A stretch of 64,000 nt of DNA, taken from positions 190,663-254,662 of the forward strand of contig CACZEK010000001.1 of NCBI GenBank assembly GCA_902780135.1. The letters are read 5' to 3'. Below the pieces are notes generated by a model. That model had not been told where the DNA came from. It worked only from the letters and a program-made list of their open reading frames with translations, and did not search any database. Both the position numbers and the translations under genes were made by a program. This DNA is from an uncultured bacterium. Lineage in GTDB: Bacteria > Verrucomicrobiota > Lentisphaeria > Victivallales > UBA1829. This document shows positions 1 to 64,000 of the stretch, in pieces (the first letter of the stretch is position 1; the number at the start of each line of letters is the position of its first letter).

Positions 1-3000
1 CGCGCCGTTCTTGACCGTGATCGCCGCCGCGATCGTGCCGCCGGACTCGACGGACACCGTGCCGCCGCCGAAGACCGTTGCCTGCCCGTCCAGGAACGCC
101 CTGTAGCCGGACACCACGACTTTTGCGCCGTCCGCGACCTGCGTTTCCCCGGTCAGCGTGGCGCTGTAGCCGACCGTGACTTCGCCGCCGACCGACGTCA
201 GACCGGAAACGAATCCGCTGCCTTCGACGAGAAGCTTTCCGCCTTTGGCGACGGTGACGTCGACGGCTGTGCCGCCGCTGCTCACGGTCATGCCCGCGCC
301 GTCGCCGACGGACGCCGAGGACGCCAGCGCTTCGCTCCCGACCGTCATGCTGCCGCCTTTGAGATCCGTCTGGAACGCCGAGGCGCCATAATAGAGAAGC
401 AGGCTGCCGCCGGATACCACCGTCGAGGACACCGTCGCGCTGCTCCCGAGGGTCATGCCGACGGAATCCCCCTTCATCGTGACGCCGGACGCCGATGCGC
501 CGATGTTCCAGACCGACATTTCGGCGGCGTCTTCCAGCGTCACATCGCCCGCGAACGCTCCGGCCGATTCGAGATACAGGCATCCTCTCGAATGCACGAC
601 CGTGCGGGACACGGAGCCGCCGCTGTAGACCCTAAGGTAACCGCCCGCGACGTCGGTGTCATACGCAAGGCCGCCGTTGTAGACTGCCATATATGCGTCG
701 TAGTAACCGGAGGTATGCGGATCCGTGTAATCGACCAGGAGTTTGGTCTTGCTCGCGACCGTGCCGGAGTGGACCGTGGCGCTCTGGCAGCCCGATAGCG
801 TCAGGCCGGTGAAGGTGTTCGCCTCAAACTCAATCGGAGTTCCGTCTCCGTAGCCGGAATTGTAAACGCCGACATAACCGCCGTTTTCTTTGATCTTTCC
901 GGAATACTCTCCCCCGCCGAGGTAAAGGCGGCCGCCCTGTTCGACCGTGAATCTATCCGCGCCCAGAACGACGCCGCCGGATTCGATCTCGAGGCTTGCG
1001 CCGCTGACGATCCGCGTCTCTTTGACCGCGGACAGGACGCCGCCGGAGAAGACGGCGATCACAAAGCCTTTTTCCAGTGCGCCGAAGTCGGTCATGTGAC
1101 CGTCCGCGACCTCGAACGCGCTGCCCGCATAGGTCCCCTGAACAAGGGTCCCCTCAAGCCCGGCGGAGGAGACAAGGGATATCGTCGCCTTTGCGCCGTC
1201 TTCCATTTTGAGGTTCGTGGCGGAGGCTCCGCCGCCGATGTGGACCGAGCCGCCGCTCTGCACGGTCACGTCGTCCGCGATACCCCAGCTGAGCGGATAG
1301 TAGCCGTAGTAGTCGCGCCCATACCCGTCAAGGCGCATGTAACCGCCGCCGTTCACGGTGACGCCCGACGCGGATCCGCCGTAGTAAACCCAGAACTGAC
1401 ATCCGCTTCCGACCGTGGTGTCCGAAGCGACGCCGCCGTAGGAAACATTGAGATAACCGCCGTGGTCTTCGGTCCATGAACGGTCTCCGTAAGTGCTGAC
1501 CACCTGTACCGCGCTGAGCACGGTCCCGGTCGCCTTCGCGCCTTCGCCCAGGCTCATGTAGCCGAGGTTCGCGAGCTTGACGTTTTCGAGCGAACAGGTA
1601 TATCCGGCGACGACGCTCCCGCCGCTGCTCACGACGGCGTCTTTCGCGGTCCCGCCGTACAGCCACATATATCCGCCGTTCACATCGACGTCCTGAAGCG
1701 TTCCGGAAGTCATGGAAACCCTTCCGCCTTCGAGCTTGATGCCGGTCGCCTCGCCGCCTTCAATGCCGAGCAAGGCTCCGGCGGAGGAATAATAGTTTCC
1801 GTATTTATCTTTGACGCCGTGGAACGTCGCGCCGGACAGCGTGCCGCCGGCGGAGACAAAGACCGAGCCCCCGCTGGAAACATCGAGGTTGGTCGCCGTG
1901 CCGCCGGCGGAAACATGGACACCGCCCTGCACGAACGCGATGTCGTCCGCCACGCCGCCGTTCACGATGCCGAGGCCGATCGAGTTCGCGCTGAAATGCT
2001 CGAACCTGCCGTCCTTCAGCAGGATGTCGGTGCCGTCCGCCATCTTGCCGGAGACGAAAGCGTCGGTCGTGGGATCGACCCGGAGATACAAATATGCCTG
2101 TTCTCCGGCAAGAACAAGACCGGTCACGGAACCTCCGAAGACGTTAAGAGAGCCGCTGCTGAAGTTGAGGCCGGTGACGGTCGCTCCGGCGGAAACATAG
2201 AGAACGCCGGTCGTTACGGTCAGGTCTGTCACGGTTCCGCCGGCAGAGACATATCCATAGCCGCCGTTGAAGACCGATTTCTCCAGCGTGCCGCCGTTTT
2301 GGACGAATATCCCGTACCCCATGCCGTCGATATAGGGCGCAATGGCGGAGACCATTCTGCCGCCGTTGAGGATCGTCACGGGTCCCGTTACATTCGCGCC
2401 GCTTACCGTGCCGGCGATGCTGCCGCCGCCGTTCAGGTCGTAGACGACCGCGCCGCCTTCGACCGTCCAGGCTCTCCCGCTCAGGCCGCTCGCCACGGCG
2501 CCGCTGTGGATGAAGCCGGAGCAGTTGTCGTAATAGGACGACCCCAGGGCAATATTGTACGCCGAGCCGCCCTTGTACAGGTGGAACGCGCCGTTGCTGC
2601 TGACGACGGAGACGTCGGTCGCGGTGGTCCCGGAGTGGACCGTGACGTATCCCATGAGTTCCCGGTTGCCGAACGCGTTGGCCTGGAACGTGGGTTCCAC
2701 GCCGTCGGGCAGCTCGAAGCCGCCGCCGTTCTCGACCAGCGTCGCGCCATCCGCCACCGTCGCGCCTGCCTCGACGCGGACGCGCCCGAGTTCGTTCGCG
2801 GTGATGACGCCGCTCGCGGTCGCCCCGGCGGAAAGGACGATGTAGGCGGTCCTGGTGAAGCCTTCGTCGCTCTTGCTGCATCCGCTCAGCGTCGCGCCGT
2901 TCACCACGCCGCCGTCATAGACAAACAGGACGGCGCTGCCGTTGACCGTGATGTCGGTCGCGGTGGTCCCGGCGTGCGCCGTGGCGGAACTGGCCCCGCC

Positions 3001-4104
3001 CTCCAATACCGCGCCCTTGAATTCGTGCGGGGTGAACGTGACGGGGGATGCCGCGGAAACATAGCCGCCGTCCTCGATGATGCCGGTCGCGGTCCCGCGG
3101 ATATACATGCTTCCGCCCGTTTTCACGGTCGTGTTCGTCGCCGTCGTGCCGTTGGAAACATAAAGATATCCCCCGCTTTCGACCGTCAGGCCGTCCGCCT
3201 TGCCGTCGGAAACGGAGATATCCTTGCCGCCGCTGGTCCCGGAAAGGACAGTGCCGGGAGTCAAATAGACATAGAGAACCGCGCCGTCCTCCGCGTCGAT
3301 CCCGGTCACGGTCGCGCTGGAGTAGACGACCAGACGTCCGCGGGAAGCGAGCGTGACCCCGTTCGCGCCTGCGCCGTGATCTATCACCAGCTGGCCCCCG
3401 CTGTTCACCGTGGTGTTGCTTGCCGCGCCGCCGGAAGAGATCCACACGCTGCCCGATCCGTTCACGACCGTATCCAGCGCCGTGCCGCTGTCGAGGACGT
3501 ACATGCGGCCCCAGTAGCCGTTCATGAGCGTGCCGACCGCGGACCCGCCGCGGTAGACGACGATGGACGCCGAGGCGTTCATGCTCGTCCGGAGCGCGGT
3601 GGTCCCGGAGTGGACCGTGACCTCGCAGGACGTCGTGATGTCGAGGTCGGCAAACGTGTTCGGCGTGAAGGTGACGGTCCCGTTGCCGCCCACATAGACG
3701 CATCCGCCGTTTTCCACGATGCCGGTGACATTGTTGCTGCCGTAGAACGAAAGATCAGCCCCGCTGTTCACGGTGACGCCGCTTCCCGTGGCGGATTCGA
3801 AATACATGCTTCCGCCTCCGTTCAGGACCGTATCGTTTGCGGAGCCGTAATAAACGGTCATGTAACCGGCGCTGTTCACGGTCGTGCTGTTCGCCACGCC
3901 GTTCGTGTAGACGCACATGGCGCCGTAGCTGTTCACGATTGTATTGTTCGCTATGCCTCCATTGAGCTGCATGGAGCCGCCGCTGTTCAGCGTGGTGGCT
4001 TCCGCCGTGCCGCCTTCGTTGACGTACATGGAATCGTAGTTGAGGGTCAGACCGCTGACGACAGCGCCGGATTCATTGGGGACGTCGTATCTGGAGTAGG
4101 ACAT
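1..4104 (-). CDS. Giant AIDA-type beta-strand repeat protein, partial (C-terminus beyond window)
   Basis: The reading frame opens at ATG 4104, five bases after a GGAGG ribosome site (4110-4114), and stays open to the left edge, giving 1368 codons without a stop. The protein is almost entirely degenerate repeats of about 18-25 residues rich in Gly, Ser, Thr, Val and Asn, with units such as TVNSGG, SGGTA and GTTAT. This pattern is typical of AIDA-type adhesin or autotransporter passenger repeats that fold as a beta-helix, so a surface or secreted adhesin is likely. The N-terminus (MSYSRYDVPNESG) enters the repeats at once and shows no hydrophobic signal peptide, which is odd for an autotransporter. 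Any translocator domain would lie outside the window. The long frames on the other strand here are shadows of the repeats. Confidence 0.85.
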   Translation of the reverse strand, partial: MSYSRYDVPNESGAVVSGLTLNYDSMYVNEGGTAEATTLNSGGSMQLNGGIANNTIVNSYGAMCVYTNGVANSTTVNSAGYMTVYYGSANDTVLNGGGSMYFESATGSGVTVNSGADLSFYGSNNVTGIVENGGCVYVGGNGTVTFTPNTFADLDITTSCEVTVHSGTTALRTSMNASASIVVYRGGSAVGTLMNGYWGRMYVLDSGTALDTVVNGSGSVWISSGGAASNTTVNSGGQLVIDHGAGANGVTLASRGRLVVYSSATVTGIDAEDGAVLYVYLTPGTVLSGTSGGKDISVSDGKADGLTVESGGYLYVSNGTTATNTTVKTGGSMYIRGTATGIIEDGGYVSAASPVTFTPHEFKGAVLEGGASSATAHAGTTATDITVNGSAVLFVYDGGVVNGATLSGCSKSDEGFTRTAYIVLSAGATASGVITANELGRVRVEAGATVADGATLVENGGGFELPDGVEPTFQANAFGNRELMGYVTVHSGTTATDVSVVSSNGAFHLYKGGSAYNIALGSSYYDNCSGFIHSGAVASGLSGRAWTVEGGAVVYDLNGGGSIAGTVSGANVTGPVTILNGGRMVSAIAPYIDGMGYGIFVQNGGTLEKSVFNGGYGYVSAGGTVTDLTVTTGVLYVSAGATVTGLNFSSGSLNVFGGSVTGLVLAGEQAYLYLRVDPTTDAFVSGKMADGTDILLKDGRFEHFSANSIGLGIVNGGVADDIAFVQGGVHVSAGGTATNLDVSSGGSVFVSAGGTLSGATFHGVKDKYGNYYSSAGALLGIEGGEATGIKLEGGRVSMTSGTLQDVDVNGGYMWLYGGTAKDAVVSSGGSVVAGYTCSLENVKLANLGYMSLGEGAKATGTVLSAVQVVSTYGDRSWTEDHGGYLNVSYGGVASDTTVGSGCQFWVYYGGSASGVTVNGGGYMRLDGYGRDYYGYYPLSWGIADDVTVQSGGSVHIGGGASATNLKMEDGAKATISLVSSAGLEGTLVQGTYAGSAFEVADGHMTDFGALEKGFVIAVFSGGVLSAVKETRIVSGASLEIESGGVVLGADRFTVEQGGRLYLGGGEYSGKIKENGGYVGVYNSGYGDGTPIEFEANTFTGLTLSGCQSATVHSGTVASKTKLLVDYTDPHTSGYYDAYMAVYNGGLAYDTDVAGGYLRVYSGGSVSRTVVHSRGCLYLESAGAFAGDVTLEDAAEMSVWNIGASASGVTMKGDSVGMTLGSSATVSSTVVSGGSLLLYYGASAFQTDLKGGSMTVGSEALASSASVGDGAGMTVSSGGTAVDVTVAKGGKLLVEGSGFVSGLTSVGGEVTVGYSATLTGETQVADGAKVVVSGYRAFLDGQATVFGGGTVSVESGGTIAAAITVKNGA

Positions 4105-4136
4105 GGTTTCCTCCGTTCGTGGTGCGGGATGATTGA

Positions 4137-4156
4137 TTGATACTATTTTTCATCAA
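4137..4156. promoter_or_regulatory. Inverted repeat at the predicted transcription start (possible operator)
   Basis: TTGAT (4137-4141) and ATCAA (4152-4156) form an inverted repeat with a 10-base spacer, just downstream of the predicted -10 box of the repeat-protein gene. The position suits an operator, but five-base arms in AT-rich DNA can arise by chance. Confidence 0.25.
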
Positions 4157-4157
4157 T

Positions 4158-4185
4158 ACTATAACACCCCGCAAGAGGAATGCAA
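4158..4185 (-). promoter_or_regulatory. Sigma-70-type promoter for the AIDA-repeat gene
   Basis: On the minus strand TTGCAT (4185-4180) is separated by 16 bases from TATAGT (4163-4158). It lies about 55 bases upstream of the start codon at 4104. The downstream ribosome site and open frame support it. Confidence 0.65.
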
Positions 4186-4276
4186 GCCGTAAATCTTTAA
4201 AACAAAGATTTTTTTCGCGATGGCAGAAAAGGTCTTTTTTTCGCGGCGGCCCATGCTGTTTTTATCGTGACAGAAG

Positions 4277-4320
4277 AAAAAAAAGCCGCATTCCGGCCCG
4301 AACAAACGACGGAATGCGGC
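4277..4320 (-). terminator. Rho-independent terminator of the ExbD/ExbB operon
   Basis: On the minus strand an 11-bp perfect stem (GCCGCATTCCG with CGGAATGCGGC) is followed directly by eight T residues. It begins 20 bases after the stop codon of the last ExbD gene, so it closes that operon and isolates the downstream repeat-protein gene. Confidence 0.9.
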
Positions 4321-4339
4321 GGAGAGGAAAAACGAACGG

Positions 4340-4762
4340 CTACCGCGTGTTGTACTGCTCGTCGTAGGTGCGGACGGCGACGTTGTGGAGTCCGCGGAAG
4401 GAGCAGAGGTCGAGGATCTCCACGACGCGGCTGAACGCGACCGCCTTGTCGCAGTCGATGCGGATGCGGCGGTTCTGTGTTTCCTCGGAGAGCTCCAGCA
4501 GGATCTGGTGCAGCTCGGAGATCGTGACCGGGCGGCCGTTGTAGAACAGCATCTTCTCCTTGTTGACGCCGATGACCATGGTGTCGTTGTCCGGCGGCAC
4601 GTCGAGCGAGGACGTGGAGACGGGCAGGTCGATGTCGATGTCCCGGTTCTCCTTCTTGGCGACCGTGGTGATCAGGAAGAAGATGAGGAGCAGGAACACG
4701 CAGTCGATCAGCGAAGACATGCCGATCTCGAGCTTATCCTCCGATGAACGTCTGATGCGCAT
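4340..4762 (-). CDS. exbD: ExbD/TolR-family biopolymer transport protein (second copy)
   Basis: A 140-residue protein with the ExbD/TolR layout: a short basic cytoplasmic N-terminus, one membrane helix at about residues 17-34, and a periplasmic C-terminal domain. Asp20 in the SLIDCVFLLL stretch matches the protonatable aspartate of ExbD, which carries protons with ExbB. It is the last gene of a four-gene operon, 21 bases after the ExbB gene and followed by a strong terminator. A second ExbD paralogue starts the operon and shares the same IDCVFLLLIFFL core. No TonB or TolA is encoded nearby, so its partner is probably the 959-residue coiled-coil protein of the same operon (inference). Confidence 0.92.
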   Translation of the reverse strand: MRIRRSSEDKLEIGMSSLIDCVFLLLIFFLITTVAKKENRDIDIDLPVSTSSLDVPPDNDTMVIGVNKEKMLFYNGRPVTISELHQILLELSEETQNRRIRIDCDKAVAFSRVVEILDLCSFRGLHNVAVRTYDEQYNTR

Positions 4763-4783
4763 GTGCGGCGGTCCCGGGATTCT

Positions 4784-5518
4784 TTACTTCTGCGCGTCGA
4801 GCGCGGCGAACATGGCTTCGAGGGCTTCCTCGATCGCGAGCTCGGCGATGGAGAGCTTCTGCTTCAGGTAGTGGTACGCGCCGAGGGACGGGATGGCGAG
4901 CACGAGTCCGATGTCGGTGGTGATGAGCGCCTTGCTGATGGAGTCGGCGAGGAGCGCGGCGTCGCCGGTGTCGCCGAGGATGGCGACCTTGGAGAACGCC
5001 TCGATCATGCCGATCACGGTGCCGAGCAGTCCGAGCATCGGCGCCATCGTGGCGATGATCGCCAGCGGATAGCTGCGCTGCCGGTGGCGTTCGATCGCGC
5101 GGGCGGCGGCGTCCGCCACGGCGGACTGGAGGCGCACGATGTCCATGCCGCGATGCTCCACGATGTAGGCTCCGGCGTCGGCGAGGATGCTGGGCTTCGC
5201 CTCGGCTTCCTTGCGGATCGCGTCGTCGTCATGCTTCGCGAGGGCGTCGGCGAAGAAGTCGGCGTAGTAGGCGGGCGCGAGGTATTTTTTGCGCATGCGG
5301 ATGAGGCGTTCGACGAGGAACCCGATGGCGGCGGCGCTGAGGAGCAGGAGCACGGCGGACGTCATGCCGCCGTTGACGATCTCCTGGATCCAGTCGATCG
5401 TCATTTCTTCGGCGGGCGCGTCCGCGGCGGTTTCGGCGGCGTTCTGGGCGGCGAGGGAACCGGAGAGGCAGAAGAGCGCCGCGGCGGAGAGGAACGAAGC
5501 ACGGTTGGGAAGTTTCAT
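4784..5518 (-). CDS. exbB: ExbB/TolQ/MotA-family proton channel protein
   Basis: A 244-residue protein. The start at 5518 is preferred over an upstream ATG because it is preceded by GAAAGG and gives a clear signal-like N-terminus (MKLPNRASFLSAAALF). A membrane helix follows at about 52-70. Two further helices in the C-terminal half carry the MotA/TolQ/ExbB signature, including APMLGLLGTVIGMIEAF and a Thr-rich helix (ALITTDIGLVLAIPSLG). A cytoplasmic domain lies between helices 1 and 2. It sits between the 959-residue coiled-coil gene (48-base gap) and ExbD (21-base gap), so it should form the pentameric channel around an ExbD dimer. Confident at family level; the driven process is unknown. 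Confidence 0.92.
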   Translation of the reverse strand: MKLPNRASFLSAAALFCLSGSLAAQNAAETAADAPAEEMTIDWIQEIVNGGMTSAVLLLLSAAAIGFLVERLIRMRKKYLAPAYYADFFADALAKHDDDAIRKEAEAKPSILADAGAYIVEHRGMDIVRLQSAVADAAARAIERHRQRSYPLAIIATMAPMLGLLGTVIGMIEAFSKVAILGDTGDAALLADSISKALITTDIGLVLAIPSLGAYHYLKQKLSIAELAIEEALEAMFAALDAQK

Positions 5519-5566
5519 GGAGAACCTTTCGTAGTGTTTTATGTGATTCATATTCTGTGATAATCG

Positions 5567-8446
5567 TCAGGGGAGTCTGGGGCGCGTGCGCGTCGGAGCC
5601 GATGTGTTCGGAGCGGAGGCCGCGCCGGGGCGGGCGGACGGCGTCTGCTGCGCGCCGCGGCGCTGTTCGGCGGCGCGCTTCGCGGCTTCCGCGGCGGCGG
5701 GGGTCTCTTCGCGGACCATGACGAACGAGAACTGGCATTCGTCGGGCCCGTTTTCCACGCAGAAGAGGATGTTGTTCCAGCCCTTGCGGAAATGGATGTG
5801 GATGATGTTTTCGTGGAGGCCCCAGGTGCTGAGCTCGTCGTCGAGCCAGACCTGTTCGCCGTTGATCCAGAGCACGCTGGCGTCGTCGGAGCCGATCATG
5901 GCGAGGACGTCGGTGTCCTCCTCGAAATGAACGTCGGTGTAGGCGTAGTAGATCGCGTTGTCCATCTTGTCCGGCGTGCGGATGCAGGTGGTGTCGGTCT
6001 GGACGTAGCGCCAGCGGAGGCGGATGGGCTTCTGCGTGACCGGGTCGATCTTGCCGTCGTACTCGGCGTCGAGGTCGATCCTGGTCTCCGGCTCCCGCTT
6101 CACGCGGTCGGCGATGTGCGTGTATCTGCTGCCGTCGTATTTGCCGTCCCACGGGCCGATCACGTACCAGGAGTCGATGAAGACGAACCCGTGGCGGGCG
6201 GCGTCGCGGCTGACGCGGCGTCCGGGGACGGACTCCGCGATGATGGCGTAGTCGGCGGGCTCGGAGGCGATGCGCTTGCTGTCGGAATTGCCGACCGGAC
6301 TGTAGATGTTGCCGCCGAATTCGAAGTCGAAGTCGCCGCGGAACGCGATGCCGCCACCGCCGTAGGCGTTGCGGTTGTTGCCGAAGCTGGAGCCGTTGCC
6401 GTTGCCTTGTCCCTGCCCCTGGCTCTGGCCCTGTCCCTGGCCCTGCCCCTGCTGCCCGGCGCGTTCCACGCCTTCCCGGCCCATCCGGCCGAGCTGGCGC
6501 ATCATGTCGGCGAGGCTGCCCTGGCCCTGCCCCTGGCGCCCCCCCTGCATGCCGCCCTGCCGGTTGCGCATGGCGCGCTGCTGCATGGCGGAGAAGAGGC
6601 GTTCGGCGGAGAGCGGCATATTGATGCCCGCCATGCGGGCGAGGCTGTTCGCGCGGGAGGAAAGCGAATCGGCGGCGTCCTGCAGCGCGGTCATCTGTTC
6701 GAGCGCGCGGAGGAGCTGTTCCTTGGTCATGTACTGGCCGCCGCCCTGGCCGCCGCCCTGCTGGCCGCCCTGTTCGCCGTTCTGTCCCATCTGGCCGCCC
6801 TGCTGCCCGCCCGCGCTCTGCGACTCGTTGTTCTGCCGGTCGTTCCTGAGGGCGTCGAGGAGTTTGCGGAGGTACTGCTCCGCCTCGAAGGTGGTGAATT
6901 CGTCGTTGTAACGATTGTCCAGCGCCTTCAGGAGGAAGCTTTCGGCATCGGCGTCCATCGCCTTCGCGGCGTCCTGGATTTCGGCGAATTCCGGGTCGGT
7001 GTTGTAGATCCACTCGGACAGCTTCGAGTTGATCTCGCTGCGGTGGTTCAGCGCGGCCATGTACGCGGTGTTCGAGAGGTCCGGGAGCTTGCGCAGGACG
7101 GTCGTCTCCGTGTCCTTCAGCTGGCGGTCGAATCCCTGCATGTCGCGGGACGCGGTCTGGAGGAACGACAGGTCCTGCCTGGCGGTGTCGGCGTCGTTGG
7201 CTTCGACCGCCTTTTTGATCGCCTCGTAGGCGCGCCGCGCCTGCTCCATCGTGTGCTTCGCGTTCTCGTCGACCTCGTTCACCAGATAGATCTCGAAGGA
7301 CGGGACGTCGTAATCGAAATCGTAATAATCATCGTAGTCGTCGTCATAGACGACCGCCGGCCCGACGATGCCGGGCCTGGGGAGGGTGCGCTGACGGCGC
7401 GGACGGTTCTTGCGTTCCTCCTCCGCCTTCCGGATGCGCTCCCGGCTGTCCTCCGCGGTCTTCTTCGCCTGTTCGTAGGCTTCCTGCGTGAGGCGGAACA
7501 CCTCTTCGGCGGCGTCGAGTATCTTCTGCGGGTCCTCGGCTGCGCCGTCCTTCTGCGCCAGGTCGCGCGAGAAATGCTCCATGGAGGTCTGGTCCATGTT
7601 CTTGTTCAGCGAGTCCATGGACCGGATCGCGTTCTGGTAGGCGTTCAGCTCGGCGTACTTCGTGTCGAGCTGCTCCTCCTTCGCCGCCATGAAGTCCTTC
7701 AGCTGCTGGAGCGTGGCGTCGACGGGCGGCATTTCCGGCGGGGTGTTCATGATGCCGATGTCGTACGCGCCGGAAAGGTCGCCGCTGAGGATGGAGTCGA
7801 TCATGCGCTCCAGTTCGAGCGACTGCCATTCGGCGGTGGCGGAGTCGACGCCGTAGTCCAGGAAACTGGACGGGTTCGCGCGGAATCTCTCGCTGTTCGC
7901 CTTCATCGCCTCCAGGCGGCCGCGGAAAACGGGGACCTTGTCGTCGCCCGGATGCTGTTTCAGCTCCTCGCGGATCTCCCCGGCGATGCGGGCGTTCTCC
8001 GCGAACGGCACGACGTAGTCGAATTCGTTGGACAGGTTTTCGGCGATGTCGAACAGGCGTTCGAACGCCTCCTCCTCCGGGTCGCGCAGTTCGGAGTAGA
8101 TCTCCTTCAGCTCCTCCTTGCGCTCCTCCATCTTCTCAAGGGTCTCCTCGACCTCCTCCAGTTTCTTGCGGATCTCCTTTTCCTTGCGCTTCTGGACGCG
8201 GTCGCGTATCTTCTTGAGTTCGGCGGGCGGGGCCTCCTTCTTGATCTTCTCGGGGTCGTTCTTGTGGGCTTCGCGCTTCGCCTCGTTTTCCTGTTTCTGC
8301 TTCAGCGCCTCCTCCAGCGAATACCGGCTGTAGCGGATGAAATCGAGCTGCCAGGCGGCGACGAACGCGGCGAGGTAGCAGAGGAGCGTGAGTCCCCAGA
8401 TGACGGCTGTGGTGCGGCCGGACTGCATGTTGCGTTTGCTGTTCAT
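5567..8446 (-). CDS. Large membrane-anchored coiled-coil protein with Gln/Gly-rich linker and C-terminal beta-sandwich-like domain
   Basis: A 959-residue protein that I do not recognise as a named family. The start at 8446 has an AGAGAGG ribosome site seven bases upstream. Residues 11-33 form a single membrane helix. Residues about 40-360 are highly charged (Glu/Lys/Arg) and read as long coiled coils. A Tyr/Asp-rich patch lies at about 365-380. Residues about 540-690 are Gln/Gly/Asn-rich and low complexity. Residues about 710-945 form a compact domain with SWYVIGPW and GSDDASVLWINGEQVW, reminiscent of PA14-like or galactose-binding-like beta-sandwiches. It lies between ExbD (13-base gap) and ExbB, so it may transmit force from the proton channel through the periplasm, as TolA or TonB does. 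That role is inference. Confidence 0.85.
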   Translation of the reverse strand: MNSKRNMQSGRTTAVIWGLTLLCYLAAFVAAWQLDFIRYSRYSLEEALKQKQENEAKREAHKNDPEKIKKEAPPAELKKIRDRVQKRKEKEIRKKLEEVEETLEKMEERKEELKEIYSELRDPEEEAFERLFDIAENLSNEFDYVVPFAENARIAGEIREELKQHPGDDKVPVFRGRLEAMKANSERFRANPSSFLDYGVDSATAEWQSLELERMIDSILSGDLSGAYDIGIMNTPPEMPPVDATLQQLKDFMAAKEEQLDTKYAELNAYQNAIRSMDSLNKNMDQTSMEHFSRDLAQKDGAAEDPQKILDAAEEVFRLTQEAYEQAKKTAEDSRERIRKAEEERKNRPRRQRTLPRPGIVGPAVVYDDDYDDYYDFDYDVPSFEIYLVNEVDENAKHTMEQARRAYEAIKKAVEANDADTARQDLSFLQTASRDMQGFDRQLKDTETTVLRKLPDLSNTAYMAALNHRSEINSKLSEWIYNTDPEFAEIQDAAKAMDADAESFLLKALDNRYNDEFTTFEAEQYLRKLLDALRNDRQNNESQSAGGQQGGQMGQNGEQGGQQGGGQGGGQYMTKEQLLRALEQMTALQDAADSLSSRANSLARMAGINMPLSAERLFSAMQQRAMRNRQGGMQGGRQGQGQGSLADMMRQLGRMGREGVERAGQQGQGQGQGQSQGQGQGNGNGSSFGNNRNAYGGGGIAFRGDFDFEFGGNIYSPVGNSDSKRIASEPADYAIIAESVPGRRVSRDAARHGFVFIDSWYVIGPWDGKYDGSRYTHIADRVKREPETRIDLDAEYDGKIDPVTQKPIRLRWRYVQTDTTCIRTPDKMDNAIYYAYTDVHFEEDTDVLAMIGSDDASVLWINGEQVWLDDELSTWGLHENIIHIHFRKGWNNILFCVENGPDECQFSFVMVREETPAAAEAAKRAAEQRRGAQQTPSARPGAASAPNTSAPTRTRPRLP

Positions 8447-8459
8447 GTCAATGCCTCTC

Positions 8460-8939
8460 TTAATCCGATGTGCCGGGGATGTAGAACCGGGATTCGCGGT
8501 AGTCGCGCATGCGGACGTCGACCTTGTTCAGGTGGTTGATCTGGAGCTTGTCGAGCATGTCGATCACGGTCTGGAACTCCACGTCGGGGTCCGCGTAAAG
8601 GCGCACGTTGATCTCCTCGCCCGCGCCCTGCGCCATCCGCCCCAGGTTCTCCACGAACTTGTCCACGTCCGGGACGGCGCGGAAATCCGGGCGCCCGTCC
8701 TGAAGGCGGCGGTCCGCCGAATAATACTTGCCGTCCTTGCCGATCGCCAGGATCACGCGGCGCGCGTCCATGCGTTCGGAGATGGTCACGGCGGGGTCCG
8801 GGACCTCGATCGGGATCTGTTTTTCGAGCTTCTTCATCATGGTGGTGACGAGAAAGAAGATCAGGAGGAGGAAGACGCAGTCGATCAGGGGCGACATTTC
8901 GAGCGTGACGTCGTCATCGTCTTTTTTGCGGATTCTCAT
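8460..8939 (-). CDS. exbD: ExbD/TolR-family biopolymer transport protein (first copy)
   Basis: A 159-residue ExbD/TolR homologue and the first gene of the operon. It has an acidic/basic N-terminus (RIRKKDDDD), one helix at about 17-35 with the conserved Asp20 (SPLIDCVFLLL), and a periplasmic C-terminal domain of about 120 residues. It is longer than the second ExbD (140 residues) and differs in the periplasmic part, so the two could form a heterodimer or serve different partners. It is 13 bases upstream of the coiled-coil gene. No convincing promoter was seen in the 276 bases upstream. Confidence 0.92.
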   Translation of the reverse strand: MRIRKKDDDDVTLEMSPLIDCVFLLLIFFLVTTMMKKLEKQIPIEVPDPAVTISERMDARRVILAIGKDGKYYSADRRLQDGRPDFRAVPDVDKFVENLGRMAQGAGEEINVRLYADPDVEFQTVIDMLDKLQINHLNKVDVRMRDYRESRFYIPGTSD

Positions 8940-9117
8940 ATTCGTTCAAATCACAGAGGGTTATGGATCAAATCAAAACGCTTGTTTAAAAATTGGACGG
9001 GGAACGGCGCGTTTTCTTAGCGCATTTTTCTCTTTTTTTTGAATTTTTCCGTTTTTTTTGCCGCCAACTGCCGAAAGAGAGGCGGATACGGCGGTTCCTC
9101 TCGCGGATGCAGAATGA

Positions 9118-9153
9118 CGAAAAGAGCGGGAGCTTGCTGCGGCTTCCGCTCTT
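9118..9153 (-). terminator. Probable terminator after the lipoprotein esterase gene
   Basis: On the minus strand an 8-bp stem (AAGAGCGG with CCGCTCTT, 9122-9153) is followed by a short TTTTC run. It lies about 60 bases after the esterase stop codon. The T-tract is short, so strength is uncertain. The rest of 8940-9215 shows only AT-rich DNA with no gene. Confidence 0.6.
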
Positions 9154-9215
9154 ACATGGCGCTGAAGCGACCGGGGAAGGATGCGGCTTCCCCGGATTGC
9201 CGGCCGTCCGCCCGA

Positions 9216-10301
9216 TTATTCCGCGGGCTTTTCGTCTTCGGCGGGGGCGGGCTCGACGGATTCGAGCGCCTGCCATTCACGCTGTTTCGCCTGTTCCTCG
9301 GCGTTCGGGAACGCGGAGATAAAACCGTCGCCGGGCTTGGATCCTTTCGGACGGGGGCCGCCGTTGAAGCCGAAACCTTTTTCATACTGGGAGGCGGTGA
9401 CGGGGCCGACGGGCTGGTAGCCGGGATGAACGTCGGACTGATGGCCGAGACGCTGGGAGAAGAGCCAGTCCCAGGTGTCCTTGCTGGAATACGCTTTGTC
9501 CCAGCAGTTGTGGCCGACGCCGAAGTATTCGCGCAGGAAGACGTTCCGGTTGCCGGTCTTCCGCATGGTGATGTACATCCAGCGGGCGAGCTGGGGCGGG
9601 ACGGTCGTGTCGTCGCTGCCGTGGAAGATCATGACGGGCAGGTCGCTCATCTTTTCGGCGCGGTTCGGATCGCTGCCGCCGCAACAGGGCATGCCGGCGG
9701 CGAAGATGTCGGTGCCGTAACGGGCGAGGAGGTCCCAGCAGCCGTAGCCGCCCATGGAGAGGCCGGTCACATAGACGCGCTTCCTGTCCGCCTTGAACTC
9801 TTCGATCTTCTTTTCGATCAGGACGGGGATCATGCCGAGCGCCTGATAGGGTTCCTCCATGAGGTCGCCCATGGCGCCGCCGCGGTGGAGCGGGGCCCAG
9901 ACCTGGTCGCCCGGGCATTCGGGAGCCAGCACGATGACTTTATGCTTGCCTTCGCGCATCTGCTTCACGATCTCGGGCACGGCGAGACGGAGCTGCGCGA
10001 GGTTCTCCTCGCCGCGTTCGCCGAAGCCGTGCAGGAAGACCAGGATCGCGAACTTGCCGGGCTCGTCCTCATTGTACACGCCCTGGCAGTACCGCAGTAC
10101 GCCGTTGCAGTTCGTCAGGACTTCCTGCTTCATGTCAAGCTCATTCAGCGTGCGGATCTCGTTGGCGAATCTCTGCTGGATCTGTTCGGACGGTTCCTCC
10201 ATCGGGGTGATGACGGCGCTTTTCAAAGCGGGATCGGAGGAGCAGGCGGCGCCGAAAGCGGCGAGCGCGGCGCATCCGAGCACGAGCAAATGTTTTTTCA
10301 T
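9216..10301 (-). CDS. Secreted lipoprotein serine esterase / predicted peptidase (alpha/beta hydrolase)
   Basis: A 361-residue protein. The start at 10301 is chosen over an upstream in-frame ATG because it gives a lipoprotein signal (MKKHLLVLG...FGAAC) and has an AAAGGA site. The alpha/beta-hydrolase elements are visible in order: an oxyanion region HGFGERGEENLAQL, a nucleophile elbow GLSMGGYG, an acid-containing HGSDDTTVPP, and a catalytic-His region GVGHNCW. The architecture matches the esterase/'predicted peptidase' group related to feruloyl and PHB-depolymerase-type esterases. It should be anchored to a membrane and act on an ester substrate outside the cytoplasm, perhaps glycan esters. 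It has its own promoter, divergent from the potassium channel. Confidence 0.85.
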   Translation of the reverse strand: MKKHLLVLGCAALAAFGAACSSDPALKSAVITPMEEPSEQIQQRFANEIRTLNELDMKQEVLTNCNGVLRYCQGVYNEDEPGKFAILVFLHGFGERGEENLAQLRLAVPEIVKQMREGKHKVIVLAPECPGDQVWAPLHRGGAMGDLMEEPYQALGMIPVLIEKKIEEFKADRKRVYVTGLSMGGYGCWDLLARYGTDIFAAGMPCCGGSDPNRAEKMSDLPVMIFHGSDDTTVPPQLARWMYITMRKTGNRNVFLREYFGVGHNCWDKAYSSKDTWDWLFSQRLGHQSDVHPGYQPVGPVTASQYEKGFGFNGGPRPKGSKPGDGFISAFPNAEEQAKQREWQALESVEPAPAEDEKPAE

Positions 10302-10354
10302 GATGACAGGTGTCCTTTCGGTTGAATTGGCATTGTCTTTCGCCTTTCGAATAA

Positions 10355-10382
10355 AATATACGCGTTTTTTCGGGAAATTCAA
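10355..10382 (-). promoter_or_regulatory. Promoter of the lipoprotein esterase gene
   Basis: On the minus strand TTGAAT (10382-10377), a 16-base spacer and TATATT (10360-10355) lie about 55 bases upstream of the chosen start. This placement also supports the start at 10301, since the longer frame would begin inside the promoter. Confidence 0.65.
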
Positions 10383-10454
10383 TTCTCACGCCTCTTTTTT
10401 CCATATTTTTCCCTTTTTTCGCATGGTTGTCCCGGTTTTCCGCGCATCCGGCGT

Positions 10455-10482
10455 TTGAAAAGCAGATTATTTATGCTATTGT
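10455..10482 (+). promoter_or_regulatory. Promoter of the ion channel gene
   Basis: TTGAAA (10455-10460), a 16-base spacer and TATTGT (10477-10482) lie about 70 bases before the channel start, divergent from the esterase promoter. Confidence 0.55.
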
Positions 10483-10551
10483 ACCAGTTGAAACACTTTG
10501 TTTCACCGGCTCTTGCATCCGTTCATCCTCTCCAGACAGGAGTTTTCCGAA

Positions 10552-11475
10552 ATGAATCCTTACCAGCGCGTCAAGCGCACCGTGTTCGAGGTGATCCAGT
10601 CCTCCGCCGCCTCCGGCCGCGAACGCATCGCCAGCCGCATCTTCGACGACGTGATCATGGCGCTGATCGTCTTCAGCGTCGTCTCCGTCTTCATCTGCAC
10701 CTTCAGCATCCCGGACTGGCTCTTCCGGATCCTGATCCGCATCGAGTTCGTCTCCATCATCGTCTTCGTGATCGAATACGCGCTCCGCATCTGGACGGCG
10801 AACCTGCTGTATCCCGAGCTCGACCCCGTCCAGGCGCGCATCCGCTACATCACCTCGCCCATGGCGATCATCGACCTCATCGCGATCCTGCCCGCCATCC
10901 TGCCTTTTCTTCACCTCTACAACCTCGTCGGCGTCCGGGTGTTCCGCCTGGTCCGGCTGCTCCGCGTCTTCAAGCTCAACCGCTACTCCGACGCGCTTGC
11001 CGCCATCGGCGAAGTCTTCCGCAGCAAATCCCAGCAGATGGTCGCCTCCGTCTTCTTCGTCTTCATGATCCTCATTCTCGCCTCGCTGCTGATCTACTAC
11101 GCCGAACACGACGCCCAGCCCGACCAATTCGCGAACGCCTTCTCCGGGCTCTGGTGGGCGGTCGCCACCCTGACCACGGTCGGCTACGGCGACATCTACC
11201 CGATCACACCGCTCGGACGCTTCCTCGGCGCAATCATCGCCATCCTCGGCATCGGCATGGTCGCCGTCCCGACCAGCATCCTCAGCGCGGGATTCATGGA
11301 AACGCTGGAGAAACACTCCGGCAAACAGGATGAACCGGGGGCGGAATCCGCCGGGGAAGGCTGTGCGCCGTCCGCCGGAAAAACGCCCCCGCCCCATTCC
11401 CATGCCGCGCCGGCGGACGATGCGTTCGAGCCGCCGCAATACTGCCCGCACTGCGGCAAAAAACTCTTCCCCTGA
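10552..11475 (+). CDS. Voltage-gated-type potassium channel with C-terminal zinc ribbon
   Basis: A 307-residue six-helix channel. The start at 10552 follows AGGAG nine bases upstream; the longer frame (10498) lacks a site. Helices S1-S4 cover about residues 28-145, with an S4-like series of arginines (VRVFRLVRLLRVFKL). The pore loop carries the potassium selectivity filter TTVGYGD, followed by S6. The C-terminus is a disordered Pro/Ala-rich linker ending in a CPHCGKKLF zinc-ribbon half, which needs a second pair of ligands or a dimer to bind metal. It belongs to the ion_trans/Kv-like prokaryotic channels. A small membrane-protein gene follows after 21 bases. Confidence 0.92.
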   Translation: MNPYQRVKRTVFEVIQSSAASGRERIASRIFDDVIMALIVFSVVSVFICTFSIPDWLFRILIRIEFVSIIVFVIEYALRIWTANLLYPELDPVQARIRYITSPMAIIDLIAILPAILPFLHLYNLVGVRVFRLVRLLRVFKLNRYSDALAAIGEVFRSKSQQMVASVFFVFMILILASLLIYYAEHDAQPDQFANAFSGLWWAVATLTTVGYGDIYPITPLGRFLGAIIAILGIGMVAVPTSILSAGFMETLEKHSGKQDEPGAESAGEGCAPSAGKTPPPHSHAAPADDAFEPPQYCPHCGKKLFP

Positions 11476-11496
11476 CCGCCGCGTCCCCGCCTGAAC

Positions 11497-11814
11497 ATGC
11501 AGAACAGCGAACCATCCCTCCCCGCACGGGCAAAACGCACGGCGAGAAACCTTTTTTTCCTGATCGCGACGCTCATCCTCGTTTGCTTCGCCCTCGCGGG
11601 AGCCGCGTTCGCAAGCCTCTTCATACTGGACCCCGGGCCGGGCGACGAAGGCGAACAATACACGTTTTCACGGCGCATGAAACGCTACAAAGTGGCGTGC
11701 CAGTTCATCTGGTATGATCTCAAGGACGCCCTCGCGCGGAGATCCGCGTCCGGGCCGCATGCCGTGTCATGTCCCGCCGAACCGCCCGAATCCGAACCGG
11801 AACAGGAACCGTAA
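11497..11814 (+). CDS. Small single-pass membrane protein, unknown function
   Basis: A 105-residue protein with one hydrophobic helix at about 19-43 (FFLIATLILVCFALAG), a basic N-terminus and a Pro/Glu-rich tail (ESEPEQEP). It lies 21 bases after the channel gene on the same strand, so it is probably co-transcribed. I recognise no family. An accessory role to the channel is possible but unsupported. A spurious frame is not excluded. Confidence 0.55.
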   Translation: MQNSEPSLPARAKRTARNLFFLIATLILVCFALAGAAFASLFILDPGPGDEGEQYTFSRRMKRYKVACQFIWYDLKDALARRSASGPHAVSCPAEPPESEPEQEP

Positions 11815-11927
11815 AGCGTTTCAAAAAAGCGGCGTGATCCGGCGGCGATCGGGGCAAAGGTTTTCGGGGAAGCGCCCACGAACGAGGATCGGCTCCGGCG
11901 GATGCGCCGGACGTTCACGCGCCAGCG

Positions 11928-13607
11928 TCAATACAGCAAGACCGCGTAGCCGGTTTTCAGCCCCGGATAGCTTTTCCAGATGCGTTCCGGCCGCGGCATG
12001 GATTCCTCGAAAACGTTCAGCCGCGACAGCGGGGTGACCACTGCGACATGCCCGTTTTTCGCCTTCTGCTCCCGGCAGAGCTCCTGCAGCGCCGGGAAAT
12101 CCGGGATGAACCGGTACTGTTCCTCGGGATAGCTGATCCCGTAGGAGATCTCGTTCTGTTTGACCAGCATCCGCACGTCCGTGGTCCGGAGCGCCCAGCA
12201 GACATCCTGGAACGGACGGCGATAGGTCACGATGACGGTGTTTTCCGCCGGCAGTTCCCCGGCGATCTCCGCCAGGAACAGATTCGGCGCCTGCCATTCC
12301 TTCATCCGGACGGGAAACACGAGATTCGACGCGAAGAGCGCCGGAAGCAGCGCGGCCAGCAGCAGATACAGTTTCGCATACCGGCCGGACGCTTTCCACG
12401 ACAGGTACAGGCCCGCCAGACTCAGCGCCGAGACCACGGCGATCAGCACGATCTGCGGCCAGTCCTCCTTCATGAACAGGATGTCCGGGAACCCCGTCAG
12501 CAGATTGACCGTGCACAGCAGCAGAGTAAGCGGCAGAAGCGCCGCCAGGACCAGCAGCGTCAGATGGAACGCCTTGTCCCGCCGCTCCTCCACGAAAAAC
12601 TTTTCCAGTCCCGCCGCGATCAAAACCGCCGCGGGCGGCATGCACGGCAGGATGTACGTCGGCAGCTTCCCGCTCGAGCAGGAAAGCATCAGGAACGGGA
12701 AAGCCACTCCGCAGACACAGAATTTCAGCAGCGGCGAATCCTTCACCTGCCTCCGCCACGCGCGGAAAAGATCCGGGATCATCAGCAGCCAGACCGCGAG
12801 CGCGCACGCCAGGAACGGGAAGAAATAAAAGAAGTTTCTGGCATGCTGCGCCTTTTCCTGCCCGAAGAACCGGTTGATATGTTCCACGAAGAAGAAATAG
12901 TGCCAGAAGTCCGGCTCCTGCCGGTGAATCGCAAGCCCCCACGGCGTTATGGTCACCAGCATCGCGGCGAGCGGGATCCACGGCAGGACAAACATCTTTT
13001 TCCATTTCCGGTCCCAGATCAGGTACGGGACCAATGCCGCCGCCGGGAGCGCGACCGACAGGAACCCTTTGCTCAGGAAGGCGAGTCCGCAGCAGAAGCC
13101 GCAGAGGAGAAGCAGCAGGACGCGTTTGCCCCGTCCCGCATCGTCCTGCGCCGCCAGGAAAAAGCTGACGGAGGCCCCGGTCACGAACAGCGTCAGAAAC
13201 ATGTCCGTGACGGCGATCGTCGCCAGCACATAGACGAACGGCATGGTCGCGAAAACCGCCGCCCCGAGCAATGGAAGGCGGGAGTCACGGTAAAAACGCC
13301 TCATCAGCAGGAAGACCGCCCCCGCGGTCGCCAGCATCGCCAGCATGCAGGGCAGACGGAGCGCGAACCGGTTCATGCCGAAGAGCTTGAACGACACGGC
13401 AAACGCCCAGTAGCTGAACGACGGTTTTTCAAAATAGCGGACGCCGTTCAGCCGCGGGGAGATGTAATTCCCGGAGAGCATCATCTCCCGGGGGATTTCC
13501 GCATAGCGGGTCTCGTCCGGCGTCAGCATCGGACGCCCGCCGATCGGGAGGATGCAGACCGCGAGTACGATCAGCACGATCAGAAAAAAAGGCCATGTCT
13601 TCTTCAT
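11928..13607 (-). CDS. ArnT/PMT-like glycosyltransferase (GT39-type, polyprenyl-phosphate sugar dependent)
   Basis: A 559-residue integral membrane protein. The N-terminal helix is followed by a periplasmic loop with TPDETRYAEIPREM, the acidic Asp-Glu motif typical of ArnT and protein-mannosyltransferase families, then FEKPSFSYW, also ArnT-like. About 11 to 13 hydrophobic helices follow and a soluble periplasmic domain lies at the C-terminus. Such enzymes move a sugar from an undecaprenyl-phosphate carrier to lipid A or another extracytoplasmic acceptor. An AAAGGA site lies ten bases before the start. It is separated from thrC by a strong terminator. The exact sugar and acceptor cannot be told. 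Confidence 0.85.
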   Translation of the reverse strand: MKKTWPFFLIVLIVLAVCILPIGGRPMLTPDETRYAEIPREMMLSGNYISPRLNGVRYFEKPSFSYWAFAVSFKLFGMNRFALRLPCMLAMLATAGAVFLLMRRFYRDSRLPLLGAAVFATMPFVYVLATIAVTDMFLTLFVTGASVSFFLAAQDDAGRGKRVLLLLLCGFCCGLAFLSKGFLSVALPAAALVPYLIWDRKWKKMFVLPWIPLAAMLVTITPWGLAIHRQEPDFWHYFFFVEHINRFFGQEKAQHARNFFYFFPFLACALAVWLLMIPDLFRAWRRQVKDSPLLKFCVCGVAFPFLMLSCSSGKLPTYILPCMPPAAVLIAAGLEKFFVEERRDKAFHLTLLVLAALLPLTLLLCTVNLLTGFPDILFMKEDWPQIVLIAVVSALSLAGLYLSWKASGRYAKLYLLLAALLPALFASNLVFPVRMKEWQAPNLFLAEIAGELPAENTVIVTYRRPFQDVCWALRTTDVRMLVKQNEISYGISYPEEQYRFIPDFPALQELCREQKAKNGHVAVVTPLSRLNVFEESMPRPERIWKSYPGLKTGYAVLLY

Positions 13608-13633
13608 GCGCGGAACGTCCTTTCTGTCGTTTC

Positions 13634-13663
13634 AAAAAAGCTCTCCGTCTGGCGGGAGAGCTT
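13634..13663 (-). terminator. Rho-independent terminator of the LptF/G-thrC operon
   Basis: On the minus strand AAGCTCTCC pairs with GGAGAGCTT across an eight-base loop and is followed by a T run. It begins about 28 bases after the thrC stop, before the glycosyltransferase start. Confidence 0.88.
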
Positions 13664-13690
13664 ACGAGGGCCCGTTTTCCGGGGAAAGAC

Positions 13691-14983
13691 TCAGTCGCCG
13701 AGCGCCTTGCGGACGGCGTCGAGCGTGGCGGGGATCACGACGGGCTTGTTGGCGAACGTGCCGCGGATGCCGTAGTGGTCCATGAGCGTGTCCTGGTGAT
13801 AGCCGACGACGGCGTCCGGGTCCTTCAGGATGTTTCCGGTGAGGATGCCGACGACCTTCTCGTCGGGGGCGATCACGCCGCTGTCGCGGAGTTTCTTCGC
13901 GCCCGCGAGCGAGCAGCAGGATGCGGGTTCCGCGCCGATGCCGGCGGCGTCGAGCTTCGCCTTGGCGTCCATGATCTCCTGTTCGGTAACCTGTTCGACC
14001 ACGCCGTTGCTCCAGGTGACGGCGCGCATGCTCTTCGGCCAGGAGACGGGGTTGCCGATCTTGATGGCGGTGGCGATGGTCTCCGGGTTCCTGACGGGCT
14101 TGAACTCGGTGTGGTTCTTCCACATGGTGTAGAGCGGGTTGGCGCCTTCGGCCTGGATGACGGCGATGCGCGGGACCTTGGAGATGATGCCGAGCTCGTG
14201 GAGCTCCATCAGCGCCTTGCCGAGCGCGCTGTTGTTGCCGAGGTTGCCGCCGGGGATGACGAACCAGTCGGGCACCTGCCAGTCGAGCTGCTGGAGCGTT
14301 TCGATGCAGATCGCCTTCTGGCCTTCGATGCGGTACGGGTTGATGGAGTTCAGAAGATAGATGTTAAGCTCGCGGCAGACGTCCTGGACCAGCGCCATGG
14401 CGTCGTCGAAATTGCCCTGGATCTGAAGCGTGCGTCCGTTGTAGGCGAGCGCCTGGGCGAGCTTGCCGTAGGCGATCTTGCCTTCCGGGATGAAGATCAC
14501 GGCGCGCATGCCCGCGACGGCGGCGTAGGACGCCATGCTGGCGCTGGTGTTGCCGGTGCTGGCGCATGCGACGCTCTTCGCGCCGAGCCTGCGCGCCGCG
14601 CTGGCGCCGCAGGTCATGCCGCGGTCCTTGAAACTTCCGGTCGGGTTTTCGCCCTCGTGCTTGAACCAGAGGTCGGAGAGGCCCGCCCATTTTCCGGCGG
14701 ATCCCGCCGGATAGAGGCGGGTGTTGCCCTCCTGGCGCGTCACGATCATCTCGTCCGGAACGGAAAGGATCAGTTCGCGGTAACGCCAGACGCCGGAGGA
14801 TTCGACGCCGCGCTTGAGGCCCCAGCGGGAATCCCAGAGCTTGCGGAGCTCCTCGCCGTCGATCTTGGAAAGGTCGCGTTTGACGTCGAGGATGCCGCCG
14901 CAGTCGCATTTGTAGCGGAGGTCCCACGGATCGTAGGTCTTGCCGCAGCTGACGCATTCGAGATACATTTCGGGAGATTTCAT
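13691..14983 (-). CDS. thrC: Threonine synthase
   Basis: A 430-residue PLP enzyme converting O-phospho-L-homoserine to threonine. The N-terminus has a four-cysteine, zinc-ribbon-like element (CVSCGKTY...CDCGG), as in the longer threonine synthases. The PLP lysine lies in NPTGSFKDRGM, and a glycine-rich phosphate-binding stretch (IPGGNLGNNSALGKA) follows. The start at 14983 has AAGGAA nine bases upstream, inside the end of the LptF/G gene. The two genes are four bases apart and should share a transcript ending at the terminator 13634-13663. No other threonine genes are nearby. Confidence 0.95.
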   Translation of the reverse strand: MKSPEMYLECVSCGKTYDPWDLRYKCDCGGILDVKRDLSKIDGEELRKLWDSRWGLKRGVESSGVWRYRELILSVPDEMIVTRQEGNTRLYPAGSAGKWAGLSDLWFKHEGENPTGSFKDRGMTCGASAARRLGAKSVACASTGNTSASMASYAAVAGMRAVIFIPEGKIAYGKLAQALAYNGRTLQIQGNFDDAMALVQDVCRELNIYLLNSINPYRIEGQKAICIETLQQLDWQVPDWFVIPGGNLGNNSALGKALMELHELGIISKVPRIAVIQAEGANPLYTMWKNHTEFKPVRNPETIATAIKIGNPVSWPKSMRAVTWSNGVVEQVTEQEIMDAKAKLDAAGIGAEPASCCSLAGAKKLRDSGVIAPDEKVVGILTGNILKDPDAVVGYHQDTLMDHYGIRGTFANKPVVIPATLDAVRKALGD

Positions 14984-14987
14984 AGGA

Positions 14988-16109
14988 TCATTTCCTTGCG
15001 ATTTTTGTGAGGTAGATCACGCCGAAAAGCTGGAAGAGCAGAGGCGGGATCCAGACGACATATTGAGGGTATAACTGGGGATTGTAGCGGAGCGCGTCCG
15101 AAACGAGCACGCCGCCGTAGTAAAGCGCGCCGAGCGCGACGCTGAGGCACAGGCCGATGGACGTCTCGCGGCGGCTGGTGCGGATGGCGAGCGGCATGCC
15201 GAGCATCATGAACGCGATGGGCGCGAGCGCCAGTGCGATGCGCTGGTTGATCTCCACGTTGATCGCCGTGGCGTCGACGCCCGCGGCGTCCTTGCCGCGT
15301 TTCATGTAGATCGCGAGACGGGCGAACAGCATCTTGTAGGACAGATATTTGTCCTTGATGAACACGTCCTTCCGGTTGTAGCGTTCCCCGAACGGGACGC
15401 GGAGCTCGATGGACTCGCTGTAGGAGTGTTCCTTGCGGCGGTCCTTGCCGGTCCCCTCCACGCTCTCAAGCAGCGCATCGTACAGCGTCACGGTCAGGAC
15501 CTGCGAGGCGGGATCCACGGACAGCGTGCCGTGCGAAGCCAGGATGTCCTGCTTGGTGGCGCCGTCGCGGTCCGGCACATAGATCTGCACGCCGTATATC
15601 TGGTCCTCCCCGTTCACGGTGTCCTTGCCGTCGATGAAGAACGTGAGGTTGCCGAGCTGGACCGGGATGCCGGGCGTGAAGAATGACATGGGCGAATTGG
15701 CGGCGGCGCTTTTTACCACGTCGCGCGCTTCGCCGAGCGCCGGCGGCCCGACCTGAAGCTGAAGCCAGAGGCAGAGGCAGGTCAGCAGGAACGAGGAAAC
15801 GATGATCGGGGAGATGATCTGGAGGATGGAAATGCCGCAGGCGCGCATGGCGGTGATCTCGTTGTCGGCGGAGAGCCGTCCGAACACGAGCATGATGGAG
15901 ACGAGCGACGCCCACGGGATCGAAAACGCCAGAGCCATCGGAAGCGCCAGGAGCAGGAATTTCCCGGCGATCACCGGGGACACGCCCTGGCTGATGTATT
16001 CGATCACCTTCATCAGGTTGGCGCCCGTCATGGCAAACGTCAGGACTACGATCGACATGGCGAACGTCGCCAGAAAGTTTTTCGAGATATACCAGTTCAG
16101 AATAAACAT
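14988..16109 (-). CDS. LptF/LptG-family LPS export permease
   Basis: A 373-residue YjgP/YjgQ-family protein. Helices lie at about 9-30, 50-75 and 95-115, followed by a periplasmic beta-jellyroll domain (about 125-265) and three C-terminal helices ending LFGVIYLTKIARK. LptF and LptG form the membrane part of the LptB2FG transporter that extracts LPS. Only one of the pair is here, and I cannot say whether it is F or G. It heads a transcript with thrC, an odd pairing with no obvious functional link. A good promoter lies at 16144-16172. Confidence 0.9.
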   Translation of the reverse strand: MFILNWYISKNFLATFAMSIVVLTFAMTGANLMKVIEYISQGVSPVIAGKFLLLALPMALAFSIPWASLVSIMLVFGRLSADNEITAMRACGISILQIISPIIVSSFLLTCLCLWLQLQVGPPALGEARDVVKSAAANSPMSFFTPGIPVQLGNLTFFIDGKDTVNGEDQIYGVQIYVPDRDGATKQDILASHGTLSVDPASQVLTVTLYDALLESVEGTGKDRRKEHSYSESIELRVPFGERYNRKDVFIKDKYLSYKMLFARLAIYMKRGKDAAGVDATAINVEINQRIALALAPIAFMMLGMPLAIRTSRRETSIGLCLSVALGALYYGGVLVSDALRYNPQLYPQYVVWIPPLLFQLFGVIYLTKIARK

Positions 16110-16143
16110 AATGCAGCCCGGGTGCGGAGATCAGTAACGTAAT

Positions 16144-16172
16144 AATATAGCATGCCGGACGCCGTGAATCAA
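16144..16172 (-). promoter_or_regulatory. Promoter of the LptF/G-thrC operon
   Basis: On the minus strand TTGATT (16172-16167), a 17-base spacer and TATATT (16149-16144) lie 35 bases before the LptF/G start. The divergent intergenic region 16110-16414 holds no gene I can support; a weak TATACT (16292-16297) may serve the plus-strand gene. Confidence 0.7.
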
Positions 16173-16414
16173 ACGTTTTTTCCAAAAATCACGCCCTGAA
16201 CGGCAAAAAAACAAAACGCCGGGCGAATATGACAAAAACCTTCCGTTTTACGCTTTTTTTATTTGTAAATCCGGGAAACCATGCTAAATTTTATACTGTC
16301 TGCACATATTTACGCCTATCTCAACTGAACCGGAACCCGGTTGTCCGGCTCGACGGGAGGATGCCGGCTTTGCCGCATGCGACCGTTTTTTTCCAATCAC
16401 TGCACAGGGGTCTT

Positions 16415-19400
16415 ATGAAACGACTGGCTAAACAAATGGGGAATCCGTTTCTCCCGCGCACGCTGCGTGTCCTTTTTGCTTTTTTCTTTCTGCTGACGGC
16501 GGCGTTCCTCTGCGGCTGCGGGAAAAAGAAGACGGATGAAAAGAGCAACCATATTTCCGCGATCGGGGATTTCAACGACCCGAAATATGTGATCGGCATC
16601 GAATCCGAAACGAGTTCGGGCAAAGAGGCGAGGAAAGCCTTCCCCCTGGCGCAATTCCGCGTATACGAAGCGGCTTCCGACGCGTATCCCGCGCTGGAGA
16701 ACGGCACGATCGACGCCATCGCATTTGACCGCCCCGTCCTGGACTACGCCTCGCGCACCCGCGACACCTTCGTCCTGATGCCGGACAACTACGCCGAAGG
16801 GCATGTGGCGATCGCGGTCCCCGAGGACAAGCCGGAACTGCTCCAGACCGTAAACGCGTTTCTCCGCGAGTATTTCACCTCCGGCCTGTACGACAACATG
16901 TACGCGCGGTGGATCAAGTCCAACGACCCGGAAATGCCGAGGATATCCTCCCCCGTCACCCCCTACGGCAAGCTTGTGATCGGCACGGACTGCACGAACA
17001 AGCCGATGAATTTCACCGAATCCGACGGCACGCTCGCGGGATTCGACATCGAACTGATCCGCCGTTTCGCGGCCGCGGTCAACATGTCCGCGGAAATCAG
17101 GGTGCTGCCGTATCTCGACCTCTTCACCGCCGTCGAAAAATCGGAAATCGACCTCGCCATCGCATCCATGGACAAGCTTGAAGGAGAAGGCCGCCGCATC
17201 CTCTTCTCCGAAGACTATATCGACTGTCCGGCGACCATCCTGACGAGAAAGAATCTCTACAAGCCGGCGTCCGGCGCAAAGGATTCCGTGATGAAAACGC
17301 CGCAGGAACTCGCCGGAAATTACGCCGCGATCCTGAACGGCTCGAAATATGCCGCCGAATGCAAGGCGCTGTTCCCGAACACGAAATTCCTCCTTGCCGA
17401 CAACCGCGAATCCGCCTGCTCTCTGCTCATCTCGAACAAGATCGACTCCCTGCTCATGGAAGAGCCGCTGGCGCGTTCCTGCATCGCGCAGTATCCCGAG
17501 ATCCAGATCGCCGCCGTCGCCAAGCGCGAAACCTATTCCTTCGCGCTGCCGCAGGGGTCCCCGCTTTACCGGGCGATCAACCACGCCATCACCGAACTCA
17601 AGGACTCCGGCGAGATGGAAAACCTCATCTCGAAATGGTGCTCCGCCGAACCGGAAAAGCAGATCTTCGAAACGATTTACGAACGCGACGACGCACCGCG
17701 CGTCAACGGCACTCTGCGCTTTGCGGTCACTCCCGGCACGACGCCGCTCAGCTTCATGAGCTCAGACGGCTCCATGTTCGGCCTGGAGATCGAGATCATG
17801 CGCCTGGCGGCGGCCGAATTCGGCATGGAGCTGCAGGTCATCCCCGCCCCCCGCGAAATGCTGCTGGACCTGATCCGTTCGGGCCAGATCGACATCGCGG
17901 GCGGCATGCTCTCTCCGGACGAGGGGAATATCGAAAACATCGTGTTTTCCGAGGCGTACTATGAAGGCGGCGCGGTCATTGTGACCAACATCCCCCACGA
18001 CGAATACGTCTTCGGCATCACGAAACTCAACCAGCTGGCGGGAAAACGCATCGGCGTCCTGCCGTTCACGTTCGCCGCCGCCATACTGGACGAAAAGCTC
18101 CCGGAGGCGATCCCGTTCTACGCAAGCCACGAGCGCGACCTCTTCTATCTCCTCGGCACGGAAAAGATCGACGCGTTTATGATCGGCGAGCCGCGGGCGA
18201 GGGAGTTCCTCCCGAGCTACCCGCAGTTCACGCAGATCTCCGAATTCGTCACGCGCACCGACTACGCATTCTTCTTCCCCACGGCGAAAAAGAGCCTCGC
18301 CGAGGCGTTCTCCAGGCAGATCCGCACCATGAAAAAGAACGGCATGCTGAAGAGCCTTCAGAACAAATGGATGTCGCCCGGGAACACAACGGCGGTCCTC
18401 CCGCAGCCGGAACAGGATGCGCCGAACGGAGTCCTGCGCATGGGCGTCACGATCGACAGGGAACCCTTCTCCTACCTCCGCGACACCCAGCTCGTCGGCT
18501 ACGATCTGGAAACCGCTCTGCGGGCCGCGGCGGCAATGGGATACAATGTGGAATTCGTCCGCCTGGACGCCGGGGAATTCGAACAGGCGCTCACGGACGG
18601 CAGGGTCGACTTCGGAGTCTCCGATATCTCGGCGAAAAACACTTCGTCCGGCAAACTCATCTTCTCCGAGCCGCATTACAACGGCGGGATCATCGTCGTG
18701 GTGCGGGACAAGACCAAAGCCCGCCGTCCTGTCCACATGGATCTGATCCCGCAGATCTCGTTCTTCCTGAAGGAACAGTATTTCAGCATGGAACGGGCGC
18801 TCTGGAAGGACAATCACATGCGCCAGATCCTCGGAGGGTTCAAAAGGACGCTCATCATCACCGCGCTGGCCGTCTTCTTCGGCACCATCCTCGGGATCCC
18901 GCTCTGCATGCTCCGCCAGTCGAGACGCAAATACTGCTCGATCCCGGCCGACATCGTCTGCGCGCTCCTCTACAACATCCCGATCCTCATCCTCCTCATG
19001 GGGCTGTATTATGTGGTGTTTTCCAGATTCGGGTTCAGCCCTCTCGCCGCCGCGATCGTCATTTTCATCCTGCGGTTCATGGCCGCGACCTGCCGCCTCT
19101 ACATGATCACGCTGGAGCATATCGGCGGCGTGCAGATCGACGCCGCCCAGGCGCTCGGGCTGCGACCCCTGACGTTCTTCCGCAAGGTCATTCTCCCGCA
19201 GGCCGCCGCATTCCTCGCCAAGCCGTTCCGCGAGGAGATCATCCGCCTGGTGGAGCTGACCACGGTCGTGGGCTATATCTACGTCTGGGATCTCACGAAG
19301 GTGATCGACTGGATTCGCGGACGCACGTACGAATCCCTCTTCCCCATCGCCTTCGCCACGCTGCTTTATTTCCTTCTTTCCATGTCCCTGATCGCCGCCA

Positions 19401-19477
19401 TTTCTTTCCTCAGCAGGAAACTGGACGCTTCGATCCGGAGGCAGATGCCCGCCAAACCGGTTTCGCTGCCGGAATAA
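16415..19477 (+). CDS. Fusion lipoprotein: multiple amino-acid-type solute-binding modules joined to an ABC permease domain
   Basis: A 1020-residue protein. The start at 16415 follows AGGGG and gives a lipoprotein-like signal (FFFLLTAAFLCGCGKKK). Domains by position: about 55-182, the second-lobe half of a family-3 solute-binding protein; 185-412, a complete binding domain starting GKLVIGTDCTNKPMNF; 431-652, a second complete domain starting NGTLRFAVTPGTTPL; 670-767, a first-lobe half starting NGVLRMGVTIDREPF; 777-1020, a HisM/GlnP-type permease with about five helices and an EAA-like loop (DAAQALGLRPLTFFRKVILP). Polar amino acids are the likely ligands. SBP-permease fusions are known (for example GlnP), but this half-full-full-half layout is unusual. 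No ATPase gene lies in the window region. Confidence 0.88.
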   Translation: MKRLAKQMGNPFLPRTLRVLFAFFFLLTAAFLCGCGKKKTDEKSNHISAIGDFNDPKYVIGIESETSSGKEARKAFPLAQFRVYEAASDAYPALENGTIDAIAFDRPVLDYASRTRDTFVLMPDNYAEGHVAIAVPEDKPELLQTVNAFLREYFTSGLYDNMYARWIKSNDPEMPRISSPVTPYGKLVIGTDCTNKPMNFTESDGTLAGFDIELIRRFAAAVNMSAEIRVLPYLDLFTAVEKSEIDLAIASMDKLEGEGRRILFSEDYIDCPATILTRKNLYKPASGAKDSVMKTPQELAGNYAAILNGSKYAAECKALFPNTKFLLADNRESACSLLISNKIDSLLMEEPLARSCIAQYPEIQIAAVAKRETYSFALPQGSPLYRAINHAITELKDSGEMENLISKWCSAEPEKQIFETIYERDDAPRVNGTLRFAVTPGTTPLSFMSSDGSMFGLEIEIMRLAAAEFGMELQVIPAPREMLLDLIRSGQIDIAGGMLSPDEGNIENIVFSEAYYEGGAVIVTNIPHDEYVFGITKLNQLAGKRIGVLPFTFAAAILDEKLPEAIPFYASHERDLFYLLGTEKIDAFMIGEPRAREFLPSYPQFTQISEFVTRTDYAFFFPTAKKSLAEAFSRQIRTMKKNGMLKSLQNKWMSPGNTTAVLPQPEQDAPNGVLRMGVTIDREPFSYLRDTQLVGYDLETALRAAAAMGYNVEFVRLDAGEFEQALTDGRVDFGVSDISAKNTSSGKLIFSEPHYNGGIIVVVRDKTKARRPVHMDLIPQISFFLKEQYFSMERALWKDNHMRQILGGFKRTLIITALAVFFGTILGIPLCMLRQSRRKYCSIPADIVCALLYNIPILILLMGLYYVVFSRFGFSPLAAAIVIFILRFMAATCRLYMITLEHIGGVQIDAAQALGLRPLTFFRKVILPQAAAFLAKPFREEIIRLVELTTVVGYIYVWDLTKVIDWIRGRTYESLFPIAFATLLYFLLSMSLIAAISFLSRKLDASIRRQMPAKPVSLPE

Positions 19478-19517
19478 GCGCGGCTCCGAAGCTTAAAAGA
19501 GAAAAACGGAAATCGAT

Positions 19518-20567
19518 ATGAGATCGCGCCAGACCCGTCCGTCCCGTCCGGGAAAGAGACCGTTCCGCAGACAGTTTCAGCATAAAGTCAAACAGATCCC
19601 GGAACCGGTTCCGGCGCGTCTGCATGTGATCCTGGCGCGGGAAGCGCCGAAAGCGGTCGTCTTCCGGCGCGGCCCGTCCGGGTGCGTCTGCACGCTCGGC
19701 TGGGACCTGGAGACCGACACGTTCACCATGGGACAATGGCTCAGGGGGCGCATCTACGAATACCGCAGCGACCTGTCGCCCGACGGCGAGCGCATGATTT
19801 ACTTCGCCACGGATTTCCGCCGCCCGGACACCATTCGGCAGCTCGCCGAAAAGCTCCGCGCCGACGCGTTCGGTCCGCGCCCGGAAAAAAACGACGACTA
19901 TGACACGCAGATGCAGGAGATCGGCAGGACGAAGACGGCTGAACTTGATCGTTTCGCCGCCTCGCCGGAGGCATCCGCCCCAAGCTGGACCGCCATTTCC
20001 CGCGCGCCGTACCTGAAGGCGGACGGCCTGTGGTTCAACGGCACCGCCTGGAACGGCGGCGGCCTTTTCCTGGACAACAAAAAAGTCTGGCTGAACGCGC
20101 CCGCGCCCGGGATCGCCACACTGCGCCGCGCACGGTTCGATCTTCCTCTCGACGTCTCGCAGGAGTTCCCGTTCGAGACCTGCTACGGCGGCGAGTGCCC
20201 CGGCGTCTACGTCCACCGGCTCCTTCGCGACGGCTGGACCGAAAAGCATCAGGCGGAACGCTCCGTCGTCTACGAGAAGCCTCTCGCGTTCGGCTGGGCG
20301 CTCCAGAAGCTCTTCGTCAGCGGACGCCCCGACCGCGAAGGGTACGGCGTCTACTGGGAACGCCACCGCATCATCCACCCGGAACGCCGCCTGAAGATCG
20401 ACGGGGCGGGCTGGCGCTGGGCGGACTACGACGCCCCCCGGAACCGCATCCTCTACGCCAAAAACGGCGCGCTCTTCGCGCTCCCGGTCGCCGCCGACTT
20501 CGGCATGCCGGTCATGCTCAAAAACTTCAACGGCATGAAATTCGAGGCCGTCAAAGCGCCGTACTGA
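19518..20567 (+). CDS. Conserved-looking protein of unknown function
   Basis: A 349-residue soluble protein with a very basic N-terminus (RSRQTRPSRPGKRPFRRQF), then repeated Trp/Gly/Asp-containing strands such as CTLGWDLETDTFTMGQWLRG and LSPDGERMIYFA that suggest a beta-propeller-like or beta-rich fold. I recall similar uncharacterised bacterial proteins but cannot name a family. No signal peptide or catalytic motif is visible. It lies 40 bases after the binding-protein/permease fusion and 27 bases before the C_GCAxxG_C_C gene, on the same strand, so co-transcription is possible. Confidence 0.75.
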   Translation: MRSRQTRPSRPGKRPFRRQFQHKVKQIPEPVPARLHVILAREAPKAVVFRRGPSGCVCTLGWDLETDTFTMGQWLRGRIYEYRSDLSPDGERMIYFATDFRRPDTIRQLAEKLRADAFGPRPEKNDDYDTQMQEIGRTKTAELDRFAASPEASAPSWTAISRAPYLKADGLWFNGTAWNGGGLFLDNKKVWLNAPAPGIATLRRARFDLPLDVSQEFPFETCYGGECPGVYVHRLLRDGWTEKHQAERSVVYEKPLAFGWALQKLFVSGRPDREGYGVYWERHRIIHPERRLKIDGAGWRWADYDAPRNRILYAKNGALFALPVAADFGMPVMLKNFNGMKFEAVKAPY

Positions 20568-20594
20568 ACTTTTTCAACAGAAACGAGGCATCCC

Positions 20595-21044
20595 ATGACC
20601 GACCGTTCCGAAGAAGCGAAAAACAATTTCCTCGCGGGCATGAACTGCGCGCAGGCGGTCCTCTGCGCGTTCGCCGACCGCTGCGGACTCGACCGCGACA
20701 CCGCCCTGAAGCTCGCCTCCGGGTTCGGCGGCGGCATTGCGCGCCAGCGCGAAGTCTGCGGCGCGGTCTCCGGCATGTGCATGGCGGCCGACCTGATCCG
20801 CGGGCCCGGCGAAGGCGCGGACAAGGCCGCGAAGGACGAACACTACGCGTTCATCCGCGAACTCTGCGACGCCTTCCGCGCGGAGACCGGCTCCATCGTC
20901 TGCCGCGAACTCCTCGGACTCGCCCCGCGCCAGAGCGATCCGCCAGTCTCCGAGGCGCGCACCGCCGCCTACTACAAAAAACGTCCCTGCGCCGATCTCG
21001 TCGCCCTGGCCGCGAAGATCCTTTCGGAAAAACTCCCGGAATAA
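20595..21044 (+). CDS. C_GCAxxG_C_C family (redox/metal-binding) protein
   Basis: A 149-residue protein matching the C_GCAxxG_C_C family: an N-terminal NCAQAVLCAF, a glycine-rich SGFGGGIARQREVCGAVSGMCMA, and a later conserved Cys (SIVCRELLG). The spaced cysteines suggest metal or cluster binding; the biochemical role of the family is not established to my knowledge. An AGAAACGAGG site precedes the start. Its last 31 coding bases (21004-21034) are duplicated at 21133-21163 on the far side of a hairpin-rich repeat element that begins eight bases after the stop codon. Confidence 0.88.
   Translation: MTDRSEEAKNNFLAGMNCAQAVLCAFADRCGLDRDTALKLASGFGGGIARQREVCGAVSGMCMAADLIRGPGEGADKAAKDEHYAFIRELCDAFRAETGSIVCRELLGLAPRQSDPPVSEARTAAYYKKRPCADLVALAAKILSEKLPE
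21004..21034 (+). repeat. 31-bp direct repeat, left copy (inside gene end)
   Basis: The 31 bases from 21004 recur at 21133-21163 with one mismatch. This copy encodes the C-terminal residues of the C_GCAxxG_C_C protein. The two copies bracket the hairpin element at 21052-21133. Confidence 0.8.
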
Positions 21045-21051
21045 CCCGTAT

Positions 21052-21133
21052 CCGAGCGGAGCCGGACATTGCTCGACCACTTTGTGTGTGCTTGAGCGAA
21101 GCCAAGCACTACCCAAGTGGAGGACTTGTCCTC
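21052..21133 (-). repeat. Single degenerate copy of the 96-bp hairpin repeat element (inverted orientation)
   Basis: Read on the minus strand, this 82-bp stretch follows the 96-bp unit at 58679-59062: it begins with the GAGGAC-n2-GTCCTC palindrome (21133-21120) and the CCACTTGGGT block, then a 7-bp hairpin (21088-21109), and ends with the GTCCGGCTCCGCTCGG block. The second hairpin uses a different stem sequence (GTGCTTG/CAAGCAC here, TGTGCGC/GCGCACA there), so pairing is kept while bases differ. The third hairpin is degenerate and the small CACTGC palindrome is missing. Confidence 0.8.
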
Positions 21134-21163
21134 CCTGGCCGCGAAGATCCTTTCCGAAAAACT
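21133..21163 (+). repeat. 31-bp direct repeat, right copy (non-coding)
   Basis: A near-identical copy of 21004-21034 (30 of 31 bases). It is not part of any gene and appears to be a duplicated gene end left beside the hairpin element. Confidence 0.8.
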
Positions 21164-21186
21164 TTCCTGAAAAAATCGCTTCCGGC

Positions 21187-21214
21187 TTGCATTTTCGGCA
21201 AAATGATGTATAGT
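21187..21214 (+). promoter_or_regulatory. Promoter of the small basic protein gene
   Basis: TTGCAT (21187-21192), a 16-base spacer and TATAGT (21209-21214) lie about 60 bases before the start at 21276. Confidence 0.7.
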
Positions 21215-21275
21215 ATTTAGTTACTTTGACGCGATACAGCAATCAACACATAACAAATATCAATGGAGATTTGAA

Positions 21276-21434
21276 ATGTCCAAGCATCCCAGTCTGAAGG
21301 CCGCCGGACGCATCCGGAAACAGAGAAACGTCCTGAAGCGTTTCGAACGCATCAACATCCTCAAGCAGGACGGCCGCTGGCAGGAAGGCCAGAAAGTTCT
21401 CAGCGCTCTTCCCAAGACCAAGCCCGAAGAGTAA
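21276..21434 (+). CDS. PVC-type small basic protein (Chlamydia/Verrucomicrobia family)
   Basis: A 52-residue, strongly basic protein: it starts MSKHPSLKAAGRIRKQRNVL, continues with KRFERINIL and KQDGRWQEGQ, and ends LPKTKPEE. It matches what I remember of the small basic protein family of Chlamydiae, Verrucomicrobia and relatives (TIGR04137), with the conserved RNVLKRFER and LPKTK elements. The function is unknown to me; size, charge and single-gene expression suggest nucleic-acid or ribosome association (inference). It has its own promoter (21187-21214), a TGGAG site upstream and a terminator downstream, so it is a monocistronic, probably well-expressed gene. It is the best taxonomic marker in the window. 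Confidence 0.88.
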   Translation: MSKHPSLKAAGRIRKQRNVLKRFERINILKQDGRWQEGQKVLSALPKTKPEE

Positions 21435-21505
21435 GCCCGGAGCCGCTCCGCGCGGTTCGAACATCCCGGATTCCGGTGCGCCGGACCCCGCGGATTCTGA
21501 GATCA

Positions 21506-21541
21506 GGGACGTCCCGAACAAGGTGCGTCCCCGTTTTTTTT
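21506..21541 (+). terminator. Terminator after the small basic protein gene
   Basis: GGGACG (21506-21511) pairs with CGTCCC (21526-21531), followed by CG and an eight-base T run (21534-21541). It precedes the aconitase gene. Confidence 0.7.
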
Positions 21542-21567
21542 ACATCTGAAATCGGAGATCACAAGCA

Positions 21568-23514
21568 ATGGCAAAAGGAACGGTCATTCAGAAAATCTTA
21601 GCGAACCATCTCGTGTCCGGCAGCGGCGTGCCCGGCGAACCCGCGGCGATCCGCATCGACCAGACGCTGACGCAGGACGCCACGGGGACGATGGCGTATC
21701 TGGAACTCGAGGCGATGGGGACCGGCAAGGTGAAAACCGAGCTGTCCGTGTCCTACGTCGACCACAACATGCTCCAGATGGGCCCGGAAAACCCCAATGA
21801 CCACCTCTATCTCCAGTCCGTCGCCGCCGCGCACGGCATCCGCTTCAGCCGCCCCGGCAACGGCATCTGCCACCAGGTCCACCTCGAACGCTTCGGCGTG
21901 CCCGGCAAGACCCTGCTCGGCTCCGACTCCCACACCCCGACCGGCGGCGGCATCGGCATGATGGCGATCGGCGCGGGCGGGCTGGACGTCGCGCTCGCCA
22001 TGGCGGGCAAGCCGTTCCGCCTCGCCTATCCGAAGATCGTCGGCATCCGCCTCACCGGGAAGCTCCAGCCCTGGGTCGCCGCGAAGGACATCATCCTGAA
22101 GGTCCTCAGCATCCTCACGACGAAGGGCAACGTCGGCTGCATGGTCGAGTATTTCGGCCCCGGCGTCGCCACCCTCTCCGTCCCCCAGCGCGCCACCGTC
22201 ACCAACATGGGCGCCGAGCTGGGCGTGACCACCTCCGTCTTCCCGTCCGACGCCTGCACCCGCGCCTTCCTCGAGGCGCAGGGACGCGGCTCCGTCTGGA
22301 CCGAACTCGTCGCCGACGCCGACGCCGAATACGACCGCGTCATCGACATCGACCTCTCCACGCTCGAGCCCATGGCGGCGTGCCCGTCCAGCCCGGACAA
22401 CATCAGGACCGTCGCCGAGCTCTCCGGCATGAAGGTCAACCAGGTCATCATCGGCTCCTGCACGAACAGCTCCTACCGCGACCTCTCCATCGTCGCCGGG
22501 ATGCTCAGGAGACGCAAGGTCCACCCGAACGTCTCCCTCGACATCGCCCCCGGCAGCCGCCAGGTCCTCGCCATGCTCGCCGCCGACGGCAAGCTCGCCG
22601 ACATCGTCGCCGCCGGAGCCCGCATCCTCGAATGCGGCTGCGGCCCCTGCATCGGACAGGGCCAGAGCCCCGCAAACGGCACCGTCACGGTCCGCACGTT
22701 CAACCGCAACTTCCCCGGACGCTCCGGCACGAAGGGCGACCAGTCCTACCTGGTCAGCCCGGAGACCGCCTGCGCCGCCGCGCTTACCGGCGAATTCACC
22801 TCCCCGCTCGCGCTCGGCTTCGACTACCCGGAATTCAAGGACCCGGAGACCTTCACGGTCGACGACTCCATGATCCTGCCGCCCGCCGACGATCCGGCGT
22901 CCGTCGAGATCATCCGCAAGCCCACGATCGGCGCGCCGCCGAACTGCAAGCCGCTGCCGGAGAAGCTCGACGGCGTCGTGGTCATCAAGACCGGCGACAA
23001 GACCTCCACCGACGACATCATGCCCGCGGGCGCTTACCTCAAATACCGCAGCAACATCCCCGAATACGCCAAGGCGGTCTTCGCGCAGACCAACGTCCCC
23101 GGCAAGCCCACCTTCGCCGAACGCGCCTCCGCCGTCCGCGATTCCGGACGCCAGGCGGTCATCGTCGGCCGCGACAGCTTCGGGCAGGGCTCCAGCCGCG
23201 AACACGCCGCCATCTGCCCGATGTACCTCGGCGTCAAGGCGGTCATCGCCATCGCCATCGAGCGCATCATCCGCGCCAACATGATCAACTTCGGCATCCT
23301 GCCGCTCACGTTCGCGAACCCCGCCGACTACGACCGGATCGACCCGGAGGACGCCGTCGAGATCGCCGACCTCCGCAAGGCGGTGCGGGAAAGCGTCATC
23401 GCCGCCACCGTGAAGAAGCCCGGCGGAGAATCGTTCCAAATCAAACTGAATCTGAACGTCTCCGACGAGGACCGCGCGATCCTGACCGCGGGCGGCCGCC
23501 TGAACGTCAAGTGA
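21568..23514 (+). CDS. Aconitate hydratase
   Basis: A 648-residue aconitase, converting citrate to isocitrate through a 4Fe-4S cluster. The cluster cysteines are visible in GSCTNSSYRDL (about residue 297) and ECGCGPCIGQGQSP (about 355-362). The N-terminal HNMLQMGPENPNDH and LGSDSHTPTGGG motifs are those of aconitase, and the C-terminal swivel domain has GRDSFGQGSSREHAA. The length fits the shorter (about 640-650 residue) bacterial aconitases rather than AcnA (about 890). Because aconitase and isopropylmalate isomerase are related, a homoaconitase-like substrate is not fully excluded. An AGATCACAAG stretch, not a strong ribosome site, precedes the start. Confidence 0.92.
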   Translation: MAKGTVIQKILANHLVSGSGVPGEPAAIRIDQTLTQDATGTMAYLELEAMGTGKVKTELSVSYVDHNMLQMGPENPNDHLYLQSVAAAHGIRFSRPGNGICHQVHLERFGVPGKTLLGSDSHTPTGGGIGMMAIGAGGLDVALAMAGKPFRLAYPKIVGIRLTGKLQPWVAAKDIILKVLSILTTKGNVGCMVEYFGPGVATLSVPQRATVTNMGAELGVTTSVFPSDACTRAFLEAQGRGSVWTELVADADAEYDRVIDIDLSTLEPMAACPSSPDNIRTVAELSGMKVNQVIIGSCTNSSYRDLSIVAGMLRRRKVHPNVSLDIAPGSRQVLAMLAADGKLADIVAAGARILECGCGPCIGQGQSPANGTVTVRTFNRNFPGRSGTKGDQSYLVSPETACAAALTGEFTSPLALGFDYPEFKDPETFTVDDSMILPPADDPASVEIIRKPTIGAPPNCKPLPEKLDGVVVIKTGDKTSTDDIMPAGAYLKYRSNIPEYAKAVFAQTNVPGKPTFAERASAVRDSGRQAVIVGRDSFGQGSSREHAAICPMYLGVKAVIAIAIERIIRANMINFGILPLTFANPADYDRIDPEDAVEIADLRKAVRESVIAATVKKPGGESFQIKLNLNVSDEDRAILTAGGRLNVK

Positions 23515-23647
23515 GGCTCCAACCGAAAAAGCGACCCACGCGTGCGGCGTCCGGCACAAAAAAACACGGACAAACCGGACGCCCGCGCGGCTGACAAATA
23601 TTCACATGATTCCGGCATGGACTGCCGGGTTTTCCGAGGGTGCGGGA

Positions 23648-25570
23648 ATGAACGTCAAAAAAGACAGATTTGAACACTGGTCGGCGGAAGACTCCGCCAC
23701 GCTTTACGGCATCAACGACTGGGGCGCGGGCTATTTCCACGTCAACGACAAGGGCGAGCTCACCATCTCGCCGAATCCGGGCAAGGACGCCCCAGCGGTC
23801 AGCCTGCCTGACATCGTCCACGGCATCCGGGAACGCGGCATGAACATGCCCGTGCTGATCCGCGTCAGCAACATCCTGGAATCCCGCATCAACCAGCTCC
23901 ACGCGAGCTTCCGCAAGGCGATCGAACAGACCAAGTACAAGGGGCAGTACAAAGGCGTCTTCCCCATCAAGGTCAACCAGCAGCAGCAGGTCGTGCAGGA
24001 CATCTCCCGTTACGGCAGGGAATTCCACCACGGCCTCGAAGCCGGCAGCAAGGCGGAGCTCATCGCCGCCCTCGGCACGCTCCACGACCCCGAGGCGTGC
24101 GTGGTCTGCAACGGCTACAAGGACGAGGAGTTCGTCGACCTCGCGCTCTACGCGTCCATGCTCGGTTTTCAGTGCATCCTCGTCATCGAAATGCCCAGCG
24201 AGCTCGACGTGATCATCGAACGCAGCCGCAAGCTCAAGGTCAAGCCCATGATCGGCGTCCGCATGAAGCTCTCCACGCGCGCCGGCGGCAAGTGGACCGA
24301 ATCCGGCGGCGACCGCAGCGTCTTCGGACTCAACACCGCCCAGCTCATGGAACTGGTCGACCACCTCAAGGAAGAGGACATGCTCGACTGCCTCCGCCTC
24401 CTCCATTACCACATCGGCTCCCAGATCCCGAACATCCGCGACATCCGTTCCGGCGTGCAGGAGGCGAGCCGCGTCTACATCGGGCTCGTGCAGGAAGGCG
24501 CCCCGATGGGCTACCTCGACCTCGGCGGCGGCCTCGCCGTCGACTACGACGGCTCCCACACCAACTACCAGCACAGCCGCAACTACACCATCGACGAATA
24601 CTGCGTCGACATCATCGAGACCGTCGGCGAAATGCTCACCGAGGCGGACGTCCCGCACCCGGACATCATCACCGAGTCCGGACGCGCGACCGTCGCGTAC
24701 TCCTCCATCCTGCTCTTCAACATCCTCGACGTCGCCCGCTTCGACCCGGTCACCATCCCCGACAAGATCCCGGAGAACGCGCACGACCTCACGAAGGACC
24801 TGATGAACATCCTCTCCAACATCAACCAGAAGAACCTGCAGGAGTTCTTCCACGACGCCATCTACAACCGCGACGAACTGCGGCTGCTCTTCAAGAACGG
24901 ACGCATCTCCCTCCGCGAACGCGCCCTCGTCGAATCCGCCTTCTGGCACATCATGGCGGTCGCGAACAAGGAAGTGCAGAAGCTCTCCTACGTCCCGGAC
25001 GAATTCGAGGACCTCGACGCCCAGCTCGCAGACATCTACTACGCCAACTTCAGCGTCTTCCAGTCCCTCCCCGACTCCTGGGCGATCCACCAGGTCTTCC
25101 CCATCGTCCCCATCCACCGCCTCAACGAACGCCCCACGCGCAGCGGCATCCTGTCCGACATCACCTGCGACTGCGACGGCAAGGTGGACAAGTTCGTGGA
25201 CCTGCACGACGAGCTCCACACGCTCCCGCTCCACGAGCTCAAGCCGGACGAGGAATACTACCTCGGCGTCTTCCTCGTCGGCGCGTACCAGGAGACGCTC
25301 GGCGACCTCCACAACCTCCTCGGCGACACCAACGTCGTCAGCATCACCATCTCCCCGGACGGCCATTTCGACATCGACAAGGAGATCGAGGGCGACTCCG
25401 TCGGCGACGTCCTGTCCTACGTCGAGTACGACGCCAAGGAGCTCATCACCTTCTTCCGCAGCGTCGCCGAACGCGCCGTCCGAAGGAAAATGATCACTCC
25501 CGCCCAGCGAAAGACCATCACGAACGCGTTCGAGGACGGCATTCGCGGATACACTTACTTTGAACGCTAA
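23648..25570 (+). CDS. speA: Biosynthetic arginine decarboxylase
   Basis: A 640-residue PLP enzyme (alanine-racemase fold, fold III) that decarboxylates arginine to agmatine. The start at 23648 follows GAGGGTGCGGG and gives MNVKKDRF; the longer frame begins in non-coding-like sequence. The PLP lysine lies in VFPIKVNQQQQVV, with LHYHIGSQI and GGGLAVDYDGS downstream; SDITCDCDGKVD near the C-terminus is the conserved SpeA substrate-site region. The length agrees with SpeA (about 630-660). It is followed after 27 bases by carboxynorspermidine synthase, so the pair should feed polyamine synthesis. Agmatine-to-putrescine enzymes and a carboxynorspermidine decarboxylase are not in this window. Confidence 0.95.
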   Translation: MNVKKDRFEHWSAEDSATLYGINDWGAGYFHVNDKGELTISPNPGKDAPAVSLPDIVHGIRERGMNMPVLIRVSNILESRINQLHASFRKAIEQTKYKGQYKGVFPIKVNQQQQVVQDISRYGREFHHGLEAGSKAELIAALGTLHDPEACVVCNGYKDEEFVDLALYASMLGFQCILVIEMPSELDVIIERSRKLKVKPMIGVRMKLSTRAGGKWTESGGDRSVFGLNTAQLMELVDHLKEEDMLDCLRLLHYHIGSQIPNIRDIRSGVQEASRVYIGLVQEGAPMGYLDLGGGLAVDYDGSHTNYQHSRNYTIDEYCVDIIETVGEMLTEADVPHPDIITESGRATVAYSSILLFNILDVARFDPVTIPDKIPENAHDLTKDLMNILSNINQKNLQEFFHDAIYNRDELRLLFKNGRISLRERALVESAFWHIMAVANKEVQKLSYVPDEFEDLDAQLADIYYANFSVFQSLPDSWAIHQVFPIVPIHRLNERPTRSGILSDITCDCDGKVDKFVDLHDELHTLPLHELKPDEEYYLGVFLVGAYQETLGDLHNLLGDTNVVSITISPDGHFDIDKEIEGDSVGDVLSYVEYDAKELITFFRSVAERAVRRKMITPAQRKTITNAFEDGIRGYTYFER

Positions 25571-25597
25571 GACACTTCACAGAAGGAGACCCACACC

Positions 25598-26779
25598 ATG
25601 TCAAGAGTCCTGATCATCGGAGCGGGCGGCGTCGCCACCGTCGCAGCCCACAAATGCGTCCAGGCGTCCGACGTCTTCACCGACATCATGATCGCCAGCC
25701 GCACGGAGTCCAGGTGCAAGAAGCTCGCCGCCGCACTGAAGCGTCCCGTTCTGACCGCACAGGTCGACGCCGACAACGTCCCCCAGCTCGTCGAGCTCAT
25801 CAAGTCGTTCCGCCCGGACGTCGTCCTGAACCTCGCCCTGCCCTACCAGGACCTTCACATCATGGACGCCTGCCTCGAGACCGGCGTGGACTACGTCGAC
25901 GCCGCCAACTACGAGCCGCCGGACGTCGCGCACTTCGAGTACAGCTGGCAGTGGGCGTACCGCGACCGCTTCCGCGAGAAGGGCATCACCGCGCTTCTCG
26001 GCAGCGGATTCGACCCCGGCGTCTCCAACGTCTACACCGCGTGGGAAAAACAGTATTTCGACACCATCGACACGCTCGACATCATCGACTGCAACGCGGG
26101 CGACAACGGACAGGCGTTCGCCACCAACTTCAACCCGGAGATCAACATCCGCGAGGTCACCGCGAAGGGCAAATACTACAAGGACGGCAAGTTCATCGAG
26201 ACCGAGCCGCTTGAGTTCTCCAAGATGTTCGACTTCCCCGCCGGCATCGGCCCGAAGAAGATCTATCTCCTCTGGCACGAGGAACTCGAATCCCTCGCAC
26301 CCTACCTGAAGCCGTACGGCCTCAAAGAGGCGCGCTTTTGGATGACCTTCTCCGACAACTACATCAAGCACCTCGAAGTCCTTCAGGACGTCGGCATGAC
26401 CCGCATCGACCCGGTCGTGTACGAGGGACACGAGATCATCCCGCTCCAGTTCCTGAAGGCGCTTCTCCCCGATCCCGCCTCCCTCGGACCGCTCACCAGG
26501 GGCAAGACCTGCATCGGCTGCCTCCTGCAGGGGCAGAAGGACGGCAAGCCCGTCAAGCGCTTCGTGTACAACGTCTGCGACCACGAGGAATCCTTCCGCG
26601 AGACCGGCGCGCAGGCCGTCTCCTACACGACCGGCGTCCCCGCCATGATCGGCGCGATGATGCTCGCCACCGGCACCTGGAAGGGCCCCGGCGTCTTCAA
26701 CATGGAGGAATTCGATCCCGCCCCCTTCATGCAGAAGCTCAACGAGTACGGCCTCCCCTGGGAAGAGATCGTGTACTGA
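25598..26779 (+). CDS. Carboxynorspermidine synthase (saccharopine dehydrogenase family)
   Basis: A 393-residue protein with an N-terminal Rossmann motif (VLIIGAGGVATVAAHKC). Further family features are ALPYQDLHIMDACLETGVDYVD, GFDPGVSNVYTAW and NAGDNGQAFATNFNPEINIRE. These match the carboxynorspermidine/carboxyspermidine dehydrogenase branch rather than lysine-pathway saccharopine dehydrogenase. The enzyme joins aspartate semialdehyde to a diamine using NADPH. Placement directly after speA supports polyamine synthesis. An AAGGAG site precedes the start. A strong terminator follows at 26795-26829. Confidence 0.92.
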   Translation: MSRVLIIGAGGVATVAAHKCVQASDVFTDIMIASRTESRCKKLAAALKRPVLTAQVDADNVPQLVELIKSFRPDVVLNLALPYQDLHIMDACLETGVDYVDAANYEPPDVAHFEYSWQWAYRDRFREKGITALLGSGFDPGVSNVYTAWEKQYFDTIDTLDIIDCNAGDNGQAFATNFNPEINIREVTAKGKYYKDGKFIETEPLEFSKMFDFPAGIGPKKIYLLWHEELESLAPYLKPYGLKEARFWMTFSDNYIKHLEVLQDVGMTRIDPVVYEGHEIIPLQFLKALLPDPASLGPLTRGKTCIGCLLQGQKDGKPVKRFVYNVCDHEESFRETGAQAVSYTTGVPAMIGAMMLATGTWKGPGVFNMEEFDPAPFMQKLNEYGLPWEEIVY

Positions 26780-26794
26780 TTCAGCTCAAGTTCA

Positions 26795-26829
26795 GGACGG
26801 TTTTCCGAACAGGGGAACCGTCCTTTTTT
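26795..26829 (+). terminator. Terminator of the speA operon
   Basis: GGACGGTT (26795-26802) pairs perfectly with AACCGTCC (26816-26823), followed by six T residues. It lies 16 bases after the stop of carboxynorspermidine synthase. Confidence 0.92.
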
Positions 26830-26840
26830 CTCCCGCGACG

Positions 26841-26945
26841 ATGAAGAGAAAAACGAAAATCCCCCGGAAAGTCTGGGAACTGATCTGCACGGCGGCGATC
26901 CTCGCCTGCCTCATCCTCGCCGCATACGCGGTCTTCAAAAAGTAA
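26841..26945 (+). CDS. Possible 34-residue single-pass membrane peptide
   Basis: An ATG frame encodes a basic N-terminus (MKRKTKIPRKVWEL), a hydrophobic helix (ICTAAILACLILAAYAVF) and a KK end. The charge pattern is that of a small membrane protein. It starts 11 bases after the T-run of a strong terminator, has no clear ribosome site or promoter, and ends 13 bases before the sigma factor start. It could be a real gene upstream of the sigma/kinase pair, or chance. Confidence 0.4.
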   Translation: MKRKTKIPRKVWELICTAAILACLILAAYAVFKK

Positions 26946-26958
26946 CCTGAGTCCCCCC

Positions 26959-27600
26959 GTGTACACGACGAAAAAGACACTGCTGCAGCGCATGCAGAAC
27001 TGCGACGAGATCTCCTGGGAGGAGTTCTACAGCATCTACTGGCCGCTGGTCCTTGACATCGGGCAGAAACTCGGCATACCGCATGACAACTGCGGCGATC
27101 TCATGCAGGAGATCATGTTCGACCTCTTCAAAGGAGAGGCGCTCCTGCGCTACGATCCGGCAAAAGGCAGATTCCGGACCTACTTCGGCGTTCTCGTCCG
27201 GCACAAGGCGGCGGACATGCTGAAGGATTCCGCCCGGTTTCCCGTTCCGGCAAAAGATGACGCCTCCTCCGACCCCGTCCCGGAACTTGCCGCCTCGTTC
27301 CTTGCGCCGGACAAACAGAACGAGAACAATCCGTTTCAAAGGCTGTTCGACGAGGAATACCGCAAGTGCCTCCTCGCCGCGGCGATGAACGAGCTCCGGA
27401 ACAACGTCGAGCCGAAGACCTACGCGATCTTCGAAATGGTCGTCCTTCAGGAGCGTCCCGTCAAAGAAGTCGCCCGCTGCCTCGGCATCAGCCGTTCCGC
27501 GATCGACGTCTACTGTTCCCGGTGCAGGAAAAAGCTTCAGAAGATCGTTTCCGAGATCCGCATCGAAAACCCAGACTTCACCATCGGCATTCCGTTATGA
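26959..27600 (+). CDS. ECF-type RNA polymerase sigma factor (kinase-linked, pair 1)
   Basis: A 213-residue sigma-70 family protein. Region 2 is visible at about 18-90 (YWPLVLDIGQKLG, DLMQEIMFDLF, GRFRTYFGVLVRHKAAD), and region 4 at about 150-205 with a helix-turn-helix EVARCLGISRSAIDVYCSR. The start is probably GTG 26959, with an ATG at 26992 as an alternative. The stop overlaps the start of a Ser/Thr kinase gene (ATGA, 27597-27600), so the two are translationally coupled. No anti-sigma gene is present. The layout matches ECF sigma factors associated with protein kinases, known in planctomycetes and relatives; phosphorylation of the sigma factor by the kinase is inference. Confidence 0.85.
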   Translation: MYTTKKTLLQRMQNCDEISWEEFYSIYWPLVLDIGQKLGIPHDNCGDLMQEIMFDLFKGEALLRYDPAKGRFRTYFGVLVRHKAADMLKDSARFPVPAKDDASSDPVPELAASFLAPDKQNENNPFQRLFDEEYRKCLLAAAMNELRNNVEPKTYAIFEMVVLQERPVKEVARCLGISRSAIDVYCSRCRKKLQKIVSEIRIENPDFTIGIPL

Positions 27601-29915
27601 GCATTACCGGTCCATTCGATTTTCGGAAAGGCGATCTCGTGGAGGGGATGACGATCGTCTCGCCAATCGTCCGGGGCGGCCACGGGGACCTGTACCTCGT
27701 GAGCGAGGAGGTCGAGCAGAAAAGAGTCCTGAAAGTCATTCAGAAGCCGGACAACGACGACGAGCTTACCGGGATCGAAAAATGCCGCGCGGTCTCCTCG
27801 CATATTCCCGGGCTGGTCCCCATCCTGAAAGCCGGCAGGCTCGCCGGCGGCCGCATCTGGTGCGTCATGCCACCGGCGGACAATCTGGCGCAATGGCCGG
27901 ACTACGAGCCGGACACGCTCGCAAACCGCATCGCCCGGGACGGACGGCTCCGGACGGAAGAAGTCCTGCGCCTGGCGGACAGGATGCTGGCGACGGTCAG
28001 GGACCTGCACAACGCCGGACTCGCGCATTGCGACATCAAGCCGGACAACATCGTCTTCATCGACAGGGAACCGAGGCTGACCGACTACAGCCTGCTTTCC
28101 GACACGCTGAACCGCCCGGTCGGCGCGCCCTTCGGCACCACCGGATTCGTCCCGCCGGAGATGACCGGAGATCCGGACGCCTACCAGCCGCGCGCCTGCG
28201 ACCTGTACGCCATCGGAAAAGTCATCTACTGCGCCTGGTCCGGGATGGACGCGATGCTCTTCCCGTCCGTCCCGAAGGAGATCCCCCTGTCCGAGATCGG
28301 GATCATCCTGCCGCTCTACATGAAGGCGTGCAGCGCGTCCCCGAACAGGCGTTTTCAAAACGCCGGCGAGTTCATCTCCGCCGTCGCGGACGCACGTTCG
28401 CGCCTGCACGTCAGCCAGCTGGCGTGGAACAGAAGGATCCTTCGCCGGTGCGGACGGATCCTGCCCGCGCTGCTCCTTGCCGTCCTGTGCGCCGCCGTCC
28501 TGCTGTTCTTTCTGTGGCGCGCCGGAAGCAAAAACGCCGATCCGCTCGTCGTCACGACGCCCTGGGACAGCGAGGACGAAAACGACGGCGCGGTCAGCCT
28601 GCGCGAAGCGATCGCCTATTCGCAGATACCTGGCGGCCCGTGGAGAATCCGGTTCGACATGCCCGGCAGCGACGCCGTCTATCTGTCCGACCCGACGCAG
28701 ATCACCCCCCTCATGCGGTTCTCGACGACGAACGAAAAGACCGGCAACCCGGTGGACATCGTGCTGAACGAGCTCCACGTCGCGGACCGCGTCATCAACA
28801 CGTCCGAAGGCGTGGAGGGCGGCGGCGCGGCGATGCATGCGAACACAGGACGGTTCCTGGTCAAGAAGGGGACGTACGAAAGAAATCTGGACCGCGGGAC
28901 CGGCGGCGCGGGCGGCGCGTTCCGCATGATCGACTGCGACCTGACCATAGACGGCGCGGTCTTCCGGCGCAACGGCGCGTTCAGCAGAGGCGGCGCGCTG
29001 AACCTCGAACGGACCCGCGCGACGATCCGGGACGCGCAGTTCCAGGGAAACGAGGTCAACGGATTCGGCGGCGCGATCAACCTCTTCGACTGTCAGGAGG
29101 TCCTGATCGCCGACTCCTGTTTCGAGAACAACAGGACCGGAGACCATTTCCTGTACGGCTGGTGCGGCGGCGCGATCCAGGTCGAGGGCAGCAGGCTGGT
29201 CTACGAGGTCTCGGACGGCATCACGGTCATAAACGAGGGAAACGAATCCGGCTGCGGCGGCTTCATCGCGTTCTCCATTTACGACAGGACGCCCGTGAAA
29301 TCCGCCGGCGCGGAGTTCCGCATCAACGGCGCCATGATCATCGGCGACGGCGACGGCAGGGATTCCATCGCGTCCAGCGTCAGGACAGGCGACGAGCATA
29401 CGGATATGCCGAGCCCGGTAGAGGACATCAGCGCTTACGACATCTTCATCCGCAAGACAGGCAAGGGGAGCCTGACGGTCAACGCGCCCGTCAATGACTA
29501 CGACGGGAAATGGGTCATCGAGGACGGCACGCTGGTCTTCACCTACGACCGGGGCGGCGATCTCGACGGCGCGGTCACGGTCTCCGGCGGACAGATGGTC
29601 ATGGACGATCCGTACAAGTTCAGGGAGCTGACGTTCCGCCTCGGCAAGCCGAACGAGCGGCCCTTCGTCGCCAACCTTTTCAACCTCACCGGCGGATCGT
29701 TCGTCATCGACGCCGCCGATGCCGCGGACGGCGTCTATCCGCTCGCGGACGGCGCGGACAGTTTCAACAGGGCATTCACGCTCCGCGACGATGCGTCCGG
29801 CGGACCGTCCGCCGCGCTGTCCGTCGGGCAGACCGTGACCGTCAGCGGCTCCGACTACACGCTGAACCTGAACGGCGGCATATTGAGCTTGACGAAATCG
29901 ACTCCGCGGGAATGA
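27597..29915 (+). CDS. Membrane Ser/Thr protein kinase with extracytoplasmic beta-helix domain (pair 1)
   Basis: A 772-residue protein. Residues about 10-260 are a Hanks-type kinase: glycine loop VRGGHGDLYLV, beta-3 lysine in RVLKVIQ, catalytic loop HCDIKPDNIVF, activation segment FGTTGFVPPEM. The DFG motif is replaced by DYS, with the metal-binding Asp kept, so activity may be reduced. One membrane helix lies at about 284-308. The outer part begins with a VSLREAI motif like that seen at the start of many secreted parallel beta-helix proteins, then carries Gly/Asn-rich repeats (GGAFRMIDC, GGALNLE, GGAINLFDC). The gene starts inside the stop codon of the sigma factor. It probably senses something outside the membrane and signals to the sigma factor (inference). 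Confidence 0.88.
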   Translation: MSITGPFDFRKGDLVEGMTIVSPIVRGGHGDLYLVSEEVEQKRVLKVIQKPDNDDELTGIEKCRAVSSHIPGLVPILKAGRLAGGRIWCVMPPADNLAQWPDYEPDTLANRIARDGRLRTEEVLRLADRMLATVRDLHNAGLAHCDIKPDNIVFIDREPRLTDYSLLSDTLNRPVGAPFGTTGFVPPEMTGDPDAYQPRACDLYAIGKVIYCAWSGMDAMLFPSVPKEIPLSEIGIILPLYMKACSASPNRRFQNAGEFISAVADARSRLHVSQLAWNRRILRRCGRILPALLLAVLCAAVLLFFLWRAGSKNADPLVVTTPWDSEDENDGAVSLREAIAYSQIPGGPWRIRFDMPGSDAVYLSDPTQITPLMRFSTTNEKTGNPVDIVLNELHVADRVINTSEGVEGGGAAMHANTGRFLVKKGTYERNLDRGTGGAGGAFRMIDCDLTIDGAVFRRNGAFSRGGALNLERTRATIRDAQFQGNEVNGFGGAINLFDCQEVLIADSCFENNRTGDHFLYGWCGGAIQVEGSRLVYEVSDGITVINEGNESGCGGFIAFSIYDRTPVKSAGAEFRINGAMIIGDGDGRDSIASSVRTGDEHTDMPSPVEDISAYDIFIRKTGKGSLTVNAPVNDYDGKWVIEDGTLVFTYDRGGDLDGAVTVSGGQMVMDDPYKFRELTFRLGKPNERPFVANLFNLTGGSFVIDAADAADGVYPLADGADSFNRAFTLRDDASGGPSAALSVGQTVTVSGSDYTLNLNGGILSLTKSTPRE

Positions 29916-30036
29916 CCGTCCCACGGCATCGCGGACTCCTGCCGGTTGCATCGCATGGCGGCAAACCGCCCGGCAAAGCGCTTTTTTCCCGGAAAAAGCG
30001 GAAAAACCAAAAAAAAGAGGCGGGCGGGTGTTAGAT

Positions 30037-30066
30037 TTGACGCAAAAAAGCGGTATATATTATATA
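30037..30066 (+). promoter_or_regulatory. Promoter of the 52-residue membrane peptide gene
   Basis: TTGACG (30037-30042), an 18-base spacer and TATATA (30061-30066) lie about 95 bases before the TTG start at 30161. The alternating TA tract makes the exact -10 uncertain. The stretch 29916-30160 otherwise holds no gene. Confidence 0.5.
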
Positions 30067-30160
30067 TGCGATTGCGTTTTTTGTCCGCCTGACAGAAAAA
30101 ACGATTGTTCCACGGAACGGAAATGCCGGACCGACGCATCCGGCGCAAGGAGAAAAGATT

Positions 30161-30319
30161 TTGAACTGCGACAAAGACAACGGAAACAATACGGACGGGG
30201 CATTGGAAAAACAGGGGGAAAAGCCTCCCGTCGATTGGAAAAAATATGTTGTGGGAGGAGTCTTTCTGCTCATCGCGGTCCTGCTCCTGATCGCCATTAT
30301 CATGTTCAAGAACGCCTGA
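30161..30319 (+). CDS. 52-residue single-pass membrane protein with TTG start
   Basis: A TTG codon at 30161 is preceded by a strong AAGGAG (30147-30152) eight bases upstream. It opens a 52-residue frame with a polar, Asn/Asp-rich N-terminus (NCDKDNGNNTDG), then DWKKYVVGG and a hydrophobic helix (VFLLIAVLLLIAIIMF) ending KNA. This is a classic small membrane protein layout: ribosome site, single helix, charged ends. A promoter lies about 95 bases upstream. I do not recognise the family. It follows the kinase gene but has its own signals. Confidence 0.7.
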   Translation: MNCDKDNGNNTDGALEKQGEKPPVDWKKYVVGGVFLLIAVLLLIAIIMFKNA

Positions 30320-30364
30320 AGCCCGCGGGCGCGCATCCCCGCCCGTTTCCGCCTTGGCCTCCCG

Positions 30365-30383
30365 GTCCCGCGCCTCGCGGGAC
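30365..30383. other. Strong GC hairpin between convergent genes
   Basis: GTCCCGCG (30365-30372) pairs with CGCGGGAC (30376-30383) across a three-base loop. It lies between the ends of the 52-residue membrane protein and the carrier protein. There is no T run on either strand, so it may be an RNA end-stabilising hairpin rather than an intrinsic terminator. Confidence 0.5.
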
Positions 30384-30402
30384 TTGCCGGTTCAAGGCTC
30401 CC

Positions 30403-30783
30403 TCATCCTTCCGCGGACCGCTTTACCCTGTCCTCAAGATACCGGATGGCATCGCCGACGGTATGAAATCCCGCGGCGTCCCCGTCCGGGATCCTGAGGT
30501 CGAATTCGTTTTCGAATGCCATAATCAGCTCTTCGATGGACATCGAATCAAGATCCTGATACAACGGGCGGTCGTCCGTGATCCGGTCCGGCGTGATCCG
30601 TTTTTCTTCCGGCAGTCTCGGCTTTACCGGCATGTACAAGCGGAAAGATTTCGGTTTCGCGCTCCGGTCTCTTTCATGGGCTATGGCGAATTCGATTCCA
30701 GCCTCCCAATTCAGGCACTCCGCCACGACTTTCCGGACACGGTCGGCGACGGTGGACGGTCCCGTTTCCATAGCCGGGTTCAC
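30403..30783 (-). CDS. Acyl-carrier-protein-like protein with N-terminal extension
   Basis: A 126-residue protein whose C-terminal half resembles ACP: DLDSMSIEEL with Ser80 as the phosphopantetheine site, AFENEFDLRIPD, and a final helix TVGDAIRYLEDR. ACPs are usually about 78 residues; here the segment between helix 1 and the DSM motif is longer, with a charged Lys/Arg/Pro-rich insert (about 36-68). The start is a GTG overlapping the stop of the secreted esterase gene (GTGA), so it is translationally coupled to it; an ATG lies 12 bases further in. No ketoacyl synthase or ligase is nearby. It could serve a specialised acyl transfer. Confidence 0.78.
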   Translation of the reverse strand: MNPAMETGPSTVADRVRKVVAECLNWEAGIEFAIAHERDRSAKPKSFRLYMPVKPRLPEEKRITPDRITDDRPLYQDLDSMSIEELIMAFENEFDLRIPDGDAAGFHTVGDAIRYLEDRVKRSAEG

Positions 30784-31715
30784 TTCTTTTCAGGTTCGGC
30801 GGCCTTCGCATCCTTCCCGTCGGCAGTCTTGTCCTTCGCGGGGTCGACGTCGATGTACCCCTGCTTGAACATCCACGAAGCGCAGGCGTCCTGCCACATC
30901 TTCCAAAGCGGCAGTTTGGAGCCGGTGAACCCGTGGCCGCCCTCGGTGAACTCCAGATATTCGACCGGGATCTTGTGCGCCTTGAGCGCTTCGACGTACA
31001 TGCGGCTGTTGTCGACCGGGACGAGCTGGTCCTTCGCGGAATGGCACACGAACGCCGGCGGGGTCTTGTCCGTGACCTGTTTTTCGTTGGACAGCAGGTC
31101 GATCAGCTCCTGCGACGGATTGCCGCCGAGCAGATTGCGTTTCGTGCCGCCCTCGGTCTTCACGGCCATCGTGATCACGGGGTAGATCAGCACCTGGAAA
31201 TCCGGGCGCGAGGACATTTTTTCGATGGGGTCCCCGGACTTCGCGTCGCCGTCGTCGAAATGCGTCGCGATGGTGCTCGCAAGGTGTCCACCCGCCGAGA
31301 ATCCCATCACGCCGACCTTCTTCGGCTCCACGCCGCGCGTCTTGCCCTCGGCGCGCACCGTACGGACCGCGTGCGCCGCGTCCTGAAGCGGCAGCGGGTG
31401 CCGGTTCGGGTTGATCCGGTAGGACAGCACCACGCCCGTGACGCCGTAGGTGTTCAGCCATTTCGCCACGTCGTATCCCTCGTTGCCCTTCACGAGCATC
31501 CCGTAGCCGCCGCCGGGGCAGATCACGACGACCGTCCCGTTCGGCTTCTCCGGCACGTACCAGCGGAGCGAGGTCCTTTCGGCGTTCGTGCCGCCCGTGC
31601 CGGGTTTCCACAGCGGGACGTCCGACGGTTCGGCGGCCGCGGACACGGCGGAGAATGCGGAGAATGCGAAGCAGACGAGGGCGAGACCGAGCTTGCGGGA
31701 GGATGATTTGAGCAT
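30780..31715 (-). CDS. Secreted alpha/beta-hydrolase esterase (acetylxylan-esterase-like)
   Basis: A 311-residue protein. The start at 31715 has AAGGAG upstream and gives a signal peptide (MLKSSSRKLGLALVCFAFS...AAA); the longer frame would start inside the promoter. Hydrolase features: ICPGGGYGMLV (oxyanion hole), GFSAGGHLAS (nucleophile Ser), SAKDQLVPVDNS (acid), and GGHGFTG (His). The W-x3-G-GG pattern and order match carbohydrate esterases of the acetylxylan esterase/BD-FAE type. The C-terminus is a Lys/Asp/Ala-rich tail. It diverges from a GH95 fucosidase, suggesting glycan deacetylation outside the cytoplasm. The ACP-like gene overlaps its stop. Confidence 0.88.
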   Translation of the reverse strand: MLKSSSRKLGLALVCFAFSAFSAVSAAAEPSDVPLWKPGTGGTNAERTSLRWYVPEKPNGTVVVICPGGGYGMLVKGNEGYDVAKWLNTYGVTGVVLSYRINPNRHPLPLQDAAHAVRTVRAEGKTRGVEPKKVGVMGFSAGGHLASTIATHFDDGDAKSGDPIEKMSSRPDFQVLIYPVITMAVKTEGGTKRNLLGGNPSQELIDLLSNEKQVTDKTPPAFVCHSAKDQLVPVDNSRMYVEALKAHKIPVEYLEFTEGGHGFTGSKLPLWKMWQDACASWMFKQGYIDVDPAKDKTADGKDAKAAEPEKK

Positions 31716-31769
31716 GGGGGGACTCCTTTCGTGAGGCGGAAAAGCATCATTGTTTGGTTCAATACCATA

Positions 31770-31797
31770 AAATAGCACGGTTCCGTCGTATTGCAAG
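31770..31797 (-). promoter_or_regulatory. Promoter of the secreted esterase gene
   Basis: On the minus strand TTGCAA (31797-31792), a 16-base spacer and TATTTT (31775-31770) lie 54 bases before the esterase start. Confidence 0.5.
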
Positions 31798-31899
31798 TGT
31801 CTTTCCGGCTTTTTCCCGCATGACGTTACTCCTAACGCCGCAGGATGCCGAATCCCGTGTCAAATCCTGTTTTTCCGTTCTTTTCACGATTGCCGACGG

Positions 31900-31928
31900 T
31901 TGATTTTTATGTGCAAACATGGTATAGT
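31900..31928 (+). promoter_or_regulatory. Promoter of the GH95 gene
   Basis: TTGATT (31900-31905), a 17-base spacer and TATAGT (31923-31928) lie 47 bases before the start at 31976. It is divergent from the esterase promoter about 100 bases away. Confidence 0.75.
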
Positions 31929-31975
31929 ACGTGCAGATAAAAAAACGCCTCTGTTTCAACGGGAGAATCCGCGCC

Positions 31976-34642
31976 ATGAACCGCCTGAAAACTGTCCTGA
32001 TCCCGCTCGTCTGCCTCGCCGCCGCGCAAATCGCATACGCCCTGCCGCCCGACTTCGAGGCGCGCCTCCGCGAGCTGAACACGACCATCCGCGACGACGC
32101 CCCGGCGAAGATCTGGAGCGAGGCGTACCCCATCGGCAACGGGCGGTTCGGCGCGATGATCTTCGGCGGCGTGAGGGAGGAACACCTTCAGCTGAACGAC
32201 GTCACGGTGTGGTCCGGCGGCAAGGACGATCCGTGGAAGAAGGACGCGTGGCAGCATCTGCCGGAAATCCGCGAGGCGATCGGGCAGAAGGACTGGCGCA
32301 AGGCGGAAGGTCTGGTGAACCGTTACATGACCGAGAAGGGCGGCTATTTCCCGTCGTACCAGACGCTCGGCGACCTGAAAATCCAGTTCGACATCCCCGA
32401 AGACGCGAAGATCGAAACCTACAGCCGCAAGCTCGATCTGAAAACCGCCGTCGAGACTGTGTCGTTCAAGGCGGACGGCGTTCTGTACAACCGCGAGTAT
32501 TTCGCCAGCCACCCGGACCAGGTCGTCGCGTGCCGTCTGACGGCGTCGAAGCCCGGCGCGCTTTCCTGCAGGATCACGCTCAATCGCGGCCGCTCCGCGA
32601 AGACCGTCGCCGAGGGGAAAGACACGCTGCTGATGACCGGCAACACCGACTACGAAAACCGCAAGGGAAACTGCGACTACGCCGTGATGCTGAAGGTCGC
32701 TCCGGGAGCATCCGTGTTTCTCTCGGAAGATCCCGCGAGCGGCATGATCTTCTTCGACGCCGAGTCTCTGCCGGGCGAATCCGAATCCGACGGGAAGATT
32801 TCCGCCGAGGGCGACACGATCACGGTCACCGGCGCGACCACGCTCACACTGTACCTGGCCGCCCACACCAGCTACAAGCTCGACTGGGATGCGAACTACC
32901 GCAACGGCGACGACCTCGCGGCCGTCGTCCGCGAACGCATCAGGAAAGCAGGGCCGCAAGTGAAGGAAGTGATCCGGTCGGGGCACTTCAGGCCGGATGC
33001 CCCCCGCCGCTGGCTCTCCGAGGACCATTTCCCGGTGTTGCTCAAACATCACATGCAGGATTACCGGCAGTTCTTCGACCGCGTCTCGTTCGAGTTCGAC
33101 AATCCGGTCGAGGGGAAATCGGACGAGGAGCTTGAGAAGTTCCTCAACCTCACGACCGTGGAACGCCTGAAACGCTTCAAGGAACACCCGGAGGACACGG
33201 CGTTCGCGGCGCTCTTCGCGCAGTTCGGGCGCTACCTCATGATCGCGTCCAGCCGCGAGGACAACCCCCTGCCGTCGAACTCGCAAGGCATCTGGGGCGA
33301 CGGCTACGACATGCCGTGGAAATGCGACTACAAGAGCAACATCAACTACCAGATGAACTACTGGCCCGTGAACACCGCCAACCTCTCCGAGTGCATGACG
33401 CCCGCCGTGAACCTGAACCTCTCGCTCATCCCGTCCGGCAGGATCACCGCGAAGGAGTATTTCAACGCGCCCGGCTGGACCTGCGCCTACACGACCAACG
33501 CCTGGGGCTGGACCGCGCCCGGCGGCGGCCTGCCGTGGGGACCGTTCTTCAGCGCGGGCGGCTGGTTCTGCCAGATGATGTTCGACCACTACGCGTTCGG
33601 CGGCGACAGGGCGTACCTCGCGAAGATCTACCCCGCCATGAAGGACAACTGCCGGTTCTTCCTCGCCGCGCTCGTGGAGGGGCCGGACGGCAAGCTCTCC
33701 ATGAACCCGTCGACCTCGCCCGAAAACCGTTTCCGCGACGGAGCGAACGGCGGCAGCGTGGCGTGGGGCGGCGAAATGGAGTCCGCCATCGTCCGCGAAG
33801 TCTTCCGCGACACGCTCTTCGCCGCGAAGGTCCTCGGCGACAAGGACGAGGAATTCCTGAAGGAGCTGAAAGCCGCCAATGAAAAACTCCGCCCGATCGC
33901 CATCGGACGCTACGGCCAGATCCAGGAATGGGGCCCGGACGTCGACAATCCGGACGACCGGCACCGCCACATCTCCCAGCTTTTCGCCCTCATGCCCGGT
34001 TCGCAGATCGACGCGCACGCGAACCTGCGGGACGCCGACGGCGCGCGCGTGGTGCTGAACCACCGCGGCGACGAGGGCACCGGCTGGTCGAAGGCGTGGA
34101 AGATCAACCTCTGGGCGCGCCTGCTCGACGGCGACCGCGCCTACAAGCTCATCCGCGAACAGCTCACCTATGTCAGCGAGGAATCGGTCGAGTACGGAGC
34201 GGGCGGCGGTGTCTACGGCAGCCTGCTCGACGCGCATCCGCCGTTCCAGATCGACGGCAATTTCGGCGCGCTCTCCGGCCTCATCGAAATGCTCCTCCAG
34301 AGCCACGTGTACGAGGAACGCGGCGCGGAGCGCATCTACACGCTCGACCTCCTGCCCGCCCTGCCGAAAACGCTCGGCTTCGAATCCGGCTCCGTGAAGG
34401 GACTCAAGGCGCGCGGCGGGTTCACGGTCGACATCGACTGGGAAAACGGCAAGCTCAAACGGGCGACCGTCACCTGCACGCACGACACGCCCGGCTTCCG
34501 CGTCAGTACGGGCAGCGTTCCTCCCGAGACCAGCGCACTCCTGAATCAGCCCGGCATACGCATCATTTCGGCAGGCAGGATCAGAGATTACCTCCCCGAA
34601 GGCGGCTGCAAGGCCGGGGACGTCATCACGATCACCCCCTGA
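31976..34642 (+). CDS. Glycoside hydrolase family 95 (alpha-L-fucosidase type), secreted
   Basis: An 888-residue enzyme with an N-terminal signal peptide ([22 protein letters not shown]). The start at 31976 has GGGAG ten bases upstream. The N-terminal beta domain has [13 protein letters not shown] and [10 protein letters not shown], typical of GH95. The (alpha/alpha)6 catalytic domain shows [31 protein letters not shown] and [14 protein letters not shown], covering the regions of the known catalytic Asn, Glu and Asp. Members remove alpha-1,2-fucose, and some act on galactose; the specificity here cannot be read. It fits mucin, milk-oligosaccharide or plant-glycan breakdown. A strong terminator follows. 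Confidence 0.93.
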
Positions 34643-34673
34643 AATCATCCGGCGTTTTCACCGTCTCCATCCT

Positions 34674-34702
34674 CTCCCGGCGCATTTCCGGGAGTTTTTT
34701 TT
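34674..34702 (+). terminator. Terminator of the GH95 gene
   Basis: CTCCCGG (34674-34680) pairs with CCGGGAG (34688-34694), followed directly by eight T residues. Confidence 0.9.
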
Positions 34703-34781
34703 CGGGAAAACATGGGGGGCTTCCAACGGAAAAAGGAGGCTCCTTTTTTCTTTTATGTTTTTGAAAACGCGCGGGGAACAC

Positions 34782-34810
34782 TTGAAATGAATGATTCGAA
34801 GATGTATATT
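34782..34810 (+). promoter_or_regulatory. Promoter of the HlyD/ABC efflux operon
   Basis: TTGAAA (34782-34787), a 17-base spacer and TATATT (34805-34810) lie 55 bases before the HlyD-family start. Confidence 0.7.
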
Positions 34811-34865
34811 ATTTGATGTATCTGCTATCTAACAACGGAACAAAACGGGAAAGGACCCCCAGACC

Positions 34866-36050
34866 ATGTTCAACATGAAAAAAATCGTCATCTCGCTCCT
34901 CGTCATCGCCGCCATCGGCATGACCTGGTACCTCATCAAATCCTACAAGGAAGAGGCGATCTACAAGAATCCGGCGTTCTCCTCCGGCAACGGCCGCCTC
35001 GAGGCGACCGAGATCAACATCGCCGCCAAGCTCTCCGGCAAGATCGAAAGCGTCCTGGTCGACGAAGGCGACTATGTGAAGGCGGGGCAGAAGCTCGCCC
35101 AGATGCAGACGAACACGCTCGAGGCCGAGCTCGAACAGGCGAAGGCGCAGATTCAGGTGAAGGAAGCCGAGCTCGAACAGGCGAAGGCGCAACTTCAGGT
35201 CGAAGAAGCCGCTCTCGCATCCGCGAATGCCGCCCTCGCCGCATCGAAAGCCAGCCTCGCCGCGAAGACCAGCACGTTCAACAACGCCAAAAGCCGTTAC
35301 GAACGTTCGAAGCAGCTTGTGGAAAGGGATGCGACTTCCCAGCAGACGTTCGAAAATGACGAGGCGCTGTTCCAGTCCGCGGGCGCCGACGTCGAATCCG
35401 CGAAAGCCAACGTCCAGAGTTCCGAAGCGGACATCAAGAGCGTCGAGGCCGCGATCATTTCCGACAAGGCAGCCATCGTCAAGGCGGAGGCCGCCATCGC
35501 CGCCGCCAAAGCCGACGCCGACCGCATCCAGGCGGACATCGACGACAGCAGCCTCAACGCTCCGATCGACGGCCGCATCCAGTACCGCATCTCCGAAGTC
35601 GGCGAAGTCCTCAGCTCCGGCGGCCGCGTGCTCAACCTCGTCGACCTCACCGACGTCTACCTGACCTTCTTCGTCCCCGAAGAGACCGCCGGCAAGATCG
35701 CGCTCGGCGCGGACGCCCGCATCGTGCTCGACGCCGCCTCCGACATCGCGATCCCCGCCACCATCTCCTACGTCGCCAGCGTGGCGCAGTTCACGCCGAA
35801 GACCGTCGAGACCAAAGCGGAACGCGAAAAACTCATGTTCCGTGTGAAGGCGAAGATTTCCGCGGATCTTCTCAAACCGTACGTCGAATACGTCAAGACC
35901 GGTGTTCCGGGCGTCGCCTGGGTCCGCCTCGACGACAACGAGCCCTGGCCGGATTTCCTCAAAACCCCGAAAGAGAAGGGTGAACCCATCTCCGCCAACG
36001 TTAACGCCGCCGACAAACCCGCCGAGACGAACGAGACGGCCGCAAAATGA
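34866..36050 (+). CDS. HlyD-family membrane fusion protein
   Basis: A 394-residue periplasmic adaptor with an N-terminal membrane anchor (KKIVISLLVIAAIGMTWYLI), a split lipoyl/biotinyl domain (AKLSGKIESVLVDEGDYVKAGQ and later DSSLNAPIDGRIQYRI), and a long alanine-rich coiled-coil hairpin (about 85-225) with near-repeats of ELEQAKAQ. A beta-barrel domain and a Lys/Glu-rich tail follow. Its stop overlaps the next gene (ATGA, 36047-36050), which is an RbbA-like ABC protein; an ABC-2 permease follows. The trio is the same order as E. coli YhiI-RbbA-YhhJ. A TolC-like outer-membrane partner is not in this window. Confidence 0.92.
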   Translation: MFNMKKIVISLLVIAAIGMTWYLIKSYKEEAIYKNPAFSSGNGRLEATEINIAAKLSGKIESVLVDEGDYVKAGQKLAQMQTNTLEAELEQAKAQIQVKEAELEQAKAQLQVEEAALASANAALAASKASLAAKTSTFNNAKSRYERSKQLVERDATSQQTFENDEALFQSAGADVESAKANVQSSEADIKSVEAAIISDKAAIVKAEAAIAAAKADADRIQADIDDSSLNAPIDGRIQYRISEVGEVLSSGGRVLNLVDLTDVYLTFFVPEETAGKIALGADARIVLDAASDIAIPATISYVASVAQFTPKTVETKAEREKLMFRVKAKISADLLKPYVEYVKTGVPGVAWVRLDDNEPWPDFLKTPKEKGEPISANVNAADKPAETNETAAK

Positions 36051-38830
36051 GCAATTCTCCCTCCAATGAGGGCGTGAACATCGAACCGGTCGTCAGTTTT
36101 CAGAACCTGGCTCTGAAATACGGCAAGACCCTGGCGCTGGACCATGTCACGCTCGATATCCCCGCACGCAAGCTGATCGGCATGATCGGCCCCGACGGCG
36201 TGGGCAAATCCACGCTGCTGTCCCTCGTGACCGGGGCGCACGCCATGCAGGAGGGCAATCTTCGTGTCCTCGGCGGCGACATGCGCGACCGGGACCACCG
36301 GAACAGGGTTTGCCCGAAAATCGCGTACATGCCGCAGGGCCTGGGCAAAAACCTGTATTTCACGCTCACGGTCGAGGAAAATCTCCAGTTCTTCGCGCGT
36401 CTCTTCGGACATAATGCCGCCGAGCGCCGCCGCAGGATCGACCGCCTGACCAAGAGTACGGGCCTCTATCCCTTCCTCAACCGTCCGGCGGGCAAGCTCT
36501 CCGGCGGCATGAAGCAGAAGCTCGGCCTCTGCTGTTCCCTGATTCACGACCCCGACCTGCTGGTCCTCGACGAACCGACTACCGGCGTCGATCCGCTCGC
36601 ACGCCGCCAGTTCTGGGACCTGGTCGACGCTATCCGAGTCGACCAGCCGAACATGAGCGTGATCGTGGCGACTGCGTACATGGACGAAGCCCAGCGGTTT
36701 GAATGGCTGATCGCCATGAACGACGGCAAGATCCTCGACACCGGAACGCCCGCCGAAATCCTGGCGAAGACCGGAAAGGACAACCTTGATGCCGCATTCA
36801 TCGAGTTGCTGCCTGAAGAACAGCGCGCAGGCCACAAGGATCTCGTCGTGCCGCCGCTTGAAGTCAACGAGGACGACGGCTACTCCATCGAAGCCGAGGG
36901 CCTGACCAAACGCTTCGGCTCGTTCACTGCCGTCGACCACGTCAGTTTCCGCATCCGCAAGGGTGAAATCTTCGGCTTCCTCGGCTCCAACGGCTGTGGC
37001 AAGACCACCACCATGCGCATGCTCACCGGGCTTCTGCCTGCCACCGAGGGTGTCGCCAAGCTCTTCGGCAACCCCATCGACGGCAATTCGCTGGAGACGC
37101 GCAAGCACCTCGGCTACATGACGCAGCTCTTCTCCCTCTACGGCGACCTGACCGTGCGGCAGAACCTCGTGCTCTATGCGCACCTGTACCAGATCCCGGA
37201 AAAGGAGATCCCGGAACGCGTCGACGCCCTGCTCGAGCGATTCCAGCTGAAGGAGATCGAGGAGAAACTTCCGAAAGACCTTCCGCTCGGACTGAAGCAG
37301 CGCCTCTCGCTCGCCGCCGCGGTCATCCACAATCCCCAGATCGTGATCCTGGATGAACCGACCTCCGGCGTCGACCCCGTCGCCCGCGACCTCTTCTGGG
37401 AGCTTATCATCGAGCTTTCGAGAAAAGACAAGGTCACGATCTTCATTACGACCCACTTCATGAACGAGGCCGCCCGTTGCGACCGCATCTCCCTGATGCA
37501 CTGCGGACGTTCCCTCGTCTGCGACACCCCGGACAACATCGTGGCGGAACGGAAGGCCGCCACGCTCGAAGAAGCATTCATCGGTTGCCTAGAGGATGCC
37601 GATCCAGAATCCAACAAGGCCGCCTCGGAGTCCTGCATGCAGAACGAAGCGCCCGTCGAGGAGGAAGCCCCGAAAAAGGACGGTTTCCTTGGCTGGCTCA
37701 GCTCCAAGTTCAGTTTCCAGCGCTGGTATACCTGCTACTGGCGCGAACAGCTCGAACTCATGCGCGACCCGATCCGCGCCACGCTCGCGCTCTTTGGCGC
37801 GCTCATCCTGATGATTGTCATCGGGTACGGCATCAACATGGACGTGGAGAACCTGTCGTACGCCATCCTCGACAACGACCAGACTGAAAAAAGCACGAAT
37901 TACGGGTTGAACCTCTCCGGCTCGCGCTACTTCGACCAGCATCCGGACGTGAAAAGCCATGCTGAACTCGACCGGCGCATGGCGAACGGCGAACTCAGCG
38001 TCGTGGTCGAGTTCCCGCCCAAGTTTGGGAAGGACGTCGACGACGGCAATTCGCCGGAGGTCGCATTCTGGATCGACGGCGCAAACCCGACCCGCGCGTC
38101 GACCATCAACGGCTATGCGGCGCTGGTCCACAATGACTGGCTGAACAATCTCGCGCAGTATTCGTCCAACGGTTCTGGTGCGAACCAGATCTCCGTCCAG
38201 ACGCGCTACCGCTACAACCCGGACGTGGCGAGCCTGCCCGCCATGGTCCCCGCGACCATCCCGATCCTGCTGATGATGATCCCCGCCATCCTGGCCGCAC
38301 TGTCCGTCGTCCGCGAAAAGGAGATGGGATCCATCACCAACCTGTACGTGACGCCGCTCACCCGGACGGAATTCCTGCTCGGCAAGCAGTTCCCGTACCT
38401 GATCTTCTCCATGATCAGCGCGTTCCTGCTGATCGTGATGGCCGTCACCATCTTCGACGTCCCGATCAAGGGCAGCTTCCTGACGCTGGTCATCTCGCTG
38501 CTTGTCTACTGCGTGGCCTCCACGGGCTTCGGCCTGCTGGCATCCTCCGTGACGCGCAGCCAGATCGCCGTCATCTTCCTCACCATGCTCGGCACGATGC
38601 TCCCCGCGGTCCAGCTCTGCGGTCTGACCAATCCGGTCGAAACACAGAAGGGCGCCGCGCTCCTGATCGGCAAGATCTACCCCACCACGCACATGCTTCT
38701 GATCAGCCGCGGCGTCTTCAACAAGGCGCTCGGTTTCGCGGACCTGCACCATGAGTTCCTGATCCTGGTGGTCACGGTCCCGATCATTCTCGGCCTCGGC
38801 GTGCTCTGCCTGAAAAAACAGGAGTCCTGA
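36047..38830 (+). CDS. RbbA-like ABC transporter: two fused ATPase domains plus ABC-2 permease
   Basis: A 927-residue fusion. ATPase 1: Walker A GPDGVGKSTLL (about residue 48-58), signature LSGGMKQKLGL, Walker B LLVLDEPTTGVD. ATPase 2: Walker A GSNGCGKTTTM (about 315), an altered signature LPLGLKQRLSL, Walker B IVILDEPTSGVD. From about residue 575 there is an ABC-2 membrane domain with one N-terminal helix, a large extracytoplasmic loop and five C-terminal helices. Length and layout match RbbA/YhiH (about 910). The signature of ATPase 2 has lost the SGG, so the two sites may be unequal. It probably exports a drug or other small molecule with the HlyD adaptor and the next permease. Confidence 0.92.
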   Translation: MSNSPSNEGVNIEPVVSFQNLALKYGKTLALDHVTLDIPARKLIGMIGPDGVGKSTLLSLVTGAHAMQEGNLRVLGGDMRDRDHRNRVCPKIAYMPQGLGKNLYFTLTVEENLQFFARLFGHNAAERRRRIDRLTKSTGLYPFLNRPAGKLSGGMKQKLGLCCSLIHDPDLLVLDEPTTGVDPLARRQFWDLVDAIRVDQPNMSVIVATAYMDEAQRFEWLIAMNDGKILDTGTPAEILAKTGKDNLDAAFIELLPEEQRAGHKDLVVPPLEVNEDDGYSIEAEGLTKRFGSFTAVDHVSFRIRKGEIFGFLGSNGCGKTTTMRMLTGLLPATEGVAKLFGNPIDGNSLETRKHLGYMTQLFSLYGDLTVRQNLVLYAHLYQIPEKEIPERVDALLERFQLKEIEEKLPKDLPLGLKQRLSLAAAVIHNPQIVILDEPTSGVDPVARDLFWELIIELSRKDKVTIFITTHFMNEAARCDRISLMHCGRSLVCDTPDNIVAERKAATLEEAFIGCLEDADPESNKAASESCMQNEAPVEEEAPKKDGFLGWLSSKFSFQRWYTCYWREQLELMRDPIRATLALFGALILMIVIGYGINMDVENLSYAILDNDQTEKSTNYGLNLSGSRYFDQHPDVKSHAELDRRMANGELSVVVEFPPKFGKDVDDGNSPEVAFWIDGANPTRASTINGYAALVHNDWLNNLAQYSSNGSGANQISVQTRYRYNPDVASLPAMVPATIPILLMMIPAILAALSVVREKEMGSITNLYVTPLTRTEFLLGKQFPYLIFSMISAFLLIVMAVTIFDVPIKGSFLTLVISLLVYCVASTGFGLLASSVTRSQIAVIFLTMLGTMLPAVQLCGLTNPVETQKGAALLIGKIYPTTHMLLISRGVFNKALGFADLHHEFLILVVTVPIILGLGVLCLKKQES

Positions 38831-38832
38831 CC

Positions 38833-39951
38833 ATGATGCAGACGATCAAAAACATTTTTCAGCTCGGGAAGAAGGAAATCCTCAGCCTCTGCCGCGACTG
38901 GCTCCTCATGGCGCTGATCCTTTACTCCTTCACAGCTGCCGTCATCGTCGCCTACAATGCCTCGACGGACTTCGCCGACGCTGCCATCGCGGTCGTCGAC
39001 GAGGACCAGTCCCAGCTCTCCCAGCGCGTCACCGACGCGTTCCAGCCGCCGCTCTTCCTCCCCGTCGAGCACATCCAGCGCGCCGATATCGACCGCACGA
39101 TGGACGAGGGCAGATACACGTTCGTCGTCGTCTTCCCCGTCGACTTCGAAAAAGACGTGATGGCAAACATGTGCCCGGATGTCCAGGTCAACGTCGACGC
39201 CACGCGCATGTCGCAGGCGTTCACCGGCGCCGGATATGTCCAGCAGATCCTGTCCAACGAGGTTCAGAAGTTCGTGAAGGACAATTCGGGCGACTCCTCC
39301 GTCCCCGCCGCGAACTATGTCATCCGCAACCGCTACAACCCGAATCTCTACGGTTCGTGGTTCATGGCGCTGATGCAGCTCGCGAACAACATCGCCATGC
39401 TCGCCATCATCCTCACGGGTTCGGCGCTCATCTCCGAACGCGAGAAAGGCACGCTGGAGCACCTGCTTGTCATGCCCGTCACGCCGTTCCAGATCATGGT
39501 GTCGAAGATATGGTCCATGATGGCGGTCGTCATGGTCGCCGCTCTCGCCGGCCTCTTCCTGGTCGTCAGGTTCTACCTCAAGGTCCCGCTCGCAGGCTCC
39601 TACATGCTCTTCGCGGCCGGAATGGCGCTCTATCTCTTTGCGTTGACGTCCCTTGGCATCTTCCTCGCGTGCATGTCCCAGAACATGCCTCAGCTCGGCC
39701 TCCTGATTATCCTCGTCCTGATGCCGCTGGAGATGCTTTCCGGCAGCTCTACCCCGCAGGAAAGCATGCCCGTCTGGGTGCAGAGGGTCATGCAGTTCGC
39801 ACCGACGACCCACTTCGTGAATATCACGCAGGGCATCCTGTTCCGCGGTGCGGGACTCCGGGCCATGTGGCCTCCGTTCCTGAAGCTCATCCTCATCGGT
39901 GCGGCTCTCTTCGCGATCTCGCTGAGCCGCTTCCGCAAGTCCGTCGCATAA
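38833..39951 (+). CDS. ABC-2 type permease (YhhJ-like)
   Basis: A 372-residue membrane protein starting two bases after the stop of the RbbA-like gene. It has an N-terminal helix (about 22-40), an extracytoplasmic domain (about 45-170) and five helices to the C-terminus, including ILTGSALISEREKGTLEHLLVMPVTP, the ABC-2 signature region. It pairs with the permease domain of the RbbA-like protein. A bidirectional-looking stem with a T run (39974-40006) ends the operon. Confidence 0.92.
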   Translation: MMQTIKNIFQLGKKEILSLCRDWLLMALILYSFTAAVIVAYNASTDFADAAIAVVDEDQSQLSQRVTDAFQPPLFLPVEHIQRADIDRTMDEGRYTFVVVFPVDFEKDVMANMCPDVQVNVDATRMSQAFTGAGYVQQILSNEVQKFVKDNSGDSSVPAANYVIRNRYNPNLYGSWFMALMQLANNIAMLAIILTGSALISEREKGTLEHLLVMPVTPFQIMVSKIWSMMAVVMVAALAGLFLVVRFYLKVPLAGSYMLFAAGMALYLFALTSLGIFLACMSQNMPQLGLLIILVLMPLEMLSGSSTPQESMPVWVQRVMQFAPTTHFVNITQGILFRGAGLRAMWPPFLKLILIGAALFAISLSRFRKSVA

Positions 39952-39973
39952 CGGGCAGCGCAAAAACAATTCA

Positions 39974-40006
39974 GCCTCCGGTTCGTTTGAGCCGGAGGTT
40001 TTTTAT
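39974..40006 (+). terminator. Terminator of the HlyD/ABC efflux operon
   Basis: CCTCCGG (39975-39981) pairs with CCGGAGG (39992-39998), followed by a T run. It separates this operon from the convergent ABC exporter pair. Confidence 0.9.
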
Positions 40007-40066
40007 TATGCGCGAACAGGGCGAATTGCACCGGACGCCGCCCGGACCGGGGCGCCGGGAAAGGGG

Positions 40067-41905
40067 TCAGGACAGCTCCTTCACCGCCTCAAGCTCGAAC
40101 TGTTTCGTGTACAGCGAATGGTAATACCCGCGGGCGCGCATCAGCTCCCCGTGCGTGCCGCGTTCCACCACGCGCCCGTCCTTCATGACCAGGATCATGT
40201 CCGCGCTGCGGATGGTGGAGAGCCGGTGCGCGATGACGAACGACGTGCGGCCGCGCGTAACCTCGCCGATGGCGTCCTGGATCATCTTTTCGGTCACGGT
40301 GTCGACCGAGGACGTCGCCTCGTCCAGCACCAGGATCCGCGGGTCCGCGAGGATGGCGCGCGCGAACGAGATCAGCTGTTTTTCGCCGGTGGAGAGCAGG
40401 TCGCCGCATTCGCCGACCTGGCTGTCCAGGCCGTTGCCCATGCGCGCGATGACCCGGTCTGCGGAGACGCGTTTCACGGCGAGCGCGATCTGCTCCTCCG
40501 TGGCGTCGGGATTGCCGTACAGGAGGTTTTCGCGGACGGTGCCGGAGAAAAGATACGGGGTCTGCAGGACGTACCCGATGTGGCTGTGCAGCCAGAGCTG
40601 GGAGCGTTCGCGCACGTCGCGTCCGTCGATCAGGATCTGTCCGGCGGTCGGCTCGAAGAAACGGCAGACAAGGTTCACGAGCGTGGATTTGCCCGCGCCC
40701 GTCTCGCCGACCAGCGCGACGCTGGACCCCTGCGGGACTTTCAGGTCGAAATGCTCGAAGATCGTCTCGTCTCCGTCCGGGTAGCGGAACGACACGTCGC
40801 GGAATTCGACGTCGCCGTGCAGCGGCTCCCAGTTTTCGCGCTTCGGATGGAAGGCGTCGCCGTATTTCGCGATGACGTCCGGCGTGTCCGCCACGTCCGA
40901 AGCGGTGTTCACGAGGCGCGAGAAACGCTCGATGTTCACCTGCGCGGCGATCAGCTCGGACACCGCGGACGAGATCCAGAAGAACGGCTCCATCATGCTG
41001 ATGGCGTAGGACATGAACATGGACAGCGTGCCGATCTCCATCACGCCCTCGCGCGACAGCAGGCCGCCGCGCCACAGCACGATCGCGAGCGCGAGGGAGG
41101 ACGCGAACGAGACCGAGGCGGTGAAGAGCGAACGGAAGTGCATGCCGAGGATCGAGGTGCGCTTCATCTCGCGCGTGTCCTTGCGGAAATCGCCGCAGAT
41201 GCGTCCGGCGGCGACGAGCGTCTTGATCGTGCGCGCCCCCGTGATGCCCTCGTTGAAATCCCCCGTGATGCGCGAATTCAGCTCGCGGATGCGGCGGTTG
41301 ACATGGAAAAGCGCGCGCTGGAAGACCACGATCACGAACGCGGCGACCGGCAGGACCAGGCTCACGCCCAGCGCGAGTTTCCAGTGGATGCCGAACATGA
41401 TCGCGAGCGCGCCGAACATGAAGATCACGGTCCAGACCGCCTCCATCACGTGCCAGGACACCAGCGACGAAATGCGCTCCGTGTCGCTCATCACGCGCGA
41501 ATGGATGTACCCGACGCTGTTCCGGTTGAAGAACGAGAACGACAGCGTCTGGAGGTGGTTGAACGCCGCCCGGCGAAGCTCCAGCGACACGTTCATCTCC
41601 ATGAAAAATGCGTAGTAGAACGCGCCGTAGTTCAGCACGAACGACCCGGTGATGAAGAGCAGGTACAGCGCGATGAACGCCGGCAGCGTGTCGAGCGTTT
41701 CCCCCGTGATGAAATGGTCGATGGCGTACCGCTGGAAGAGCGGCAGGCAGATGTCCAGGCAGCCGCCCGCCAGGCACAGCGTCACCATGAGCGTCATGGG
41801 CCGCCGGAACGGCTTCAGGAACGGCACGAGCGCGGGGATGCCGAACCACGGCAGGCGGGGGCGTTCGGCGCCGGATTCGCGGAGCGGGGCGTTGGCGTTA
41901 CTCAC
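40067..41905 (-). CDS. ABC exporter half-transporter, subunit B (catalytic-Glu subunit)
   Basis: A 612-residue type IV ABC exporter: six helices (about 30-330), then an ATPase domain. Walker A GETGAGKSTLV; Walker B ILVLDEATSSVD with the catalytic Glu; the signature is altered to LSTGEKQLISFARA. The start is GTG 41905 with GGAGG six bases upstream, overlapping the stop of the partner gene by eight bases. Together with subunit A it forms a heterodimer in which this subunit supplies the catalytic glutamate of the active site. The substrate is unknown; lipids or drugs are usual for such MsbA-like exporters. Confidence 0.93.
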   Translation of the reverse strand: MSNANAPLRESGAERPRLPWFGIPALVPFLKPFRRPMTLMVTLCLAGGCLDICLPLFQRYAIDHFITGETLDTLPAFIALYLLFITGSFVLNYGAFYYAFFMEMNVSLELRRAAFNHLQTLSFSFFNRNSVGYIHSRVMSDTERISSLVSWHVMEAVWTVIFMFGALAIMFGIHWKLALGVSLVLPVAAFVIVVFQRALFHVNRRIRELNSRITGDFNEGITGARTIKTLVAAGRICGDFRKDTREMKRTSILGMHFRSLFTASVSFASSLALAIVLWRGGLLSREGVMEIGTLSMFMSYAISMMEPFFWISSAVSELIAAQVNIERFSRLVNTASDVADTPDVIAKYGDAFHPKRENWEPLHGDVEFRDVSFRYPDGDETIFEHFDLKVPQGSSVALVGETGAGKSTLVNLVCRFFEPTAGQILIDGRDVRERSQLWLHSHIGYVLQTPYLFSGTVRENLLYGNPDATEEQIALAVKRVSADRVIARMGNGLDSQVGECGDLLSTGEKQLISFARAILADPRILVLDEATSSVDTVTEKMIQDAIGEVTRGRTSFVIAHRLSTIRSADMILVMKDGRVVERGTHGELMRARGYYHSLYTKQFELEAVKELS

Positions 41906-43781
41906 GGCACACCTCCCCGGTTTGCGTTTGCGTCGCCGGAGCGGACGGCGCGCCGTCCTCGTCCTCGGGCGACTTCATCTGGAGTTCGTAATTCCTGCGG
42001 TAGATGCCGTCGCGCCGCATGAGCTCGTCGTGCGTCCCGGTCTCGGCGATGCGCCCGTTGGACAGCACGAGGATGCGGTCCGCCTCCATGAGCGTGGCGA
42101 TGCGGTGCGAGATCAGGATCACGGTGCGCCCCCTGAAATCGTGCCGCAGGGCGCGGCGTATCTTCGCGTCGGTCTCGGCGTCGACCGCGGACAGGGAGTC
42201 GTCGAAGATCATGACCGGGGAGCGTCCGACCAGCAGGCGCGCGATGGCGGCGCGCTGTTTCTGCCCGCCGGAAAGCGTCACGCCGCGTTCGCCGACGGTC
42301 GTGCCGAAGCCGTCCTTGAACCGGTCGACCGTCTCCTCGACGCAGGCTGTGCGGGCGGCGGCGCGGACGGCGTCCATGCCGATGCCGGGGACGGAGATCC
42401 CGATGTTTTCCGCGATGGTGCGGGAGAAGAGGAACGGCTCCTGAAGCACGATCCCGATGCCCCTGCGGAGGTGGTCGCGGCCGATTTTCGCGATGTCGAC
42501 GCCGCCGACGGAGATGGAGCCGCATCCGGGCTTCAGGTCGTACAGGCGGCACAGCAGGTGCATCAGCGTGGATTTGCCGCTGCCCGTGCCGCCGAGGATG
42601 CCGAACACCGTGCCGGCGGGGACCGTGAACGACACGTCGTGCAGGAGTTCCGGGCAGCCCTCGTAGCCGAAGCTCACATGGTCGAACACGATGTCTCCGT
42701 CGAGCGGGGGCGCGAGGGCGTCCGGCGGGTCGGCCTCCTCCGGCGCAGCCATGATCTCGCGGATGCGGTTCAGGGAAATGCCCGCCTTGCTCAGCTCGGA
42801 GATCATGCGCCCGAGGTGGCGGATCGGGAACATCAGCATGCCGTTGTAGGACAGGAACGCGATGAACTCGCCGGCGGTCAGTTCGCCGCGGATGGCGAAG
42901 ACGGAGCCGCAGACGAGCAGGAGCAGCACCTGCAGCGTGCTGATGAGGTCGCCCGTCATCCAGAAGAGGCTCAGGATGCGTCCCAGCCGGATCCACAGGG
43001 ACACGTAGCAGCGGTTCTGCGCGTCGAATTTCGCGACCTCGTACTGTTCGCGCCCGAACGCCCGGATCACGCGCACCCCGGTCAGGTTCTCCTGCACGAT
43101 GGTCGAGAGCTTGCCCTCGTTTTCGTCGCACTCCAGAAACTTCGCGGCGATCTTCCGGTGGAAGATGACCGACGAGATCACGACCAGCGGGATCACGATG
43201 GACGCGAGCGCCGCCAGACGCGCGTTCATGCCGAACATGAAGCACAGCGACAGCACGATCAGGATCACGATGCGGAAGATGCTCGTGAGCTGTTCGGAGA
43301 GGAACCGCTTCACCATGTCGACGTCCGAGGTGCACCGCTGGATGACGTCGCCCGTCTGGTGCGTCATGTGCCAGGCGAACGGCAGATGCTGGATGTGGCG
43401 GAACAGCGTGTTCCGCATCGTTTCGACCAGCGTCTCCGCGCCGACCGCGTTCGTGAGCTGGAAAAGGTAGCGGCACAGCAGCGAAGCCGCGGACACGACC
43501 AGGACCGCGCACGCCGCCGCCCAGAGATGCTCCCGGATGAACTCCGTCCCGCCCATGAGGCGCGGCAGGAGCGCGAGCAGTCCCCCGGAATCCGGCTCCT
43601 TCCCGCCCAGCACCGAGTCCACGGTGAACCGGATGATCTGCGGATTGAGGAGTTCCAGCAGGGACACCAGCGAGGTGAAAACGGCGGCGAGCGCGAACCA
43701 GCGTTTGCTGCCGCGCAGGAAGACGCGGACCAGTCCGGCGCGCGTAAGCTCTTTCTGTGGTGTTTTTCCCGTTTTCATCAT
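41898..43781 (-). CDS. ABC exporter half-transporter, subunit A (degenerate Walker B)
   Basis: A 627-residue ABC exporter with six helices and an ATPase domain. Walker A GGTGSGKSTLM; signature LSGGQKQRAAIARLL is canonical; Walker B reads PVMIFDDSLSAVD, so the catalytic Glu is Asp. This is the reciprocal of subunit B and is the known pattern of heterodimeric exporters such as TM287/288 and BmrCD. The start is ATG at 43781 or 43778. No ribosome site is visible, and the -10 box lies directly before the ATG, so the message may be leaderless. Confidence 0.93.
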   Translation of the reverse strand: MMKTGKTPQKELTRAGLVRVFLRGSKRWFALAAVFTSLVSLLELLNPQIIRFTVDSVLGGKEPDSGGLLALLPRLMGGTEFIREHLWAAACAVLVVSAASLLCRYLFQLTNAVGAETLVETMRNTLFRHIQHLPFAWHMTHQTGDVIQRCTSDVDMVKRFLSEQLTSIFRIVILIVLSLCFMFGMNARLAALASIVIPLVVISSVIFHRKIAAKFLECDENEGKLSTIVQENLTGVRVIRAFGREQYEVAKFDAQNRCYVSLWIRLGRILSLFWMTGDLISTLQVLLLLVCGSVFAIRGELTAGEFIAFLSYNGMLMFPIRHLGRMISELSKAGISLNRIREIMAAPEEADPPDALAPPLDGDIVFDHVSFGYEGCPELLHDVSFTVPAGTVFGILGGTGSGKSTLMHLLCRLYDLKPGCGSISVGGVDIAKIGRDHLRRGIGIVLQEPFLFSRTIAENIGISVPGIGMDAVRAAARTACVEETVDRFKDGFGTTVGERGVTLSGGQKQRAAIARLLVGRSPVMIFDDSLSAVDAETDAKIRRALRHDFRGRTVILISHRIATLMEADRILVLSNGRIAETGTHDELMRRDGIYRRNYELQMKSPEDEDGAPSAPATQTQTGEVCRE

Positions 43782-43786
43782 GGTAT

Positions 43787-43815
43787 AATATACTTCACGC
43801 TTCAGGCTCTTTCCA
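43787..43815 (-). promoter_or_regulatory. Promoter of the heterodimeric ABC exporter, abutting the start codon
   Basis: On the minus strand TGGAAA (43815-43810), a 17-base spacer and TATATT (43792-43787) end five bases before ATG 43781, putting the expected transcript start at the start codon. Confidence 0.5.
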
Positions 43816-43857
43816 GTACGGAACGGACTTTTTCGCGGTTTTTCGGGCGCATGCGCG

Positions 43858-43890
43858 AAAAAGCGGACGCCCGGGATGCCGGACGTCCGC
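43858..43890 (-). terminator. Terminator of the arabinose operon
   Basis: On the minus strand GCGGACG (43890-43884) pairs with CGTCCGC (43869-43863), followed by TTTTT. It lies about 34 bases after the araA stop. Confidence 0.8.
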
Positions 43891-43923
43891 CTGAAAAGCG
43901 CGTCTCTGCGGAACGCGGAGGAC

Positions 43924-45351
43924 TTACTTGATCTCGACGATCTCGATGCCCGCGATGCGGGCGAAGTCTTCCATGTATTCCATGGTGAGGGACGGCGCGT
44001 TCACGCTGTGGTGGGCTCCGCCTGCTTCGATCCAGCGGCGCGCGCCTTCGTGCAGGTTCGGCTTCGGGATCCAGACCGTGCTGGCGACCGGGAGCTTGGA
44101 GAGCTTCTTGTCGGGCTTGACGATCTCAAGCTCGTTCGCGATCAGGCGGAAGTGGTCGCCGAGGTCGATGACGGTGGCGTTGATCGCCGGGCCGGGCTTC
44201 GTGGTGAAGACGAGGCGGGCGGGGTCCGCCTTGCCGCCGATCCCGAGCGGATGGACTTCGAGGGAGGGCTTGCCGGCCGCGATGGACGGGCAGACCTCGA
44301 GCATGTGCGCGCCGAGGACGCGCTGGCGGTTCGGCTCGAAGTGGTAGGTGTAGTCTTCCATGAAGCTGACGCCGCCGGGGAGTCCGGCCGCCATGACTTT
44401 CGCGGTGCGGAGGAACGCGGCGGTCTTCCAGTCGCCTTCCGCGCCGAAGCCGTAGCCCTCTTCCATGAGGCGCTGGCAGGCGAGGCCGGGGAGCTGGTCG
44501 AGGCCATAGAGGTTCTCGAACGTGGTGGTGAACGCGGTGAATCCGCCGTCCTCGAGGAAGGCGCGGAGGCCGATTTCCTGCTTGGCGGCGGCGAGGAAGG
44601 ACTTCTTCTCGGCGGCGCCTTTCTTCGGCACGGTGTAGAGGTCGAAATACTTCTTGACGAGCTTTTCGGCTTCCTTGTCGGTCACGGCGTCGATGAACTT
44701 CAGGACGTCCGGCACGGCATAGCCGTTGCAGGAGTAGCCGAACTGGATCTGGGCGGAGACCTTGTTGCCTTCGGTCACCGCCACTTCGCGCATGTTGTCG
44801 CCGATGCGGGCGACCTTCATGGTCTGGGAGTCCGCCCATGCGGCGGCGACGCGCGCCCACACGCCGATCTCGTGCTGGACGAGCGGGTCGGCGAAGTAGC
44901 CGTTGACGACCTTGCGGTTGATGCCGAGGCGGGTGCAGATGAAGCCGAACTCGCGGTCGCCGTGCGCGGCCTGGTTCAGGTTCATGAAGTCCATGTCCAT
45001 GGTGGACCACGGGATGTCGCGGTTGCACTGGGTGTTCAGGTGGAGCATGGGCTTGTGGAGGATCTTGAGGCCGTTGATCCACATCTTGGCGGGAGAGAAG
45101 GTGTGCATCCAGCAGATGACGCCGATGCACTTCGGGTCGGCGTTCGCCTCCTGGACGGCGGCGACGACTTCCTCGTTGAGCTTCACGGTGGGGACCCACT
45201 CGATCTTGACCGGGATCTCCTTGGAGGCGTTCAGAGCCTTGACGACTTTTTTCGCGTTGTCGGCGACCTGCTTGAGCGGGCCCGGCCCGTAGAGGTGCTG
45301 ACTGCCGGTGATGAACCGGATACGATACTGACTGAAATCAATTTTGGCCAT
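43924..45351 (-). CDS. araA: L-arabinose isomerase
   Basis: A 475-residue protein interconverting L-arabinose and L-ribulose. It shows the AraA hallmarks: FITGSQHLYG near the N-terminus, GVICWMHTFSPAKMWI, LHLNTQCNRDIPW, TAFTTTFENLYGLDQLPGLA, the catalytic Glu region MEEGYGFGAEGDWKTAA, and TYHFEP with metal-binding His. The start at 45351 is chosen because AAGGA lies eight bases upstream; an ATG nine bases earlier abuts that site. It overlaps the end of araD by 14 bases and ends the araB-araD-araA operon before a terminator. Confidence 0.96.
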   Translation of the reverse strand: MAKIDFSQYRIRFITGSQHLYGPGPLKQVADNAKKVVKALNASKEIPVKIEWVPTVKLNEEVVAAVQEANADPKCIGVICWMHTFSPAKMWINGLKILHKPMLHLNTQCNRDIPWSTMDMDFMNLNQAAHGDREFGFICTRLGINRKVVNGYFADPLVQHEIGVWARVAAAWADSQTMKVARIGDNMREVAVTEGNKVSAQIQFGYSCNGYAVPDVLKFIDAVTDKEAEKLVKKYFDLYTVPKKGAAEKKSFLAAAKQEIGLRAFLEDGGFTAFTTTFENLYGLDQLPGLACQRLMEEGYGFGAEGDWKTAAFLRTAKVMAAGLPGGVSFMEDYTYHFEPNRQRVLGAHMLEVCPSIAAGKPSLEVHPLGIGGKADPARLVFTTKPGPAINATVIDLGDHFRLIANELEIVKPDKKLSKLPVASTVWIPKPNLHEGARRWIEAGGAHHSVNAPSLTMEYMEDFARIAGIEIVEIK

Positions 45352-46036
45352 AGTAGGCATCCTTTCCGTGTTTACGGTTGTAATGTTTCTGGATCAGAGA
45401 ATCTTTCAGACGCGGGACCTTGGGGTTCACGCACTCGGTGACGAACGCCATCTTGCAGAGTTCCTCGAGGACGCGGGCGTGGTAGACCGCCTTTGCGGCG
45501 GTCGCGCCCCAGGTGAAGGGACCGTGGCCGGCGACGAGCGCCATGGGGATCTCGGAGGCTTTCAGCTTGTGCTTCTTGAAGCAGTCGATGATCTGAAGGC
45601 CGGTCTCGGTCTCGTAGTCGTTGCGGATGCGGTCGTCCGCCATGAACTCCGTGCACGGGATGTCGGCGGCGAGGTGGTCCGCATGGGTGGTGCCGTACAG
45701 GGGCACGGCGCGCGCGGCCTGCGCCCATGCCACGGCGAACGTGGAGTGGGTGTGGACGATGCCGCCGACGGACGGGAACGCCTTGTACAGTTCGAGGTGG
45801 GTGTTGGTGTCGCTGGAGGGACGGAGCTTGCCGTCGACGATCTTTCCGTCGAGCCCGACGATCACGATGTCTTCGGGCGTGAGCTTTTCATAGTCGACGC
45901 CGGACGGCTTGATGGCGAACACGCCTTTCCTGCGGTCGATGCAGCTGACGTTGCCGAACGTGTAGATGACGAGGCCGAGCCTCGGGAGCTCCATATTCGC
46001 CTCGTAGCACTCTTTGCGGAGGGATGCGAACTTCAT
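45338..46036 (-). CDS. araD: L-ribulose-5-phosphate 4-epimerase
   Basis: A 232-residue class II aldolase-family epimerase converting L-ribulose 5-phosphate to D-xylulose 5-phosphate. Motifs: FGNVSCID near the N-terminus, IKPSGVDYEKL, SSDTNTHLELYKAFP, the metal-binding HTHSTFAVAWAQA and GTTHADHLAADIPC, and GHGPFTWG. The length equals E. coli AraD (231). It is three bases downstream of araB and overlaps araA. Confidence 0.96.
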   Translation of the reverse strand: MKFASLRKECYEANMELPRLGLVIYTFGNVSCIDRRKGVFAIKPSGVDYEKLTPEDIVIVGLDGKIVDGKLRPSSDTNTHLELYKAFPSVGGIVHTHSTFAVAWAQAARAVPLYGTTHADHLAADIPCTEFMADDRIRNDYETETGLQIIDCFKKHKLKASEIPMALVAGHGPFTWGATAAKAVYHARVLEELCKMAFVTECVNPKVPRLKDSLIQKHYNRKHGKDAYYGQN

Positions 46037-46039
46037 GGA

Positions 46040-47626
46040 TCAGAGCCCTTCCTTCTCCATCGAGCGGCCGAACCGGAGATAGCGCTGATAAAGCTCTTCG
46101 TACAGCTGGACGACTTCCTTGTTCGGCGTGTATTCGGCGTCGAACCCGGAGCCCATCTTCTCCATGGCGTCCTCGACGCGGGCGTAGTGTCCGGCGGCGA
46201 CCGCGCCGAACATAGCGCTGCCGAGCGCGCAGGTCTGGTCGCAGGCGGCGATCTTGATCGGGAGGTTGAAGACGTCGGCGCACATCTGCATGATGAACGG
46301 GGACTTGCGGCTGATGCCGCCGGTCATGATGACGTTGCGGATCGGAATGTTCTGCGCCTTGAAGTGGTCGATGATGGCGCGCGCGCCGTAGACGGTGCTT
46401 TCGGCGAGGGCGCGGTAGACCATCGGGGCGGTCGTGCCGAGGTTGAGGCCGCAGATCGCGCCGGTGAGCTTCTGGTTGGCGTTCGGGGTGCGGCGGCCGT
46501 TGAACCAGTCGAGCGCGAGGACGCCGGTGGTGCCGACCGGAATGGTGGCGGCTTCCTTCTCAAGCTCGGCGATCTTGATGTCGCCGGCGTAGGAGAGGAG
46601 GCGCTTGAACCAGGCGTAGACGTCGCCGAACGCGGACTGTCCGGCTTCGAGGCCGATCATGCCGGGGATCACGGAGCCGTCCACCTGGCCGCAGATGCCG
46701 GGGATGCAGTTGCCGACCTGGGGCGCCACGAGGATGTCGCAGGTGCTGGTGCCGCAGACCTTGACCAGGTCGTAGGCGTGGATCTGCGCGCCGACCGCGC
46801 CGAAGTGGCAGTCGAACGCGCCCGCGGCGACCACGACGTTCGTGGTGAGGCCGAGGCGGTCCGCCCACTTCTGCGAGAGCTTGCCCGCGGGCTTGTCGCC
46901 CGTCACGGTGTCCTTGAACAGGCGGTCGCGGAGTCCGGCGAGCATGGGATCGAGCCCGGCGAAGAATTCCTCCGGCGGAAGTCCGCCCCAGCTCTCGTGC
47001 CACATCGCCTTGTGTCCGGCGGCGCAGCGGCTGCGCGCCATCTTCAGCGGGTCGATGTTGCCGGTCAGCTCGGCCGGGATCCAGTCGCAGTGCTCCACCC
47101 AGCTGAACGCCGCCTTGCGGACGGATTCGCTCATGCGGAGGGTGTGGAGTATCTTCGCGAAGAACCATTCGCTGGAGTAGATGCCGCCCTCGTACATGGT
47201 GTAGTCGGGGCCGCCGTGGGACTTGGCGTAGGCGTTGATCTCGTCCGCCTCGAAGATGGCGGTGTGGTCTTTCCAGAGGATGAACATGGCGTTCGGGTCG
47301 TCGGCGAACTCCGGCAGCATGGACAGCGGGACGCCTTCCTTGTTCACGGCGCACGGGGTGGAGCCGGTGGTGTCGACGCCGATGCCGATCACGCGCTCCT
47401 TTTCAATGCCTTGCATGACGCCCTTGACGACGACTTCGAGGCTCTCGAGGTAGTCCAGCGGGTGCTGGCGGAACTGGTTGTTCGGAGCGTCGCAGTATTT
47501 GCCTTCGCTCCAGCGGGGGTAGTTCTGGACGCAGGAGGCGAGGATCTCGCCGTTCTCCACGTCGACCAGCACGGCTCTTACGCTGTCGGAACCGAAATCA
47601 AGTCCAATCGTCAGTTGACTGCTCAT
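46040..47626 (-). CDS. araB: L-ribulokinase
   Basis: A 528-residue FGGY-family kinase phosphorylating L-ribulose. N-terminal GLDFGSDSVRAVLVDVENG is the phosphate-binding motif; IGIGVDTTGSTP and the C-terminal IMTGGISRKSPFIMQ (FGGY signature region) follow. The AAGGAG site lies six bases before ATG 47626. It is the first of three arabinose genes and follows a small unknown gene by 39 bases. No AraC or GntR regulator or arabinose transporter is in the window. Confidence 0.95.
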   Translation of the reverse strand: MSSQLTIGLDFGSDSVRAVLVDVENGEILASCVQNYPRWSEGKYCDAPNNQFRQHPLDYLESLEVVVKGVMQGIEKERVIGIGVDTTGSTPCAVNKEGVPLSMLPEFADDPNAMFILWKDHTAIFEADEINAYAKSHGGPDYTMYEGGIYSSEWFFAKILHTLRMSESVRKAAFSWVEHCDWIPAELTGNIDPLKMARSRCAAGHKAMWHESWGGLPPEEFFAGLDPMLAGLRDRLFKDTVTGDKPAGKLSQKWADRLGLTTNVVVAAGAFDCHFGAVGAQIHAYDLVKVCGTSTCDILVAPQVGNCIPGICGQVDGSVIPGMIGLEAGQSAFGDVYAWFKRLLSYAGDIKIAELEKEAATIPVGTTGVLALDWFNGRRTPNANQKLTGAICGLNLGTTAPMVYRALAESTVYGARAIIDHFKAQNIPIRNVIMTGGISRKSPFIMQMCADVFNLPIKIAACDQTCALGSAMFGAVAAGHYARVEDAMEKMGSGFDAEYTPNKEVVQLYEELYQRYLRFGRSMEKEGL

Positions 47627-47665
47627 GGTTTTCTCCTTCGTGGGATGTTGAAAATATGGTGATTG

Positions 47666-47932
47666 TCAGTTTGGGTTTTCGTTCGATAAGGGGGCGGACT
47701 GAACAGAAACGCGGGGCACGGAGAGGGATGCCGAAACGCGGGACTCCGCGGCGTGCGGCGCGATGCAGTCCAGGGCGTCCGGTCCGGCGGCGCGGACGCT
47801 CTCCGGCTTGTCGGGCTTCCCGCCCGGAAAATCGCGCGAAGACGCGGCAAACCCTCCGCCCGCGGCGATGCGCGCGGTACGCGCGTCCATGGGCAGAACT
47901 GAGCTCACAGCCTTGCTGTTTTTTCCGGTCAT
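47666..47932 (-). CDS. Small unknown protein heading the arabinose operon
   Basis: An 88-residue frame with AGGA six bases before its ATG, high GC at third codon positions like the neighbouring genes, and a good promoter 40 bases upstream (47972-48000). The sequence starts MTGKNSKAVSSVLPMDARTA, is Ala/Gly/Pro/Ser-rich and probably disordered, and resembles no family I know. It ends 39 bases before araB. It could be a real small gene, or a leader whose translation affects araB. If it is not a gene, 47627-47971 is a long untranslated leader. Confidence 0.45.
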   Translation of the reverse strand: MTGKNSKAVSSVLPMDARTARIAAGGGFAASSRDFPGGKPDKPESVRAAGPDALDCIAPHAAESRVSASLSVPRVSVQSAPLSNENPN

Positions 47933-47971
47933 AGGTCGTCCTGGTTCCGTTCATAAAAAAGTAACGGGTGA

Positions 47972-48000
47972 ACTATACCACAAAATCGGCATAAAATCAA
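47972..48000 (-). promoter_or_regulatory. Promoter of the arabinose operon
   Basis: On the minus strand TTGATT (48000-47995), a 17-base spacer and TATAGT (47977-47972): a near-consensus promoter reading toward the small gene and araB. Confidence 0.8.
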
Positions 48001-48090
48001 CCGGAAAACACGTTTTTTTCGACCTTTTTCTTTAAAAAAAGCGTTGAAGCGGATCCCGGCAAAAGGAAACGACGCATCCGTTCTTTTGAT

Positions 48091-48119
48091 TTGACTTTCC
48101 GCAAAACGCGGATTATAGT
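48091..48119 (+). promoter_or_regulatory. Promoter of sigma/kinase pair 2
   Basis: TTGACT (48091-48096), a 17-base spacer and TATAGT (48114-48119) lie 46 bases before the sigma factor start. It diverges from the arabinose promoter, with about 90 bases between the two -35 boxes. Confidence 0.85.
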
Positions 48120-48165
48120 AACATAAAAAATATGCAACACCTTTCCAAACAGAGGATTTTCCGTT

Positions 48166-48762
48166 ATGGCCACTCAAGATGCGGAAGAGATCCATCCTGA
48201 CGCCCCGGATCTGACGGAACACCGCGACCGCCTGCTGGCTCTGGCGCGGCGCAACCTGAACCCCGTGCTGGCACGGCGTTTTTCGCCGGAGGACGTGGTG
48301 CAGGAAACGTTTTCGGCGGCATGTCGCAAGGCGGACTTCCTGCGGAACCGCCCGGACATCCCCGTGTACTGCAAGCTGCGGAGGCTCCTCTTCCAGACCG
48401 TCACGGACCTGGAGCGGAAGCACCTGCAGAGCCGGAAGCGCGACGCCTACCGGGAACGCGAGGTCGCGGGCGAAGAGGACGTCTCCTCGCCCGGCCTGGA
48501 CTGGAACATGTTCGCCGACACCGTGACCGGGCCGCTCACGCAGATCGCCCGGCAGGACCGTTACGAGCTCCTGCGGAAAACGATGGAATCCCTGCCGGAA
48601 CACGACCGCGAGATCCTGGAGCTGCGGCATTTCGACGGCATGAGCAATTCGGAGTGCGCGGAGGTGCTGCATCTGACGCAGGCCGCGGCGAGCGTCCGCT
48701 ACGTCCGCGCGCTGGAACACCTGAAAAAACAACTGATCGAATTCTCCGAGTTCCGACCGTGA
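48166..48762 (+). CDS. ECF-type RNA polymerase sigma factor (kinase-linked, pair 2)
   Basis: A 198-residue sigma-70 family protein. Region 2: ARRFSPEDVVQETFSAAC, the core-binding motif. Region 4: LPEHDREILELRHFDGMSNSECAEVL followed by the recognition helix TQAAASVRYVRALEHLKK. The linker is longer than in minimal ECF factors. The AGAGGA site lies nine bases before the ATG. Its stop overlaps a GTG start of a Ser/Thr kinase (GTGA, 48759-48762). No anti-sigma gene is present, so control by the kinase is likely (inference). Confidence 0.9.
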   Translation: MATQDAEEIHPDAPDLTEHRDRLLALARRNLNPVLARRFSPEDVVQETFSAACRKADFLRNRPDIPVYCKLRRLLFQTVTDLERKHLQSRKRDAYREREVAGEEDVSSPGLDWNMFADTVTGPLTQIARQDRYELLRKTMESLPEHDREILELRHFDGMSNSECAEVLHLTQAAASVRYVRALEHLKKQLIEFSEFRP

Positions 48763-51368
48763 ATGATGACACGACATTTGAAGCCCTGATCGAATCGTAT
48801 CTGGAGCTGTTCCGCAACGGGACCGCCCCGGACATCGACGATTTCACCCACCTCCACCCCGAATACGCCGAGCGGCTCGCCGACCTGCTGCCGCTGATGG
48901 TGAAGATGGAGGCGTGCGCCGCCGACAGCCGCCGGGACCGCGGTGTTTCAGGCGGGGATTTCCCCGACCTGAGCGGCTCGGACTACCGGCTGATCCGGAA
49001 GATCGGGACAGGCGGCATGGGCGAAGTCTTCGAGGCCACGCAGATCTCCCTGGACCGGAAAGTCGCCGTGAAGGTGCTTTCGCCGTCGCTGACCGCCGAC
49101 CCGGCGCAGAGGGAGCAGTTCGAAAACGAGTCGCGCGTGATCGCGATGCTCCACCACCCGAACATCGTGAAGATCCTCAACGCGGGCGTGTGCGCCGGGC
49201 GGTGCTATTACGCCATGGAGCTGATCAACGGGACCGGCCTGAACCATTACGAAACGAACGCCCCGCGCGAGATCGCGCGCCTGGGGCTGCAGGCCGCCCG
49301 CGCCCTCTCCTACGCGCACAGCTGCGGGGTGCTGCATTGCGACGTGAAGCCCGCGAACCTGCTGCTGGACACGCACGGCGAGCTCCACATCGGCGACTTC
49401 GGGCTGGCGTTCGTGCTGCAGGACGCCGCTGGGAAGCAGGGCAGGCCCGGCATGCGGAGCGGGACGCTCCGCTACATGGCGCCGGAACGCCTCAGGCACG
49501 GGCTCAATTCGTTCGCCGGGGACCAGTATTCGTTCGGCGTGACGCTCTACGAGCTCATCACGCAGGCGCCGGTCCTGCAGGAACAGAACCCGCAGAAGCT
49601 CATCGACCGCATCTGCTCCGCGCCGCTCCCGCCGCTCCAATGCTCCGATCCGGACCTGGCGGCGATCGTCAACCGCTGCATCAGCTTCGACCCGTCGGCG
49701 CGTTATCCGGGCATGGCGAAAGTCGCGGAGGACCTGGAGCATTTCCTCCACCACGAGCCCGTTTCGGCGGCAAACACGTCGGCGTTCCGGAGGTTCCGCC
49801 TGTGGTCGAAGCGCAAGCCCGCCGTGGCCGCCCTGAGCCTGCTGGCGCTGGCGGCGTTCGCCGCGTTCGCCGCCGCCGTCACGGTCGGCCTCATCCGCAC
49901 CAATTCCGCGCTGAAACTTGCCGAAAAAAACGCCGCCGCCGCAAACGCCGCCCTGTCCGACATCTTCGCGCACATCGAACACCGTTCGCCGAGCGCAAGC
50001 GGAAGCGAACTCCTCTCCCGCCTGATGCCGTACTACCTGGACATCGCCGAACAGCGCAACCTGCCGCAGGCGGAAGTCGCCGACATGAACCTGATGATCG
50101 GGACGGCGGCAATGCGGTCCGGCAACTATCCGCTCGCCGAAAACGCGTTCCGGCGCGCAGGCGAATTCCGGCCCGACGCGAACACGCTGAACCTGCTCGC
50201 CGCCGCGCTCCGCCAGCAGGGAAAGACCGTCCAGGCGGACCAGATATCCCGCCAGGTCATTGAGGAATACCCGGATTCCTGCGAGGCGGTCGCCGCCTGC
50301 CTGTCGCTCGGCGAATACGACGGGGCGTTCGGGATGCTGCGTTCGCTGCTGCGGGACGACCCGGACAACCCCGACTACCTTTACCAGTACGCCCTGCTGC
50401 TGGAGACGAGGCCGGACCGCGCCGCGCCGGAACGGATCGACGGCATCCCGGCGGACCAGGCGGTCCTGCTCAACAAGCTGGCGGAACAGTATCCCGACCG
50501 CCTGGACTTCGCATTGTCCACGGTGGACCTGATGAGCAGAAAACTGAACTCGAAGCAGACACGGTTCGCCCAGCAGGACAGGCAGATGCTGGAACAGGCG
50601 CTGGCGCTCGCCGACCGCCTGCTGGCGCGGTATCCGAACACGCCCGAAGCGGCGGCCGCCGCCGCGGACCTGTACAGCGCCTACATCGCGCGCCTGCGCC
50701 GGAACGGCGACCAGGCGGCCGTCCGGAGCGAATCGGCGCGGCTTCACGGCATGCTGGAAATACTGTACCGCAACCCGGACGCCCCGGACGAAGTGAAGGA
50801 GACCCTGCTCGCCATGCAGCTGGAACAGCTGGAACAAATGGCAGCGCCCGCACGGCCCCAGCCCGGATCGTCCTATCAGGAACTCGCCGCGAAGATACGG
50901 AGCGAACTGAACGACTACCACGGCGACAAGCTGGCGGATTTCCAGGCGAAACTGACCGAACTCGAGGCGAAACTTCCGCCGTCGATGCGGAACGGCGCCG
51001 TCCGTCCGCCGGGAGGGCGGCAGATGATCGGACAGGCCGCGCGGCAGAATGCTGCGGCACAGCAGAGGGCATGGGCGCGGAATCAGGCGGCGGCGCAGAA
51101 CGGAAACAGGCCGGAACGCGGCGGACGCCCCTGGAACACTTTCATGCCGTCCGCGGGCGGCGAGATGCGCCCGTTCGCGCCGAACAGGTCAACGCTCAAT
51201 CGTGGAGAGCAGGTACCGGGCGGCGTTGGCCGTGGCGTTCTCCGAGCCGGGCGCGAGCAGACGTCTGAGCTCGGCCATGTCCCGCTCGACCTCGGCTCTG
51301 CGGGAACCGCCGGGCAGGATGCGCTCCATGGCGGCGGCGAGGACGGCGGGCCTGACCTGGAACTGTAA
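48759..51368 (+). CDS. Membrane Ser/Thr protein kinase with C-terminal TPR-like region (pair 2)
   Basis: An 869-residue protein starting at GTG inside the sigma stop codon. A short N-terminal segment (ALIESYLELFRNGTAPDIDDF) is common in planctomycete-type kinases. The kinase domain (about 72-335) has IGTGGMGEVFEA, beta-3 lysine in VAVKVL, HCDVKPANLLL, an intact DFG (IGDFGLAFV) and GTLRYMAPE, so it looks active. One membrane helix lies at about 351-382. The outer part has tetratricopeptide-like helices (AENAFRRAGEFRPDANTLNLLA) and a Gln/Ala/Arg-rich tail. The last 60 residues are encoded antisense to the end of lpxB, a 180-base convergent overlap, so the true end may be shorter. Confidence 0.88.
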   Translation: MNDDTTFEALIESYLELFRNGTAPDIDDFTHLHPEYAERLADLLPLMVKMEACAADSRRDRGVSGGDFPDLSGSDYRLIRKIGTGGMGEVFEATQISLDRKVAVKVLSPSLTADPAQREQFENESRVIAMLHHPNIVKILNAGVCAGRCYYAMELINGTGLNHYETNAPREIARLGLQAARALSYAHSCGVLHCDVKPANLLLDTHGELHIGDFGLAFVLQDAAGKQGRPGMRSGTLRYMAPERLRHGLNSFAGDQYSFGVTLYELITQAPVLQEQNPQKLIDRICSAPLPPLQCSDPDLAAIVNRCISFDPSARYPGMAKVAEDLEHFLHHEPVSAANTSAFRRFRLWSKRKPAVAALSLLALAAFAAFAAAVTVGLIRTNSALKLAEKNAAAANAALSDIFAHIEHRSPSASGSELLSRLMPYYLDIAEQRNLPQAEVADMNLMIGTAAMRSGNYPLAENAFRRAGEFRPDANTLNLLAAALRQQGKTVQADQISRQVIEEYPDSCEAVAACLSLGEYDGAFGMLRSLLRDDPDNPDYLYQYALLLETRPDRAAPERIDGIPADQAVLLNKLAEQYPDRLDFALSTVDLMSRKLNSKQTRFAQQDRQMLEQALALADRLLARYPNTPEAAAAAADLYSAYIARLRRNGDQAAVRSESARLHGMLEILYRNPDAPDEVKETLLAMQLEQLEQMAAPARPQPGSSYQELAAKIRSELNDYHGDKLADFQAKLTELEAKLPPSMRNGAVRPPGGRQMIGQAARQNAAAQQRAWARNQAAAQNGNRPERGGRPWNTFMPSAGGEMRPFAPNRSTLNRGEQVPGGVGRGVLRAGREQTSELGHVPLDLGSAGTAGQDALHGGGEDGGPDLEL

Positions 51369-52352
51369 GAACTCCTCGAACGCCTTCCGGTTCAGGATGA
51401 TGTCGACCATCGTGAAGGCGTTGCGGAACAGTTTCCGGATGATCAGGATCGCGAAGATGAACGTGATGTAGTTGAGCCGGTACGCCACGACGAGCGGAAG
51501 CCCGGCGATGGCGCATTCCACGGTGACGGTCCCGGAGGCGGCAAGCCCCGCGGTGCATACCTGGACGGCGCGCGGCGTGTCGCCGCATTTGACCTCGATT
51601 TTGACTTCCTGCATTTCGGGATGCTTCCGCGTGAATTCGTCCAGCCCCTTCAGCACGTCCTGATACGTCTTCTCGCGCGGCAGGGAAATCGTGAAATACA
51701 GCTCGGGATGCCGCTTGTGGAGGATCAGCACCGTCTTCAGGAACGGCTCCAGCAGGCGCGACGTCTCGCTGCCGCGGCTGCCAGGCAGGATCAGCACGTG
51801 GTTCGGGTCGCGTTTCAGCGCCGGATCGGTGCGCTCGCGGACGATCTCGATGAGCGGATGCCCGCCGAAATGCGTCTCGAGGCCGGAGCCCGCCCACACT
51901 TCCTCCTCGAACGGGAAGATCACGACGAGCTTGCGGCAGTATTTCGCGATGCGCGGGATATTGGATTTGCGCCACACCCAGACCTGCGGGCTGACGAACC
52001 AGACGACCGGGATGCCGAGCTTCCAGAGCTGTTTCGCGAGGCGGATGTTGAATCCGGGATTGTCGATCACCATGACGACGTCCGGGCGTTCCTTCTTCGC
52101 CAGCTCGATGCACTGGAAGAAAATGCGGATGAACGTGCCGATCTTCTCCAGCACCTCGATAAATCCGACCACGCCGAGTTCGGAGGAATCCACGAAAAGG
52201 TCCACGCCCGCCTCGCGCATGCGGTGCCCGCCCATGCCGCGCACGACCGCGCCGGGGCACTGTTTCATCACTTCCTGCGCGATGCGCGCGCCGTAGAGGT
52301 CGCCGGACGATTCGCCGGACATGATCCAGACGAGCGGTTTTTCCTGACTCAT
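51189..52352 (-). CDS. lpxB: Lipid-A-disaccharide synthase
   Basis: A 387-residue GT19 enzyme that joins UDP-2,3-diacylglucosamine and lipid X to make the lipid A disaccharide. N-terminal IMSGESSGDLYGARI and RGMGGHRMREAGVDL are LpxB signatures; VIDNPGFNIRLAKQLW, YFVSP-like FVSPQVWVWRKSNIPRI, LPGSRGSE and ASGTVTVECAIAGLPLVV follow. The length matches E. coli LpxB (382). It lies 27 bases after ffh. This shows the organism makes lipid A. Its 3' end overlaps the kinase gene on the other strand. Confidence 0.96.
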   Translation of the reverse strand: MSQEKPLVWIMSGESSGDLYGARIAQEVMKQCPGAVVRGMGGHRMREAGVDLFVDSSELGVVGFIEVLEKIGTFIRIFFQCIELAKKERPDVVMVIDNPGFNIRLAKQLWKLGIPVVWFVSPQVWVWRKSNIPRIAKYCRKLVVIFPFEEEVWAGSGLETHFGGHPLIEIVRERTDPALKRDPNHVLILPGSRGSETSRLLEPFLKTVLILHKRHPELYFTISLPREKTYQDVLKGLDEFTRKHPEMQEVKIEVKCGDTPRAVQVCTAGLAASGTVTVECAIAGLPLVVAYRLNYITFIFAILIIRKLFRNAFTMVDIILNRKAFEEFLQFQVRPAVLAAAMERILPGGSRRAEVERDMAELRRLLAPGSENATANAARYLLSTIER

Positions 52353-52379
52353 GATCGTTTGCTCCAGGGGTGCGGAAGT

Positions 52380-53816
52380 TTATTTCTTGCGGCGTTTCTT
52401 CTTCGGCGGGGTGTAGTTGCTCCCGCGCATGCGGAAACCGCCCATGCCGCCGAAGCCGCCCATGCCCATGCCGCCGCCGAAACCGCCCATGCCGCCGCCG
52501 AAGCCGCCGCGCATGCCGCCCGCCATCCGGTCGAGCAGGCTGTTGTTCTTCATGACTTTCTTCATGAGGAGGAACTGCTTGATGAGCTGGGAGACCTCTT
52601 CGACGGAACGCCCGGAGCCCTTCGCGATGCGGCGGCGCCGCGGCATGTCGATCTGTTCGGCGTTGGCGCGTTCGTATTTGGTCATGGAGCAGATGATCGC
52701 CTCCATGCCCGCGAATTTCGAGGGGGCGAGCTCGGCGACGCCGGACAGCTTGTCGCCGCCGGGCAGGAATTTCAGGATGGCTTCGAGGCCGCCGAGCCGG
52801 GTCATCTGGCGCAGCTGCCCCAGGAAATCGTCGAAGTCGAACGTGTTCTTGCGGATCTTCTCCTCGAACTTCGCCGCTTCCTCCTGGTCGATCTTCTCCA
52901 CGGCGCGTTCCACCAGCGAGACCACGTCGCCCATGCCGAGGATGCGGGACGCCATGCGGTCCGGGTGGAAGACGTCGAGGTCCTCCATCTTTTCGCCGGA
53001 ACCGGTGAACTTGACGGGGCATCCGGTGACTTTGCGGATGGAGAGCGCCGCGCCGCCGCGCGCATCGCCGTCGAGCTTGGTGAGCACGATGCCTGTGATG
53101 TGGAGAGCGTCGTTGAAATGGCGCGCCACGGAGACCGCCTGCTGGCCGAGGGCGGCGTCCGCCACCAGCAGGATCTCGCCCGCCTGCGTCACGCTGGAGA
53201 CCATCACGAGCTCCTGCACCATGGCGGTGTCGATCTGGAGCCGTCCGGCGGTGTCGACAATCAGGAAGTCGGCGTTTTCCGAGCGGGCGCGGTCGAGCGC
53301 ATGAAGCGCGATGCCGGGCACGTCCCCGACGCCTTCCTCCGCGTAGACCGGGACGCCGATCTCGCCGCCGAGCACCTTCAGCTGGTCGATTGCGGCGGGA
53401 CGGTACACGTCGCACGCCGCGAGCAGAACTTTCTTTCCCTTGTTCTTGAGGTGGAGAGCGAGCTTCGCGCTGGTCGTCGTCTTGCCGGACCCGTGCAGGC
53501 CGACCATAAGGATGACGTTCGGATGCGCCCCCGTGTTGAGTTCCGCCTCGGCGGATCCCATGAGCTCGACGAGCTTGTCGTGCACGATCTTGACCGCCTG
53601 CTGGCCGGGCGTGACGCTCTTCACGACCGCCTCGCCGAGGCATGCCTGCCGGACTTCGGAAACGAACTCGTCGGCGACCTCGATATTGACGTCGGCGTCG
53701 ATCAGGGCGTCGCGGACGTCCTGCATGGATTCGGCGATATTGGATTCGGAGATGGTCGTCTGGCCGCGGAGCTTGCGGAAGACTTCCTGGAATTTATCGG
53801 AAAGATTTTCAAACAT
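52380..53816 (-). CDS. ffh: Signal recognition particle protein Ffh
   Basis: A 478-residue SRP54-type GTPase. Domains: N domain (1-85); G domain with GLHGSGKTTTSAKL, DVYRPAAIDQL, VDTAGRLQ and TKLDGDARGGAALS; M domain from about 300 with KFAGMEAIICSMT, RRRRIAKGSGRSVEEV and LLMKKVMK. The usual GLQGSGKTT P-loop reads GLHGSGKTT. The C-terminus is a Gly/Met/Phe-rich stretch (GGFGGGMGGFGG, repeated) and a basic KKKRRKK end, longer than in E. coli (453). The SRP RNA was not found in the window. lpxB follows in the same direction. Confidence 0.95.
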   Translation of the reverse strand: MFENLSDKFQEVFRKLRGQTTISESNIAESMQDVRDALIDADVNIEVADEFVSEVRQACLGEAVVKSVTPGQQAVKIVHDKLVELMGSAEAELNTGAHPNVILMVGLHGSGKTTTSAKLALHLKNKGKKVLLAACDVYRPAAIDQLKVLGGEIGVPVYAEEGVGDVPGIALHALDRARSENADFLIVDTAGRLQIDTAMVQELVMVSSVTQAGEILLVADAALGQQAVSVARHFNDALHITGIVLTKLDGDARGGAALSIRKVTGCPVKFTGSGEKMEDLDVFHPDRMASRILGMGDVVSLVERAVEKIDQEEAAKFEEKIRKNTFDFDDFLGQLRQMTRLGGLEAILKFLPGGDKLSGVAELAPSKFAGMEAIICSMTKYERANAEQIDMPRRRRIAKGSGRSVEEVSQLIKQFLLMKKVMKNNSLLDRMAGGMRGGFGGGMGGFGGGMGMGGFGGMGGFRMRGSNYTPPKKKRRKK

Positions 53817-53834
53817 TTTACGGTCTCTTGCGCT

Positions 53835-53863
53835 TTGAAAAAATACAGACGGTGGTATATTAT
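53835..53863 (+). promoter_or_regulatory. Promoter of the pseudouridine synthase gene
   Basis: TTGAAA (53835-53840), a 17-base spacer and TATTAT (53858-53863) lie 62 bases before ATG 53925. Its -10 overlaps a minus-strand TATAAT. Confidence 0.65.
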
Positions 53864-53864
53864 A
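53859..53864 (-). promoter_or_regulatory. -10 box of the ffh promoter, overlapping the divergent -10
   Basis: On the minus strand TATAAT (53864-53859) lies 43 bases before the ffh start. It shares five bases with the plus-strand TATTAT, so only one polymerase could occupy the region at a time. No clear -35 was seen. Confidence 0.55.
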
Positions 53865-53924
53865 GCATAAGAATCAAAAAAATCTATCCCGAACAAGAAA
53901 AAACCCCTCTTTTTTATCGGAATC

Positions 53925-54917
53925 ATGCAGGACCGCATCATCAGCGCCACCGCCGGGCCGGAACTCGAAGGCGTACGCCTGGACCATTTCCTCTCCGGGC
54001 GGTTCACCTACCAGTCCCGGACCGGATGGCAGTCGATCATCCGCGAGGGCCGGATCGCGGTCAACGGCATCCGGGTGCGGGCGTCGCGCCGCCTCCATGC
54101 GGGCGACGTGGTCACGTTCGACGTGCAGGGGATCGCCGAGCCGGACGTGGACCCGTCGTATTCGGTCGTGCTGGACCGCCCCGGTTTCCTGGTCGTGTCG
54201 AAATCGGGCTGCCTGCCGGTCCATCCGTCGGGCTGCTATTTCCGGAACACCCTGCTGATGCTGATGAAGGAACGCTACGGCGAGCTGTTCGTCGTGAACC
54301 GTCTCGACCGGGAGACCTCCGGGCTGGTCGTGCTCGCGAAAGACCCGGAAACGGCGGGCGTCCTGAGCGGGCTTTTCGCGACGCGCCGGGTGGAGAAGAC
54401 CTATCTCGCCGCCGTATTCGGCTCATTTCCCGCCGGGACGGTCGTGAAAAACGGCTGGCTCTCGTCCGATCCCGGTTCCCCGGTGCGGAAGAAACGGCGG
54501 TTCACGGAGGACGATCCGGGCACGGAGGATGCTGAACCGTGCGGCACGGAGTTCACCTGCCTGAAGACCCGCGGCGGATACAGCCTCGTCGAATGCCGTC
54601 CGCACACGGGCCGCCTGCACCAGATCCGCGCCACGCTGTGCTCCTGCGGATTCCCGCTCCTCGGCGACAAGCTCTACGGTCCCGACGACACGATCTTCCT
54701 GCGGTTCACGGAGGACGCCATGACGGACGCCGACCGCGCGGCGCTGGTCCTGCCGACGCAGGCGCTCCACGCCTGGCGGCTCAAGTTCGCGATCCCCGGC
54801 ACGGATGAGGCGGTCCGCTGCGAAAGCGCGCCGCCGGACGCGATGCTGGGGCTTTTCGCTCCGGACGCGGCGTCCGCGCTCCGCGCGCCGGACGGCTTTT
54901 CGGCGGAACACGCTTGA
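53925..54917 (+). CDS. RluA-family 23S rRNA/tRNA pseudouridine synthase
   Basis: A 330-residue enzyme. Residues about 15-70 form an S4 RNA-binding domain (LEGVRLDHFLSGRF, REGRIAVNGIRV). The catalytic domain has VVNRLDRETSGLVVLA, with the catalytic Asp in RLDRETSG, and later CRPHTGRLHQIR and GDKLYGPD. The usual HRLD reads NRLD. The C-terminus has an extra 40 residues. The exact rRNA or tRNA target cannot be read (RluC or RluD type). A promoter for the next gene lies at its 3' end (54914-54941). Confidence 0.92.
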   Translation: MQDRIISATAGPELEGVRLDHFLSGRFTYQSRTGWQSIIREGRIAVNGIRVRASRRLHAGDVVTFDVQGIAEPDVDPSYSVVLDRPGFLVVSKSGCLPVHPSGCYFRNTLLMLMKERYGELFVVNRLDRETSGLVVLAKDPETAGVLSGLFATRRVEKTYLAAVFGSFPAGTVVKNGWLSSDPGSPVRKKRRFTEDDPGTEDAEPCGTEFTCLKTRGGYSLVECRPHTGRLHQIRATLCSCGFPLLGDKLYGPDDTIFLRFTEDAMTDADRAALVLPTQALHAWRLKFAIPGTDEAVRCESAPPDAMLGLFAPDAASALRAPDGFSAEHA

Positions 54918-54941
54918 CAAAACGTTTTTTTGCAGTATATT
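54914..54941 (+). promoter_or_regulatory. Promoter of the BamE-like lipoprotein / HPr genes
   Basis: TTGACA (54914-54919) overlaps the stop of the pseudouridine synthase gene; after 16 bases comes TATATT (54936-54941). The start codon of the lipoprotein gene is 60 bases downstream. Confidence 0.75.
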
Positions 54942-55001
54942 GTATAGAATTGTTTTTTATCGTCCGAGCGCTTTTTCCATCAGCCCCGAAAGGAAACGGA
55001 A

Positions 55002-55370
55002 ATGATCCGACACACGATCCTGGTCCTCGCCTGCGCCGCAATCGCCGCGGCGACCGCTTCCTGCGGATATTTCCAGGCGGAGCGCCAGCGCGAAAGACTG
55101 GCGGACATCCGGGTGGGCATGACCAAGGGCCAGGTCGTGGAGATCGCCGGGGAGCCGCTCAACAGGGAACTCTACAGCACGGACAATTACTGGTTCTACT
55201 ACACCGACCCCAAATGGTACGACGGCCTGGTCACGCAGGACGAGTGCACGCCGTTCCTCTTCGACGACGAGGGCGTCCTGCAGGGCTGGGGCAACCGGTA
55301 TTTCCGCGAACACGGCATCATGTCCGTCTGGACGCAGGAAGCCATCAACAGTTCCATCTGGTTCTTCTAA
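55002..55370 (+). CDS. Small BamE/SmpA-like outer-membrane lipoprotein
   Basis: A 122-residue lipoprotein: signal MIRHTILVLACAAIAAATA followed by the acylated Cys21 in TASCGYF. The mature part has DIRVGMTKGQVVEIAGEP, the loop typical of the BamE/OmlA fold, then YWFYYTDPKWYDG and a compact end. BamE is an accessory lipoprotein of outer-membrane beta-barrel assembly; because the fold is shared by other lipoproteins, the role is not certain. An AAAGGAAACGG site precedes the start. An HPr gene follows after 18 bases. Confidence 0.75.
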   Translation: MIRHTILVLACAAIAAATASCGYFQAERQRERLADIRVGMTKGQVVEIAGEPLNRELYSTDNYWFYYTDPKWYDGLVTQDECTPFLFDDEGVLQGWGNRYFREHGIMSVWTQEAINSSIWFF

Positions 55371-55388
55371 CATCCCGAAAGCATCCGC

Positions 55389-55661
55389 ATGTATCAGCAA
55401 ACCGTCGTAATCCGCAACAAAGCCGGCATCCACTGCCGTCCGTCCAGCGTCATCATGTTCACAGCCGAGCCGTACGCGGCTTCGCATGACATTCTGATCA
55501 CCGGTCCCCGCGGGGCGGCCAAGCTCACCAGCATCCTCGACCTGCTCACCATGGGGCTTCAGAAGGGCGAGGAGGTCACGATCGCCGTGACCGGAGAAAA
55601 AGAGGAAGAGCTCTGCAAAAAGCTCGCGGAACTCTTCGAAACCGAATTCGACTTCACCTGA
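55389..55661 (+). CDS. HPr-family phosphocarrier protein
   Basis: A 90-residue HPr. His15 in NKAGIHCRPSS is the phosphorylation site; Ser48 in KLTSILDLLTMGL corresponds to the regulatory Ser46 of HPr. GEEVTIAVTGEKEEE completes the fold. It could act in sugar PTS or in HPr kinase-controlled regulation; no EI, EII or HprK is in the window. It lies 18 bases after the lipoprotein gene and 87 bases before trkA. Confidence 0.9.
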   Translation: MYQQTVVIRNKAGIHCRPSSVIMFTAEPYAASHDILITGPRGAAKLTSILDLLTMGLQKGEEVTIAVTGEKEEELCKKLAELFETEFDFT

Positions 55662-55748
55662 CAACCGTTTGCCCGGCCAGGCGGGACATGCCGTTTCCGG
55701 CAGACGGGAAGGCGGACATGCCGCGGAGGACGCCGGGGGAGAGCATCT

Positions 55749-57107
55749 ATGAACATCATCGTGATCGGAGCGGGCGAACTTGGGCGGCTTCTGACGTCCG
55801 CGCTCAGCGAAGAAGACCATGACGTCGTGATCGTCGACAGCGACGCCGACGAACTCGCCCGCGTCTCCGACAAGTTCGACGCCATGACCATCGCGGGCAG
55901 CTGCTCCAACGTCGGCACGCTGAAGCAGGCCGGGGCGGAGACCGCCGACGCCGTGCTGGCGGTGAGCGGCGACGAGGCGGCGAACATCCTCGCGTGCCAG
56001 ATCGCCAACAAGCTCGGCGTGAAGCACACGGTCTGCCGCCTGTACAGCAACGACTGTTTCTCCGAGGAAGACGGCATCACCCCGGCGACCTACGGGCTCT
56101 GGCGCACCTTCTCCTCGCCCGAGGAATCCGCCGAAAAGATCCTCGCGGTCCTCACCAGCCCCATCACGCTCGAATCCATCAACTTCACGAACCCGGACGC
56201 CGCCATGCTCGTGCTCGAGATCACGCGGTCCAGCATCCTGCAGGGCGTCCGCATCCGCGACATCCCCGGACCGGAACTCCTCCGCAAAATCCGGTTCGCC
56301 GCGCTCGTCCGCGACCGCCAGCTGCTGATCCCGCACGGCGACACCCTGCTGATCCCCGGCGACCGCGTGTACGTCGCCGGACGGAAAGAGGACATCGACG
56401 CGTTCGTGGACTGGGCGACGCCGGAGAACGCCGGGAAGCCCTCGCGCATCATCGTCTCCGGCGACGACGACACCAGCGTGATCGTGGCGCGAAAGGCGCG
56501 CGAGCTCGGCTTCGGCGTCCGCATGATCGTGCGCGACGAAAAGACCGGCGAACGCATCCAGGACGAGATCCCGCCCGGGATCATGGTCCTGCACGGCGAC
56601 CCGACCGACGAATCCCTGCTGGAAGACGCCGGGATCGCGGCCGCCGACGTCTTCGTCAGCGCGGCGCAGGACGACGAGGAGAACATCCTGTCCTGCATCA
56701 TCGCCAAACGCCTCGGCGCGAAAAAGGTCATCAGCCTGACGCACCGCCCCGAATACATCCGCATCGCCCGCGAAATGGGCCCCATCGACTGCGCCTTCAG
56801 CGCCACCCTGGTCGCCGCGAACTCCGTGCTGCGCCTCCTCGAGGGCGGCAACAAGCGCGTCGACGTCCAGCTCCAGAGCTTCAGGGCCGCCATCTCCGAG
56901 TTCCGCATCAACGGCTGCTCCCCGCTCTGCGGGAAGGCGATCTCCGCCGCGAAGCTCCCCGCCAGCCTCGTCCTCGCGCTCGTCTTCCGCGGCAGCGAGA
57001 TCTTCGCGCCCGCCGGGGACACCGTCCTGCTCGAGGGAGACATCGTGGTCGCGGTCGTCACGCGGGACACCATGCGGACGGTCGAAAAGATTTTCCCCTC
57101 GAAATAA
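55749..57107 (+). CDS. trkA: Trk potassium uptake regulator TrkA
   Basis: A 452-residue peripheral protein with two RCK (TrkA-N/TrkA-C) modules. The first nucleotide-binding site is IIVIGAGELGRLLTSAL with VIVDSDAD; the second is at about residue 230 (RIIVSGDDDTSVIVARKARE). It gates the TrkH channel in response to NAD/ATP. The length matches TrkA (458 in E. coli). It is followed by trkH after 18 bases, so the two form a complete Trk system. Confidence 0.95.
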   Translation: MNIIVIGAGELGRLLTSALSEEDHDVVIVDSDADELARVSDKFDAMTIAGSCSNVGTLKQAGAETADAVLAVSGDEAANILACQIANKLGVKHTVCRLYSNDCFSEEDGITPATYGLWRTFSSPEESAEKILAVLTSPITLESINFTNPDAAMLVLEITRSSILQGVRIRDIPGPELLRKIRFAALVRDRQLLIPHGDTLLIPGDRVYVAGRKEDIDAFVDWATPENAGKPSRIIVSGDDDTSVIVARKARELGFGVRMIVRDEKTGERIQDEIPPGIMVLHGDPTDESLLEDAGIAAADVFVSAAQDDEENILSCIIAKRLGAKKVISLTHRPEYIRIAREMGPIDCAFSATLVAANSVLRLLEGGNKRVDVQLQSFRAAISEFRINGCSPLCGKAISAAKLPASLVLALVFRGSEIFAPAGDTVLLEGDIVVAVVTRDTMRTVEKIFPSK

Positions 57108-57125
57108 CCCCGCCGCGCCCGCCTT

Positions 57126-58676
57126 ATGAACCACAGGCTCATCCTTTTCTTCATCTGCGTGATCGCCGCCTCGGTCGGCCTCATGGAATCCGTTTCCGGC
57201 ATCGTCGGATTCTTCTGCAACGACGGGACGGGCGACGTCCGCGCGCTCCTGCTCTGCGCCGCCGTCACGCTCGTCGCCGGGGCAGCCGGATGCGCGATCT
57301 TCCGTCCGCGCACGGAACAGCACCGCAAAGCCGGACTGCGCGAAGGCTACGCGGTCGCCGCGTTCGGGTGGCTCGCCGCCTCGGTTCTCGGCGGCCTGCC
57401 GTTCCTCTTCGTGGCGCGCATGCCCTGGTACGACGCGTTTTTCGAATCCGTCTCCGGGTTCACGACGACCGGCGCCGCGCTGATCCACCGCGGATACCGC
57501 CTGATGGACGGGACCGTGCTGGCGGGCGGCGTGGAGAGCCTGCCGCGCGGCGTGGTCTTCTGGCGCGCGCTCGAATCCTGGCTGGGCGGCATGGGGATCG
57601 TGGTGCTCGCCCTGGCGGTCCTGCCGATGTTCAACCGCGGCGGCCAGATGCTCTACAACGCCGAAACGCCCGGCCTGAAATCCTCCGACACCCAGATCGC
57701 ACCGCGCATCACCTCCTCCGCGAAGATCCTCTGGCTGATCTACGTCGGGCTTACCGCCTGCGAGGTCCTCCTGCTCCGCTTCGCCGGGATGGGCCTGTAC
57801 GAAGCCGTCTGCAACTCCTTCACCACGATCTCGACCGGCGGATTCTGCACGCGCCAGGACAGCATCGCCGCCTTCCACAGCACGCCGGTCACCCTGATCG
57901 TCACCTTCTTCATGTTCATCTCCGGCGTCAATTTCTATCTGCACGTGAGGTTCCTCTCCGGCAAGACCCTGTCGTATTTCCGCGACGAGGAATTCCGCGT
58001 GTACGCCTCGATCCTGGCGGGCGTCAGCTGCATCATCGCCGTCGCCCTGCTGCTCCAGGGACAGGCGTACGACGTTGCCCCGGAACAGAGCTTCGCCGAA
58101 TCCATGACCGTCGTCGGACGCGCGTTCCGCGACGCCGCGTTCCAGACGGCCTCCATCATGACTTCCACCGGATTCGCGATCGGGGATTACTGCACCTGGC
58201 CCCATATCGCGGTCGCGCTGATCCTGGGGATCTCCCTGATCGGCGGATGCGGCGGCTCGACCTCCGGCGGACTCAAATGCGTCCGAGCCCTGCTGGTCTG
58301 GCGGCAGAGCCTGACCGAGGTCAAGCACAACATCTTCCCCCAGCTCGTCACCGGCGTATACCTGAACAACGTCCGCATGAAAGCGCCCGCCATCCAGAAG
58401 ACCATCGCGTTCTTCACCGCCTACATCGGCATCATCCTCGTCTTCTCGCTCCTGATCCCCGCCGTCTGCCCGGAATGCACATGGGAATCCGCGCTCTCGA
58501 TCTCCATCACCGGCCTCGGCAATATCGGCCCCGGCGCGGCGCAAATCGGCCCGGCGTGCGATTTCGACTGGCTCAATCCGGCAGCAAAACTCCTGTCCGC
58601 CTTCGAAATGCTCATCGGACGCCTCGAACTCTTCACCATTCTCGTGCTCTTCCTCCCGTCCTTCTGGCGCAAATAA
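57126..58676 (+). CDS. trkH: Trk potassium transporter membrane subunit TrkH
   Basis: A 516-residue membrane protein with the four membrane-pore-membrane repeats of the TrkH/KtrB/HKT family. Pore loops are recognisable in ESVSGFTTTGAAL, NSFTTISTGGFCT, ASIMTSTGFAIGDY and SITGLGNIGPGA. CGGSTSGGLKCVRAL is the conserved segment after the third repeat. It takes up K+ with TrkA. Two bases after its stop the 96-bp tandem repeats begin. Confidence 0.95.
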   Translation: MNHRLILFFICVIAASVGLMESVSGIVGFFCNDGTGDVRALLLCAAVTLVAGAAGCAIFRPRTEQHRKAGLREGYAVAAFGWLAASVLGGLPFLFVARMPWYDAFFESVSGFTTTGAALIHRGYRLMDGTVLAGGVESLPRGVVFWRALESWLGGMGIVVLALAVLPMFNRGGQMLYNAETPGLKSSDTQIAPRITSSAKILWLIYVGLTACEVLLLRFAGMGLYEAVCNSFTTISTGGFCTRQDSIAAFHSTPVTLIVTFFMFISGVNFYLHVRFLSGKTLSYFRDEEFRVYASILAGVSCIIAVALLLQGQAYDVAPEQSFAESMTVVGRAFRDAAFQTASIMTSTGFAIGDYCTWPHIAVALILGISLIGGCGGSTSGGLKCVRALLVWRQSLTEVKHNIFPQLVTGVYLNNVRMKAPAIQKTIAFFTAYIGIILVFSLLIPAVCPECTWESALSISITGLGNIGPGAAQIGPACDFDWLNPAAKLLSAFEMLIGRLELFTILVLFLPSFWRK

Positions 58677-58678
58677 GG

Positions 58679-59062
58679 GAGGACAAGTCCTCCACTTGGG
58701 TTGTGCGCTCAGCTCCGCTTGCGCACACTGCAAGCAGTAACGGGCAGTGTCCGGCTTCGCTCGGACACGGGAATGAGGACAAGTCCTCCACTTGGGTTGT
58801 GCGCTCAGCTTCGCTTGCGCACACTGCAAGCAGTAACGGGCAGTGTCCGGCTTCGCCCGGACACGGGAATGAGGACAAGTCCTCCACTTGGGTTGTGCGC
58901 TCAGCTTCGCTTGCGCACACTGCAAGCAGTGACGGGCAGTGTCCGGCTTCGCCCGGACACGGGAATGAGGACAAGTCCTCCACTTGGGTTGTGCGTTCAG
59001 CTCCGCTTGCGCACACTGCAAGCAGTGACGGGCAGTGTCCGGCTTCGCTCGGACACGGGGAT
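58679..59062. repeat. Four tandem 96-bp repeats, each with four short palindromes
   Basis: Units start at 58679, 58775, 58871 and 58967, exactly 96 bp apart, with only a few differences between them. Each holds in order: GAGGAC-AA-GTCCTC (unit positions 1-14), a hairpin TGTGCGC/GCGCACA (24-49), ACTGC-AA-GCAGT (49-60), and a hairpin GTGTCCG/CGGACAC (69-90). Because 96 is a multiple of three, false frames run through. A diverged inverted copy lies at 21052-21133. The array is contiguous, so it is not CRISPR. The remaining 59063-59182 is T/A-rich and holds the promoter of the response regulator. Confidence 0.95.
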
Positions 59063-59118
59063 GCGGAGCATCATTCCGAAAAAAAAACGTTTTTTTCCGT
59101 TTTTTTCCGTTTCCGCAC

Positions 59119-59147
59119 TTGTTTTTTTCCGGTTGTTTCGGTATAAT
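59119..59147 (+). promoter_or_regulatory. Promoter of the response regulator gene
   Basis: TTGTTT (59119-59124), a 17-base spacer and TATAAT (59142-59147) lie 35 bases before ATG 59183. T-rich tracts upstream (59087-59130) may also help end trkH transcription. Confidence 0.7.
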
Positions 59148-59182
59148 AATATGGCTTATTTTATTTTCCGGAAGGACGACCG

Positions 59183-59599
59183 ATGACTGAACCAGAGGCA
59201 CTGCCGAGAGGCACCGAAACGCTGTTGATCGTGGACGACCAGGAGACCGTGTGGGATTTCCTGATCGAAGCGCTCCAGAATCTCGGATACTCCGTTCTCC
59301 TCGCAGAGAACGGAGAGGATGCCGTTTCCATCTACCGCGACAACCCCAGCCAGATCGACCTCGTCCTGCTCGACATGGTCATGCCCCGCCTCGGCGGGCA
59401 CGGCACGTTCTACCAGATCCGTGCCATCGACCCCGACGCGAAGATCCTGCTGTCAAGCGGATTCGTGCAGGAGGGCGCCGTGCAGGACCTCCTCGACAAC
59501 GGCGCCGCCGGATTCATCGCCAAGCCGCACCGCCTGCCAAAGCTCACGCGCGCCATCCGCGACGTGCTGGACGGCAAACCGGTCTCCGGCCAGCTTTGA
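59183..59599 (+). CDS. Stand-alone CheY-like response regulator receiver
   Basis: A 138-residue receiver domain with no output domain. The acidic pair lies in LLIVDDQETV, the phosphoacceptor is Asp64 (LVLLDMVMPRLGG), Ser91/92 is the switch position and Lys114 (FIAKPHRL) completes the site. The start PRGTETLLIVDD resembles the linker before receivers at the end of hybrid histidine kinases, so it may derive from one. An AAGGACGACCG stretch precedes the start. No histidine kinase is nearby; the partner is unknown. Confidence 0.9.
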   Translation: MTEPEALPRGTETLLIVDDQETVWDFLIEALQNLGYSVLLAENGEDAVSIYRDNPSQIDLVLLDMVMPRLGGHGTFYQIRAIDPDAKILLSSGFVQEGAVQDLLDNGAAGFIAKPHRLPKLTRAIRDVLDGKPVSGQL

Positions 59600-59757
59600 C
59601 GGCCCGGCACACCGCCGGGACCGCGGGACGGATTTGTCCGTCCGTTTTCCTCCCCTTTCCGCACGCGCGTCTTTTTCTTTGGGTTTTTGTTGAAATCGAC
59701 TGGAAAAAACGGGAAAATGGACTACTTTAAAAATGGGCTTAAGAATAAGGAGAATCC

Positions 59758-60522
59758 ATGCCGATGAAATTCATGAAATCGCTTTACATAATCTGTTTCG
59801 CCGCCGTCTGCGCGGCATTCCTGCTGGCCGCCTGCGGACCGGAACCGACCGCCGACGAATGGATGCGCAGATCCCTGGCTTCCGCAAAGGAGGCGAAATG
59901 GGGCCGCGCGCTCGACCAGGCCGAAAACGCCGTGGAGAAAGCGCCCGGCGACACGCTGGCGAACGTCCTGTACGCCATCGCGCTGGAGAACAACAACCGC
60001 ACCGAGGAAGCGATCAGCGCGGCAGTCCGCTCGAGCTCGGATTCCTCCAGCTTCATCGCGCAGTACACGCTCGGCCGCCTCTACTGCCGCCAGCAGAAAT
60101 ACGACAGCAGCGTGAAGCCGCTGACCCGCGCGCTGGAGCTCCGTCCCGACGACGCGAACACGCTGATCCTGCTCGCGCGCGCCAAGCTGCACCTGAACAC
60201 CGAAGACGCGCTGAACCTCAACAAGCGTCTCCTCTCCATCCCGCAGTTCAGCCAGTCCCCGGTGATCTACAACGAGCTCGGCGTGCTCCAGGTGCTGAAG
60301 GGCGAGCCGAAGAAGGCGACCGCGCTGTTCCTGAAGGCGCTCTCCCTCGACGCGGACAATCCGCACCTGAACCTGAACAACGCCATCCTCCACGACTACT
60401 ATCTGGGCGACCTCATGAAGGCGCGCCAGTATTACAACTCCTTCCTGCGGCTGTCCGCCAACCGCCGTGAGCTCCTCGACGAATACAAGGACGTTCAGAC
60501 GCGGCTGGAGATCATCCGCTGA
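59758..60522 (+). CDS. TPR-repeat lipoprotein
   Basis: A 254-residue lipoprotein: signal MPMKFMKSLYIICFAAVCAAF with LLAAC as lipobox. The start has AAGGAG five bases upstream. The mature protein is a series of tetratricopeptide-like helices, for example WGRALDQAENAVEKAPGDTL, SVKPLTRALELRPDDANTL and ATALFLKALSLDADNPHL, a protein-interaction scaffold. It is ten bases upstream of dnaG, so the two probably share a transcript, though no functional tie is evident. It could have a role in envelope assembly, as other TPR lipoproteins do. Confidence 0.88.
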   Translation: MPMKFMKSLYIICFAAVCAAFLLAACGPEPTADEWMRRSLASAKEAKWGRALDQAENAVEKAPGDTLANVLYAIALENNNRTEEAISAAVRSSSDSSSFIAQYTLGRLYCRQQKYDSSVKPLTRALELRPDDANTLILLARAKLHLNTEDALNLNKRLLSIPQFSQSPVIYNELGVLQVLKGEPKKATALFLKALSLDADNPHLNLNNAILHDYYLGDLMKARQYYNSFLRLSANRRELLDEYKDVQTRLEIIR

Positions 60523-60532
60523 CCCCCCTGCC

Positions 60533-62494
60533 ATGCCCCGCTATATCCCGGACGACGTACTCGACCAGATCCGGCTGCGCGCCGACATCATAGACGTCGT
60601 GCAGTCCTACGTCCCCACGCTGAAAAAAGCGGGCCTCACCTGGAAAGCGTGCTGTCCGTTCCACCACGAGAAGACCCCCTCGTTCACGGTCAACCCGGAC
60701 CGCCAGATCTTCAAGTGTTTCGGCTGCGGCAAAGGCGGCGACGTCTTCAAGTTCGTCATGGAGCTGGAAAACCTCGACTTCACTTCCGCCGCCGAGCACC
60801 TCGCGCACAAATACGGCATCATCATCCCGGAGACGCCCTCGCGGCGCGGACCCGGCGGAAGCAGGCGCGAGAACCTCGACGGCCAGCCCGAATACGGCAC
60901 GCGCGAACGCCTCTGCACGCTTCACGAGAAGCTCGCGCTCTTCTACCGCCGCTACCTGCTCGAGCACCCGGACGGACCCGTCGCGGCATATTTCCGCACG
61001 CGCGGCATCCCGAACGACGTCGCGGACAAGTTCTGCATCGGCGCGTCCCCGGACAGCTGGGACGCCGCCATCCAGTTCGCGCGCAAGGAGGGGTTCGTCG
61101 ACGACGAGCTCCGCGCGTCCGGCATCGTGTCCAGCAAGGACGAAAACCAGGCGCGCATCTACGACCGATTCCGCAACCGCCTGATGTTCCCGATCTGGAA
61201 CGAATCCGGGCGCATCGTCGGGTTCAGCGCGCGTTCGGTGGAGGCCGATCCGCAGGGCTGGAAATACGTGAACACGCCCGACACCGACATCTTCCACAAG
61301 GGCAGGCTGCTCTACGCCCTGAACTTCGCGCGCACATCCATCCCGAAGGCCGGCGCCGTGGTCCTCTGCGAGGGCCAGCTCGACGCCATCGCCATGCACC
61401 GCGCGGGCGTGACGCACGCCGTCGCGCCCCAGGGGACCGCGTTCACCGCCGACCAGGCGAAGATCCTCAAACGCCACACCTCGACCGCGATCCTCGCCAC
61501 GGACAACGACAACGCCGGGCGCGAGGCGGTCTTCAAGGACGCGGCGATCCTGCTGCCGCTCGGGTTCAACGTGAAAGTCGTGCGCTACCCCGGCGCGAAG
61601 GACGCCGACGAGACGCTCTCCAAATACGGCGCGGACGCCCTCGCCGGAGCCGTCCGCGACGCCGCCGATTTCTTCGAGTTCGCGCTCGAACACGCCCTGT
61701 CGCAGGTCGATCCCTCCACGCCCGCCGGGCGCGCCGCGGCCGCGAACGACGTGATCTACTGGATGATCCAGCTCGAAAACGAGGTTACGCGCGAGTTCTA
61801 TTTCGATTGGCTCGCGAAGAAGCTCAACGTGCCCCTCTCCTCCGTCGAAAGAGTTGCGGAACGCCGCCTCGTCGACGGCGCGCGGCACTCCGCCTCCGTG
61901 GTGCGGCGCGACGCGGGCGCCGTCCCGTCCCCGAAACCGCGCGACACCGCGCTCGAACGCGCCGTGTTCGAGCTGCTCGTGCTGATGCTGGATTCCGAGG
62001 AGTTCACGCAGAAGGCGGTCGACGACCGCCCTCCGGATTCGCTCGGCGACTCCGTCCCCGGCAAGGCCGCCGAAGCCCTGCTCCAGAGCGCCATGAACGG
62101 CGAATGGGAATCCGCCCCGCCGTCCATCCTGACCTCGCTCGAAATGGAGGGCGCGGACGTTTCGAAGTTCGTCGAGGCGATCGACCTCGCCGCCGCACGC
62201 CGCGCGGAACGCGAAGCCGCCGGGAGCGCGCGCCGCGCCGGACAGGCCGCGCCGCCCGCCTCGTGCCCCGCCGCCGATCCCGACCTCTGCGAAAAATTCT
62301 TCCGGAACACCTACAATTCGAGCCTGCGCCTGATCCTGACCGACTACTACAAGCGGAAACGCGCCGCGCTGCTGGAACAGGCGCGGTCGCTCCCCGAGGA
62401 CGCACCGGAACGCGCCGCGCTCGTGAAGGAGATCGGCGACATTTCCGCCAAGCTCTTCAAGGAACTCCCCGCGCGCTTCAAAGTCGTGATCTGA
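60533..62494 (+). CDS. dnaG: DNA primase
   Basis: A 653-residue primase. The N-terminal zinc finger is CCPFHHEKTPSF...CFGCGKGGD (about 37-66). The catalytic core has RNRLMFPIWNESGRIVGFSAR and the TOPRIM region with VLCEGQLDAIAMHRAG and TDNDNAGREA, the metal-binding acidic motif (DGD in most primases, DND here). A C-terminal helicase-binding-like domain ends at 653. The start at 60533 is chosen as it begins MPRYIPDDVLDQIRLRADIIDVV; the longer frame overlaps the lipoprotein. No rpsU or rpoD follows, unlike the classical macromolecular synthesis operon. Confidence 0.95.
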   Translation: MPRYIPDDVLDQIRLRADIIDVVQSYVPTLKKAGLTWKACCPFHHEKTPSFTVNPDRQIFKCFGCGKGGDVFKFVMELENLDFTSAAEHLAHKYGIIIPETPSRRGPGGSRRENLDGQPEYGTRERLCTLHEKLALFYRRYLLEHPDGPVAAYFRTRGIPNDVADKFCIGASPDSWDAAIQFARKEGFVDDELRASGIVSSKDENQARIYDRFRNRLMFPIWNESGRIVGFSARSVEADPQGWKYVNTPDTDIFHKGRLLYALNFARTSIPKAGAVVLCEGQLDAIAMHRAGVTHAVAPQGTAFTADQAKILKRHTSTAILATDNDNAGREAVFKDAAILLPLGFNVKVVRYPGAKDADETLSKYGADALAGAVRDAADFFEFALEHALSQVDPSTPAGRAAAANDVIYWMIQLENEVTREFYFDWLAKKLNVPLSSVERVAERRLVDGARHSASVVRRDAGAVPSPKPRDTALERAVFELLVLMLDSEEFTQKAVDDRPPDSLGDSVPGKAAEALLQSAMNGEWESAPPSILTSLEMEGADVSKFVEAIDLAAARRAEREAAGSARRAGQAAPPASCPAADPDLCEKFFRNTYNSSLRLILTDYYKRKRAALLEQARSLPEDAPERAALVKEIGDISAKLFKELPARFKVVI

Positions 62495-62519
62495 GGCTGA
62501 GGCGCATCGGCCCCCTTTT

Positions 62520-64000
62520 TCAGCGGAATTTCCGCAGGCGCAGGGCGTTCGTCACCACGAAGAGCGAACTGCACGCCATGGCGGCGGTCCCGAGCATGGG
62601 ATGCAGACGCCAGCCGAAGAGCGGATACAGCGCGCCCGCCGCGACCGGGATCCCCAGCACGTTGTAGAAGAACGCCCAGAAGAGGTTCAGGCGGATGTTC
62701 CGCATGACGGCGCGGCTCAGCCGGACGGCGGTCACCACGTCGCGCAGGTCGCCGCGCAGCAGCACCACGTCCGCCGTCTCCATCGCGATGTCCGTGCCGC
62801 CGCCGATGGCGATCCCGACGTCCGCCCGGGCGAGCGCGGCCGCGTCGTTGATGCCGTCGCCGACCATGGCGACTTTATCCCCGCCCTGCTGAAGCTCGCG
62901 GATGCACGCCTCCTTGCCGTCCGGCAGGACGCCCGCGATCACGCGGTCGATTTCCAGCCCGGACGCGGCGGCCTTCGCCGAGACTTCGGTGTCTCCGGTC
63001 AGCAGCACGGTCTTCAGTCCGAGCTCGCGGAGCGCGCGCAGGGCGTCCGCGCTGCCGTCCTTCACGGTGTCGCGGAGCGCCATGACGGCACGGAGTCTTT
63101 TCGCGTCGCGGTCCGCCAGGAAGAGCAGGCTGTGGCCGCCGGATTCCAGGTCGCGGATCAGAGGTTCCTGCACGGACAGCGCGATCCCCTCGCGTTCCAT
63201 CAGGCGGGCGTTGCCGCAGACGTACCGGACGCCGCCGACGCTGCCGAAAACGCCCATGCCGGGCGCAGCGGAGAAATCCTCCACGCCCGCGTCCGGCGCG
63301 TTCACGCCGTGTTCCTGCGCGTACTGCACGACGGCGCGCGCGAAGGGGTGTTCCGACTTCGATTCGAGCGGCGCGGCGACCTTCAGAAACTCTTCTTCTC
63401 CTCCGTCCGATTCCGTGCCGTCCGGGTTCAGCGTCACCACGCGCGACACGCGGTGCCGCCCCTCGGTCACGGTCCCGGTCTTGTCCAGGACCGCGGTCTT
63501 CACGTTGTGAAGCTCCTCGAGCGCGGTCGCGTTTTTGAACAGGATGCCGTACTTGGAGCCGACGCCCGTTCCGACCATGATCGCGATCGGCGTGGCGAGT
63601 CCGAGCGCGCACGGACAGCTGATGACCAGCACGGCGATCGCGGTCGTCAGCGAGAAATACACGGACTGATGCTCCGCGAACAGCCAGAAGCACCCCGCCG
63701 CCAGCGCGGCGAGCAGCACGGCGGGCACGAAAACGCCGCTCACGCGGTCCGCGAAACGCGAGATCGGCGCGCTGGAGTTCGACGCGCTCTCCACCAGCCG
63801 GATGATGCGCGACAGCGTGGAATCGCTCCCCACGCGGTCCGCACGGAACCGGAACGAGCCGTTCAGGTTCATCGTCCCGCTTATCACGCGGTCGCCCGGC
63901 TCCTTGCCCGCCGGGACGCTTTCCCCGGTCACGCTCGACTGGTCCACGGTGCCGTTCCCGCTCACGACCACGCCGTCCGCCGGGATCGACGACCCGGGCC
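62520..64000 (-). CDS. copA: Cu+-type P1B-ATPase (CopA-like), partial, C-terminal part
   Basis: The frame is open to the right edge and gives 493 codons. Visible motifs: IPADGVVVSGN and DQSSVTGES (actuator), SCPCALGLATP (CPC metal site in helix 6), phosphorylation motif DKTGTVTEG, SEHPFA (P1B HP motif), and GDGINDAAALARADVG. FYNVLGIP and MACSSL in the last helices match the YN and MxxSS signature of Cu+/Ag+ pumps. The N-terminal metal-binding domain and first helices lie beyond the window. The copy is convergent with dnaG, 25 bases apart. Confidence 0.92.
   Translation of the reverse strand, partial: PGSSIPADGVVVSGNGTVDQSSVTGESVPAGKEPGDRVISGTMNLNGSFRFRADRVGSDSTLSRIIRLVESASNSSAPISRFADRVSGVFVPAVLLAALAAGCFWLFAEHQSVYFSLTTAIAVLVISCPCALGLATPIAIMVGTGVGSKYGILFKNATALEELHNVKTAVLDKTGTVTEGRHRVSRVVTLNPDGTESDGGEEEFLKVAAPLESKSEHPFARAVVQYAQEHGVNAPDAGVEDFSAAPGMGVFGSVGGVRYVCGNARLMEREGIALSVQEPLIRDLESGGHSLLFLADRDAKRLRAVMALRDTVKDGSADALRALRELGLKTVLLTGDTEVSAKAAASGLEIDRVIAGVLPDGKEACIRELQQGGDKVAMVGDGINDAAALARADVGIAIGGGTDIAMETADVVLLRGDLRDVVTAVRLSRAVMRNIRLNLFWAFFYNVLGIPVAAGALYPLFGWRLHPMLGTAAMACSSLFVVTNALRLRKFR

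Follow-up and report, generated by a model that had tools for sequence, protein, structure and literature searches.

The window (the whole stretch of 64,000 nucleotides analysed here, from an uncultured bacterium of the order Victivallales) carries a four-gene locus whose products probably form a self-contained envelope transducer, driven by protons, that belongs to the TonB/TolA class and is equipped with a PA14-like end domain of its own. The observations behind this reading are the linkage of the genes, the channel residues, a helix signature in relatives with a single ExbD, a duplication of ExbD and the modelled fold of the end domain, hereafter CT. The module looks like a relative of the TonB and Tol machines that has gone undescribed, and no earlier description of the ExbB-ExbD-arm-CT module was found in the open-licence full-text literature.

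The four minus-strand genes of the ORF list occupy positions 8939-4340 in the order ExbD1, 959-aa protein, ExbB and ExbD2, with intergenic spacings of 13, 15 and 21 bp (Table 1). The initial annotation had described four closely set genes ending at a strong terminator, with two ExbD paralogues carrying Asp20 and one ExbB; coordinates, gaps, folding energy, Pfam matches and residues all agree with this description. A simple terminator consensus scan gives 9 sites against 8.7 expected and is uninformative without the fold computation. The periplasmic part of ExbD1 is longer than that of ExbD2. Judging from the sequence around its start, ExbB probably begins at the ATG at 5518, after GAAAGG, which would give a protein of 244 aa with a signal-peptide-like N-terminus. 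Just downstream of the terminator there is a very long repetitive ORF (window 1-4104, minus strand), adhesin- or autotransporter-like by eye. An esterase-like protein (9216-10382, minus strand; Peptidase_S9/PHB depolymerase-like) is encoded upstream of the operon and is not a conserved neighbour.

Table 1. Features of the four-gene unit and their positions in the window.
Feature	Position	Strand	Basis
ExbD1, 159 aa, first paralogue	8460..8939	-	Pfam ExbD 1.2e-19; single TM with Asp20
959-aa arm-CT fusion protein	5567..8446	-	ORF, helix/domain layout; no Pfam match
Arm N-terminal membrane helix, residues 13-33	8348..8410	-	T-LLC-Y in place of S-xxx-H
CT domain, modelled as PA14-like beta-sandwich, about residues 730-920	5690..6259	-	Profile search, alignments, AlphaFold2, Foldseek
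ExbB, 255 aa (likely start 5518)	4784..5551	-	Pfam MotA_ExbB 7.5e-26; alignment
ExbD2, 140 aa, second paralogue	4340..4762	-	Pfam ExbD 2.1e-26; Asp20 kept; D2 clade
Intrinsic terminator closing the four-gene unit	4276..4330	-	Stem-loop of -22.9 kcal/mol, z = -4.6 (fold computation), then T8

The 959-aa protein has no match in Pfam, hence no TonB_C, FHA or TolA domain III, and its best NCBIfam value (0.67) is not meaningful. From the N-terminus it consists of a short cytoplasmic segment, the membrane helix, charged helices reaching to about residue 540, a linker, CT and a Pro/Ala tail. Residues 34-120 of the arm are 56% charged, and residues 541-730, the linker, are 39% Gln plus Gly and are predicted by AlphaFold2 to be mostly disordered, with short weak helices only; the single N-terminal membrane helix and the Gln/Gly-rich linker noted earlier could thus both be located. 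The same protein had been called a giant coiled coil. The arm is indeed helical and charged, but instead of a single continuous coil AlphaFold2 places in it, with modest confidence, many separate helices that reach about 50 residues at most. The full-length model, with a pLDDT of 57, is too weak for use outside CT.

Modelled alone from an alignment of 82 sequences, CT reaches a pLDDT of 81, with much of the core above 90, and folds into a beta-sandwich, in line with the C-terminal domain expected from the sequence. Its Foldseek neighbours are PA14-containing glycosidases, the adhesins Cea1A and Epa1, a Marinomonas PA14 lectin and CBM35/CBM6, at low TM-scores (0.3-0.4 of the query) and with large rmsd; among viral structure models the neighbours are PA14 and GLEYA domains. 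The model, at these modest TM-scores, points to a PA14-like beta-sandwich. CT thus appears to share its fold with PA14 (PF07691) and GLEYA lectins, CBM35 and CBM6, but the sequence match is weak (PF07691 is matched by 3 of 23 CT members, with a best E-value of 0.031), and CT has additional conserved motifs, WY-x-IGP and PPE-x3-DLDA-x-Y, that set it apart from the PA14 domain.

Given its modelled fold, CT may bind a glycan. An Asp-Asp pair, a Trp and an Asn are invariant in the alignment, and the Asp-Asp pair is suggestive, though only suggestive, of Ca2+-dependent glycan binding as in PA14 lectins. Sugar binding is not universal among PA14-like folds, and jelly rolls of this kind are frequently accessory domains. 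It is therefore a real possibility, though on balance a doubtful one, that CT is a structural spacer or protein-binding domain, with an outer-membrane protein as the real target, a variant compatible with the motor part of the preferred explanation. The DD...W-N-G pattern of CT, common to other jelly-roll proteins, fits such a role. On the other side, though not decisively, the invariant residues suggest a ligand site, and in some lineages CT forms an exported protein by itself, which is conserved in its own right. In these split lineages (e.g. L052, L056, L062, L105, L117 and L128) the gene that separates ExbD from CT encodes a protein of about 340-440 aa with a membrane helix and a helical region, and CT itself starts with a signal-peptide-like sequence; elsewhere, including the window, arm and CT are fused. 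That the two exist as a separable gene pair argues that arm and end domain are partners in function.

How far CT extends beyond the window was assessed at several levels. Searches with the 959-aa sequence were positive in 13/13 genomes of the window's genus, and a single one of 23 genomes from other genera of the family matched, and that weakly. In a sample of 388 genomes from the phylum, 28 matched the CT profile strongly (E < 1e-50), and the following matches began at E ~1e-24; other genera of the window's family were represented in part, and those sampled gave weak matches or none. A scan of named genomes yielded 56 CT loci from Verrucomicrobiota, Kiritimatiellota/Lentisphaerae, Planctomycetota (including Adhaeretor, Rhodopirellula and Phycisphaerae) and one KSB1 bacterium, a sample skewed to single-ExbD members because a narrower alignment was used for the scan. 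CT thus defines a family found in Planctomycetota, in Verrucomicrobiota as delimited by GTDB and in one KSB1 genome. ExbB/ExbD-like genes have reportedly been connected with mucin use in Akkermansia; no named Akkermansia record is among the 56 loci. A single-protein search of viral contigs gave no match. A second CT system, shorter than the first (L077-L081), occurs in several species of the genus; it consists of an ExbB of 470-520 aa (longest ORF), two ExbDs and a CT protein of about 540 aa, and was not found in the window's genome.

CT is almost always accompanied by the channel genes. After removal of near-identical copies, and with at least 2.5 kb of upstream sequence available, profiles of ExbB and ExbD both matched within 4.5 kb on the same strand at 63 of 66 distinct strong loci, compared with none of 20 distant, weak CT-like loci scored at the same upstream cover. 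Such near-obligate linkage is the co-occurrence anticipated by the initial annotation, and homologues of the 959-aa protein are not commonly found away from ExbB/ExbD. The exceptions are L161, L137 (a short frame that is probably broken) and L130, where an arm with S-x3-H has no ExbB/ExbD across 7.8 kb upstream. Tandem CT proteins follow one ExbB-ExbD pair at no fewer than three loci (L095, L096 and L103). Since the gene set recurs in at least three phyla, it does not appear to be a chance cluster, and since the comparison of neighbours across loci revealed no further conserved gene, the module is self-contained.

The residues of the channel itself are largely conserved. The membrane Asp is present in every full-length family ExbD examined, ambiguous rows reading LLD or MMD; the tally leaves out one truncated entry, one mis-framed entry and the unrelated protein of L148. 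In the ExbB alignment the equivalents of Thr148, Thr181 and Pro190 (E. coli ExbB numbering) are kept almost throughout, with Met at position 148 in L055 as the one exception, and Ser34 has a Ser equivalent in all 44 single-ExbD systems, whereas Trp38 is absent throughout the family. ExbB of the window keeps Ser34, Thr148, Thr181 and Pro190 and has Ile at the position of Trp38. The proton-channel residues of ExbB/ExbD, namely the transmembrane Asp of ExbD and the pore Thr residues and Pro190 of ExbB, are thus in place in the window.

In E. coli, Ser16 and His20 of TonB and Ser18 and His22 of TolA contact Ser34 and Trp38 of ExbB or the TolQ equivalents, and the His of this helix motif is essential (PMC12215075). 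The corresponding [S/A]-x3-H is found in the arm helix of 44/44 deduplicated single-ExbD systems, with Ser in all but one, which has Ala; the helices of L064, L109 and L131 were inspected by hand, and that of L089 in a separate check. Of 160 control ORFs from the neighbourhood whose N-terminus contains a hydrophobic segment, 2 have S-x3-H and 14 have [S/A]-x3-H. The 959-aa protein had been proposed to be the arm driven by ExbB/ExbD, and the linkage counts together with Ser-x3-His in every single-ExbD relative speak for that role. However, the motif (SHLS) occurs neither in the window's own arm, which reads T-LLC-Y, nor in its clade. The strongest signature is therefore missing from the whole clade with two ExbDs, and this counts against a transducer.

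Apart from L160, the two-ExbD systems group in a single clade on the ExbB tree; L160, which stands by itself, carries [S/A]-x3-H and retains both the arm His and ExbB Ser34. The ExbDs of the clade fall into two sister groups, D1 and D2, derived from one ancient duplication (support of 96 for the pair, 99 for D1 and 82 for D2); ExbD1 of the window belongs to D1 and ExbD2 to D2, the Asp is retained in both paralogues, and the two ExbDs of L160 lie outside this duplication. In the two-ExbD clade the position of the arm His is occupied by Tyr in the window and by Gln, Asn, Val, Ser, Leu and others elsewhere, and ExbB Ser34 is often replaced by Gly, Ala, Thr or Val, remaining Ser in the window's genus and in L051. 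This co-variation of arm His and ExbB Ser34 is striking, but the His was lost once on the tree, with the two-ExbD clade, so neither the co-variation nor a link between the second ExbD and the loss carries statistical weight. The nearest ExbB relatives of the window clade sit in other classes of the phylum, so that horizontal acquisition is conceivable.

The loss of the His, the low complexity of the linker and a CT that could tether the channel to the glycan layer would all suit an arm-CT protein that is a structural or anchoring subunit, such as a glycan-tethered stator or gate, and transmits no force. We regard this as improbable, since the single-ExbD relatives retain the His that is essential for Ton/Tol activity and the proton residues of the channel are kept. 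One source (PMC8928145) notes work that points to a structural role for the His and lists a report of its replacement by Asn in TonB, so its loss alone does not mean that coupling is lost. On the preferred reading the His-less arm of the window would still couple.

One ExbB combined with two ExbD paralogues and a transmembrane linker protein is also the composition of the Myxococcus AglR, AglQ and AglS system (PMC3169522), and the window clade matches it in all three respects. The locus could accordingly encode a motor of the AglRQS/Glt kind, driving surface gliding or the transport of a cell-surface polymer instead of pulling on a fixed envelope target. Against this, the arm has no FHA or TonB_C match, the operon is a different one, Glt-like neighbours, TPR proteins and outer-membrane proteins are not conserved with the module, and most members of the family have a single ExbD. 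Such a motor is thus unlikely here.

Comparison with the two classical systems places the module near both of them. With TolQ-TolR-TolA it shares the ExbB/TolQ channel, the essential Asp of ExbD/TolR and the long helical periplasmic part of a single-pass arm, and its single-ExbD relatives match the Ser-x3-His helix of TolA; in contrast to Tol-Pal, CT is not TolA domain III and no TolB or Pal genes are linked. With TonB-ExbB-ExbD it shares the channel, the helix motif of the relatives and an arm extending into the periplasm, but the window arm lacks a TonB_C domain and a Pro-rich spacer. The module falls outside the strict TonB and Tol families, because tests for the C-terminal domains and the partner proteins by which these are defined were negative.

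The genomes point the same way. A TonB-dependent-receptor Plug domain is present in 15 of 28 carriers of the module and absent in 13, namely six others and the seven sampled genomes of the window's genus (the window's genome and six congeners). TolB_N was not detected by profile search in any of the 28. The initial annotation had reported no TonB, TolA, TolB or Pal; at genome level this is correct for TolB_N, but the window's genome encodes a single TonB_C protein, which belongs to another ExbB-ExbD operon, and also a single OmpA/Pal-like protein, unlinked to the module. As far as profiles tell, the module in the window's genus serves neither standard TonB-dependent receptors nor standard Tol-Pal. 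An arm that acts as an alternative TonB and energises outer-membrane TonB-dependent receptors could account for the TonB/TolA helix motif in relatives and for the carriers with a Plug domain; it is very unlikely in view of the missing TonB_C, the 13 carriers without Plug and the separate ExbB-ExbD-TonB_C operon.

Five ExbB-family loci are present in the window's genome. At L149 (contig C5), the gene after ExbB-ExbD encodes a 316-aa protein that matches TonB_C, in a genome in which no Plug domain was detected. L150 (contig C1, ~26.5-28.4 kb) is a second ExbB-ExbD-ExbD set with no CT protein beside it and, upstream, a 1157-aa repeat-rich protein and another TPR-like protein. L148 (contig C7) comprises ExbB, an ExbD without the usual Asp motif in its helix and a 264-aa single-TM protein, with a 944-aa repeat-rich protein upstream.

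Proton-channel proteins next to a long extra protein also bear a resemblance to anti-phage systems of the Zorya kind, in which an ExbB/MotA-like channel is combined with an effector. PADLOC gave no match for any of the four proteins, including none to ZorA/ZorB, the fourth protein is predicted to be periplasmic, and no effector neighbours are conserved; we consider a defence function extremely unlikely.

Taken together, a proton-driven envelope transducer could work as follows. ExbB would form the proton channel together with the two ExbD paralogues, which probably pair as a heterodimer, and the N-terminal helix of the 959-aa protein would dock onto the outer face of ExbB. Proton flow might then produce movement or tension along the charged helical and Gln/Gly-rich periplasmic stretch, so that the PA14-like end domain engages a periplasmic or outer-membrane target, for which a glycan is the most plausible candidate. 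Related systems would divide the same task between a transmembrane arm and an exported CT protein, the two being fused in the window. More tentatively, and at somewhat less than even chances, the module might add to Ton, Tol and Agl/Glt another class of machine powered by ExbB/ExbD. Its arm would pull directly on glycans through a glycan-binding domain of its own, needing neither a TonB-dependent receptor nor TolB, and the window clade would have an obligate ExbD heterodimer and an altered arm dock.

Proteobacteria are the group in which ExbB/ExbD-powered envelope machines are known best. The present module recurs in Planctomycetota and Verrucomicrobiota, where little is understood of envelope physiology and of how polysaccharides are handled, and its conserved, tractable end domain makes the ligand directly testable. 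The two-ExbD clade, in turn, offers a natural experiment on the loss of the Ton/Tol helix His that is essential in E. coli.
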